39,766 nucleotides of DNA, from the NCBI RefSeq assembly GCF_001953305.1, contig NZ_MTFE01000010.1, positions 2,809,964 to 2,849,729 on the forward strand, read 5' to 3'. The notes beneath the pieces were generated by a model, which was not told the origin of the DNA, searched no databases, and saw nothing but the letters and a program-made list of their open reading frames with translations. The number at the start of each line of letters is the position of its first letter. The first letter of the stretch is position 1. Shown one piece after another: positions 1-39,766 of this stretch. The stretch comes from Cnuella takakiae. Lineage in GTDB: Bacteria > Bacteroidota > Bacteroidia > Chitinophagales > Chitinophagaceae. The translations under genes and the position numbers were made by a program.

Positions 1-3
1 ATG

Positions 4-11
4 CAAATATA
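4..11 (-). promoter_or_regulatory. Bacteroidota -7 promoter element for a gene left of the window
   Basis: On the minus strand this reads TATATTTG, a full match to the Bacteroidota -7 consensus TAnnTTTG. It points out of the window, so it would drive a gene divergent from era. No clear -33 TTTG was seen at the right spacing, so this is a motif call only. Confidence 0.4.
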
Positions 12-50
12 GGCGCACACTTCTTTCCGGCCAAACAATTTTTATAATCT

Positions 51-58
51 TACTTTTG
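51..58 (+). promoter_or_regulatory. -7 promoter element of era
   Basis: The sequence TACTTTTG matches TAnnTTTG and ends 15 bp before the GTG taken as the era start. The region upstream is AT-rich, but no convincing -33 TTTG is visible. Confidence 0.5.
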
Positions 59-73
59 CGCTTTGAAATTATT

Positions 74-940
74 GTGAAGACAGGTTTTGTAAACATATTC
101 GGCCGGCCCAACGCGGGCAAAAGCACCTTGCTCAACGCACTGATGGGCGAGAAGCTGGCCATTGTATCGCCAAAGGTGCAAACAACGCGGCACCGCATTA
201 AGGGTATCCTTACGGAAAAAGATTACCAGATCATTTTCTCCGACACGCCCGGAATCATCGAGCCCAAATACAAACTGCACGAAAGAATGATGCAGGCTGT
301 AAAAGGATCGCTTGAAGACGCCGACCTTGCCCTGCTGCTGGTAGACGTGAACGACAACTGGGAAGAGTGCGATGCTATCTTTTCCAAGCTGCGGCTGAAA
401 GTGCCTTCTTTATTATTGATTAATAAAGTGGACACCGTAATGCCCGACAAGGTGCAGGAAGCAAAAGCCTTTTTCCTGGATAAAAAATATGCGGGTGCCA
501 TCTTTACGCTTTCTGCCATCAATGGCGGTCAGGTAAAACAGGTGATCCGTGAAGTTGCCAACCGCCTGCCCGAAGGCGAGCCTTTCTTTGCCGAAGATGA
601 GATCACCGATTTGTCGGAACGCTTCTTTGTGGGTGAAATCATCCGTGAAAAAATTTACGAGTTGTTTGAGGAGGAGATTCCTTACCAGACAACGGTAATT
701 GTACACGAGTTCAAACACAAAAGCAGTTTGATCAAGATCGGCGCCAACATCATTGTGCAGCGCGAAACGCAAAAGTCCATCATCATTGGTGAAGGCGGCA
801 AAATGATCCGGCAAATTGGTACCAATGCCCGAAAAGACATCGAGAAATTTTTGCAGAGCAAGGTCTTTCTGGAGCTCTTTGTAAAAGTGCGGCCCAAGTG
901 GCGCGAGAATGATTTGTTTTTGAAGGAGTATGGGTATTAA
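74..940 (+). CDS. era: GTPase Era, 30S ribosomal subunit assembly factor
   Basis: Era binds the 3' end of 16S rRNA and helps mature the small ribosomal subunit. The protein has a P-loop GRPNAGKST close to the N-terminus, a DTPG switch II motif, NKVD as the G4 motif, and a C-terminal KH domain with the GEGGKMIRQIG loop. About 288 residues is normal for the family. The reading frame is open back to a TTG at 56, but that codon lies inside the promoter element. GTG at 74 gives a start only a few residues before the G domain, as in other Era proteins. It is followed, after a repeat-filled gap, by the related GTPase gene der on the same strand. Confidence 0.95.
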   Translation: MKTGFVNIFGRPNAGKSTLLNALMGEKLAIVSPKVQTTRHRIKGILTEKDYQIIFSDTPGIIEPKYKLHERMMQAVKGSLEDADLALLLVDVNDNWEECDAIFSKLRLKVPSLLLINKVDTVMPDKVQEAKAFFLDKKYAGAIFTLSAINGGQVKQVIREVANRLPEGEPFFAEDEITDLSERFFVGEIIREKIYELFEEEIPYQTTVIVHEFKHKSSLIKIGANIIVQRETQKSIIIGEGGKMIRQIGTNARKDIEKFLQSKVFLELFVKVRPKWRENDLFLKEYGY

Positions 941-951
941 ACCCGCAGCCA

Positions 952-1138
952 CACCCCCTGTCCCCCTGAAGGGGGAACTTAGGTCAGAAATGCCTAAGCA
1001 AGGATAGGTGCACCAGGACATAGGGTTAAAGAAATTATTAGCGTTTTGTTTTTTTAAATATCCAACACCGGGGTTTGAACCATTCCATGTTCAATCGGGT
1101 GTCTGGACCTAAGTTCCCCCTTCAGGGGGGCAGGGGGT
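952..1138. repeat. Composite palindromic element, copy 1 (inverted ends)
   Basis: Two near-identical ends of about 33 bp lie in opposite orientation at 952-985 and 1106-1138. Each contains a run of C, a short spacer, a run of G and then AACTTAGG (or its complement). Further copies of the same pair occur at 9038-9300 and 24146-24307. This copy lies between two genes on the same strand (era and der) and lacks the GCGCCCCTCT hairpin found inside the other two. The inner 120 bp holds no gene. Confidence 0.8.
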
Positions 1139-1145
1139 TATCATT

Positions 1146-2453
1146 ATGAGTTATACAGTAGCAATTGTGGGCCGCCCCAACGTGGGCAAGAGTACGTTCT
1201 TCAACCGTTTGCTGGAGCAGCGTAAGGCCATTGTGGAAGATACGCCGGGTGTTACCCGCGACCGTCAGTATGGTATTGCCGAATGGGCCGGCAAGCAGTT
1301 CAACGTGATTGATACGGGTGGTTTTGTGCCCGATAGCAAGGATGTTTTTGAAAGGGAAATCCGCAAGCAGGTGCAGATAGCGATTGATGAGGCAAGCGCC
1401 ATCATCTTCGTGGTAGACGTTACTACCGGTATTACCAGCCTGGACGACGCTATGGCTGAAATGTTGCGCCGTGCTACCAAGCCGGTGTTCCTTATGGTCA
1501 ATAAAGTGGACAACAGCGCCCGGTCACTGGAAGCCGCCGAGTTCTACGGACTGGGCTTCGATGAGGTGTTCTATGTTTCTTCAATGAGTGGTAGCGGCAC
1601 CGGTGAAATATTGGATGCCATCACCAACCTGATTCCTGAAGACAACGAGGAAGACCAAAACAGTGATATCCCCAAGATCTGTATCATTGGTCAGCCCAAC
1701 GTAGGTAAATCGTCGCTGCTGAATGCGCTGGTAGGTGTGGAGCGTACTATTGTTAGTGATATTGCAGGCACTACCCGCGATACCATTCATACCCGCTACA
1801 ACCTGTTTCAAAAAGATTTTATCCTGATCGATACCGCCGGTTTGCGCCGCAAGGCCAAGGTGGAAGAAGACCTGGAATTTTACTCTGTAATCCGTGCCAT
1901 CAAGGCGTTGGATGAATCGGATGTTTGTATGCTGGTAATCGATGCAGAAAAAGGCATCACCGCACAGGACCTCAGCATCTATAGCCTTGCTGCCCGTAAG
2001 GGTAAGGGTATTGTGGTGTTGGTAAATAAGTGGGACCTCGTGGAGAAAGAAACCAATACGGCCCGCGACTACGAAAAAGAACTGAAGCGTAAGTTGGCGC
2101 CCTTTAATGATGTGCCCATTCTCTTTATCTCGGTGAAAGAAAAGATCCGCATCATGAAGGCCATTGAAATGGCTCTAGAAGTATATGAAAACCGCCAGCG
2201 CAAGGTGCCCACATCGCAGCTCAACGAAGTAATTCTGAAAGCTATTGAAAGTTACCACCCACCGGTGGTGCGTGGCCATGCCGTACGTATCAAGTATATT
2301 ACCCAACTGCCCACTGCGGTGCCGTCGTTTGCATTCTTTGCCAACTTCCCCGATGATATCAAAACTCCGTACCGCAACTACCTGGAAAACCAGCTGCGGG
2401 AAAAGTTCAACTTTTCGGGTGTGCCTGTCCGTATCTACTTCCGTAAAAAGTAG
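1146..2453 (+). CDS. der: GTPase Der (EngA), 50S ribosomal subunit assembly
   Basis: Der is the double-GTPase factor of large ribosomal subunit biogenesis. The 435-residue protein shows two complete G domains. The first has GRPNVGKSTF near residue 8, DTGG and NKVD. The second has GQPNVGKSSL near residue 182, DTAG and NKWD. A KH-like C-terminal domain follows, with the family-typical sequence around PPVVRGHAVRIKY. Length and architecture are normal. No promoter is evident in the repeat-filled gap upstream, so it may be read through from era. Confidence 0.96.
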   Translation: MSYTVAIVGRPNVGKSTFFNRLLEQRKAIVEDTPGVTRDRQYGIAEWAGKQFNVIDTGGFVPDSKDVFEREIRKQVQIAIDEASAIIFVVDVTTGITSLDDAMAEMLRRATKPVFLMVNKVDNSARSLEAAEFYGLGFDEVFYVSSMSGSGTGEILDAITNLIPEDNEEDQNSDIPKICIIGQPNVGKSSLLNALVGVERTIVSDIAGTTRDTIHTRYNLFQKDFILIDTAGLRRKAKVEEDLEFYSVIRAIKALDESDVCMLVIDAEKGITAQDLSIYSLAARKGKGIVVLVNKWDLVEKETNTARDYEKELKRKLAPFNDVPILFISVKEKIRIMKAIEMALEVYENRQRKVPTSQLNEVILKAIESYHPPVVRGHAVRIKYITQLPTAVPSFAFFANFPDDIKTPYRNYLENQLREKFNFSGVPVRIYFRKK

Positions 2454-2487
2454 TATGTAGTACGATGAAAATTTTTGTAGTACGCTC

Positions 2488-2517
2488 TTGTTTTTACAAG
2501 CTTAGCAGTTACCTTTG
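2488..2517 (+). promoter_or_regulatory. Promoter of the small lipoprotein gene
   Basis: TTG at 2488-2490 and TACCTTTG at 2510-2517 are separated by 19 bp. This fits the Bacteroidota -33/-7 promoter. It predicts a leader of about 27 nt before the ATG at 2552. Confidence 0.6.
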
Positions 2518-2551
2518 CCGCCATTAATCACTATTCATTCAAACTAGTACA

Positions 2552-2761
2552 ATGAAAAAGTTCCTGGCTATCGCCGCTATCGCTGGTACCCTCGTTGCTT
2601 GTGGCAACAACGCTGAAAACACAACTGCTGCTGATTCTACTGCTACTACTGTAGATACTGCTGCTGTAACTGTTGACACTACTACTGCTGTAGATACTGC
2701 TGCTGCTACTGTAGATACCGCTGCTGCTGTATCTGTTGATTCTGCTGCTGCTGCACATTAA
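2552..2761 (+). CDS. Small Ala/Thr/Val/Asp-rich lipoprotein
   Basis: This 69-residue protein starts with a lipoprotein signal peptide ending in the lipobox LVACG, which predicts lipid attachment at Cys17. The mature part is almost entirely repeats of the type (V)DTAA or VDTT, with no predicted globular fold. It is clearly paralogous to the protein at 26616-26843: the signal peptide and first mature residues match closely (MKKF-AIAAIAG-LVACGNNAEN). It has its own promoter and a strong terminator, so it is a single-gene unit. The acidic, Ala/Thr-rich tail could be a flexible surface or periplasmic linker. No function is known to me. Confidence 0.8.
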   Translation: MKKFLAIAAIAGTLVACGNNAENTTAADSTATTVDTAAVTVDTTTAVDTAAATVDTAAAVSVDSAAAAH

Positions 2762-2791
2762 TCTTCAAGATATTTACTTCTTGCAAGAAGG

Positions 2792-2825
2792 TCCCCCTGC
2801 TTAACCGCAGGGGGATTTTTTGTTT
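2792..2825 (+). terminator. Intrinsic terminator of the small lipoprotein gene
   Basis: A perfect 9-bp stem (2792-2800 with 2807-2815) closes a 6-nt loop and is followed by ATTTTTTGTTT. It lies 31 bp after the stop codon. Confidence 0.85.
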
Positions 2826-2892
2826 CAGGAATGGGCATTAAAAAACGGGCAGTTGCCCGTTGCTATAGTGATAAATTGATAAATCTAAGGGT

Positions 2893-2936
2893 ATTAAAGG
2901 CCATGGCATTTTACCAGAAATACCATAGCCTTTAAT
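2893..2936 (-). terminator. Hairpin after the DUF4954 gene, possible terminator
   Basis: Arms 2893-2906 and 2923-2936 pair with one mismatch in 14 bp. The hairpin sits 8 bp beyond the minus-strand stop at 2944. The T-run after it on the minus strand is poor, so this may be an mRNA-stabilising end rather than a true terminator. Confidence 0.45.
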
Positions 2937-2943
2937 ATTTGTA

Positions 2944-5136
2944 CTATAAAAAGCGGCTAACCATGTCAGTTACCCTTGCGGTAAATGCTTCCAGCTCTTC
3001 GCGCTGTTGTTGAATAAATGCATTATCCTCCAGGCTTCCTACCACTTCTTCCATTTGCTGTTCATTGTCGTATACCATCTGTTTAAAAGCATTCTGGTAA
3101 TCCTTTGCCCGGGACTGGTAAATTTTTTCCGTCATCCAGGTGCGGGTAGCAATAGCTTCATTTACCACCTGTGCAAATAGGGTGGTGAAGTTATCCAGGG
3201 AAATTTTGCTTGTTTGCTTGAGCGCTTGCCATGCATGTGCCAGCTTCAGCCATGCATACTGCTCGCCCTGTTGGCTGTAGAACCCATGAAGTTCTTCCCA
3301 GGAGGATGTTTTACCGCTCCTGATGTCTGCCAGCATTTGCTGCATATGTGCAGTGGGCACCAGCTGTCCACCAATATTTTGCCATGCAGCTATGCCTTGT
3401 TCCTGCTCCAGTTCGGTAAGTACTGTTTCAAGTGTCTTTCCTTGCTTTTGCTGCATGTAGCTGCACAACTGGTTTACAAAATGGTACCCGATCAGCTCGC
3501 GAAACATACGACTTGCAGTATGTGCCTTCAGCAGTTCTACAGGGCGTTTTGAATTTTCAAAAGGCGCAGTACTCAGTAAAATTTTATTGAACTCTGGCTG
3601 CTCCAACAGTGCAGCGCCAATTGCAAGCACATCATCATCAGTCATTCCTTCCCTGATGGCCCCTTTTGCCTGTGCTGCCAGTCTTTGCATGGTGTTCAGG
3701 GCTTCCAGCATTTCATTGATGGTGTCGGGTGCAAGGAAGTCGTATTCAATATGCTGCACCTTATCTTTCCGCCGGTCGCGGTCTACATATTTGGCCGAGT
3801 TGCGAGCCAGCGCATACATATTATATTGAAACCAATAACCCGGCATGATCACCAGTCGGTTGTTGGCAGTATCATTGCTCACCAGCGAAAAAGGCAGCGT
3901 TATATTTAGTTCGGCGGGATAGTCGCCCTTAGCCAGAATGGTAAAGGAAGCAAACTTCGAATTGTGTTTCAGGCTTACACAAAGGCCTGGCCAAAAGCCG
4001 CGGCCTGCAATCAGTTCGCCATCTGCTGCGCGGCTGTTGTGGTTGGAGCCAATGGTAGCACCTGCAGCCATATTGCTTTGTCCCATCACCAGTGCGGCAC
4101 AAAGGAATGAGTTGTTGTGGTGTTGTTCGTGGGCAGGATAGATCAGCGAGTTCAACACTTCGCAACAGGAGATCGTTGCATTATTACCCAGGTAGGAATT
4201 GATCAGGCGGGCACCATACTTCAACTGGCTATGTGAGGCCATCACAAAACGTACGGCCTTTACGCCGTAAAACACCCGGCAACCAACACTGATGATGCCA
4301 TTAACGATTTCACAGCCTTCACCAATCTGGGTCTTGGCATGTGGCACCGAATCAATGGTAAGGTTCTTCAGCTTATTGGCGCCTTTGATATAAGCATCGC
4401 TGCCAATCCACACATCCTTGATGATGCTGGTATTCTTAATCACTGTACGGTCGCCGATCTTGCCATAATAGCCCTGCTTTTTATCAAAACGCTTTTCGGT
4501 AAACTCCTGGAATCTTTGCAGCAGTTCTTTATCCTCGCGGAACTGCGACCACAGGTAAGCGTCGCCCGGGAGCATACCGGTGAAAGGCATGATTTTGCGG
4601 CCTGCATTTTCGTTGCGTACCTCGAGCCATACCCGGATACCTTCCTGTTCGCCCTCTTTCACAATGCCATTACCAAACTTAGCATAGGAGGTCGCATGCA
4701 GTTCATCCACGTTTACTATCATCACCTCGTTACCAATGATGTAATGGGAGAGGTATTTTACATTATTGACCACCACATTGTCGCCAAAGTCGGAGGAAAT
4801 AATGGTGCTGTTGTACAAGCCCACCGGCAGGGCAACATTATTATACTCCAGGTAAACCGGCTCTAGTTTGCCAATACGTACCAGCCCGAAAAAGGTACAG
4901 TTTTTAACCAGTTCGGGATTGAAGTCATCGGACACACAGATCTTGTTCCAATCATCTGAAGTGTTGTTGTTGCGCACCAGCTTTTCTATTTCCGAAGCCG
5001 TAAGGTTGCGGTACTGTATGCCACTGCGGTTTTGCAGGTTGCGCAAGTGATATTCATCTTTCCCTTCTGGCAGCTGTGCTTCAGGAATAAAGCCATAGCC
5101 AAGGGATTTCAGTGGTCTTTTAATGATGGCATTCAT
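2944..5136 (-). CDS. DUF4954 family protein with left-handed beta-helix-like region
   Basis: The 730-residue protein resembles the uncharacterised DUF4954 family of Bacteroidota. No signal peptide is seen, so it should be cytoplasmic. Residues of roughly 100-400 show short, irregular repeats of the type found in hexapeptide-type acyl/nucleotidyl transferases (for example IGEGCEIVNG, IGSDAYIKGAN, YGARLINSYLGNNATI). The C-terminal third is helical and charged. It lies 120 bp downstream of glmS on the same strand. The hexapeptide-like fold and the glmS neighbour make a role in sugar-nucleotide or amino-sugar metabolism conceivable, but that is inference. The start at 5136 gives the conserved-looking N-terminus MNAIIKRPLKSLGYGF. 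Confidence 0.75.
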   Translation of the reverse strand: MNAIIKRPLKSLGYGFIPEAQLPEGKDEYHLRNLQNRSGIQYRNLTASEIEKLVRNNNTSDDWNKICVSDDFNPELVKNCTFFGLVRIGKLEPVYLEYNNVALPVGLYNSTIISSDFGDNVVVNNVKYLSHYIIGNEVMIVNVDELHATSYAKFGNGIVKEGEQEGIRVWLEVRNENAGRKIMPFTGMLPGDAYLWSQFREDKELLQRFQEFTEKRFDKKQGYYGKIGDRTVIKNTSIIKDVWIGSDAYIKGANKLKNLTIDSVPHAKTQIGEGCEIVNGIISVGCRVFYGVKAVRFVMASHSQLKYGARLINSYLGNNATISCCEVLNSLIYPAHEQHHNNSFLCAALVMGQSNMAAGATIGSNHNSRAADGELIAGRGFWPGLCVSLKHNSKFASFTILAKGDYPAELNITLPFSLVSNDTANNRLVIMPGYWFQYNMYALARNSAKYVDRDRRKDKVQHIEYDFLAPDTINEMLEALNTMQRLAAQAKGAIREGMTDDDVLAIGAALLEQPEFNKILLSTAPFENSKRPVELLKAHTASRMFRELIGYHFVNQLCSYMQQKQGKTLETVLTELEQEQGIAAWQNIGGQLVPTAHMQQMLADIRSGKTSSWEELHGFYSQQGEQYAWLKLAHAWQALKQTSKISLDNFTTLFAQVVNEAIATRTWMTEKIYQSRAKDYQNAFKQMVYDNEQQMEEVVGSLEDNAFIQQQREELEAFTARVTDMVSRFL

Positions 5137-5256
5137 GGTAGTGGGTTGTTAGCCTGGTTGAGTAAGATATTGGTTATAAAAAGAAGTGACAAAGATCAAG
5201 GAGCATTTGCCTTTGCAAATATCAACCTTAACCTTTGCCACCTTTCCAGATCGAAT

Positions 5257-7092
5257 TTATTCTACGGTTACCGACTTGGCCAGGTTGCGGGGTTTATCCA
5301 CATCAAGGCCGCGGGCAACGCCAATGTAATAAGCCAGCAATTGCATCGGGATCACACTCAGCATGGGCGCAATTACTTCGTCTGCTTCGGGTACAATGAT
5401 CACATCATTGCTCAAAGAAATGCTTTGCTCATCGCCTTCATTGATCACAGAGATCACCATGCCTTTTCGGGCTTTGATTTCCTGCATATTGGAAATCACT
5501 TTTTCATGGTAGGAGTCGCGGGTGGCGATAAATACAACAGGCAAAGTTTCGTCAACCAATGCAATAGGACCGTGCTTCATTTCTGCGGCAGGGTAACCTT
5601 CGGCATGGATGTAAGAAATTTCTTTAAGCTTGAGTGCGCCTTCCAGTGCAACGGGGAAGTTGAAGCCGCGACCGAGGTACAGGAAGTCTTCGGCATCTTT
5701 ATATTTCTCCGCAAGGGCTTTGATGCCATCAACAGATTTGAGCAGTTTGCTTACTTTCTCAGGTACCGCTTCCAGTTCTTTCAGCAGGGTCTGGTAGCGC
5801 TGCTCTGTGATGGTGCCTTTCTTTTTGGCAACTGCCAAAGCCATCATGGTGAGTACCGCCAATTGGGCAGTAAATGCTTTTGTAGAAGCCACACCAATCT
5901 CCGGGCCGGCGTGTGTATAAGCACCTGCATGCGAAGCACGGCTGATGCTGGAACCCACTACGTTTACCACACCAAAAATGATGGCACCCTGGTTCTTGGC
6001 GTTTTCAATGGCCACCAGGGTATCGGCAGTTTCACCGCTTTGCGAAATGGCAATGATCACATCACCCTTGTTGATGACAGGGTTGCGGTAGCGGAACTCA
6101 GAAGCATATTCCACTTCCACGTTGATGCGGCAGAGTTCTTCAAAAATATATTCTGCAACAAGGCCGGCGTGCCAGCTGGTACCACAAGCCACCATTACAA
6201 TGCGGTTGGTATTGACCAATTCGTCGGCATATTTTTCTATACCGCTCATGGTGATGGTGCCGGCAGTGGCATCGAGGCGGCCCCGCAAACAGTCGAAAAT
6301 AGTTTGGGGCTGCTCAAAAATTTCCTTCAGCATGAAGTGGTCGTAACCGCCTTTTTCAATAGCGGCCAGTTCCATATCCAGCTTGGTGATAAAAGGCGTT
6401 TGGCGCTCGTTGCCCAGGTTTTTCAAAATGAGTTCATCGGGGCGGATGATCGCAACTTCATAATCGTTTACATACACCACTTCCTTGGTGTACTCGATGA
6501 TGGGCGATGCATCGGAGGCAAGGAAGTGCTCGTTTTTACCCACACCAATTACCAGGGGGCTGCCTTTGCGGGCCGCAATAAGGGTATCGGGGTTTTCCTG
6601 GTCGAGCAGCACAATCACATATGCACCTACTACGCGTTTCAGCGCAATTCGTACTGCTTCTTCGGGTTGACAATCGTTGTTCTTTTGGATATCGTCGATG
6701 AAGTTGAGGAGTACTTCGGTGTCGGTATCGCTGTGAAACACGTAGCCTTTGCTAAGGAGTTCCTGCTTCAGCTGTGCATAGTTTTCAATGATACCATTAT
6801 GGATCATGGCAAATCGGCCGCTGGCAGAACGGTGGGGGTGTGCGTTGCGGTCGCTGGGTTCGCCGTGGGTAGCCCAACGGGTGTGGCCAATGCCGATATT
6901 TGAATGCAGGTCTTTACCCTGGAGTTCTTCTTCCAGGTTGGCAACCTTTCCTTTCTTCTTATAAACTTTCAATCCATCGTTTAACAGTGCAATACCTGCA
7001 CTGTCGTAACCACGGTATTCTAATCTTTTCAGTCCTTTTAAAATAATAGGGTAGGCTTCCCGCTGGCCAATATAGGCTACGATTCCACACAT
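5257..7092 (-). CDS. glmS: Glutamine-fructose-6-phosphate aminotransferase (isomerizing)
   Basis: GlmS makes glucosamine-6-phosphate from fructose-6-phosphate and glutamine, the first step towards UDP-GlcNAc for peptidoglycan and lipopolysaccharide. The protein begins MCGIVAYIG, with Cys2 as the glutaminase nucleophile once Met is removed. The class II amidotransferase domain is followed by two SIS sugar-isomerase domains (TSWHAG, SQSGETADT) and ends DKPRNLAKSVTVE, the typical GlmS C-terminus. At 611 residues the length is standard. No glmS ribozyme-like leader could be recognised in the roughly 70 bp upstream. Confidence 0.97.
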   Translation of the reverse strand: MCGIVAYIGQREAYPIILKGLKRLEYRGYDSAGIALLNDGLKVYKKKGKVANLEEELQGKDLHSNIGIGHTRWATHGEPSDRNAHPHRSASGRFAMIHNGIIENYAQLKQELLSKGYVFHSDTDTEVLLNFIDDIQKNNDCQPEEAVRIALKRVVGAYVIVLLDQENPDTLIAARKGSPLVIGVGKNEHFLASDASPIIEYTKEVVYVNDYEVAIIRPDELILKNLGNERQTPFITKLDMELAAIEKGGYDHFMLKEIFEQPQTIFDCLRGRLDATAGTITMSGIEKYADELVNTNRIVMVACGTSWHAGLVAEYIFEELCRINVEVEYASEFRYRNPVINKGDVIIAISQSGETADTLVAIENAKNQGAIIFGVVNVVGSSISRASHAGAYTHAGPEIGVASTKAFTAQLAVLTMMALAVAKKKGTITEQRYQTLLKELEAVPEKVSKLLKSVDGIKALAEKYKDAEDFLYLGRGFNFPVALEGALKLKEISYIHAEGYPAAEMKHGPIALVDETLPVVFIATRDSYHEKVISNMQEIKARKGMVISVINEGDEQSISLSNDVIIVPEADEVIAPMLSVIPMQLLAYYIGVARGLDVDKPRNLAKSVTVE

Positions 7093-7166
7093 AAGTGTTC
7101 GTTAGGTTGATTTAATGAACCGCGAAATTCAGGAATGATGCGCAGATAAAAAAACGTACTATGATG

Positions 7167-8558
7167 TTATAAGAGTTTTCCGCTAAGCGTTAGGAAGGCG
7201 ACCGAGAAATAAATGATCAGCCCGGTAACGTCTACAAGGGTGGCAACAAAGGGAGCGGAACTCACGGCAGGATCGGCGCCGAGGCGTTTGAGGATCATGG
7301 GCAGCATACTGCCGCAAAGAGTGCCCCACAGCACTACGCCTACCAGGGCAACACCAACTGTGATGCCGATGGCTGCCCAGTGATCGCCATATACCTGGGG
7401 TGATATGGTGTGCCAGATGAAAATGCGGAAGAAACCAATCAGGCCAAGCACTGTACCCAGCAGGATGCCGGAGATGATCTCGCGGCGCATCACGCGCCAC
7501 CAGTCGCTCAAGCTGATTTCGCCCATGGCCATGGCCTGGATGATCAGCGTTGAGGCTTGCGAGCCACTGTTGCCACCGCTGGAGATAATGAGGGGAACAA
7601 AAAGGGCCAGCACCACGGCTTTGGCGATCTCGTCTTCGAAATATGCCATTGCAGTGGCGGTAAGCATTTCCCCTAAGAACAGCACGATGAGCCAGATCAC
7701 CCTTTTTTGCAGCAGGCGGAATAGCGGCATTTCCAGGTAGGGCTGGTTGAGGGCCTCGGTACCACCAATTTTTTGAATGTCTTCGCTGAACTCCTCGTTG
7801 GCTACCCACAACACGTCATCGATGGTAACAATGCCCAACAACTTATTACTGTTGCTCACCACCGGCAGGGCCATGCGGTTGTTCATTTTAAAGGCTTCGT
7901 TGGCCACTTCCTGGTCCTCGTAAGCATTCAGGGCAATCACCCGTTCATCCATCAGGTCGCTTACCTTGGTGTGCGGGTCGTTGAGGATAAACTCGCGGAT
8001 ACGGATATCATCGAGCAGCTCGCCTTTTTCGTTAATTACATAAATGACGTCAATGGTTTCGCTGTTCTTGCCCACGCGGCGGATCACGTTAAGTACTTCG
8101 GCTACGGTATTGTGTTCGTATACATACACATAATCGGGGGTCATGAGACGGCCCAGGCTGTTCTCAGGATATCCCAAAAGCGAGAGCGTAACTTTGCGTT
8201 CTTCGGGTTCCAGCAGTTTGATCAGTTCGCGCACCACGCTGCTGGGCAGTTCTTCCAGGAAAGAGGTGCGGTCATCGGCAGGCAACTCATTGAGCAGTTC
8301 GGCGGTTTTGGCGGCAGGCAGGGTTTGGATGATCCTTTTTTGGGTGCCAAAATCAAGGATGCGAAACACACCCGATGCCCGGTGTATGGACATATTGGCA
8401 ATGATGCTGCTTTCGTACTCGGGATACTCGTACACCAACTCGGCAACGTCCGATATGTTCTGGTCGTCCAGGAACTGGCGGATTTCCAACATATCATTGT
8501 TTTCCAGTAACTCCTCAAACTGCTGTTTCAGATCCTCGAGTTGTTGTTCCAAAGCCAT
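7167..8558 (-). CDS. mgtE: Magnesium transporter MgtE
   Basis: MgtE is a Mg2+ channel gated by its own cytosolic magnesium-sensing domains. Residues 1-130 form the helical N domain, about 135-255 a pair of CBS domains (LGRLMTPDYVYV, SDLMDERVIAL), and about 285-460 five membrane helices. The pore-forming signature SGGNSGSQASTL and the final helix region GADPAVSSAPFVATLVDV are both present. At 463 residues the length is normal. It is the first gene of the minus-strand run mgtE - glmS - DUF4954 but has an 74-bp gap to glmS, so co-transcription is uncertain. The -7 element is only 4 bp from the ATG, suggesting a leaderless mRNA. Confidence 0.95.
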   Translation of the reverse strand: MALEQQLEDLKQQFEELLENNDMLEIRQFLDDQNISDVAELVYEYPEYESSIIANMSIHRASGVFRILDFGTQKRIIQTLPAAKTAELLNELPADDRTSFLEELPSSVVRELIKLLEPEERKVTLSLLGYPENSLGRLMTPDYVYVYEHNTVAEVLNVIRRVGKNSETIDVIYVINEKGELLDDIRIREFILNDPHTKVSDLMDERVIALNAYEDQEVANEAFKMNNRMALPVVSNSNKLLGIVTIDDVLWVANEEFSEDIQKIGGTEALNQPYLEMPLFRLLQKRVIWLIVLFLGEMLTATAMAYFEDEIAKAVVLALFVPLIISSGGNSGSQASTLIIQAMAMGEISLSDWWRVMRREIISGILLGTVLGLIGFFRIFIWHTISPQVYGDHWAAIGITVGVALVGVVLWGTLCGSMLPMILKRLGADPAVSSAPFVATLVDVTGLIIYFSVAFLTLSGKLL

Positions 8559-8562
8559 GGCG

Positions 8563-8570
8563 CGAAATTA
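8563..8570 (-). promoter_or_regulatory. -7 promoter element of mgtE, next to the start codon
   Basis: On the minus strand TAATTTCG lies 4 bp before the ATG at 8558, with a TTTG about 22 bp further upstream. The third T of the TTTG core is replaced by C, a common variant. The spacing implies that transcription starts at or near the initiation codon. Confidence 0.5.
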
Positions 8571-8651
8571 CCGATAGAACGGGTTTATATTGCAAAGCTG
8601 ACGGGTAAATGCTGTCAGAATGGAAACAAAAGGAAATACCTGATCCCGAAC

Positions 8652-9053
8652 ATGGCTGTTGACTATTATTTATCTGATTTGATTGGACTGGGACCTACCC
8701 CCAACATGGGTCGTGGCGTTTTTGCCCTTGCCGACCTGCCTGCAGGGCTGCTGCTGGAAACTTCTCCTGTAATTGTAATGACCAAGGCCCACCAGGAGCT
8801 GATCGACCAAACGCCCCTGCATGATTATATCTTTTTATGGGGACCCGACGAAACGAGGTGTGCCATGGCCCTTGGGTATGTTTCCCTGTACAACCACGCA
8901 CCCCAAAGCAATTGCGATTACCTGATGGATTTTGAACAACAAACAATTTCCATCATTACCGTAAAAGACATCAAAGAAGGGGAGGAGTTGTTTATTAATT
9001 ATAATGGGGATAGTGATGATGACCGGCCGGTGTGGTTCCCCCTGTCCCCCTAA
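8652..9053 (+). CDS. Stand-alone SET-domain protein (putative lysine methyltransferase)
   Basis: The 133-residue protein is essentially only a SET domain. It has GRGVFA at residues 20-25, an NHAPQSNCDY segment at 81-90 in place of the NHxCxPN cofactor-binding motif, and GEELFINYN at 110-118 with the catalytic-type Tyr. SET proteins transfer methyl groups from S-adenosylmethionine to lysine; the bacterial substrate here is unknown. The frame is open back to 8541, but that part overlaps the mgtE promoter, so ATG 8652 is preferred. The last residues (FPLSP) and the TAA stop are supplied by a dispersed repeat (9038-9069), so the original C-terminus may have been different. Confidence 0.8.
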   Translation: MAVDYYLSDLIGLGPTPNMGRGVFALADLPAGLLLETSPVIVMTKAHQELIDQTPLHDYIFLWGPDETRCAMALGYVSLYNHAPQSNCDYLMDFEQQTISIITVKDIKEGEELFINYNGDSDDDRPVWFPLSP

Positions 9054-9313
9054 AGGGGAGACTTAGGCCGGAGTGACTGATCGTATTAGAAGAAGCCTTT
9101 CAAACTAAGTTTTGATGGGAACACGGATTGAACGGATGGGAACAGATATCCGTTCAATCCGTTTAATCTGTGTTCCTATCCCGGGTTAAAAAATAAAAAC
9201 TACTGTGTTTTTTAAAACAACAGCGCCCCTCTGCTTGGGAGGGGCGCTGTTGCAAAAGGGTATGTTTGACCTAAGTTCCCCCTTTAGGGGGACAGGGGGT
9301 GAGAACAGGGTGT
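9038..9313. repeat. Composite palindromic element, copy 2, between convergent genes
   Basis: The inverted ends lie at 9038-9069 and 9268-9300. The homology with copy 3 continues past the right end through CAGGGTGT, up to the mutS stop codon. Inside are an inverted repeat (9124-9137 with 9148-9161, perfect 14 bp, made of GGATTGAACGGAT-type words) and the GCGCCCCT hairpin at 9218-9252. The element fills the whole gap between the convergent SET gene and mutS. Confidence 0.85.
9218..9252. terminator. Hairpin in composite element, probable bidirectional terminator
   Basis: A perfect 13-bp GC-rich stem (9218-9230 with 9240-9252) closes a 9-nt loop. It is preceded on the plus strand by an A/T-rich run, which reads as a T-rich tail for minus-strand transcription. 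Almost the same stem sequence occurs at 24226-24258. Confidence 0.65.
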
Positions 9314-9314
9314 A

Positions 9315-11915
9315 TTACTTAATCATCCCCTTGATCTCATTCAGCTTCAGCAAAGCCTCCACAGGTGTGAGCCTGTTAATGTCCACATTGTTCAATGCAT
9401 TGCGGATTTCATCGAAGGTTTGGCTATGCGTATCGAAGATGTTGAGTTGCATCCGTTGACCGGAAAGTGCCTGCAGGTTCTGCCGGTTGTCGTTGGACTC
9501 GTGTTTTTGTTCCAGTTGAGTCAGCACTTCGTTGGCCCTGTTAATGAGCTCGGGAGGCATTCCAGCCATTCGCGCTACATGGATACCAAAGCTGTGGGTG
9601 CTGCCGCCTTCCGCAAGCTTGCGGAGGAAAATGATCTTACCGCCGATCTCCTTATTGGTGACATGGAAATTACGCACCCTTGCCAGCTTGTTTTCCAGCT
9701 CGTTCAATTCGTGGTAGTGCGTGGCAAAGAATGTCTTGGGCTGATGCGGCGAATGGTGCAGGTACTCCACGATGCTCCAGGCGATGGAAATACCATCGTA
9801 GGTAGAGGTGCCGCGGCCAATTTCATCCAGCAGGATCAGGCAGCGCGGGCTAATATTATTGATGATGGAAGCCGTTTCGTTCATCTCCACCATAAATGTC
9901 GACTCACCGGCATTAAGGTTGTCGGAGGCGCCCACCCGGGTAAAGATCTTGTCGGTTAGCGGGATATGAGCTGCCACCGCAGGTACAAAAGAACCCATAT
10001 GCGCCATCAGGGTAATAATGGCGGTTTGGCGCAGCAGGGCCGACTTACCGCTCATGTTGGGACCGGTAAGAATGATGATCTGCTGGTCTTCTTTGTTGAA
10101 TTTAAGATCGTTGGAAACATAGACGTCTCCCGGCGGCAGGGTGCGTTCAATTACCGGGTGGCGGCCTTCGCTGATGGTAAGGTCCTCGCCATTGTGTACC
10201 TCCGGTTTTTTATAGTTAAACTGCAGTGCATTCTGGGCAAAACAGCAGATACAATCCAGGGTAGCCACTACCTGTGCATTGGCCTGGATGCAGCTCAGGA
10301 AATCCTGTAATTCGTTTACCAGGCCTTCAAACAACTGCATTTCAATAGCCAGGATCTTCTCTTCGGCACCAGTGATCTTTTCCTCGTAATCTTTCAGTTC
10401 TGGTGTGATGTAACGTTCCGCGTTGGCTAGGGTTTGTTTGCGGATCCACTCGGGGGGCACTTTTGATTTGTGCGAGTTGGTTACTTCCAGGAAGTACCCA
10501 AATACATTGTTGAAACCTACCTTGAGCGATGAGATGCCGGTACGGTCGGCTTCCTGCTGCTGCATCTGCAACAGGTATTCTTTACCATTGGTGGCAATGG
10601 CCCGGAGCCCGTCGAGTTCGGTATGTACCCCATTCTGTATAAAACCACCTTTGGCTGCCACGGCTGGCGGATTTTCCATTACCTCGCTGATGATTTTACC
10701 GGCAATGGAAAGGCAGGGATTCAGCGCATCGGAGAGGCGCTGGAGGTAGGCATTGCTGCTTTGGGCACAGGCATGTTTGATGATATCTACCTGTTTCAGC
10801 GAACGTGCCAGTTGCAGCAGTTCGCGGGGATTGATCTTTTTCAGCGGAATCTTCGAAACCAGCCGTTCCATATCGCCGCATAGCTTCATAGCCTGCACCA
10901 GATGCTGGCGCAGTTCGGTTTGCAGGATCAGGTGTTCTACCAAATCGAGGCGTTCGTTGATGCGGCCCAGGTCTTTGAGCGGGAACACGATCCAGCGCTT
11001 GAGCATGCGGGCACCCATAGGCGTAGCGGTATTGTCCAGTACCGTCAGCAGCGAGTTGCCGCCATCGTAGCCGCCACCCAGCAGTTCCAGGTTGCGGATG
11101 GTAAAACGGTCCATCCACAGGTAGTCGGCCTGGTCAATGCGCTGCATGGAAGTGATGTGCTGCAGGTTGGGGTGCTCCGTTTCTTTTAGATAATGGAGCA
11201 CGGCACCGGCTGCCACTTGTCCCAGCGATAAGCTTTCCACGCCAAAGCCTTTCAGCGAGTGGGTGTTGAATTGTTTGAGCAACAACTCGTGGGCATAGTG
11301 CTCTTGAAAGATCCACTCATCGAGGGTATAAGTATAGTATTTACCGGCAAAGGTTTCCTTGAAGCGCTTCTGGTATTGGCGCTGGAAAATGACTTCGGCA
11401 GGTTTAAAACCGGAAAGCAGCTTGTCGGCAGCTTCCTGGTCGCCTTCAGCAATCAGGAATTCACCGGTGGAAATATCGAGAAAGGCCATGCCGTAACGGT
11501 CTGTGCCGTTGTAGTGGAGGGCCGCCAGGAAGTTGTTGGTGCCATGATCCAACAGTTTGTCGTTGGTAGCGGTGCCGGGTGTTACCATTTCGGTAACGCC
11601 GCGCTTTACGATGCCTTTGGCGGCCTTTGGGTCTTCCAACTGGTCACAGATGGCCACCCGGTAGCCAGCCTTTACCAGTTTGTGTAAATAGGTATCCAGG
11701 GCATGGTAGGGAAAACCGGCCAGTTCATTATCTGCGGTGCCGTTGTTGCGCTTGGTGAGGGTAATGCCCAACACCTGCGAGGCAATAATGGCGTCGCCGC
11801 CGAAGGTTTCATAAAAGTCGCCAACACGAAACAAGAGCACGGCATCGGGATATTTCTGTTTGATGGCATTGTGCTGTTGCATCAGCGGGGTTTCCGCGGT
11901 TTTTCCTTTGCTCAT
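9315..11915 (-). CDS. mutS: DNA mismatch repair protein MutS
   Basis: MutS recognises mismatches and starts repair with MutL. The N-terminal mismatch-binding domain carries VGDFYETFGGDA, with the Phe-x-Glu pair that intercalates at the mismatch. The C-terminal ATPase has the Walker A motif TGPNMSGKSALLRQTA and the Walker B motif ILLDEIGRGTSTYDG. ATG 11915 gives 866 residues, a normal length. The frame stays open for 65 more codons upstream, but those codons run through a 9-bp tandem repeat and the promoter, so the extension (RHS repeats) is rejected. The stop codon abuts composite repeat copy 2. Confidence 0.97.
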   Translation of the reverse strand: MSKGKTAETPLMQQHNAIKQKYPDAVLLFRVGDFYETFGGDAIIASQVLGITLTKRNNGTADNELAGFPYHALDTYLHKLVKAGYRVAICDQLEDPKAAKGIVKRGVTEMVTPGTATNDKLLDHGTNNFLAALHYNGTDRYGMAFLDISTGEFLIAEGDQEAADKLLSGFKPAEVIFQRQYQKRFKETFAGKYYTYTLDEWIFQEHYAHELLLKQFNTHSLKGFGVESLSLGQVAAGAVLHYLKETEHPNLQHITSMQRIDQADYLWMDRFTIRNLELLGGGYDGGNSLLTVLDNTATPMGARMLKRWIVFPLKDLGRINERLDLVEHLILQTELRQHLVQAMKLCGDMERLVSKIPLKKINPRELLQLARSLKQVDIIKHACAQSSNAYLQRLSDALNPCLSIAGKIISEVMENPPAVAAKGGFIQNGVHTELDGLRAIATNGKEYLLQMQQQEADRTGISSLKVGFNNVFGYFLEVTNSHKSKVPPEWIRKQTLANAERYITPELKDYEEKITGAEEKILAIEMQLFEGLVNELQDFLSCIQANAQVVATLDCICCFAQNALQFNYKKPEVHNGEDLTISEGRHPVIERTLPPGDVYVSNDLKFNKEDQQIIILTGPNMSGKSALLRQTAIITLMAHMGSFVPAVAAHIPLTDKIFTRVGASDNLNAGESTFMVEMNETASIINNISPRCLILLDEIGRGTSTYDGISIAWSIVEYLHHSPHQPKTFFATHYHELNELENKLARVRNFHVTNKEIGGKIIFLRKLAEGGSTHSFGIHVARMAGMPPELINRANEVLTQLEQKHESNDNRQNLQALSGQRMQLNIFDTHSQTFDEIRNALNNVDINRLTPVEALLKLNEIKGMIK

Positions 11916-11925
11916 AGTGTGGCGG

Positions 11926-11933
11926 CAAAAGTA
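11926..11933 (-). promoter_or_regulatory. -7 promoter element of mutS
   Basis: On the minus strand TACTTTTG matches TAnnTTTG fully and ends 10 bp before the mutS ATG. It supports the start at 11915 over the longer frame. Confidence 0.6.
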
Positions 11934-11944
11934 GTTGGAAGTCC

Positions 11945-12143
11945 GGAAAGTCAGTAAAGTTGGAAGACGGGAAAGACGGGAATGACGGGAATGACGGGAA
12001 TGACGGGAATGACGGGAATGACGGGAAAAGGTTTTGGTTACGCAAGTTAAGAAAGCATCTGCGACCTTCAGCCGCTTGTCATGCCGACGTAGGTCGGCAT
12101 TCCCACACAATTTTGTTTTCGCACTTGTCTTTACTGACTTTCC
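11945..12143. repeat. Repeat cluster: 9-bp tandem array inside a 15-bp inverted pair
   Basis: Seven 9-bp units GACGGGAA(T/A) lie at 11966-12028, the middle five identical. They are flanked by a perfect 15-bp inverted repeat (11945-11959 with 12129-12143) whose neighbouring sequence again contains the GACGGGAA word in inverse form. A separate hairpin (12081-12088 with 12093-12100) carries the ATGCCGAC word seen in other repeats of this window. The gap between mutS and the methyltransferase holds no gene. Confidence 0.8.
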
Positions 12144-12183
12144 CGTCTTTCCCGACTTCTAACTTTCTCTCCCGTCTTCATCC

Positions 12184-12191
12184 TACCTTCG
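12184..12191 (+). promoter_or_regulatory. -7 promoter element of the methyltransferase operon
   Basis: TACCTTCG (one change from TAnnTTTG) lies 6 bp before the ATG at 12198. This spacing suggests a leaderless transcript. Confidence 0.45.
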
Positions 12192-12197
12192 CGCCCT

Positions 12198-12728
12198 ATG
12201 CGCAAATTGTCGATGGATGAACTGAACCGCCTTTCGGTGGAAGCGTTCAGGGAAAGTGAAAAACTGCCCATTATTGCTGTTTTGGAAAATGTCAGGAGTG
12301 CTTACAACGTGGGTTCCTTTTTCCGTACTGCCGATGCTTTCCGCCTGGAAGGCATTTACCTGGTAGGGTATACTGCCTTCCCGCCCCATAAGGAAATAAA
12401 AAAGACCGCCCTAGGCGCCGAGGACACCGTACACTGGAAACATTTTAAAACCACCGCTGAAGCGTTAGAAGACTTACGGGGTTTGAGCTATGCGATTTTT
12501 GCCATCGAACAGGCCGAAGGCAGCCAGCAACTACAGCATTTTGAAGGGGGCGAAAAAGTGGCTGTTGTTTTTGGAAACGAAGTCACCGGCGTAGAGCAGG
12601 ATACCATCAAGGCCTGCGATGGCTGTATTGAAATTCCGCAATTGGGTATGAAGCATTCCCTCAACGTAGCTACCGCTGGTGGCATCGTACTTTGGGAGCT
12701 GGTGCGGCACAAATTGCTGGCGCAATAA
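12198..12728 (+). CDS. SpoU/TrmH-family RNA 2'-O-methyltransferase
   Basis: This is a SPOUT-fold enzyme that methylates a ribose in rRNA or tRNA using S-adenosylmethionine. The three family motifs are visible: NVRSAYNVGSFFRTAD (residues about 31-46), VAVVFGNEVTGV, and IEIPQLGMKHSLNVATA with the knot-forming C-terminus. At 176 residues it is a minimal catalytic domain without an RNA-binding extension, as in TrmL or TrmH-like proteins. The exact RNA target cannot be told from sequence. It heads a probable operon with the UbiA and ruvX genes. Confidence 0.88.
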   Translation: MRKLSMDELNRLSVEAFRESEKLPIIAVLENVRSAYNVGSFFRTADAFRLEGIYLVGYTAFPPHKEIKKTALGAEDTVHWKHFKTTAEALEDLRGLSYAIFAIEQAEGSQQLQHFEGGEKVAVVFGNEVTGVEQDTIKACDGCIEIPQLGMKHSLNVATAGGIVLWELVRHKLLAQ

Positions 12729-12759
12729 CCCTTCCCCCTTTTACTTGTTATATCCTATT

Positions 12760-13683
12760 ATGATCCGCAACTACTTATCCCTCGTAAAATTTTCCCATAC
12801 CATCTTTGCATTGCCCTTTGCCTTCATTGGTTTTTTCCTGGGCATCTGGCTTTTGCAAAGCATACCCAACGTATTGATCACGTACCCCGATCTGCTGGAT
12901 ACTAACTGGGACAAAACCATCCTGTTCTTCCGCACCAACTGGCACCTGTTCCTCCTGGTGCTGGGGTGTATGGTCACCGCCCGCTCGGCTGCCATGGCTT
13001 TTAATCGCTACCTCGATCGCGATATTGATGCGTTGAACCCCCGTACTGCCATTCGGGAAATCCCCAAAGGCATCATCACGGCAAAGAATGCATTGGTTTT
13101 TACCATTGTTAATTGCCTGCTGTTTATTGGGTTTACCTGGTTTATCAATCCTATTTGTTTTTACCTCTCGCCGGTAGCCCTGGCGGTGGTGCTGGGATAT
13201 AGTTATACAAAAAGGTTTACAGCACTGTGTCACCTGGTGCTTGGCCTGGGGCTTTCGCTTGCACCCATTGGTGCCTACCTGGCGGTGCAGGGGCATTTTC
13301 ACTGGTTGCCCATATTGTTTTCCTTCGCGGTGCTTTTTTGGGTGAGTGGTTTTGATATCATTTATTCCCTGCAGGACGAGGAGTTTGATAAAAGCCAGCA
13401 GCTCAATTCCATTCCCAGCTGGCTGGGTAAAGAAAAAGCTCTACGGGTGTCGGAACTGCTGCACCTGCTGAGTGCCGGTTGTATTGTAGCTGCTGGTAAA
13501 CTGGGCGGCTTTGGTTGGCTGTACTGGGTGGGCGTACTCGTATTTGGCGGCATGCTGGTGTACCAGCACTCCGTTGTGAAACCCAACGACCTGCGCCGCG
13601 TAAACCTGGCTTTTATGACCGCCAACGGCATTGCCAGCGTAGTTTTTGCCGTATTTGTCATCGCCGATATTTTAACCCGCTAA
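12760..13683 (+). CDS. UbiA-family polyprenyltransferase (MqnP/UbiA type)
   Basis: This is an integral membrane prenyltransferase of quinone biosynthesis. The first Asp-rich motif is NRYLDRDIDALNPRTA and the second is DIIYSLQDEEFD; both bind the Mg-diphosphate of the prenyl donor. About eight membrane segments are visible. The sequence around REIPKGIITAKNAL is typical of the 4-hydroxybenzoate-prenyltransferase-like branch that includes MqnP of the futalosine menaquinone route. Since Bacteroidota mostly make menaquinone, MqnP is a reasonable guess, but no other mqn gene is in the window. ATG 12760 gives 307 residues; the longer frame overlaps the methyltransferase gene. It begins 31 bp after that gene and ends 9 bp before ruvX. 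Confidence 0.85.
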   Translation: MIRNYLSLVKFSHTIFALPFAFIGFFLGIWLLQSIPNVLITYPDLLDTNWDKTILFFRTNWHLFLLVLGCMVTARSAAMAFNRYLDRDIDALNPRTAIREIPKGIITAKNALVFTIVNCLLFIGFTWFINPICFYLSPVALAVVLGYSYTKRFTALCHLVLGLGLSLAPIGAYLAVQGHFHWLPILFSFAVLFWVSGFDIIYSLQDEEFDKSQQLNSIPSWLGKEKALRVSELLHLLSAGCIVAAGKLGGFGWLYWVGVLVFGGMLVYQHSVVKPNDLRRVNLAFMTANGIASVVFAVFVIADILTR

Positions 13684-13692
13684 ATTTTTTTC

Positions 13693-14106
13693 ATGGGCCG
13701 AATACTAGCCATCGATTATGGCGGCAAACGCACCGGGCTGGCCGTTACCGACCCGCTGCGGATTATTGCCAGTGCGCTTACCACCCTGGAAACCCATAAG
13801 CTGATGGCCTTTCTGAAAGACTATTTTTCCAAAGAGCCGGTAGATGAGGTGATCATTGGGATGCCGCTCAACTGGGATGATACGGCCACGCATGCCACGC
13901 CACTGGTGAAGGGCTTTATCAAGGCATTCAAAAGGGATTTTCCCGCTATGAAGATCACCGAAGTCGATGAGCGCTATACCTCTAAAATGGCTTCTCAAGC
14001 CATGATACAAATGGGTATGAAGAAAAAGGATCGCCAGGTGAAAGGCAACGTGGACCAGATTGCTGCTACCATCATGTTGCAGGAGTATATGGAAAGGATT
14101 GGTTGA
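13693..14106 (+). CDS. ruvX: Putative pre-16S rRNA nuclease / Holliday junction resolvase YqgF
   Basis: The protein belongs to the YqgF (RuvX) family of RNase H-like nucleases, which acts in 16S rRNA 5' maturation and was earlier assigned to Holliday junction cleavage. It has the first catalytic Asp in ILAIDYGGKRTGLAVTD, a central GMPLNWDD segment, DERYTS and the C-terminal NVDQIAATIMLQEYM. At 137 residues it has the normal size. It lies 9 bp after the prenyltransferase and closes the three-gene operon. Confidence 0.93.
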   Translation: MGRILAIDYGGKRTGLAVTDPLRIIASALTTLETHKLMAFLKDYFSKEPVDEVIIGMPLNWDDTATHATPLVKGFIKAFKRDFPAMKITEVDERYTSKMASQAMIQMGMKKKDRQVKGNVDQIAATIMLQEYMERIG

Positions 14107-14213
14107 TTGGAGGGGCTTTTGGCGAATGGGAGCGGTATGGGTTTGTAAAGTTGTTTTTGAATATAACCAGTAAACCATCTGTTTTATAAGCCCTTTTTCT
14201 TTCAGCAGCCAAT

Positions 14214-14423
14214 GAAGCCCGTAGGGCTTGAATATAAATAGCCGCCGGTGCAACCGGCGGAAACAAATTCCACCAAGATATTTTCAATGACCAACCCCGT
14301 AGGGGTTGAACCTTCAATCAGTAGCAGGTTCAACCCCTACGGGGTTGGTTGCTGTAATTCACCCATGTAATCTTTACCGCCGGCGGCACCGGCGGCTATT
14401 CAGATTGAAGCCCTACGGGCTTC
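14214..14423. repeat. Three-level nested palindrome, about 210 bp
   Basis: Outer arms 14214-14260 and 14377-14423 are imperfect inverted copies. Each consists of a GAAGCCCGTAGGGCTT hairpin joined to a GCCGCCGGTG-type hairpin. The inner arms 14291-14313 and 14326-14348 form a perfect 23-bp inverted repeat built around CCCCGTAGGGG. The interval 14107-14570 between ruvX and def contains no gene. The structure looks like a multi-copy non-coding element. Confidence 0.85.
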
Positions 14424-14538
14424 CTCAATCACCACCGATTTGCCTCAATTAGCTCATTTTTCCAACTAGGCGCGGCTGGCATTTACCCTTTCCGTGGCTC
14501 TTTTATTATTTTTCACACCCTCGCCGCCATTCCTGCCC

Positions 14539-14546
14539 TAATTTTG
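14539..14546 (+). promoter_or_regulatory. -7 promoter element of def
   Basis: TAATTTTG fully matches TAnnTTTG and ends 24 bp before the def ATG at 14571. The longer reading frame starting at 14544 would begin inside this element. Confidence 0.6.
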
Positions 14547-14570
14547 CGGCAGCATTTCAAACAAGCACAG

Positions 14571-15155
14571 ATGATTTTACCTATTGTGGCCTATGGGCAC
14601 CCTGTACTGCGCAAAGTGGCCCGTGATATAGACAACAGCTACCCCGACCTCGACAAACTGATTGCCGATATGTGGGAAACTATGTATGGTTCTAATGGTG
14701 TAGGCCTGGCTGCCCCGCAAATCAACCGCGATATCCGCCTTTTTGTGGTGGACAGCGCCCAGATCTTCGAACACATGGATGAAGAAGAACGCAAAGAGGA
14801 AGACTACCCCGATGCACCCGGCGTAAAGCAGGTATTTATCAATGCACATATTGTGGAAGAAGCCGGCGACGACTGGGCTTATAACGAAGGCTGCCTGTCC
14901 ATTCCCAAGATCAGGGAAGATGTGTACCGCGCCGAGGAAGTGACGCTGCGCTACATGGACGAGCAGTTCAACGAGCACGAACAAACCTTTTCCGGCATCA
15001 CAGCCCGCGTGATCCTCCACGAATACGACCACATTGATGGCAAGCTCTTTATCGACCACCTCACTCCGCTGAAGCGCAAGCTGATGAAGCGCAAACTGGA
15101 CGATATCACCAAGGGCAATATCCGCGTAGATTACAAAATGTTGTTCCCTAAGTAA
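14571..15155 (+). CDS. def: Peptide deformylase
   Basis: Deformylase removes the N-formyl group from nascent proteins. All three family motifs are present: GVGLAAPQI, EGCLSIP with the metal-binding Cys, and HEYDHIDG with the metal-binding His residues and catalytic Glu. ATG 14571 gives 194 residues starting MILPIVAYGHPVLRK, typical of the family. The stop overlaps the start of the next gene (TAATG), indicating translational coupling. Confidence 0.96.
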   Translation: MILPIVAYGHPVLRKVARDIDNSYPDLDKLIADMWETMYGSNGVGLAAPQINRDIRLFVVDSAQIFEHMDEEERKEEDYPDAPGVKQVFINAHIVEEAGDDWAYNEGCLSIPKIREDVYRAEEVTLRYMDEQFNEHEQTFSGITARVILHEYDHIDGKLFIDHLTPLKRKLMKRKLDDITKGNIRVDYKMLFPK

Positions 15156-16093
15156 TGCGGCAACTCTTCACCCTTACTTTCCTGCTCATTGCCGTGGCTA
15201 ACCTGCATGCGCAAAAGGATTCCGCCGATGCGGAAGCCCTGCGCCGTATGGTGAACCTGAGCGAGGTGGTAATCCGCTCCGACCTCAACGTGCCGCGTTT
15301 TTTGCAGCAAGTAAAATACGATACCAGCTTTTACAAGGCCTTTAAAAACCTGCGGGTCCTTTCGTTTACCTCCCTCAACGATATCCGGATGATGGATAAA
15401 AGGGGAAAGGTGAACGCATCGCTGCAAAGCCGTACCCGCCAGAAAAGAGCGGGCAACTGCCGCACCATGGATGTGTTGCAGGAAACTACCACGGGTGATA
15501 TCCGCGACGGAAGCGGCGACTGGAATTACTATACCGCCGAACTCTATGCAGGCCTGTTTTTTACCAATGGGCAGGTGTGCAACGAAAGCAACGTAGTGGC
15601 AGGCACACAGCGCAAGGTGCGGGAAACAAAGGGTTTGGAAAAACACAAGGAACAGTTGAAGATGATGTTTTTCAACCCCGGGAAGAAGATCCCGGGTATT
15701 CCTTTTATCGGCAACAAGCTTGATGTGTTTGACCCCGAAGTGGCCCGCCTGTACGACTTCAATATTGACGTGGAAGACTACCGCGAGGTGCCCTGTTATA
15801 AGTTTTCCATTGTGCGCAAAGCCGACCTTTCTTCAGGCGAACGCGACAAGATAGTGTACGATAACATCACCACCTGGTTCGACGCCAGGAACCTCTCCAT
15901 CCTGGGCCGCAACTACGACCTCAGTTATAATGCCGGCGTGTATGATTTCGATGTGAACATGGAAGTGCAGATGACGCAATTTAACGGCATGCTGGTCCCC
16001 CAGTTGATCCGGTACAATGGGAACTGGGATGTAGCTTTCAAAAAAAGGGAGAAGGGGATATTTACGGCAACCTTGTTTGATTTTGCAAAATGA
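15155..16093 (+). CDS. Uncharacterised exported protein coupled to def
   Basis: I do not recognise this 312-residue protein. It begins with a signal peptide (MRQLFTLTFLLIAVANLHAQ), predicting periplasmic or surface location. The mature part is rich in aromatic and charged residues and has two Cys residues around position 105-145 and one near 210. A stretch near its N-terminus (LSEVVIRSDLNVPRFLQQVK) resembles hypothetical proteins of this phylum. Its ATG overlaps the def stop by one base, so it is translated with def. No domain points to a function. Confidence 0.7.
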   Translation: MRQLFTLTFLLIAVANLHAQKDSADAEALRRMVNLSEVVIRSDLNVPRFLQQVKYDTSFYKAFKNLRVLSFTSLNDIRMMDKRGKVNASLQSRTRQKRAGNCRTMDVLQETTTGDIRDGSGDWNYYTAELYAGLFFTNGQVCNESNVVAGTQRKVRETKGLEKHKEQLKMMFFNPGKKIPGIPFIGNKLDVFDPEVARLYDFNIDVEDYREVPCYKFSIVRKADLSSGERDKIVYDNITTWFDARNLSILGRNYDLSYNAGVYDFDVNMEVQMTQFNGMLVPQLIRYNGNWDVAFKKREKGIFTATLFDFAK

Positions 16094-16176
16094 TACTGTG
16101 AGTAGGGCTACTTTTTTACAAGCTGTAATGCCGAGTTGCTTAATACATGAGCGGCCAAAGCTGCTCACAGACGCAC

Positions 16177-16354
16177 CGTCATTGCGAAGCGCTGGTGGTG
16201 GCTCCAATTACGCAACACCTTGCAGCGCTGAAGCAATCTCCACCACAATTAGGTGCTAAATCGTGCTGCTTTTGGTGTCTTACAGCGGCTGGAGATTGCT
16301 TCAGCGCCGCTAAACCTTGGTATCCCTGATCACTGCTGGCGCTTCGCAATGACG
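16177..16354. repeat. MITE-like element with 16-bp terminal inverted repeats
   Basis: The ends CGTCATTGCGAAGCGC (16177-16192) and its exact complement (16339-16354) bound 178 bp. Inside is a second inverted pair built on GCGCTGAAGCAATCTCCA. The GTCATTGCGA...GAAGCAATCTC vocabulary is one I associate with abundant interspersed repeats. It has no transposase and lies between a plus-strand and a minus-strand gene that converge. Confidence 0.8.
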
Positions 16355-16396
16355 GAGCACCGAATTTCATTTACTCCTTTTGGGCCGCCGAATTCT

Positions 16397-19375
16397 TTAC
16401 CTGATCAGCACCACATTCCCTTTTAACTGCACTTTTTTACCCGCCTGATCTACGGCATCAACAAAGTACAGGTAGTTGCCGCTCGGCTGCGGCAGTCCCT
16501 TATAGCGGCCATCCCAGCCCTGACCCGGATCATTGGTTATAAAAACCGGCTGTCCCCAGCGGTTGAACACCTGCATCCGAAAGCTTTGTAGTCCATGCGG
16601 GTTCTTTACCCTGAATACGTCATTTAGCCCATCGGCATTTGGAGTAAAGGCATTGGGGAGTAGCAGGGCACAGTTGCCGGCAGTTACAATAATTTCATCG
16701 CTGGTGCTGCCGCAACTATTGGAAAGGGTAACCCAATAAGTACCCGGGATTTGCACCCGGTAGGTAGAGGTGGAGGCGCCGTCCTGCCAGCGGTAACTAT
16801 CTGCAGTTGCCGAAGGACTCAAAACAAGTGTTTGGCCGGCACAAAGCAGGGTATCCTGCCCAAGGCTGAACTGCGGCAGTGCCCCATACTGAATATCGAT
16901 GGTATCGGAACGGGTACAACCGTCCGTTGCTGCCTGTAACCAATAGGTCCCGCTGCTATTTATCCTGATACTATTTTCCAAAGACCCATCCTGCCATTTG
17001 AAACTGCTAAAACCTTCGGGTGCCAGAAGGCTGAGTTCCTGACCTTCACATATTAGTGTGTCATTTCCCAAAAACAGTGTAGGTGCTGCTGTCCAGTTGA
17101 TGCGGATGCTGTCCTGCACCGTGCAGCCATCCCCGCTAAACTGTACTTTGTAAAGCCCCGGTGCGGTGGCTGTGAATTGCGGTGCTGTGCTGCCATCCTG
17201 CCAACGGTAACTGCCCGCAAGGTTGCCAGCACTAAGGGTTAGCAGGGTGCCCGTGCAAACCGTAGTGTCACGACCCAAATCAATGGCAGCACCGGTGCGG
17301 AATGCTACCCTGATGGTGTCGGTTTGGGTACACTGGCCATTGTTGATCCGCAGCCAAAATAAACCGCTGTTTTTTGCCCAAATGGCCGGGCCAATGCTGC
17401 CATCACTCCATAGGTACAGGGCATTGGTGACAGGTGCGGATAATTGCAGCGAGTCGCCGGGGCAAAGTGTTGTGTCCCCTCCAAGGGAAAAAGGCGCCTG
17501 GCTCAGGTAGTCCACCTTTATGGTATCGGAAAGCGTACAGCCTTCAAAACTTACCTGGCCCCAATACACACCGGGGCTTCTTACCTGAAATATTTGTTGT
17601 TTGGATCCATCCTGCCAGTTGTATACTACCGGGCTGATGGTGGTGTTGGCCGCAGGTTCCAGGGTTAAGGTGAGCTCCTGTCCCTGGCAAAGCGTGGTGT
17701 CTTTTCCAAAATGGGCAAGCGGCGGTTGTTTGTAAAAAACACATACCGAATCTATTACCTGGCAGCCATTGTCATCAATGGCCGATAGCATTTGTTTGCC
17801 ACCGGGCCGGGGCACCGGTCGCAGGGAACTGGTATCCCCATCCTGCCACAGCACATTGCGGAAGTTTGCCGGGATTTTGAGTGCATAGAGGTTGTTGGCG
17901 CAAACCGTTGTGTCTTTGCCCAGGTTTACGGTTTTGCCTGCCGGCAGTACTTCGGTGAAACCATAAGCTTCGGGTTTTGTAAAACCTGCAGGGCCAGCCA
18001 GTACTTTGTACAGCCCGCGTTGGGCAACGGTGATGGTTCGGCCGGTGGCGCCATTACTCCATCGGTATTCGGAAAAACCCGCAGGAGCCGTAAGGGTTAC
18101 CATGCCATTGCAAAACGGAACCAGTTCGGGCATGGCCAGCCGGGTAATGGGGTTTTCGGCCGTCTGCTGTTGTCCATAATCATTAATAAGGTTTGGGAAA
18201 TGATCGAGGTAAGAAGTGTTGACCACATTTTCTTCTACGGTACAGGCATTACGCGGCTGGTTGGGAAAGCGGATGCGGTACAGGCTGGATTGGGTCAACC
18301 CGCCATCGCGGTACAGCAACCTGCCGGCCAGGTAGATACTGCCATCCGGGGCCCTTGCCATTTGGGTATTGATCTGTGCTTCGCCGCTGCCTTCAAATAC
18401 GGTGAAGGGCTTTTGGGTCAAATCATTTGTATCCAGGTCAAATTGGAAAACCCGGCTCAAATAACCGCAGGCAACGGTTTCGGAACTGCCCACATATAGC
18501 TTGCTATTGTCGGGTGAAAAGCAGACGCTTCCCGGCTGTCCCGGGATGGCGGTACTGCGATAATTGGAAAGGGCACCGGTGGCTTTGTCAAAATCATACA
18601 ACTCCAACAGGTTGCCGGCCTGCGATGTGGCGGCGATCAGGTTGCCGTTTGGGCTGGCGTTTATTTCACCGATGCTGGCTTTGTAATCTCCGGTAAACAC
18701 GGGACCAATATTGCTCACTACAGCCTGCTGAATGCCGGTGGAAGTGACGAGGTAACTTAAAAAAGCATTGCTGCCCCAGGCATGTGCCACCAGCCAGGTA
18801 TCCTTACCATTGGCATGTTTTACCAAGGCAATACGGTCTACCAGGTTGCCGGCAAGCAACACGTTTTGCCTGATGATACGACCCCTGCCGCCATTTGCCG
18901 TCCTATCGAGGATGGAATAACGCAGGCCGCCTGTAGCGCTGTTCGATTGCCCATAAAGGGAGCACCGGGTTTGGAGCCCCGACTGGCGAGCCAGCAACAG
19001 ACCAGTTTCAGGGAAGGTATGGAACAGGTAAAACCGGTTGCTGCCATCGGGAATGGGCACTACCTGTATGGCATACCGGTTTTCGCTGCAGGAAACCAAG
19101 GGTAAATTTTCAAGCAGTTGGTACTCGCTGTTGTACACATACCGTGAAGTAACGGTAAACAATTCTTTGCCACTTTGCGGATCACTGTAGGTAACACCGC
19201 CGCCTACATACTTGATTGGATCGTCCGGGTGAACGGGTGTTGAAAAAGTTTGGGGGCCAGCAGGGGTGAAGCGTACGCCCAGCGGCAGCCCCGGCCAAAC
19301 CGACCATTCTTTTTGTGCCTGCAGGTGCAGGCAGCAAAGGATCATACTTGCAAGCAAAAAAAATGCGGACTTCAT
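16397..19375 (-). CDS. Type IX secretion cargo with type B sorting domain and seven Ig-like repeats
   Basis: The 992-residue protein starts with the signal peptide MKSAFFLLASMILCCLHLQAQ. The N-terminal 380 residues look like a beta-propeller (for example CFSPDNSKLYVGSSE). Then come seven tandem modules of about 70 residues, six opening with GxDTxxC and containing (W/S)xDGS and GxYW or GLYK. The C-terminus starts LLLPNAFTPNADGLNDVF and contains FNRWGQPVF and WDGRYKG. That is the type B (gliding-motility-associated) sorting domain, which directs the protein through the type IX system to the cell surface. The frame extends 11 codons upstream, but ATG 19375 places the signal peptide at the start. 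Ligand or substrate is unknown. Confidence 0.92.
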   Translation of the reverse strand: MKSAFFLLASMILCCLHLQAQKEWSVWPGLPLGVRFTPAGPQTFSTPVHPDDPIKYVGGGVTYSDPQSGKELFTVTSRYVYNSEYQLLENLPLVSCSENRYAIQVVPIPDGSNRFYLFHTFPETGLLLARQSGLQTRCSLYGQSNSATGGLRYSILDRTANGGRGRIIRQNVLLAGNLVDRIALVKHANGKDTWLVAHAWGSNAFLSYLVTSTGIQQAVVSNIGPVFTGDYKASIGEINASPNGNLIAATSQAGNLLELYDFDKATGALSNYRSTAIPGQPGSVCFSPDNSKLYVGSSETVACGYLSRVFQFDLDTNDLTQKPFTVFEGSGEAQINTQMARAPDGSIYLAGRLLYRDGGLTQSSLYRIRFPNQPRNACTVEENVVNTSYLDHFPNLINDYGQQQTAENPITRLAMPELVPFCNGMVTLTAPAGFSEYRWSNGATGRTITVAQRGLYKVLAGPAGFTKPEAYGFTEVLPAGKTVNLGKDTTVCANNLYALKIPANFRNVLWQDGDTSSLRPVPRPGGKQMLSAIDDNGCQVIDSVCVFYKQPPLAHFGKDTTLCQGQELTLTLEPAANTTISPVVYNWQDGSKQQIFQVRSPGVYWGQVSFEGCTLSDTIKVDYLSQAPFSLGGDTTLCPGDSLQLSAPVTNALYLWSDGSIGPAIWAKNSGLFWLRINNGQCTQTDTIRVAFRTGAAIDLGRDTTVCTGTLLTLSAGNLAGSYRWQDGSTAPQFTATAPGLYKVQFSGDGCTVQDSIRINWTAAPTLFLGNDTLICEGQELSLLAPEGFSSFKWQDGSLENSIRINSSGTYWLQAATDGCTRSDTIDIQYGALPQFSLGQDTLLCAGQTLVLSPSATADSYRWQDGASTSTYRVQIPGTYWVTLSNSCGSTSDEIIVTAGNCALLLPNAFTPNADGLNDVFRVKNPHGLQSFRMQVFNRWGQPVFITNDPGQGWDGRYKGLPQPSGNYLYFVDAVDQAGKKVQLKGNVVLIR

Positions 19376-19427
19376 GGGCCTTATAAATGTACCCAAACAA
19401 GTCCGCATTGAAAATGTTTGTCAAGTG

Positions 19428-19500
19428 AAGCTGCAAGCTTTTAGCTACAAGCTGCAAGTAAATGATTGAGGTTGCTTAACCGGCAACCGGCAACCAGCCT
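19428..19500. repeat. Short word repeats between the secretion cargo and the pseudouridine synthase gene
   Basis: The gap contains AAGCTGCAAG twice, in a pattern with partial dyad symmetry, then CCGGCAACCGGCAACC. It resembles the AGCT-word repeats near 32200 and 33440. No gene is seen. Confidence 0.4.
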
Positions 19501-19513
19501 CCTGCATTCCGCC

Positions 19514-20584
19514 TCAATCTTCCGTTTTCCCCTTGAGTACAAACTTTGAATAGCCACGCCATTTCTCGATAACGGTATCAATGTCGGTAGGTACGGCCGC
19601 TTCAAAATGGAGGTGCTCGCCGGTGGAGGGGTGTACAAAACCCAAGGTGCGGGCATGAAGCGCCTGCCGGGGGCAAATGGCAAAGCAGTTGTCCACGAAC
19701 TGTTTGTACTTGGTATAAATGGTTCCTTTCACAATGCGGTCGCCGCCGTAAAAATCATCATTGAACAGGGGATGCCCGATAGATTTCATGTGGACCCTGA
19801 TCTGGTGGGTACGGCCGGTTTCCAGCACACACTGCACCAGGGTAACATAATTCATACGCTCCAAAACGGTGTAGTGTGTAATGGCATCTTTACCGTATTC
19901 GCCATCGGGATAGGCTTCAAAGAGTTTGCGGAACCGCTGATTGCGGCCTACATGTGCCCGGATGGTGCCCTGGTCTTCGGCAACATCACCCCATACAAGG
20001 GCCAGGTACTGCCGCTTTACGGTGTGGTCGAAAAACTGCTTGGCCAGGTGACTCATGGCCTTGTCGGTTTTAGCCAATACCAGCAAGCCGCTGGTGTTTT
20101 TATCAATGCGGTGCACCAGTCCAAAGCGGGGGAGGGTCTCTTCGCTGATGCCGGGATTCTTTTGCTGCAGGTAATAAGCCACGCCATTGAGCAGGGTGCC
20201 GCTGTAGTTGCCGCTGCCGGGGTGCACCACCATGCCCGCTGGCTTGTTGATCACCATTACGTGATCATCTTCGTACACGATGTTGAGGTCCATCTTTTCG
20301 GGCACCACATCGGTGCTTTCCGGCGAGGTATCGCTGAACACCACGATCTGGTCAAAAGGCTTGACCTTATAATTCTGCTTTACGGGTTTGTCGTTCACCA
20401 GCACCATGCCGTTGTTGATGGCTTGTTGCAGTTTGTTGCGGGTAGCACCTTCAATGCGGTTCATCAGGAACTTATCGATGCGATAGGGTTCCTGGCCTTT
20501 ATCGGTAACAAAGGAAAAGCGTTGGTAGAGTTCGTCGCCACCTTCTGTAGGTTCGGACAAAGCGTCCAGTTCTTCACGGGCCAT
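19514..20584 (-). CDS. rluD: RluA-family 23S rRNA pseudouridine synthase (RluD-like)
   Basis: The enzyme converts specific uridines in 23S rRNA to pseudouridine. An N-terminal S4 RNA-binding domain (about residues 35-95) is followed by the catalytic domain with the signature GLVHRIDKNTSGLLVL, whose Asp is the nucleophile, and RTHQIRVHMKSIGHP. The two-domain layout matches the RluD/RluC type; the exact site is not determined. The frame opens at a TTG at 20593, but that codon is inside the promoter element TAATTTTG. ATG 20584 (356 residues, MAREELDALSEP) is therefore the likely start. Transcribed divergently from lipB. Confidence 0.9.
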   Translation of the reverse strand: MAREELDALSEPTEGGDELYQRFSFVTDKGQEPYRIDKFLMNRIEGATRNKLQQAINNGMVLVNDKPVKQNYKVKPFDQIVVFSDTSPESTDVVPEKMDLNIVYEDDHVMVINKPAGMVVHPGSGNYSGTLLNGVAYYLQQKNPGISEETLPRFGLVHRIDKNTSGLLVLAKTDKAMSHLAKQFFDHTVKRQYLALVWGDVAEDQGTIRAHVGRNQRFRKLFEAYPDGEYGKDAITHYTVLERMNYVTLVQCVLETGRTHQIRVHMKSIGHPLFNDDFYGGDRIVKGTIYTKYKQFVDNCFAICPRQALHARTLGFVHPSTGEHLHFEAAVPTDIDTVIEKWRGYSKFVLKGKTED

Positions 20585-20590
20585 AGGGTG

Positions 20591-20598
20591 CAAAATTA
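20591..20598 (-). promoter_or_regulatory. -7 promoter element of the pseudouridine synthase gene
   Basis: On the minus strand TAATTTTG lies 6 bp before the ATG at 20584, predicting a leaderless mRNA. It faces the lipB element 20 bp away. Confidence 0.55.
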
Positions 20599-20618
20599 GG
20601 TGTTAGCGGCAAAGTGGA

Positions 20619-20626
20619 TAAATTTG
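20619..20626 (+). promoter_or_regulatory. -7 promoter element of lipB
   Basis: TAAATTTG matches the consensus fully and lies 6 bp before the ATG at 20633. The two divergent promoters share a 48-bp intergenic region, so their upstream contact regions must overlap. Confidence 0.55.
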
Positions 20627-20632
20627 CGTCCC

Positions 20633-21322
20633 ATGAGCAAAGCATCCGTCATTTACCGCAACCTGGGCCGGCTGGATTATAAAACCGCCTGGGACCTCCA
20701 GGAAACTCTTTTGCAACAGGGTGTTGCCGCCAAACAGGAAGGACGTACCGAAGGCATTGCCAACTATTTTTTAATGGTGGAGCACCCGCCGGTATACACT
20801 TTGGGCAAGAGCGGCAAGATGGAGCATGTGCTGATCTCCGAAGAAGAACGGGAAGAGAAAGGCATTGAATTTTTCAAGATCAACAGGGGCGGGGATATTA
20901 CTTTTCATGGTCCCGGCCAGATCGTGGGTTATCCCATCCTAGACCTGGAGCAGTTTTATACTGATATCGGCCGCTACTTGCGTGAGCTGGAAGAAGTCAT
21001 CATCCGCACCCTGGCCGATTATGGCATAGCTGCAGGCCGCTCGGCAGGCGAAACCGGTGTTTGGATCGAACCCGATGTGCCCGGCCGCGAACGGAAGATC
21101 TGCGCCATGGGGGTGCGCTGCAGCCGCTGGATCACCATGCACGGCTTTGCCTTCAACATCAATACCGACCTGAATTATTTCAACTATATCGTGCCCTGCG
21201 GCATCCAGAATAAAAGTGTGACTTCCCTACAACAGGAACTGGGCAGGGAAGTACCGGTGGCGGAAGTGCAGGAGAAATTGCTGGGGCATTTTGCAGCCGT
21301 GTTCGGGGCTGCTATTGTGTGA
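20633..21322 (+). CDS. lipB: Lipoyl(octanoyl) transferase
   Basis: LipB transfers octanoate from acyl carrier protein to lipoyl domains of 2-oxoacid dehydrogenases and the glycine cleavage system. The signature RGGDITFHGPGQIVGYPI is complete. KICAMGVRCSRWITMHGFAFN supplies the conserved Lys, and PCGIQNKSVTSL contains the catalytic Cys. ATG 20633 gives 229 residues; the frame upstream of it overlaps the promoter. Monocistronic by position, followed by a nested repeat. Confidence 0.95.
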   Translation: MSKASVIYRNLGRLDYKTAWDLQETLLQQGVAAKQEGRTEGIANYFLMVEHPPVYTLGKSGKMEHVLISEEEREEKGIEFFKINRGGDITFHGPGQIVGYPILDLEQFYTDIGRYLRELEEVIIRTLADYGIAAGRSAGETGVWIEPDVPGRERKICAMGVRCSRWITMHGFAFNINTDLNYFNYIVPCGIQNKSVTSLQQELGREVPVAEVQEKLLGHFAAVFGAAIV

Positions 21323-21331
21323 GGATTGGTG

Positions 21332-21525
21332 CTCACAGATAGCACGGATTACACGGATGGATGTAGAAATTTTGTAGAAGGTGTTTGATCCTGAAAGACG
21401 ACGGACCACAGACGACAGACAACACTAGGAAACCTCGTTGCCTGTCGTCTGTGGTCCGTCGTCATATTATATAAGCCACACTGCACTAAAAAAATACCAT
21501 CCGTGTCATCTGTGGCATCTGTGAG
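21332..21525. repeat. Nested inverted repeats with a perfect 21-bp stem
   Basis: The inner arms 21397-21417 and 21443-21463 are exact 21-bp complements built from GACGACGGACCACAG. The outer arms 21332-21360 and 21497-21525 match at about 25 of 29 positions and contain CACGGATTACACGG-type words. The element fills the gap between convergent lipB and the next gene. Confidence 0.85.
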
Positions 21526-21532
21526 AACTAAA

Positions 21533-22231
21533 CTAAAAATCCCTTGCCAGGTAAAACCTATTTTCCTCTACCAACTTATCCTCGTTAAACAACTCAAAGC
21601 GGAACCAGCCGGCATGCATGAAGTTGGCTTTGTCCAAAGTGAGTGCCGTTTCTTTTACCTGCTTTAATTCAAAGAGCAGGCTGCCATCGGCATCATAAAA
21701 CTTGATGCGGTATTTCTTCTGCTCCGCATCGGGGAGGTTTACAAATACATAGCCTTCCTTATTGGTGTATACATAAACAGAAGGCACGTACTCGGGTTTT
21801 TTAATGGCGGCTGCCGCACTGTCCCTTCCAGTGGGGTTGGCGGATGTTGCGGGTGCGCCTGCATCGGGTAGGTTAACCTTTTGAGCGTTGGCAGTATCCT
21901 GTATTGGTTTGCGTGCCGGCGAAAAGATGAACTGGCTGCCATCGAGCATGATGAAGAGCCGGTAAAACATATGATCGTTGGGCGCCTTGGTATCAACAAA
22001 GCCGTTTTGCACGGCCTGCGGATCGGCAACGCTCAGGATGGTTTTATAAACCCCCAGGCTGTCGAAGGCACGCTGGATGGAGATTTGCTTGACTACGGGG
22101 TAGGCGTTTACCCACCCGATCACAATGCGGTTGTTGCCTACATTGCGTACCGAAAAGCGGGGCAGGGTATCCTGGCTCAAGGCACTGAAAGCAATACTTA
22201 AAACGAAAAGGGAGAGGAGCAACTTTTTCAT
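21533..22231 (-). CDS. Uncharacterised exported protein, possibly with an Fn3-like domain
   Basis: The 232-residue protein has a clear signal peptide (MKKLLLSLFVLSIAFSALSQ). Residues about 25-110 (for example NNRIVIGWVNAYP and DHMFYRLFIMLDGS) resemble a fibronectin type III fold. A low-complexity Ala/Pro-rich linker and a second beta-rich domain ending ENRFYLARDF follow. The frame reaches 14 codons upstream, but ATG 22231 places the signal peptide at the N-terminus. I do not recognise the family. Confidence 0.7.
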   Translation of the reverse strand: MKKLLLSLFVLSIAFSALSQDTLPRFSVRNVGNNRIVIGWVNAYPVVKQISIQRAFDSLGVYKTILSVADPQAVQNGFVDTKAPNDHMFYRLFIMLDGSQFIFSPARKPIQDTANAQKVNLPDAGAPATSANPTGRDSAAAAIKKPEYVPSVYVYTNKEGYVFVNLPDAEQKKYRIKFYDADGSLLFELKQVKETALTLDKANFMHAGWFRFELFNEDKLVEENRFYLARDF

Positions 22232-22284
22232 GAGCACAATAGCCTGTGGGTATGCGGGCAAAGATACAGGCATCCTGTTTTTTC

Positions 22285-23190
22285 TTAATAAATAAGCGTG
22301 CCTGCAGGTAGCGAACGATTGCCCTGCAAGCCACCGGTATGTACCAGCAGAATGTTGCTGTTTTCAGGGAAATACTGCTGCAACCATAATTGCTGAAAAG
22401 CATAAAACATTTTGCCGGTGTACACAAAGTCGGAGGGGACGCCGGTAAGTTGGTACCAATCGTTCATGAATCGGATAAGTTCGGGTTTGTGTTTGGCATA
22501 ACCTCCAAAATGAAATTCATGATTAATCTGCCAATTGTTTTTCCCGGTAGGTGGCAGCATGTTGTGTACTGCCGCTTCCAGTTCCAAATTATCTTTTAAT
22601 GAACTTATGCCCAAGACCTGTTGCTGGGATTTGGAAGCTTGTATCAAGCCTGCCAGTGTTGTGCCTGTACCTACTGCTGAAAGAATATGGGTAAAGTTGT
22701 CAATTGGCAGGTTATTCATCATTTCTATAATCCCTGTTGTGCCCGCTGTGCCCATGCCGCCTTCACCTATTACGTAAATTGAACCAACAGGATATTGTTT
22801 ATACAGTTCTTCCGGAATGGTCTTTTCCCGGTAGCTGGTTCTGTTTATAAAATGAAGCTCCATGCCCAAAGCTTGTGCATCCAAAAGTGTAGGCGACCAT
22901 TGCTCCGGTGCTTCGCCGCGAATGATGCCAACAGATTGCAAACCGGCAGTGGCACAAGCTGCAGCAGTAGCAACGATGTGGTTGGAGTAAGCACCACCAT
23001 AAGTGAGGATTGTTCGCTTGCCTGCAGCAGCAGCCTGTGCCAGGTGGCCCTGGAGTTTGTACCATTTGTTACCCGAAACAACGGGATGCACCGCATCAAG
23101 CCGGAGCACAGCAACCTTGTTGTTAAAGGTGGGCAGGTACTGTAATGTTGGTGAGGCTATAGGTGGTCCGGAATTTATAGAAGCAGACAT
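22285..23190 (-). CDS. PLP-dependent deaminase/desulfhydrase (ACC deaminase / D-cysteine desulfhydrase family)
   Basis: This is a fold type II PLP enzyme. The cofactor Lys is K42 in SGNKWYKLQGHL, and the following AYSNHIVATAAA segment contains the substrate-binding Ser-Asn-His. EGGMGTAGTTG contributes to phosphate binding. At 301 residues it fits the 1-aminocyclopropane-1-carboxylate deaminase / D-cysteine desulfhydrase family; most bacterial members without the specific ACC deaminase residues act as D-cysteine desulfhydrases. The true substrate is not decidable here. Divergent from the nucleotidyltransferase gene at 23246. Confidence 0.87.
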   Translation of the reverse strand: MSASINSGPPIASPTLQYLPTFNNKVAVLRLDAVHPVVSGNKWYKLQGHLAQAAAAGKRTILTYGGAYSNHIVATAAACATAGLQSVGIIRGEAPEQWSPTLLDAQALGMELHFINRTSYREKTIPEELYKQYPVGSIYVIGEGGMGTAGTTGIIEMMNNLPIDNFTHILSAVGTGTTLAGLIQASKSQQQVLGISSLKDNLELEAAVHNMLPPTGKNNWQINHEFHFGGYAKHKPELIRFMNDWYQLTGVPSDFVYTGKMFYAFQQLWLQQYFPENSNILLVHTGGLQGNRSLPAGTLIY

Positions 23191-23195
23191 GCCAA

Positions 23196-23224
23196 TTGAT
23201 AAGTGGCGAATTTATTTATTTTCG
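23196..23224 (+). promoter_or_regulatory. Promoter of the nucleotidyltransferase gene
   Basis: TTG at 23196-23198 and TATTTTCG at 23217-23224 are spaced 18 bp apart, near the Bacteroidota promoter pattern. On the opposite strand TAAATTCG (23207-23214) could serve the divergent PLP enzyme gene. Confidence 0.45.
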
Positions 23225-23245
23225 TCTCCAATTATAAAAAACGAT

Positions 23246-24145
23246 ATGAAACCTACACTCCTGATAATGGCCGCCGGTATGGCATCGCGTTATGGCAGTA
23301 TGAAACAAATCCAACAGTTTGGTCCCAGCGGCGAAACAATCATGGACTATTCTATTTACGACGCCATCAAGGCCGGTTTTGAAAAAGTGGTGTTCATCAT
23401 CCGCGAAGATTTTGCCGATGATTTCAAAGCCATCTTCGAACCCAAGCTTAAAGGCCGCATTCAAACCGAGTATGTATACCAGGCCATGGATGCATTTACC
23501 GAAGGCCATGTAGCACCTGAAGGCCGCACCAAGCCCTGGGGTACCTCGCATGCTATTCTTTGCGCCAGCCCTGTGGTGAAAGAAAATTTCTGCGTGATCA
23601 ATGCGGATGATTTTTATGGTGAAGATGCATTTAAAAAAGCCTACGATTTCCTGGTGGATGGCTGCAACGACCAGACCTTTGCGCTGGTAGGTTATCAACT
23701 GGAAAATACCCTTTCTGAAAATGGTTCGGTAAGCCGTGGTGTGTGCCAGGTAGATGAAAACAATAACCTGGTTCAGATCAACGAGCGTTTGAAAGTGTAC
23801 CAGGAAGGCGACCAGATTGTTTATGAAGAGGAAGACGGCAGCAAGCATCCCATTGGTGATGAGTCGAAAGCTTCGATGAACTTCTGGTGTTTCTCACCTG
23901 CACTGTTCCCCTTCCTGCAGGATGAGTTCCGCAAGTTTTTGAGGGAAAGCGGTAATGAACTCAAAACTGAATTCCTTATTCCCTATTCTGCCGACCAGTA
24001 TGTAAAGCAGGGTAAAGGAGTAATCAAGGTATTACCTACCGCAGCACAGTGGTTTGGTGTAACCTATAAAGAAGATGCACCCGTGGTAAAGCAAAAGCTG
24101 GATGCATTAGTGGATGGTGGAAAATATCCGCAGAGCCTCTGGTAA
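23246..24145 (+). CDS. Sugar-phosphate nucleotidyltransferase (UTP-glucose-1-phosphate uridylyltransferase-like)
   Basis: The protein begins with an NTP-transferase fold: TLLIMAAGMASRYGSMKQ is a relaxed form of the LAAGxGxRxxxxxK nucleotide-binding loop. VINADDFYGEDAFKKA provides the metal-binding Asp residues. At 299 residues it resembles the family annotated as nucleotidyltransferase or UTP-glucose-1-phosphate uridylyltransferase in Bacteroidota. The nucleotide and sugar specificity are not fixed. ATG 23246 was chosen because the longer frame overlaps the divergent PLP gene. The stop abuts composite repeat copy 3. Confidence 0.82.
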   Translation: MKPTLLIMAAGMASRYGSMKQIQQFGPSGETIMDYSIYDAIKAGFEKVVFIIREDFADDFKAIFEPKLKGRIQTEYVYQAMDAFTEGHVAPEGRTKPWGTSHAILCASPVVKENFCVINADDFYGEDAFKKAYDFLVDGCNDQTFALVGYQLENTLSENGSVSRGVCQVDENNNLVQINERLKVYQEGDQIVYEEEDGSKHPIGDESKASMNFWCFSPALFPFLQDEFRKFLRESGNELKTEFLIPYSADQYVKQGKGVIKVLPTAAQWFGVTYKEDAPVVKQKLDALVDGGKYPQSLW

Positions 24146-24307
24146 CCCCCTGTCCCCCTATAGGGGGAACTTAGGCCGGAAACCCTGATTAGGTAGGAAA
24201 TACCATTGTAAAAAAGGTATAAATGAACAGCGCCCCTCTGCATCAGAGGGGCGCTGTTTTTTATCGTTACGTTTGACCTAAGTTCCCCCTATAGGGGGAC
24301 AGGGGGT
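24146..24307. repeat. Composite palindromic element, copy 3, between convergent genes
   Basis: The inverted ends lie at 24146-24177 and 24275-24307, starting at the base after the upstream stop codon. Homology with copy 2 extends beyond the right end through CAGGGTGT up to the next stop. The GCGCCCCTCTG hairpin lies inside. Copies 2 and 3 have the same order of parts and both separate convergent genes. Confidence 0.85.
24226..24264. terminator. Strong hairpin terminator within composite element copy 3
   Basis: A perfect 15-bp stem (24226-24240 with 24244-24258) with a 3-nt loop is followed by TTTTTAT. It should stop transcription from the plus strand. The A-rich run on its left makes it partly active for minus-strand transcripts as well. 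Confidence 0.8.
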
Positions 24308-24321
24308 GTGAGCAGGGTGTT

Positions 24322-25425
24322 TTAATTCACCTTCACCATATACACATAATCAGTAATCTTCTTCACCTGCTGTATGCGGTCTACACCTTTGAGGCTGCTT
24401 TTTGCAGGCAACTTTGTTTTGGCGTAAGCCGTATCCTGTTTCAGGGAGTCGAGGGCCTGGTGAATATATTTGGCCTGGGTGGCAAATACAACACCTTCGG
24501 CAGTTGTTTGCTTGGCGCTCAGCATACCCACTACTTCACCATTGCGGTTGATGATGGGGCCACCGCTGTTGCCGGGGTTGGCGGCAATGGCAATCTGGTA
24601 GGAGAGGGTATCGCCATCATATCCTGTTTTTGCCGATAGGTAGCCTTCGCCATAAACTATTTCATTGCGGGGATAACCCAGGGTATATACCGGTTCAGCC
24701 AGTTCGCCCGATGACCTGCGGATGGCGTAGGGCAGGGAAGCAGGTGCTTCAAAACTGCTGTCTGTGATCTTCAGGATGGCGAGGTCGCGGGCCAGGTCCA
24801 TATACACCACGCGGGCAGCCAGTTCTTTACCTGCACTGTTTTGCACCACCACGCTGCTGGCTTTATTTACCACATGTGCATTGGTTAATAAAAGTCCTTT
24901 GGTGGACAACAAAAAGCCGGTACCGCCTTTTTTATAAATAATGGTAGTAGGTGTGCTGACGGTAGTTTTAACCTGATCAATCTCTTTATCGAGTTCGCGG
25001 TTTTTGCGGTTCAGTTCTTCAATCTTCCTGCTCAGTTGGGCAATGTCCTTAGCTGGTGCTTTTGACGACAGCGACCATACCAGGCTGCTGATGGTAATAG
25101 TAGTGATACCGGCTATAGAAGCCGCAATTAGCGCAGTGCGCTTGAATTTATTTACCAGGTACACCACCTTGGCCTTGCCTTTCAGTCTGGGGGATTCAAT
25201 GATACCCTGCTCGCCAAGGTCGATATGAATATCATTCAGTTTGGCCTTGAACTGCCGCACTTCGTCGTGATGCGTCAATTGATGTATAAAGTAGGTATGC
25301 TCTACTACCAACTGGTCGATTTCCGTATTGGTTTTGCGCAGTTGCTCAAAATGCACCCGTTCATCAGGGCTCATCTGCCCGTTGATGTACCGTTCTACCG
25401 CCTCAAGTAATTTAATGTCGTCCAT
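24322..25425 (-). CDS. Membrane anti-sigma-like protein fused to a trypsin-like (HtrA-type) serine protease
   Basis: The 367-residue protein has four parts. Residues 1-95 look like an anti-sigma N-terminal domain (ERYINGQMSPDERVHFEQL). One membrane helix lies at about 97-118. A coiled coil follows at about 127-155 (SRKIEELNRKNRELDKEID). Residues 160-330 form a trypsin-like protease domain with all three catalytic residues: H184 in TNAHVVN, D214 in LARDLAILKI and S287 in GNSGGPI. No PDZ domain is seen. The topology places the protease outside the cytoplasm. It starts 1 bp after the ECF sigma gene, so the two are co-translated. The N-terminal domain probably holds the sigma factor; the role of the protease in signal sensing is inference. 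Confidence 0.85.
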   Translation of the reverse strand: MDDIKLLEAVERYINGQMSPDERVHFEQLRKTNTEIDQLVVEHTYFIHQLTHHDEVRQFKAKLNDIHIDLGEQGIIESPRLKGKAKVVYLVNKFKRTALIAASIAGITTITISSLVWSLSSKAPAKDIAQLSRKIEELNRKNRELDKEIDQVKTTVSTPTTIIYKKGGTGFLLSTKGLLLTNAHVVNKASSVVVQNSAGKELAARVVYMDLARDLAILKITDSSFEAPASLPYAIRRSSGELAEPVYTLGYPRNEIVYGEGYLSAKTGYDGDTLSYQIAIAANPGNSGGPIINRNGEVVGMLSAKQTTAEGVVFATQAKYIHQALDSLKQDTAYAKTKLPAKSSLKGVDRIQQVKKITDYVYMVKVN

Positions 25426-25426
25426 C

Positions 25427-25990
25427 TCAGGTTTGGCTATTGTATTGGCTAAAAAACAATTTCTTCAGGCGCACCAGGCATTTGTATTTCTGGTTTTTTG
25501 CATTCTCGGCATTGGTATATCCAAAGCTGAGCGCAATATCCTGCATGTTGCGCTTTTGCAGGTAGAAAGCTTCCAGCAGGCTTTTGCAGGGCTCACCCAG
25601 GCTGTTGATGGCTTTTTCCATCATCGAGAATTCTGTGTTGAGTCGTTCCTGTTCTTCTACTTCTTCTTCTACATGGGCCAGTTCCACTTCGCTGTCTTCG
25701 GCAATCATAAAGCGGTTTTGCTGCAACAGCCTTTTGAGCCAAAGCCTCCGGCAAATAGAGTAGATATAGGTGCGCAACTGGCACTGTAGGGTGAAGCTTT
25801 CCTGTTTGGCCTTTTCAAACAAAACGATCATGGCCTCCTGGAAAATATCTTTAGCATCTTCTGCAGTGCCGTTGTTTTTTACCACCAGCGCCTGAACCAG
25901 GTTATAGTTCTCGCGGTAGATGGTTTCTATGGCCTTCCGGTCGTTCTTTGCCAGTCCCCTCAACAATAAGGTCTCATTGTCTGCTTTCAA
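25427..25990 (-). CDS. ECF-type RNA polymerase sigma factor
   Basis: This 187-residue protein has the sigma region 2 (DAKDIFQEAMIVLFEKA, with the -10-binding helix) and region 4 (MQDIALSFGYTNAENAKNQ, the -35-binding helix-turn-helix) of extracytoplasmic-function sigma factors. The acidic insert EVELAHVEEEVEEQERL lies between them. The start codon appears to be TTG at 25990: an in-frame TAG lies 9 bp upstream and no in-frame ATG occurs before region 2. It is followed by its anti-sigma/protease partner after 1 bp. A promoter-like element on the minus strand (25999-26029) matches one facing the lipoprotein operon, suggesting autoregulation. Confidence 0.9.
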   Translation of the reverse strand: MKADNETLLLRGLAKNDRKAIETIYRENYNLVQALVVKNNGTAEDAKDIFQEAMIVLFEKAKQESFTLQCQLRTYIYSICRRLWLKRLLQQNRFMIAEDSEVELAHVEEEVEEQERLNTEFSMMEKAINSLGEPCKSLLEAFYLQKRNMQDIALSFGYTNAENAKNQKYKCLVRLKKLFFSQYNSQT

Positions 25991-25998
25991 CGTGCACT

Positions 25999-26029
25999 AT
26001 TTAATACCAAAATTTAAAAATAGTAACCC
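25999..26029 (-). promoter_or_regulatory. Putative ECF-dependent promoter of the sigma operon
   Basis: Read on the minus strand: GGGTTAC (26029-26023), 16 bp, then TATTAAAT (26006-25999). Transcription would start next to the TTG start codon. The pair mirrors the plus-strand element at 26063-26092 with the same spacing. It differs from the TTTG/TAnnTTTG housekeeping pattern. Confidence 0.65.
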
Positions 26030-26062
26030 TCAGCCCGGCAGAAAAAATTTTTTAAAAAATGC

Positions 26063-26092
26063 GGGTTACCTTTTTTCATTACGGGTATAAAT
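26063..26092 (+). promoter_or_regulatory. Putative ECF-dependent promoter of the lipoprotein operon
   Basis: GGGTTAC (26063-26069), 16 bp, then TATAAAT (26086-26092). The leader to the ATG at 26122 would be about 22 nt. Same -35 word and spacing as the divergent sigma promoter. Confidence 0.65.
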
Positions 26093-26121
26093 GCCTGTAG
26101 TCACCCCAAAAACAAACCAAT

Positions 26122-26358
26122 ATGAAAAAGATTTTAAGCGTTTTGGCCCTGGCCGTAATATTCACAGCATGTGGCAATAGCGGCGACTCTACCGAATCTG
26201 TACAGGATTCAGTAATGGAAACCATCGACTCTGCTAAAGATGCGCGTGTTGATTCCATCGAAGAAACTACCGATAGCGTTAAAAACAGGCTGGAGGATAC
26301 ATTTGAAAAAACCGACTCCGCCAATGCTACAACTGCTGATTCTGCCACTGCTCAATAA
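26122..26358 (+). CDS. Small Ser/Asp/Thr-rich lipoprotein, predicted sigma target
   Basis: The 78-residue protein has a lipoprotein signal peptide ending FTACG (Cys17 lipidated). The mature part is acidic and repetitive (SVQDSV, TIDSAKDARVDSIEETTDSVK), probably helical. Its C-terminus ADSATAQ resembles the end of the protein at 26616-26843 (DSASAQ), so the two may share ancestry. It is the first gene after the putative ECF promoter. No function is known to me; an envelope-stress or surface-linker role is inferred only from its position. Confidence 0.75.
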   Translation: MKKILSVLALAVIFTACGNSGDSTESVQDSVMETIDSAKDARVDSIEETTDSVKNRLEDTFEKTDSANATTADSATAQ

Positions 26359-26364
26359 GCGGGT

Positions 26365-26574
26365 ATGAAAAAGCTGACGCCTTTTGCACTGGTACTGTTG
26401 CTGGCTGCCTGCGGACCTGAAGGAAGGGATGTAGAGCAAAAAGTAGACAAAGTGCTTCAGAAAGTTGAAGACAAAACCGAAGTGCTGGCAGACTCTGCCA
26501 AAGAAAAGTATAAAGATGTACGGGATCACCTGGATACGGCACTGGATGCCGACCGGAATGATACCACAGAATAA
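26365..26574 (+). CDS. Small helical lipoprotein, second gene of the predicted sigma target operon
   Basis: The 69-residue protein has a signal peptide with the lipobox LLAACG. The mature part carries heptad-like repeats (VEQKVDKVLQKVEDKTEV, AKEKYKDVRDHLDTAL) that suggest one long amphipathic helix, like small outer-membrane-associated lipoproteins. It begins 6 bp after the previous gene, so both are almost certainly on one mRNA. Confidence 0.75.
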   Translation: MKKLTPFALVLLLAACGPEGRDVEQKVDKVLQKVEDKTEVLADSAKEKYKDVRDHLDTALDADRNDTTE

Positions 26575-26615
26575 ACGACTTAATTTTTTTACAACAAATC
26601 CTTAAAACACGACAC

Positions 26616-26843
26616 ATGAAAAAGTTCTTTGCAATCGCAGCCATCGCTGGTGTACTGGTAGCTTGTGGTAACAACGCTGAAAACGGTGCTTCTGCTGATT
26701 CTACTGCCCTGACTGTAGACACTGCTACCGTTACTCCTGACACTGCCAGCATGGGTGCTACTATGGACACCGCCGCTGGTACCATGGGTATGGACACCGC
26801 TACTACCGGTACCACTACCACTGACAGCGCTTCTGCCCAGTAA
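26616..26843 (+). CDS. Small Ala/Thr/Met-rich lipoprotein, paralogue of the 2552 gene
   Basis: This 75-residue protein has the lipobox LVACG and a mature region of D-T-A, TMDTAAG and DTATTGTTTT repeats. Its first 24 residues are nearly the same as those of the protein at 2552-2761. It starts 41 bp after the preceding lipoprotein gene and ends before a strong terminator, so it could be read from the ECF promoter. No clear promoter of its own was found. Confidence 0.78.
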   Translation: MKKFFAIAAIAGVLVACGNNAENGASADSTALTVDTATVTPDTASMGATMDTAAGTMGMDTATTGTTTTDSASAQ

Positions 26844-26903
26844 TCAATGGATTACACCTCTATTTTGAGGTCATGATATTTTATGGCAAGCATTCTTTAG
26901 TGC

Positions 26904-26936
26904 GTCTCCCCGTTCCCGGGGAGACTTTTATTTTTA
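26904..26936 (+). terminator. Intrinsic terminator after the lipoprotein cluster
   Basis: A perfect 9-bp stem GTCTCCCCG (26904-26912) with 26917-26925, 4-nt loop, followed by TTTTATTTTTA. Confidence 0.85.
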
Positions 26937-26946
26937 TCCCACCTGA

Positions 26947-26976
26947 TTTGTAACCCCCTCACGGGTGTTACCTTTG
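26947..26976 (+). promoter_or_regulatory. Promoter of the DEAD-box helicase gene
   Basis: TTTG at 26947-26950, an 18-bp spacer, and TACCTTTG at 26969-26976 form a near-ideal Bacteroidota promoter. The leader before the ATG at 26991 is at most about 10 nt. Confidence 0.7.
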
Positions 26977-26990
26977 CGCAAAATTTCGTA

Positions 26991-28673
26991 ATGACAACTT
27001 TTGAATCGCTTGGATTAAGCGAAGAGCTGCTTCGGGCAGTAACTGAACTCGGATACATCAACCCTACCCCTATACAAGAACAGGCCGTTCCTGTTCTGCT
27101 TTCCGGTACCAAAGATTTTATTGGCCTTGCACAAACCGGCACGGGTAAAACCGCGGCCTTTGGTTTGCCCCTGCTGCAACTCATCCAGGCCGACCAGCGT
27201 TACCCGCAGGCCCTGGTGATTTGCCCCACCCGCGAACTCTGCCTCCAGATTGTAAAAGAACTGGAACTATTTAAGAAGTACCAGCCTGCTATGCATGTAG
27301 TTGCGGTATATGGTGGATCTTCTATTTCGATGCAGATCCGCGACCTGCGCCGTGGCGTACAGATCGTAGTGGCCACACCCGGCCGCCTTATTGACCTGAT
27401 TGAGCGGAAGGCCATCAACCTCGAGCAAATTAAATATGTTGTACTGGACGAAGCCGATGAGATGTTGAACATGGGCTTCCAGGAAGATATCGAGGCCATC
27501 CTCAAAAACACGCCTGAGCGCGACAGCACCTGGTTGTTTTCTGCTACCATGCCGCCGGCCATCCGCCAGGTGAGCAAGCGCTATATGGACAACCCCGCTG
27601 AAGTAACCGTAGGTAAGGTAAACGCTGCCAACAAGAGCATCGACCACCAGTACTTTATTACCCAGGCCATGCACCGCTACGAAACCCTGAAGCGTTTGAT
27701 CGACTTCAATCCCGGTATGTATGGTATCATCTTTACCCGCACCAAATTGGATGCGCAGGATATTGCCGAGAAGCTGACCCGCGAGGGATATGATATTGAA
27801 GCCCTGCATGGCGACCTGAGCCAGGAGCAGCGCACCAAGGTGATGAACAAGTTTCGCGACAAAACCCTGCAGCTGCTCATCGCTACGGATGTGGCCGCAC
27901 GTGGTATCGACGTTTCGGGCATCACCCACGTAATCAACTACGAGCTGCCCGACGATGTGGAAGTGTACACCCACCGCAGTGGCCGTACCGGCCGTGCCGG
28001 TAAGACGGGTATCTGCATGAGCATCATCCACCAGCGCGAATCTTTCCGCCTGAAGCAAATTGAGCGCATCATACAGGTGCCCATGCACAAGCTGGAAATT
28101 CCCAATGGTAAGGATGTTTGCCGCAAGCAGTTCAACCACTTTATGGACCGCCTGCTGGCTACCGATATCAGCCATGGCGATTATGAAACCTACCTGCCCC
28201 TGCTGATCGAAAAGTTTGCTGATGTAAGCAAAGAGGATGTACTGAAAATGGTAGCTGCACAGGAGTTTGACCGCTTCCTGAAGTACTATGAAAACTCTGA
28301 AGACCTTAACATCCGCAGCCGCGATCCGCGCGACAGGAGAGAAGGCATTTCCGTTGACCGCCGCCGTGGCGAAGATGGTGGTGCTCCCCGAGAACGCAAG
28401 CAGTTTGGTGGCAGTGGCAACTATACCCGCCTTTTTGTAAACCTGGGTACCAAGGATGGCTTTTTCAAAGCCTCTTTCCTCCAGTTTATCCTCGACCTGA
28501 GCGACCTCCGCAAGGATGCCCTCGGCCGCATTGATATGAAAGAAATGAACAGCTGGGTAGAAGTAGACCCCAAAGCCGCCGATCAGATGATCCGCAGCAT
28601 TGATGGTAAAAACTTCCATGGTCGTAAGATTCGTATGAACCCCGCTGATTCTGCGCCTCCAAGGAGAAAATAG
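26991..28673 (+). CDS. DEAD-box ATP-dependent RNA helicase with a DbpA-like RNA-binding domain
   Basis: The 560-residue helicase shows all core motifs: the Q motif (TPIQEQA), AQTGTGKTAAFG, PTRELCLQI, TPGRLIDL, VLDEADEM, SATMP, HGDLSQEQR, ATDVAARGIDV and HRSGRTGRAG. A charged linker rich in RDRREG-type sequence (about residues 440-475) leads to a C-terminal domain starting YTRLFVNLGTKDGF and ending near RKIRMNPA, typical of the DbpA/DeaD RNA-binding fold. These proteins aid ribosome assembly or RNA decay, often in the cold. The gene has its own promoter and terminator. Confidence 0.93.
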   Translation: MTTFESLGLSEELLRAVTELGYINPTPIQEQAVPVLLSGTKDFIGLAQTGTGKTAAFGLPLLQLIQADQRYPQALVICPTRELCLQIVKELELFKKYQPAMHVVAVYGGSSISMQIRDLRRGVQIVVATPGRLIDLIERKAINLEQIKYVVLDEADEMLNMGFQEDIEAILKNTPERDSTWLFSATMPPAIRQVSKRYMDNPAEVTVGKVNAANKSIDHQYFITQAMHRYETLKRLIDFNPGMYGIIFTRTKLDAQDIAEKLTREGYDIEALHGDLSQEQRTKVMNKFRDKTLQLLIATDVAARGIDVSGITHVINYELPDDVEVYTHRSGRTGRAGKTGICMSIIHQRESFRLKQIERIIQVPMHKLEIPNGKDVCRKQFNHFMDRLLATDISHGDYETYLPLLIEKFADVSKEDVLKMVAAQEFDRFLKYYENSEDLNIRSRDPRDRREGISVDRRRGEDGGAPRERKQFGGSGNYTRLFVNLGTKDGFFKASFLQFILDLSDLRKDALGRIDMKEMNSWVEVDPKAADQMIRSIDGKNFHGRKIRMNPADSAPPRRK

Positions 28674-28703
28674 TTTGAGGTTTTTAGTTTATAGTTTTTT
28701 GTT

Positions 28704-28738
28704 CAAAGCCGGGCCTAGTGTCCGGCTTTGCTTTTTTG
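28704..28738 (+). terminator. Intrinsic terminator of the helicase gene
   Basis: A 9-bp stem CAAAGCCGG (28704-28712) pairs with 28722-28730, 9-nt loop, followed by CTTTTTTG. Confidence 0.85.
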
Positions 28739-28823
28739 TAAGCAGCAAGTAAAGTGGTTAGTGCCACCTTTTGTCCTCATAGTTAGTTGTATAATGAAAA
28801 TTATCACTGAAACTACAGGGTAT

Positions 28824-28908
28824 GTCATGCCGAACTTGTTGCGGCATCTACTTTCGTTCTCGGAGTTTACGAATGAAGTAGGGGGTGCCGAAGCAAGTCC
28901 GGCATGAC
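28824..28908. repeat. Palindromic repeat of the TGCCGAACTTGTT family, copy A
   Basis: Arms 28824-28838 and 28894-28908 match in 14 of 15 bp, with further partial pairing inside (GCGGCAT with GTGCCG). A related copy is at 37017-37069, and a short ATGCCGAC hairpin is at 12081-12100. Non-coding. Confidence 0.75.
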
Positions 28909-29017
28909 AACCATAAAGTACGCGCAACCCTCCTCATTCTGTAGTGATGTTGGAAGTCTAAAGTTCAAAGTCATATTCAGCTTTCCCAACATTGAACTTT
29001 CAACTTAGTACTCTTAA

Positions 29018-29052
29018 CTCATCACTCATCACTCATCACTCCTCACTCATCT
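29018..29052 (+). repeat. Five 7-bp tandem units CTCATCA
   Basis: Three exact CTCATCA units are followed by two with one change each. They sit about 20 bp upstream of the -33 element of the aromatic operon. Together with 28941-29010 (TTCAA-type words) they fill the rest of the gap after the helicase gene. Confidence 0.7.
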
Positions 29053-29073
29053 TCTAAATTTTCCTATAAAAAT

Positions 29074-29105
29074 TTTGGTGGTTTATTGAACGTCCTTTAA
29101 TTTCG
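29074..29105 (+). promoter_or_regulatory. Promoter of the aromatic amino-acid operon
   Basis: TTTG at 29074-29077, a 20-bp spacer and TAATTTCG at 29098-29105. Only 5 bp separate the -7 element from the leader-peptide ATG, so transcription probably begins at or near that codon. Confidence 0.6.
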
Positions 29106-29110
29106 AAGCC

Positions 29111-29185
29111 ATGTTATTGACGAAAGCTTATTACTGGTTTTATTTTAGCTTCTTTAGCAAAGAGGCCGGGAAGCTTTTGTTCTAA
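29111..29185 (+). CDS. Aromatic leader peptide (24 residues) of an attenuator
   Basis: The frame ATG 29111 to TAA 29183-29185 codes for MLLTKAYYWFYF, then SFFS, then a short tail ending in LLF. Nine of 24 residues are aromatic: three Tyr, one Trp and five Phe, eight of them clustered within residues 7-15. It lies directly after the promoter and 33 bp before an intrinsic terminator that precedes pheA. Codons 19-20 overlap the segment 29163-29171 that can pair with the terminator's left arm. This is the layout of a ribosome-stalling leader peptide; translation of it has not been shown. Confidence 0.85.
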   Translation: MLLTKAYYWFYFSFFSKEAGKLLF

Positions 29186-29250
29186 CTAAACCACAAGAAA
29201 TAAAAAGAACAACATAGAATCCCGGCCTAACATAGGCCGGGATTTTTTTT
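29163..29250 (+). promoter_or_regulatory. Transcription attenuator with antiterminator and terminator hairpins
   Basis: The terminator is a perfect 11-bp stem (29218-29228 with 29234-29244), 5-nt loop and a run of eight T. Its left arm can instead pair with 29163-29171 (9 bp), which lies inside the leader-peptide gene. A ribosome stalled on the Tyr/Trp/Phe codons (29129-29155) would leave 29163-29171 free, forming the antiterminator. A ribosome reaching the stop at 29183 would cover it, forming the terminator. The regulated operon starts at 29273. Confidence 0.85.
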
Positions 29251-29272
29251 AGGCACAAAGCCACATAGCAAG

Positions 29273-30103
29273 ATGATGAACAGGGTATCAATCCAGGGTT
29301 TCGAAGGCAGTTTCCACCAGGTGGCTGCGCAACAGTTTTTCGGAAAAGACGTTGAAGTGATTCCCTGCGCCACCTTCCGCGAAGTGGTAAAGATTGCCGG
29401 CAACAAAAAGGAAAGCACCGGTGGCGTAATGGCCATTGAAAATTCCATTGCCGGCAGCATTTTGCCCAACTACAACCTGCTGCAAAAGAGCGGGCTCAAA
29501 GTGGTAGGGGAGATCTACCTCACCATCAAGCAAAACCTGCTGGTAAACCGCGGCGTGCAGCTGGAGGATATCCGCGAAGTGCATTCGCATCCCATGGCCA
29601 TCCAGCAGTGTCTCGATTACCTGGACAAGTACCATTGGAAACTGGTGGAAACGGAAGATACCGCACTCAGTGCCAAGCATATTGCCAAAACCCGCAGCAA
29701 GCATATTGCGGCCATTGCCTCCAAACTGGCAGCCGACCTGTTCGACCTGGACATGATTGCGCCCAATATCCACACCATGAAGAAGAACTATACCCGCTTC
29801 CTGGTGGTGCAGCGCGAAGACATGGCCCTTCCGGTGATCGAGTCAGACAAGGCCTCCATTCATTTTCATACCGACCACTCGCAGGGTAGCCTGGCCCGGG
29901 TGCTCACGGCCATTGCCGGACAAGGCATTAACCTGAGCAAGCTGCAAAGCTTCCCCATACCCGGCACCGAATGGCGTTATGCCTTCCATGCGGACCTGGA
30001 GTTTGAATCGGCAGGACAGCTGGAGCAGGCACTGGATGAAATCAGGCCGCTAACCGCAGCCTTGGATGTGTACGGTGTTTACAAAAAAGGAAAAACCATT
30101 TAA
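29273..30103 (+). CDS. pheA: Prephenate dehydratase
   Basis: The enzyme converts prephenate to phenylpyruvate in phenylalanine synthesis. The catalytic domain contains AIENSIAGSI (for the ENS motif), HSHPMAIQQC and NYTRFLVV with the essential TRF. A C-terminal ACT domain begins near GSLARVLTAIAGQGINLSK and normally binds Phe for feedback inhibition. The protein has 276 residues and no chorismate mutase part; that activity is supplied by the fusion at 32278. Two adjacent ATG codons (29273, 29276) are possible starts. First gene after the attenuator. Confidence 0.95.
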   Translation: MMNRVSIQGFEGSFHQVAAQQFFGKDVEVIPCATFREVVKIAGNKKESTGGVMAIENSIAGSILPNYNLLQKSGLKVVGEIYLTIKQNLLVNRGVQLEDIREVHSHPMAIQQCLDYLDKYHWKLVETEDTALSAKHIAKTRSKHIAAIASKLAADLFDLDMIAPNIHTMKKNYTRFLVVQREDMALPVIESDKASIHFHTDHSQGSLARVLTAIAGQGINLSKLQSFPIPGTEWRYAFHADLEFESAGQLEQALDEIRPLTAALDVYGVYKKGKTI

Positions 30104-30115
30104 CGGAATACGACC

Positions 30116-31345
30116 ATGCAGATAGCAGTAGCCAATAGGTTGAATGGCATCGGCGAATATTATTTTTCGCAAAAGCTGAAGCAGATTGAAGAACTGAACA
30201 AGACCGGCAACCCGGTACTTAACCTGGGCATCGGCAGCCCCGACCTGCCACCGCATCCCGATGTGATCCGCGTGTTGCAGGAAGAAGCCGCCAAACCCAA
30301 CACCCATGCCTACCAGAGCTATATCGGTTCGCCTGTATTGCGCAAGGCTGCTGCCGACTGGTATGCTACCTGGTACGGTGTTACCCTCGACCCCGCCAAA
30401 GAGGTACTGCCCCTGATCGGCTCCAAGGAAGGCATCATGCACATCTGCATGACCTACCTTAACGAAGGGGATTATGCCCTTATTCCCAACCCTGGTTATC
30501 CCACTTACCGCAGCGTGGTGCAATTGGCTGGCGGCAAATGCCTGGAGTACGAGCTCAAAGCCGAAAACAACTATTTCCCCGACTTCGAGGCTTTGGAACA
30601 ACAGGTCCAGGCAATAAATAAGCAGCAGGGTGCTTCCAACTCCCTCCCCACCGGGGAGGGACGGGGAGGGGCTGTTAAGCTGATGTGGGTAAACTACCCG
30701 CACATGCCCACCGGTACATTGGGTACACCGGAACTGTTTGCCCAACTCATCGCTTTTGGCAAAAAACATAATATCCTCATCTGCCACGACAACCCGTACA
30801 GCTTTATCCTCAACGACCAGCCTGCAAGCATGCTGGCTATTGAAGGAGCAAAGGATGTGGTACTGGAACTGAACTCGCTTTCCAAGTCGCAGAATATGGC
30901 GGGCTGGCGGGTAGGTTTCCTGATGGGAGCAGCTGATCGGATCAATGAAGTGTTGCGCTTCAAGAGCAACATGGACAGCGGCATGTTCCTGCCACTGCAA
31001 CTGGCGGCAGCCAAAGCGCTGAGCCTCGATGCAAGCTGGTACGATTCGGTGAACCAGCACTACCGCGAACGCAGGGTTAAAGCCTTTGAACTCCTTGACC
31101 TGCTGGGATGTACCTACTCCAAAGAACAGGTAGGGATGTTTCTTTGGGCACAAATACCCGAAGGCTATGCCGACGGCTTTGCGCTCAGCGATGAAGTGCT
31201 GGAAGGTGCCCGTGTGTTCATTACCCCCGGCGGCATCTTTGGCAGTGCAGGCAATGGTTTTATCCGGGTCAGCCTGTGCAGCCCCATTGATAAACTGGAT
31301 GCGGCCATACAGCGCATCAAAGAAAGCAGGAGCGTGGCAGTATGA
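30116..31345 (+). CDS. Class I/II aminotransferase, probable aromatic amino acid transaminase
   Basis: This PLP enzyme of fold type I probably converts phenylpyruvate and 4-hydroxyphenylpyruvate to Phe and Tyr, judged from its place between pheA and tyrA. The cofactor Lys is K257 in SLSKSQNMAGWR; NPGYPTY and DNPYSF are the other family motifs. At 409 residues it is slightly long because an in-frame repeat codes for NSLPTGEGRGG around residues 174-187, next to a poorly conserved loop (QVQAINKQQGAS). Its stop overlaps the tyrA start by 4 bp (ATGA). Confidence 0.9.
   Translation: MQIAVANRLNGIGEYYFSQKLKQIEELNKTGNPVLNLGIGSPDLPPHPDVIRVLQEEAAKPNTHAYQSYIGSPVLRKAAADWYATWYGVTLDPAKEVLPLIGSKEGIMHICMTYLNEGDYALIPNPGYPTYRSVVQLAGGKCLEYELKAENNYFPDFEALEQQVQAINKQQGASNSLPTGEGRGGAVKLMWVNYPHMPTGTLGTPELFAQLIAFGKKHNILICHDNPYSFILNDQPASMLAIEGAKDVVLELNSLSKSQNMAGWRVGFLMGAADRINEVLRFKSNMDSGMFLPLQLAAAKALSLDASWYDSVNQHYRERRVKAFELLDLLGCTYSKEQVGMFLWAQIPEGYADGFALSDEVLEGARVFITPGGIFGSAGNGFIRVSLCSPIDKLDAAIQRIKESRSVAV
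30641..30671 (+). repeat. Palindromic repeat inserted in frame in the aminotransferase gene
   Basis: A 9-bp stem TCCCTCCCC (30641-30649) with 30653-30661 and a 3-nt loop, followed by CGGGGAGGGG. The C-run/G-run hairpin style is that of the intergenic repeats in this window and unlike the surrounding coding sequence. It is translated without a frameshift or stop. Confidence 0.75.
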
Positions 31346-32181
31346 AAGCGGCAGTAATTGGCATTGGATTGATCGGTGGTTCGATGGCCCTGGCTTTAAA
31401 AGAAAAGGGACTGATTGAAAAAGCGATCGGTGTAGACAACAATGTAACCCATACCACCAAGGCCCTGGAGTTGGGTTTGGTAGATGACATAAATAGCCTC
31501 GAGCAAGCAGTACAGGAAAGTGATTTGGTGATTTTGGCTGTACCGGTACATGCCATTTCAGGGTTGCTACCCCGGGTGCTTGATCTGGTGGACAGGCAGG
31601 TGGTGATGGATGTGGGCTCAACAAAGGCCGCCATGCTGGAAGTGATTGCCAGCCATCCCAAACGCAGCCGTTTTGTAGCCTCTCATCCGATGTGGGGTAC
31701 AGAGTACAGCGGTCCCGAAGCAGCCGTAAAAGACGCTTTTGCAGGCCGCGCTACCGTGATCTGCAACCGCGAAGAATCGGATAAAGATGCGGTAACACTG
31801 GTGGAAGATCTTTACACGACCTTGGGCATGCACCTAGTGTATATGGATGCCGCAGCCCACGATGTGCACGTGGCCTATGTCAGCCATATTTCGCATATCA
31901 CCTCTTTTGCCCTCGCCAATACGGTGCTGGAAAAAGAGCGGGAAGAGGACGCAATTTTCGAGTTGGCTTCTGCTGGTTTTGCCTCCACGGTGCGCCTGGC
32001 AAAAAGCAACCCCGAAACATGGGCCAGCATCTTTATGGAAAACCGGGAGAATGTTTTGGACGTGCTCAACGAGCATATCAGCCAGCTGCGCAAGTTCAAA
32101 GCATGCCTCGAAAAAGAGAATATTGAGTACCTGGCCGAATTGATGGCCAATGCGAACAAAATAAAAAGAATTTTAAAGTAA
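31342..32181 (+). CDS. tyrA: Prephenate dehydrogenase
   Basis: TyrA oxidises prephenate to 4-hydroxyphenylpyruvate for tyrosine. The N-terminal Rossmann fold has GIGLIGGSMALALK for NAD(P). DVGSTKAAML, SHPMWGTEYSGP and HDVHVAYVSHISH are the catalytic-domain motifs, with the conserved His residues. The protein has 279 residues, with no fused mutase or ACT domain. Its ATG overlaps the aminotransferase stop, so translation is coupled. Confidence 0.95.
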   Translation: MKAAVIGIGLIGGSMALALKEKGLIEKAIGVDNNVTHTTKALELGLVDDINSLEQAVQESDLVILAVPVHAISGLLPRVLDLVDRQVVMDVGSTKAAMLEVIASHPKRSRFVASHPMWGTEYSGPEAAVKDAFAGRATVICNREESDKDAVTLVEDLYTTLGMHLVYMDAAAHDVHVAYVSHISHITSFALANTVLEKEREEDAIFELASAGFASTVRLAKSNPETWASIFMENRENVLDVLNEHISQLRKFKACLEKENIEYLAELMANANKIKRILK

Positions 32182-32194
32182 GCTGTCAGCTATT

Positions 32195-32236
32195 AGCTGT
32201 TGGCTGTTAGCTAAGAAAAGCCAACAGCCAACAGCT
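32195..32236. repeat. AGCTGTTGGC-word inverted repeat between tyrA and the DAHP synthase gene
   Basis: Arms 32195-32212 and 32219-32236 pair over 18 bp with one mismatch. No T-run follows, so it is not an obvious terminator. A second copy of the same word family lies on the other side of the DAHP synthase gene. Confidence 0.75.
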
Positions 32237-32277
32237 AAAGGCCAAAAGCTTGCTCAACAACTTATAAACCTACAAAC

Positions 32278-33366
32278 ATGCAAACAGCAACCGCCCCGCA
32301 AACCCGCTCCGTTGAGGAGGTTTGGAAAAAGCGTCCCCTGATCATCTCGGGACCCTGCAGCGCAGAAACCGAAGAGCAGGTATTGGCCACCGCCACCCGC
32401 CTGGCTGCTACCGGCAAGGTAGACGTGCTCCGCTCCGGTATCTGGAAACCCCGCACCCGTCCCGGTTCTTTCGAAGGCATTGGCACAAAGGGTCTGCCCT
32501 GGCTGCAAGCCGCCAAAAAGGCTACCGGCCTGCTCACCGCAGTGGAAGTGGCTACCGCCAAGCAGGTGGAAGACGCTCTTCATTTTGATGTGGACATCCT
32601 TTGGATTGGTGCCCGCACTACCGTAAACCCCTTCAGCGTGCAGGAAGTGGCCGATGCGCTAAAAGGAGCCAAGGTGCCCGTGCTGATTAAAAACCCCATC
32701 AACCCTGACCTCGAGCTGTGGATCGGTGCCGTTGAGCGTGTGGCTAAAGCCGGTATTAAAGACATTGGACTGATCCACCGTGGCTTCTCTTCCTACGGCA
32801 ACAGCGAATACCGCAATGCCCCCATGTGGCACCTGGCCATCGAGATGAAGCGCCGCAACCCCGAGCTGCTCATCATCAACGACCCTTCGCATATTTGCGG
32901 TCGTCGCGACATCCTGCAGGACGTTGCCCAGAAAGCCATTGACCTCGACTTCGACGGCCTGATCATCGAAAGCCATATCGACCCGGATAATGCATGGAGC
33001 GATGCCAAACAACAGGTAACCCCCGAGCGTCTTGCTGAAATGCTGGATAGCATTACCTGGCGCCGTGAGGACGTGGCTTCGGAAGAATACCACGCTGCCC
33101 TCGAAAAATTGCGTGCCCAGATCGACCACCTGGATGACGAGCTGATGCAGATCCTCAGCCAGCGCATGAAAGTGGCCGAGAAGATCGGTACTTATAAAAA
33201 AGAGAACAACATCACCGTATTGCAAACCAACCGCTGGAACGAGATCCTGCAGCGTGCCACCGCCAAGGGCGAGAAGCTGGGCCTGAGCGCCGACTTCATC
33301 ACCCGCTATTTCGACGCGGTACACCTGGAGAGCATCAACCACCAGACCAAGGTGCTGAACTCCTAG
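32278..33366 (+). CDS. Bifunctional DAHP synthase / chorismate mutase
   Basis: The N-terminal part (about residues 1-265) is a type I-beta DAHP synthase, the first step of the shikimate pathway: GPCSAETEEQV, RSGIWKPRTRPGSFEGIG, KNPINPDLELWIGA and NDPSHICGRRDI are the conserved segments. Residues about 272-362 form an AroQ-type chorismate mutase (LRAQIDHLDDELMQILSQRMKV is the hallmark helix). The order synthase-then-mutase is typical of Bacteroidota. The mutase part provides prephenate for pheA and tyrA and often confers feedback control on the synthase. Confidence 0.95.
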   Translation: MQTATAPQTRSVEEVWKKRPLIISGPCSAETEEQVLATATRLAATGKVDVLRSGIWKPRTRPGSFEGIGTKGLPWLQAAKKATGLLTAVEVATAKQVEDALHFDVDILWIGARTTVNPFSVQEVADALKGAKVPVLIKNPINPDLELWIGAVERVAKAGIKDIGLIHRGFSSYGNSEYRNAPMWHLAIEMKRRNPELLIINDPSHICGRRDILQDVAQKAIDLDFDGLIIESHIDPDNAWSDAKQQVTPERLAEMLDSITWRREDVASEEYHAALEKLRAQIDHLDDELMQILSQRMKVAEKIGTYKKENNITVLQTNRWNEILQRATAKGEKLGLSADFITRYFDAVHLESINHQTKVLNS

Positions 33367-33418
33367 GTTCAGTTTGCAGGTTTGTAGGTTTGTTTTTTAG
33401 AATAGCTCTTGGCTTTTG

Positions 33419-33458
33419 GCTATTAGCTGTTAGCTTCTCCCTGCTAACAGCTAATAGC
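33419..33458. repeat. AGCTATTAGC-word inverted repeat between the DAHP synthase gene and aroB
   Basis: Arms 33419-33434 and 33443-33458 are an exact 16-bp inverted repeat, with an extra AATAGCTAACAGC word to the right. Related to 32195-32236. The weak TTATTTTA after it is not a convincing terminator, in keeping with a continuous operon. Confidence 0.75.
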
Positions 33459-33508
33459 TAATAGCTAACAGCTTATTTTAAACCTCTTTTATATACTAAC
33501 GCCCCTCA

Positions 33509-34519
33509 ATGCCCGAAAAGAAGATCCAGTTCAGCAGGCAAAAGGTTTCTTACTTCTTTGAAGCCTCCATCAGCCAGCTGAAGGAAATAGTACCACAGAA
33601 GAAGACCATCATCATTACCGACCAGCACCTTTTTGATCTGCATCAAAAGAAGTTCAAGGGTTTCCAGACCATTGTACTTAAGCCAGGCGAGCAGTACAAG
33701 GTGCAGGCAACAGTAGACGCTGTCATCGAGCAACTGATCGCCCTCAAGGCCGACCGCCAGAGTTTCCTGGTGGGTGTGGGCGGCGGTGTTATTACTGACC
33801 TCACCGGATACATTGCTTCCGTATTTATGCGCGGCATTGGTTTTGGCTTTGTGCCTACCACCTTATTGGCCATGGTGGATGCATCAATTGGTGGCAAGAA
33901 TGGTATTGATGTAGGTGCTTACAAGAACATGGTGGGTACCATCAACCAACCGCGTTTCCTGTTGTACGACGCATCCCTGCTCAAGACCTTACCTGATGGC
34001 GAGTGGCGCAATGGTTTTGCAGAAATCATCAAGCACGCAGCTATTAAGGATGTATCAATGTTCCGGCAGCTTGAAGCTGCCAGTCTCAAGCATTTTCAAA
34101 AGAACAAGGCTGCGTTGGAAGCACTCATCCGCCGCAATGCCCTGATCAAATCAAAAGTGGTGCAGGAAGACGAATTTGAAAAAGGCGAACGCCGCCTGCT
34201 CAACTTTGGTCATACTTTGGCCCATGCCATCGAAACGCCTTACAACCTGCCACATGGTCATGCCGTGAGCATCGGTATGAGCTTCGCCGCCCATCTTTCC
34301 GAAGAGCTGCTTGGATTCAATGGTTTTGTACGCCTTCAGCAACTGATCCAGCAGTATGGATTACCTACTGAAATTATTTTCGACCGTCAGCAAACCTTCG
34401 AGCTGCTCACCAGCGACAAGAAGAAGGACGGCGACCATATGAATTTTGTTTTGCTCAGTAAAGTAGGCAAGGCACTGGTAGAAAAAATCCCGCTTCAAAC
34501 TATTTACAACTATCTCTGA
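33509..34519 (+). CDS. aroB: 3-Dehydroquinate synthase
   Basis: AroB closes DAHP to 3-dehydroquinate using NAD and a metal. GVGGGVITDLTGYIASVFMRG, PTTLLAMVDASIGGKNGID and NFGHTLAHAIET are the family motifs, with the metal-binding Glu and His in the last two regions and HGHAVSIGM. At 336 residues it is somewhat shorter than E. coli AroB (about 362). Its TGA overlaps the aroA ATG by one base. Confidence 0.95.
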   Translation: MPEKKIQFSRQKVSYFFEASISQLKEIVPQKKTIIITDQHLFDLHQKKFKGFQTIVLKPGEQYKVQATVDAVIEQLIALKADRQSFLVGVGGGVITDLTGYIASVFMRGIGFGFVPTTLLAMVDASIGGKNGIDVGAYKNMVGTINQPRFLLYDASLLKTLPDGEWRNGFAEIIKHAAIKDVSMFRQLEAASLKHFQKNKAALEALIRRNALIKSKVVQEDEFEKGERRLLNFGHTLAHAIETPYNLPHGHAVSIGMSFAAHLSEELLGFNGFVRLQQLIQQYGLPTEIIFDRQQTFELLTSDKKKDGDHMNFVLLSKVGKALVEKIPLQTIYNYL

Positions 34520-35811
34520 TGATTGCAACGGTTCAACCCTCCAGCATAAAAGGCACCATCACCGCGCCTGCATCCAAGAGCGCCATGCAGCGTGCCTGCG
34601 CGGCCGCACTGGTGCGCAAAGGCATTTCGGTACTGCACAATCCCGGTGTTTCCAACGATGACAAAGCGGCACTCAATATCATCCAGCAACTGGGTGCAAC
34701 GGTACAACAAGCAGGTGAAACAATTGTAGTGGAAAGCGGCGGTGTGGCTCCTGTTGCCGACACCATCGACTGCCACGAAAGCGGTCTTTCCATTCGCATG
34801 TTTACTTCTGTTGCCGCATTGGCTTCCCGCAAAATATCGGTTGTTGGTTCCGGCAGTCTTGCAAAAAGACCCATGAACTTCTTCGATGAAGTGCTGCCTC
34901 AACTGGAAGTGGAGATCAATAGCAGGGAAGGTTACCTGCCGCTGGAGATCACCGGTCCTTTGCAACCCCGCAACATTACCGTAGATGGTTCGCTGTCTTC
35001 GCAATACCTCACCGGTTTGCTCTTTGCCTATGCCGCTGCCGGTGCATCTGATGTAGGCATCCATGTTACCAACCTCAATAGCCGTCCTTATGTCGACCTG
35101 ACTTTGGAAGTGCTGAAATCATTTGGTTTACCCGTACCGGAAAACCGCAACTATGAAACTTTTTATTTTCCGCCGCTTGCAGCTACTGCGCCTGCGGAAA
35201 AGATCGACTATACCGTTGAAGGCGACTGGAGCGGTGGCGCTTTCCTGTTGGTAGGTGCCGCCATTGCAGGTGATGTGGTGGTAAAAGGACTGGACCTGCA
35301 ATCTGCACAGGCCGACAAAGCCGTGATGCAGGCCCTGATGAGTGCCAGTGCTTTGATGAGCGTGGAAGTGGACCAAATCCATATCCGCCAATCCAAACTC
35401 AAAGCATTCCAGTTTGATGCTACCGACTGCCCCGACCTGTTTCCGCCATTGGTTGCCCTTGCTTCTTATTGCGAAGGCACTACAGTGATACAGGGCACTA
35501 CGCGCCTTACGCATAAAGAAAGCAACCGGGCGCTCACTTTGCAGGAAGAGTTTGGTAAAATGGGTATCGAGATCAATTTGCAGGACGACCTGATGATCAT
35601 TAAAGGTGGTACAGGCATTACCAACACCGAAGTTTCTTCGCATAACGATCACCGTATAGCCATGGCAGCTGCTGTTGCAGCGCTCAAGGGCGAAGGCACC
35701 ATGACCATCAGCGGTGCCGAAGCGGTTAATAAATCCTATCCCCAGTTCTGGAGCCATATCGCGCAATTGGGTGCAAGCGTAACAACAACAGATGCTGTTT
35801 TGAACCACTAA
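34519..35811 (+). CDS. aroA: 3-Phosphoshikimate 1-carboxyvinyltransferase (EPSP synthase)
   Basis: AroA adds enolpyruvate to shikimate-3-phosphate. APASKSAMQRACAAAL near the N-terminus contains the substrate-binding Lys and Ser. GSLAKRPMNFF, DGSLSSQYLTGLL, DATDCPDLFPPLVALA and HNDHRIAMAAAVAAL carry the catalytic Asp, Arg and His. CHESGLSIRMFTSVA replaces the usual GNAGTAxRP loop, a divergence I consider normal for this phylum. It has 430 residues and is translationally coupled to aroB. The final Asn-His codons and the stop lie in an AACCACTAAG repeat word. Confidence 0.94.
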   Translation: MIATVQPSSIKGTITAPASKSAMQRACAAALVRKGISVLHNPGVSNDDKAALNIIQQLGATVQQAGETIVVESGGVAPVADTIDCHESGLSIRMFTSVAALASRKISVVGSGSLAKRPMNFFDEVLPQLEVEINSREGYLPLEITGPLQPRNITVDGSLSSQYLTGLLFAYAAAGASDVGIHVTNLNSRPYVDLTLEVLKSFGLPVPENRNYETFYFPPLAATAPAEKIDYTVEGDWSGGAFLLVGAAIAGDVVVKGLDLQSAQADKAVMQALMSASALMSVEVDQIHIRQSKLKAFQFDATDCPDLFPPLVALASYCEGTTVIQGTTRLTHKESNRALTLQEEFGKMGIEINLQDDLMIIKGGTGITNTEVSSHNDHRIAMAAAVAALKGEGTMTISGAEAVNKSYPQFWSHIAQLGASVTTTDAVLNH

Positions 35812-35936
35812 GAAACGAAGTAAAGAAGGGTACACAAAGAGGAAAAGTTTGTTTATGACATGCGCTCATTATATAGCAAGTCTTTTAAATCCAGCTTAGT
35901 GCTCCTTTTTTCTTTTGCGTCTTTGTGGTTTTTAAA
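35802..35936. repeat. AACCAC...AAAG-word repeat between aroA and aroC
   Basis: The left half (35802-35845) has AACCACTAAG and ACACAAAGAGG words. The right half (about 35905-35936) has the opposite TCTTTTGCGTCTTTGTGGTT. The two are imperfect inverted copies around an AT-rich centre. The element starts inside the last codons of aroA. Confidence 0.6.
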
Positions 35937-35945
35937 AAATAATCT

Positions 35946-36941
35946 ATGAACTCTTTCGGCCGACTTTTTCGCGTAAGCATATTTGGAGAATCGCATGGAC
36001 CTGCGGTAGGCATTATCATCGATGGTTGCCCTGCCGGTATCGATCTCGCTCCTGAAGATTTTACCACCGATATTGAACGCCGCAAGGGCGGTACGCAAAA
36101 AGGCACTACACCCCGCCAGGAAGCCGACCTGCCCATTTTTCAAAGTGGTGTGTTCAAGGGTAAAACCACTGGCGCTCCGCTAACCGTCTTGTTTGAAAAC
36201 AATAATACTCGCTCTGGCGATTACGAAAAGCAACGGTCTTTTCCACGTCCCGGTCATGCCGACTTTGTTGCCAGCAAAAAATTTGGCGGCTATGAAGATT
36301 TTCGCGGTGGCGGTCACTTTAGTGGCCGGCTTACAGTATGCCTGGTTGCCGCAGGTGTGGTGGCAAAAAAGGTGCTGGGTGCTGTTGATGTAAAAGCTTC
36401 CATCCTCGAAATAGGTGGTGAGCAGGACCTGGAGAAAGGGCTGCAGAAAGCTATTGATGCAAAAGATTCTGTTGGTGGTATTGTTGAATGCGTGGTAAGC
36501 GGGCTGCCTATCGGACTTGGTGAGCCTTTCTTTGATTCTGTTGAATCAGTGATTGCACATGCAGCCTTTGCCATACCTGCGGTAAAAGGCATCGAATTTG
36601 GTGCGGGCTTCCTGGCAGCCAAGATGTTTGGTGTGTCGCACAACGATACTTTGCTGGATATGGAAGGTCATACCGAAAGCAATAATGCAGGGGGGGTAGT
36701 GGGTGGCATCAGCAATGGCAATAAACTGGTTTTCCGGGTTGCTATAAAGCCCACATCTTCTACACCTAAAGAACAGGAATCCTTGAACTGGGAAACTGGT
36801 GAAGTGGAGAAGTTTTCCATCAAGGGCCGTCATGATCTTTGTATTGCGCTGCGTGTACCGCCTGTATTGGAAGCTGTTGCTGCCATGGCCATGGCCGACC
36901 TGATGTTGCTGGAAGGTGTTCGGCCTAGGGTTGTTCAATAG
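35946..36941 (+). CDS. aroC: Chorismate synthase
   Basis: AroC makes chorismate from EPSP with reduced FMN. FGESHGPAVGIIIDGCPAG, RPGHADFVASKKFGGYEDFRGGGHFSGR (split across residues about 99-127) and the C-terminal GRHDLCIALRVPPVLEA are diagnostic. At 331 residues it is a little shorter than many homologues (about 360) but ends normally. It is the last gene of the aromatic operon. A weak 7-bp hairpin (36987-37008) follows, without a T-run. Confidence 0.95.
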   Translation: MNSFGRLFRVSIFGESHGPAVGIIIDGCPAGIDLAPEDFTTDIERRKGGTQKGTTPRQEADLPIFQSGVFKGKTTGAPLTVLFENNNTRSGDYEKQRSFPRPGHADFVASKKFGGYEDFRGGGHFSGRLTVCLVAAGVVAKKVLGAVDVKASILEIGGEQDLEKGLQKAIDAKDSVGGIVECVVSGLPIGLGEPFFDSVESVIAHAAFAIPAVKGIEFGAGFLAAKMFGVSHNDTLLDMEGHTESNNAGGVVGGISNGNKLVFRVAIKPTSSTPKEQESLNWETGEVEKFSIKGRHDLCIALRVPPVLEAVAAMAMADLMLLEGVRPRVVQ

Positions 36942-37016
36942 GAAAAATCATTTTCAATTCAATGATCTCATACCAACGCAAAAAACAGTGGCAGAAAATA
37001 TTGCCACTATTTGAGA

Positions 37017-37069
37017 CTGTCATGCCGAACTTGTTTCGGCACCTCCTCTGATACTGAGGCATGTGACAG
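37017..37069. repeat. Palindromic repeat of the TGCCGAACTTGTT family, copy B
   Basis: CTGTCATGCCGAACTTGTTT at the left and GGCATGTGACAG at the right form an imperfect hairpin. Its left arm is nearly the same as copy A at 28824. It lies in the 350-bp gap after aroC, which holds no gene. Confidence 0.7.
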
Positions 37070-37163
37070 AATATAGAAAAGGATGCTGATCCGCCGCGGC
37101 GGAAGTCATTACAGCCCACTGTGTCGTTTATGAATTTTGTTTTGAATGATTTGAATCCCTATT

Positions 37164-37187
37164 AACCCACGGTTTTAACCGTGGGTT
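37164..37187. repeat. Perfect 11-bp hairpin after aroC
   Basis: AACCCACGGTT (37164-37174) pairs with 37177-37187, with a 2-nt gap. No T-run longer than two follows, so it is probably another repeat word (ACCCACGG..CCGTGGGT) and not a terminator. Confidence 0.65.
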
Positions 37188-37291
37188 ATTCATTTGCCGG
37201 CAAGGCGTGTAAACTGTATCAACGGTTTACGTGATTGCCTGCCATTGTTTTTGATTACTTTTCAATTACGCTATTATTCAAAATTCAATAC

Positions 37292-37606
37292 ATGCACAAC
37301 TATATCGTTAACGCATCCATCCAGATCGTACCGCTTGCACAAGACCGGCATCCTTATGAATGGGTTGATGAAGCCATTACCATCATCCAGGCTTCAGGCA
37401 TCAAGCATGAAGTGAGTGCATTTCAAACCGTGCTCGAAGGCACCTACAAGGAAGTGATGCAAGTAATTCATGATGTACAGGAGCACCTGTTTCAAAAAGG
37501 TTGTGCCGAATGGATCACGCAGGTGCAACTGCAGATAAGAACAAATGGCGATATTACTGCTGATGACAAAACGGCAAAGTATCAATCCGTCAGTTTAGCC
37601 AGCTGA
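37292..37606 (+). CDS. Thiamine-binding-type protein (MTH1187/YkoF-like fold)
   Basis: The 104-residue protein fits the small MTH1187/YkoF-like family: VNASIQIVPLAQ, then VDEAITIIQASGIKHEVSAFQTVLEGTYKEVMQVI. These are ferredoxin-like folds, some of which bind thiamine. ATG 37292 starts at the conserved beginning; the frame upstream to 37235 is AT-rich non-coding. The last 25 bp overlap the 3' end of the dipeptidase gene on the other strand. No thiamine gene is nearby and no TPP riboswitch was seen. Confidence 0.8.
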   Translation: MHNYIVNASIQIVPLAQDRHPYEWVDEAITIIQASGIKHEVSAFQTVLEGTYKEVMQVIHDVQEHLFQKGCAEWITQVQLQIRTNGDITADDKTAKYQSVSLAS

Positions 37607-38280
37607 CCAAAGGAAAGATCCAGTACTGGAAAAGTTTTACCAGACCAGCTATAGTGCCACCACTCTGTTGCTAATGATGTAAAGCCATGTTCCTCCATGG
37701 CTTTTTTCAATAAGTTCCTGTTGGCCTGCTGCTGCGCATTCAGCCCTTTAAACCCATGATGGGCACTGTCTGTAAAATTATCGAAACCGGTGCCCATGTC
37801 TAATTCCTGCCCTGTATCGAGAATATAAAGCGTTAGGTCTACCGCAATACCCCTGTTGTGCCCTGATCCTTTTGCAGGGTTGGCTACATAACGTTCATCT
37901 GGTACCAAGCCCCACATCTTTTTACTTATGGTGTAAGGCCGGTATGCATCCCAAATAATAATGCCGTAACCCTGTTGCTTTAAGGTTGCAGCAATTGCCA
38001 GCAATGCCTTTGCTGCAGGCATACGCAGGTAAGTATTATGGTGTTTGGGATACAGCCTTTGCCCAGTAAAATTATTGTTGCCAGCATAAACTGGTTGGTA
38101 CATGATACCATCATAAGTTCCAATCGGCACCATCTTACCCACACTATCAGCCAGTACCATGCGCTTATAAACTTTGTATTTATCCACAACCAGCAGCTTT
38201 GTGCCTTGTGCAAAGGTTAAAAATGGTGCGATTATTGTTAAGAGTGCACCACATATAAAGCCAACACTGCCCTTGTTCAT
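37582..38280 (-). CDS. D-alanyl-D-alanine dipeptidase, VanX/DdpX family
   Basis: This zinc enzyme splits D-Ala-D-Ala. The motifs of the VanX family are present: YRPYTISKKMW (catalytic Arg), SGHNRGIAVDLTL (zinc His and Asp) and EWWHY (catalytic Glu and zinc His). A signal peptide (MNKGSVGFICGALLTIIAPFLTFAQ) sends it to the periplasm, unlike cytoplasmic VanX of vancomycin-resistance clusters. No vanH/vanA-type ligase is nearby, so a role in peptidoglycan recycling is more likely than resistance. At 232 residues the length is normal. Confidence 0.9.
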   Translation of the reverse strand: MNKGSVGFICGALLTIIAPFLTFAQGTKLLVVDKYKVYKRMVLADSVGKMVPIGTYDGIMYQPVYAGNNNFTGQRLYPKHHNTYLRMPAAKALLAIAATLKQQGYGIIIWDAYRPYTISKKMWGLVPDERYVANPAKGSGHNRGIAVDLTLYILDTGQELDMGTGFDNFTDSAHHGFKGLNAQQQANRNLLKKAMEEHGFTSLATEWWHYSWSGKTFPVLDLSFGQLAKLTD

Positions 38281-38658
38281 GTGTGTAAGTTAAGTGTTGA
38301 ATGAATAGTGTTGCGGACTGCGGTTAACAGTATATAACTGCCAATGGCATACGCTACACTAAAGGAAAATGATAAGGGTTTTTGCATACCGCTTTGTCTT
38401 AATGTGCAGATTATTTCCTGTAGCCATGAAATGGTCTTAGCTTAGGTAAGCGGGTTTAAAAGGAGCCCCTGGTTTACGCCGGTGGGTTATTTTAACACCT
38501 AAAAGCTGGCTGGCTGGGCATAAGGGCTTAAGTTTGCACCCTTTCAACGAGACGAACCTCCGGCAGGAGGATATGGTAAATATTGCCGGAGCAGGGTAAT
38601 AAAGAGCGGAAGACTGAGTGAGGAAGGAATTTGTTCAACGCAAATTAACCCCAATCGT
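38281..38658. other. 378-bp intergenic region with a possible structured leader
   Basis: No gene is seen. TAAGTTTG at 38529-38536 matches the -7 consensus on the plus strand and would give a leader of about 115 nt before the gene at 38659. In that leader CCTCC (38557-38561) pairs with 38566-38570 over 5 bp, while CTCCGGCA (38558-38565) pairs with 38584-38591 over 8 bp. The two pairings exclude each other. Confidence 0.45.
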
Positions 38659-39066
38659 ATGAAGACATTTTTTAGGTTCTTTTTGATGGTGCTGCTGGTG
38701 CTGGTCACGCGTGTGCAGGCACAAGAGCCTGCAGCATCAGCAATGCCTGAAATAAAAACATTCTTCGGTATGGCATCTTACTATGCCGAAAAGTTTAAGG
38801 GTCGTAAAACCGCTAATGGCGATGTGTATGATCCGGGCAACCTAACGGCAGCTTGCAATGTGTTACCCCTTGGCACCTGGATAAGGGTCACCAACCTTAA
38901 AAACCAGAAAGTGGTAGTGGTGCGTACCAACGATCGGTTACACCCTAAAATGAACCGTCTGGTAGACCTGAGCGGTACTGCTGCCAAGATTTTAGGTTAT
39001 GCGAATGCAGGACTTACCCGTGTGAAGGTAGAAGTGCTGGGCAGAAAGTCTCCCGCCGACAATTAA
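38659..39066 (+). CDS. RlpA-like double-psi beta-barrel exported protein
   Basis: The 135-residue protein has a signal peptide ending VQAQ and a single RlpA-like domain: GMASYYAEKFKGRKTANGD, then NLTAACNVLPLGTWIRVTNL, RTNDRLHPKMNRLVDLS and AAKILGYANAGLTRVKVEVL. RlpA in Pseudomonas is a lytic transglycosylase acting on peptidoglycan without stem peptides. There is no SPOR domain here, so it is a minimal form. No lipobox Cys is seen, so it is probably soluble. Cell-wall context fits the nearby dipeptidase. Confidence 0.88.
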   Translation: MKTFFRFFLMVLLVLVTRVQAQEPAASAMPEIKTFFGMASYYAEKFKGRKTANGDVYDPGNLTAACNVLPLGTWIRVTNLKNQKVVVVRTNDRLHPKMNRLVDLSGTAAKILGYANAGLTRVKVEVLGRKSPADN

Positions 39067-39075
39067 TCTTTTTTC

Positions 39076-39083
39076 GATATTTG
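39076..39083 (+). promoter_or_regulatory. Possible -7 element for the outer-membrane protein gene
   Basis: GATATTTG (seven of eight positions of TAnnTTTG) lies 41 bp before the ATG at 39125. Confidence 0.3.
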
Positions 39084-39124
39084 CGTCAGGTTCACATGAT
39101 CCCAACAACCAACACACCACGCAA

Positions 39125-39715
39125 ATGAAATCTTCCCTTTTATTGTTTTGCTGTCTGCTGGGCAGCTTTTTTCAGGTAAAAGCCCAGGAAACTACAACTG
39201 CAGCCCCTTCCATCAGGCCCGCAAATTTTGGCTTTGGTATTTCCCTTTTTGATTTTACCACCGCTTCCCGCATCCGCCAGAATTCTCTTTCCTCCATCAT
39301 CAATAGTAAACAAGGCGCAAAAATAGATGACATGGCTCCGGGTGTTTCTATTTCCTATGTTAAAGGCATACAGCCCCGCCTTGACTTTGCGGCTTCCTTT
39401 TCTTATGCATCCGGAAGGGTGTACCTGCAACAAAGTCCAAACACGGCACGCAGCAGCAGCTTTGTTGTTGCCGATGCATCAGTGCAAGCCAAACTGCTGC
39501 CCGAAGGATTCTTTATGAACCCTTTTGTTAGTGGTGGCGTAGGTGTTACGGTAACGCAGGGTTATTATGGCGCCATCCTGCCTTTGGGTGCAGGCTTCAG
39601 GTTCCAGATCACCGATGAAGCCGCTATTACCCTTCAGTCGCAATACCGTGTTGCCGTTACCGAAAGTGCCGGTTACCATTTTGTACATGGTATCAGCATT
39701 TTTGGCAAGCTATAA
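39125..39715 (+). CDS. Outer-membrane beta-barrel protein
   Basis: The 196-residue protein has a signal peptide (MKSSLLLFCCLLGSFFQVKAQ). The mature part is a run of amphipathic beta strands (PRLDFAASFSYASGRVYLQ, FFMNPFVSGGVGVTVTQGYY, AAITLQSQYRVAV) ending in a terminal strand with a hydrophobic C-terminus (ISIFGKL). This suggests an eight-stranded barrel like the N-terminal half of OmpA-type porins, without the OmpA peptidoglycan-binding domain. Function unknown. Confidence 0.75.
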   Translation: MKSSLLLFCCLLGSFFQVKAQETTTAAPSIRPANFGFGISLFDFTTASRIRQNSLSSIINSKQGAKIDDMAPGVSISYVKGIQPRLDFAASFSYASGRVYLQQSPNTARSSSFVVADASVQAKLLPEGFFMNPFVSGGVGVTVTQGYYGAILPLGAGFRFQITDEAAITLQSQYRVAVTESAGYHFVHGISIFGKL

Positions 39716-39736
39716 ATGAAGTCCCCATCATAAACA

Positions 39737-39766
39737 AACAGGCCCGTTCAAGTGAACGGGCCTGTT
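39737..39766 (+). terminator. Probable terminator after the outer-membrane protein gene
   Basis: A perfect 14-bp stem (39737-39750 with 39753-39766) with a 2-nt gap ends exactly at the window edge. The T-run, if present, lies outside the window. Confidence 0.7.

Follow-up and report, generated by a model that had tools for sequence, protein, structure and literature searches.

The pheA operon and the features of its leader region

The window (the whole stretch of DNA analyzed here, 39,766 nt) contains a run of seven genes for the synthesis of Phe, Tyr, and chorismate, which is preceded by a short open reading frame and an intrinsic terminator (Table 1). The successive intergenic gaps from pheA to aroC measure 12, -4, 96, 142, -1, and 134 nt. 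The gene order is well preserved: among 68 relatives with at least 7.5 kb of downstream sequence, it is the same as in the window for all seven genes in 42, for the first six in 23, for the first five in one, and for the first three in two. Several repeats and motifs were also noted around the genes. The gap before aroB contains a TAnnTTTG box (33385-33392), a possible inner promoter, and palindromic repeats of the AGCTATTAGCTGTTAGCT type are present in two of the operon gaps (32182-32277 and 33367-33508), where they could influence how the distal genes are transcribed; one such unit has 16 matches in the genome at up to two mismatches. A further interspersed repeat, TCATGCCGAACTTGTTNCGGCA, lies on either side of the operon (28825-28846 and 37020-37041) and has 94 genomic copies at up to one mismatch (reversed control: 0).

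Table 1. Coordinates of the features of the pheA leader region and operon in the window.
Feature	Position	Strand	Remarks
-33-like element, TTTG	29074..29077	+	Read from the sequence; 20 nt 5' of the -7 box
-7 box, TAATTTCG	29098..29105	+	Consensus TAnnTTTG; 5 nt 5' of the leader ATG
Leader peptide ORF, MLLTKAYYWFYFSFFSKEAGKLLF	29111..29185	+	24 codons; predicted 5' UTR of about 1 nt
Protector strand 1, GACGAAAGCTT	29119..29129	+	Predicted; partner AAGCTTTTGTT, 29171-29181
Regulatory codons, YYWFYFSFF	29129..29155	+	8/9 aromatic
Protector strand 1b, CTGGTTTT	29134..29141	+	Predicted; contains the Trp codon; partner GAGGCCGG, 29162-29169
Strand 2 (antiterminator 5' strand), AGGCCGGGA...TTGTTCT	29163..29183	+	Within the leader ORF
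Strand 3 (antiterminator 3' strand), AGAACAA...TCCCGGCCT	29206..29228	+	3' part lies in the terminator left arm
Intrinsic terminator	29216..29250	+	14-bp stem, 3-nt loop, eight T
pheA, prephenate dehydratase (PF00800)	29273..30103	+	
Class I/II aminotransferase (PF00155)	30116..31345	+	Presumably aromatic
tyrA, prephenate dehydrogenase	31342..32181	+	
DAHP synthase-chorismate mutase fusion	32278..33366	+	
aroB, 3-dehydroquinate synthase	33509..34519	+	
aroA, 3-phosphoshikimate 1-carboxyvinyltransferase	34519..35811	+	
aroC, chorismate synthase	35946..36941	+	

A conserved leader peptide rich in Phe and Tyr codons

The leader ORF contains five Phe, three Tyr, and one Trp codons, with eight aromatic codons among the nine of positions 7-15, exactly as described in the original prediction. 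Such a density is rarely reached by chance: at least six aromatic residues within nine codons were found in 56/68 real upstream regions from the class, as against 22/680 dinucleotide shuffles. To trace the frame among close relatives we fetched 80 of their pheA loci, 78 of which were testable (L023 and L081 had too little upstream DNA), and an ATG-started ORF with at least six aromatic residues per nine codons precedes pheA in every one of these 78, often specifying a peptide resembling KAYRFFYFYFYF...RPGMLLL. In the family alignment, which comprises the window and these relatives' leaders (79 rows), gaps within the aromatic cluster are 3, 6, or 9 positions long in 43 of 44 cases, while those 3' of the leader stop codon have many different lengths, a pattern indicating that the leader frame has been selected as a frame.

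The position of the presumptive promoter is also distinctive. The elements upstream of the leader agree with the spacing rule that holds between -33 and -7 elements of promoters. In a flavobacterium, the TAnnTTTG box occupies positions -12 to -5 (PMC9723704, section 15), and the transcription start in the window is therefore predicted at about 29110, one base before the ATG. The message had originally been suggested to be leaderless; the promoter spacing supports this in essence, the start being predicted to be near-leaderless, i.e., about 1 nt upstream of the ATG. Across the family set, in which one genome is represented twice, a -7 box lies within 12 nt of the ATG in 79/87 leaders, whereas control stretches have a box of equal quality within that distance in 34/405. 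The trp leaders of the window's family have one within 12 nt in 23/33 cases, and in 13 pheA leaders, 12 of which belong to family f5, it lies 29-30 nt from the ATG. As background, leaderless mRNAs are reported to make up 5.5% in F. psychrophilum (PMC9723704) and 5' UTRs of less than 10 nt 3.7% in B. thetaiotaomicron (PMC7366714), translation initiation in the window's group reportedly dispenses with Shine-Dalgarno signals (PMC9723704), and a leaderless trpL has been described from Sinorhizobium (PMC7298713).

Competing helices in the leader RNA

The leader region folds with a stability that none of 200 shuffles equals (z = -5.0). The arms of the terminator (29216-29229 and 29233-29246, followed by a T run at 29243-29250) form a stem that includes the perfect 11-bp helix and eight T first noticed there and extends it to 14 bp, with weak A-U pairs at the ends; some members of the family have an interrupted U run. 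The 9-bp pairing between 29163-29171 and 29220-29228 that had been put forward as the alternative to the terminator is likewise present, and the antiterminator also has an inner 7-bp helix (29177-29183 with 29206-29212) that had been overlooked. The initial view that only two hairpins compete has to be amended by a predicted third helix, which would protect the 5' strand of the antiterminator; with this predicted protector the arrangement would be the usual three-helix scheme of 1:2, 2:3, and 3:4 pairings.

Compensatory changes are present in both the antiterminator and the terminator. In the family alignment, 95.5% of the terminator cells are paired, with 47 double-change cells against 3.5 in shuffles, and 86.8% of the antiterminator cells are paired, as against 27-46% in controls slid along the alignment. 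The antiterminator has 49 double-change cells against 18.2 in shuffles, a comparison not corrected for relatedness, and by two of five measures shuffles do reach its values (the double-change pairs in 35/500 and the further pair types in 158/500). The most telling columns, 88 and 128, contain G-C 39 times, A-U 21 times, U-A six times, and C-G once; part of this variation reflects a Leu codon, TTG in some leaders and TTA in others, with CAACA and TAACA as the respective partners, a change that leaves the peptide unaltered and does not involve the terminator. The protector is predicted in 77/79 family leaders and has 84.4% of its cells paired (slid controls: 40-58%); a control slid by +3 exceeds its covariation score (0.173 vs 0.161), so we regard this helix as likely, not proven, and 226/500 shuffles equal its count of double-change pairs, making it the weakest of the helices.

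Exchanging strands between leaders gave a concordant picture, under controls that, like the shuffles, leave the relatedness among the sequences in place. In the 79 family leaders, the native antiterminator strands pair at -23.6 kcal/mol and the swapped ones at -20.7 kcal/mol, and the corresponding values for the protector are -13.5 and -11.9 kcal/mol (0/5000 permutations in either case). For the antiterminator strands of the forty leaders of the first class sample with a terminator, eight of them from the window's family, the values are -17.2 vs -12.2 kcal/mol (0/5000). RNAalifold recovered from the alignment the terminator and no other stem, as expected when structures are exclusive.

Phyletic spread and association with the head of the operon

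A first class-level sample took in every genome of the window's family, order, and class with a PDT match among those sampled from the phylum, the window's own genome (G000) excluded, which gave 68 pheA loci. At 56 of these, pheA is directly preceded by the leader, with a distribution that depends on the family: 8/8 in f1, 5/5 in f2, 7/7 in f3, 29/29 in f5, 3/7 in f8, 2/2 each in f9 and f11, 0/6 in f4, and 0/2 in f10. The window's family, f1, is probably Chitinophagaceae, because one of its members (G253) shares its leader DNA with Chitinophagaceae bacterium PMP191F (L003); judged by the trpE locus, the two are the same genome, which is accordingly counted twice in the pooled sets. A second class sample of 295 genomes had 78 with a PDT match and 42 new loci, of which 40, mostly from other families, were fetched (all but G440 and G433; L368, L383, and L385 have short upstream DNA), and 19 of these 40 have the leader upstream of pheA. 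Both samples together thus have it directly upstream at 75/108 loci and at the head of a rearranged operon at four more, with no leader found at the other 29. The two f4 loci without the leader that were inspected, of six, have pheA outside any aromatic operon within the fetched stretch, and both f10 loci without it encode what look by eye like chorismate mutase-PDT fusions. In other classes of the phylum, none of 29 pheA loci reached the leader threshold.

Within the first sample, a simple finder located a terminator in 40 of the 56 leaders and, in 35, an antiterminator with six or more base pairs, four or more of them G-C; 11 of the 16 leaders in which it found no terminator belong to f5 and to one genus, for which a better finder may be needed. 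A covariance model of the family leader (R1) has a single match in the window's genome. Among 69 genomes, it has a match at E ≤0.01 in 52, and its best 29 matches all lie at the pheA operon, the 30th lying elsewhere; it fails to detect the leader of G007, a member of the window's family.

The four loci of f8 that lack the leader before pheA are informative with respect to what is controlled. Their operon begins with DAHP synthase and has pheA in an internal position (genes named by eye from their first residues), and a like leader precedes the DAHP synthase gene, which argues for control of the operon and not of pheA. The original prediction had the entire operon under the leader, and the preserved gene order and the persistence of the leader at the head after rearrangement make this plausible. 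However, given the gaps of 96, 142, and 134 nt and the promoter-like box before aroB, we only infer that control reaches the distal genes.

Phe and Tyr as the probable principal regulatory amino acids

When the family set is pooled with the first class sample, each of the 135 leaders (one genome twice) contains both Phe and Tyr, and the two tend to alternate. Over 156 leaders with 114 distinct clusters, F/Y alternation amounts to 490 against 377 ± 12 in shuffles, and the excess holds separately in the family set (282 vs 206) and in the other families (208 vs 172), with 0/2000 shuffles reaching the observed value in each case. Shared descent, and a tendency to avoid long stretches of U, could contribute to it. 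With alternating codons, a shortage of either Phe or Tyr would stall the ribosome at nearly one site.

The leader had initially been taken to sense all three aromatic amino acids, such that the Trp codon, too, would stall the ribosome and a shortage of any of them would open the chorismate-making operon. The Trp codon does fall within the stall window here, and Trp occurs inside the 12-codon cluster of 32/135 leaders from several families. Yet it is missing from the cluster of 71 of the 79 family leaders, being present in only eight, and where the window has its Trp codon, 31/79 aligned leaders have CGN or GGN and 8/79 have TGG. Moreover, the predicted protector brings the columns of the Trp codon and of the codon preceding it into pairing with strand 2 (mean probability 0.25-0.76), and the TGG may therefore be retained for the sake of RNA pairing. 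Finally, Trp has a leader of its own in this genome, with WWW, before trpE, and WW leaders precede trpE at 89/93 loci (a raw count), indicating that Trp is read elsewhere. We accordingly consider a true three-amino-acid attenuator unlikely, and the regulatory response appears, from the codon content, to be mainly to Phe and Tyr.

The trp leader of the window's genome, MNNIQWWWHSNA (L192), is encoded on the - strand about 230 nt before the TrpE domain, with a GC-rich hairpin and then a T run downstream. We also considered whether pheA leaders might acquire Trp codons in genomes in which the leader of the trp operon has been lost, and rejected the idea: a WW leader precedes trpE at 73 of 75 loci (72 identified by script, and G099 separately) and at 16 of 18 others, among them that of the window's genome. 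Both the 75 and the 93 include one genome twice, as G253 and as L003. Comparable frames precede other amino acid operons of the same genome, viz., a His-rich ORF, MITLVHIHHNAHTCLAG (L218), about 270 nt before the HisG domain and an Ile/Val-rich ORF, MKLHIAVSIIAIVVIIIPA (L240), about 310 nt before the IlvD domain. Three or more His within six codons occur in an ORF at 21/21 hisG loci, and the ilvD leaders are clear only in the window's genome and a few others (by raw count and by inspection, respectively).

A proposed attenuation mechanism and its alternatives

The conservation and covariation of the leader, antiterminator, and terminator strongly support attenuation, as was first surmised. The comparisons of sequences yield a conserved F/Y leader, two competing stems with compensatory changes, and a position at the head of the operon; from these we infer translation of the frame, stalling, the transcription start, the role of the protector, and the response of the distal genes. 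On this basis, the element is very probably a classical ribosome-mediated transcription attenuator that would read charged tRNA-Phe and tRNA-Tyr and control the aromatic operon.

We propose that transcription would begin about one base before the leader AUG, so that a ribosome could load at the 5' end at once. With ample Phe and Tyr, it would reach the stop codon and cover strand 2, leaving strand 3 free to form the 3:4 terminator. When Phe or Tyr is short, the ribosome would stall in YYWFYFSFF and mask strand 1, such that the protector (1:2) could not hold strand 2; the freed strand 2 would then pair with strand 3, pre-empting the terminator and allowing the operon to be transcribed. In an untranslated leader, the protector would form and termination would follow. 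Folding calculations are compatible with parts of this scheme: before the right arm of the terminator is made, strand 2 is free for strand 3 when the ribosome is masked in the aromatic stretch as far as codon 14, and it is unavailable to strand 3 with the ribosome masked at the stop codon. With no ribosome, the antiterminator is favored at equilibrium before the right arm is made, and in the finished transcript the terminator is favored at equilibrium in all ribosome positions tried. The equilibrium folds hence show no switch, and the outcome would be decided kinetically during RNA synthesis, as in the race model of attenuation (PMC1183508).

Within this framework, we lean slightly toward a two-input OR gate, in which selection would keep Phe and Tyr codons alternating, and a shortage of either would open the operon for both amino acids and their shared precursor. 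The near-leaderless start would tie the ribosome to the polymerase in the window's family, and the device would follow the head of the operon.

Alternatively, the operon might not be attenuated at all, the locus consisting of a plain terminator together with a small protein or with an RNA that early termination releases to act in trans, along the lines of rnTrpL and peTrpL of Sinorhizobium (PMC7298713). Termination here would indeed free an RNA of about 140 nt, and the short near-leaderless leader resembles the Sinorhizobium trpL (PMC7298713). The antiterminator strand, however, would be needless for such an RNA and nevertheless covaries with the terminator arm, and the element keeps its place at the head of the operon after a change of gene order, so that we hold this very improbable. 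An exit-tunnel arrest peptide of the kind exemplified by TnaC, which would halt its own ribosome on sensing a free aromatic compound and not uncharged tRNA, would also be a short, conserved, hydrophobic peptide followed by a terminator, but it is scarcely credible for a frame in which composition alone is kept, F and Y interchange freely, cluster lengths differ in whole-codon steps, the flanking residues differ among families, and the C-terminal residues track RNA pairing within the family. A riboswitch or T-box was considered and rejected, the window having no Rfam match.

Comparison with known systems

At the gathering cut-off, a scan of the window gave no match to any Rfam family (T-box and riboswitch families included), and the window's leader stayed below the cut-offs of the two leader families compared. 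One of these is the enterobacterial pheL (RF01859), in which a Phe-rich leader peptide, not known to contain Tyr codons, precedes pheA together with a terminator and antiterminator. The window's leader resembles it in having Phe codons before pheA and the alternative terminator and antiterminator, with a weak full-length match (24.6 bits, E = 0.044, against a cut-off of 55 bits; among class relatives, 31.8 bits for L135 and 27 bits for L158), and differs from it in its mixed Phe/Tyr codons, the multi-gene Phe/Tyr/chorismate cluster, and the near-leaderless start predicted for it. Bacteroid-trp (RF01692), from the same phylum, likewise places a leader peptide attenuator ahead of an amino acid operon, but it senses Trp (WWW). 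It has no match to the window's pheA leader up to E = 10 (cut-off 49 bits) and none to the trp leader of the same genome (L192) up to E = 1; one of six trp loci scanned passes the cut-off (L180, from a genome of the class, 73.2 bits). The pheA leader would constitute a new Rfam family. Leader peptides whose codons specify more than one amino acid are already familiar from the enterobacterial ilvGMEDA and thr attenuators; these are likewise multivalent, but for branched-chain amino acids or Thr and Ile, not aromatics.

Nearer to the window, a putative attenuator was listed before the Bacteroides thetaiotaomicron pheA>hisHb>aroA-aroQ>tyrA (PMC1173090, 2005, Table 7). Phylum and type of operon are the same as here; the entry is taken from a predicted-structure website and names no leader peptide, codons, or mechanism. 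A structured 5' element with no Rfam match that is kept before pheA in Flavobacteriaceae was reported in 2021 (PMC9723704), and section 19 of that paper sees hints that amino acid operons are attenuated by leader peptides; the likeness to our element lies in the structured region 5' of pheA. We found no description of the Phe/Tyr leader peptide in the open-access literature searched. In 2010, Naville and Gautheret (PMC2965389) knew of no leader peptide system, other than ermC, demonstrated beyond Proteobacteria and Actinobacteria, and they added a case from Firmicutes. In a class of another phylum, leader peptides now apparently govern aromatic, Trp, and His operons, and ilvD in some genomes. 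The bivalent leader offers a means to study how one ribosome race integrates two amino acids, and the question of whether near-leaderless starts serve attenuation becomes testable. The mechanism itself is classical attenuation; what look new against these precedents are the bivalent code of alternating Phe and Tyr, its wide occurrence in the class, the way the element stays with the first gene of the operon when genes are rearranged, and, for one family, a start predicted to be nearly leaderless.
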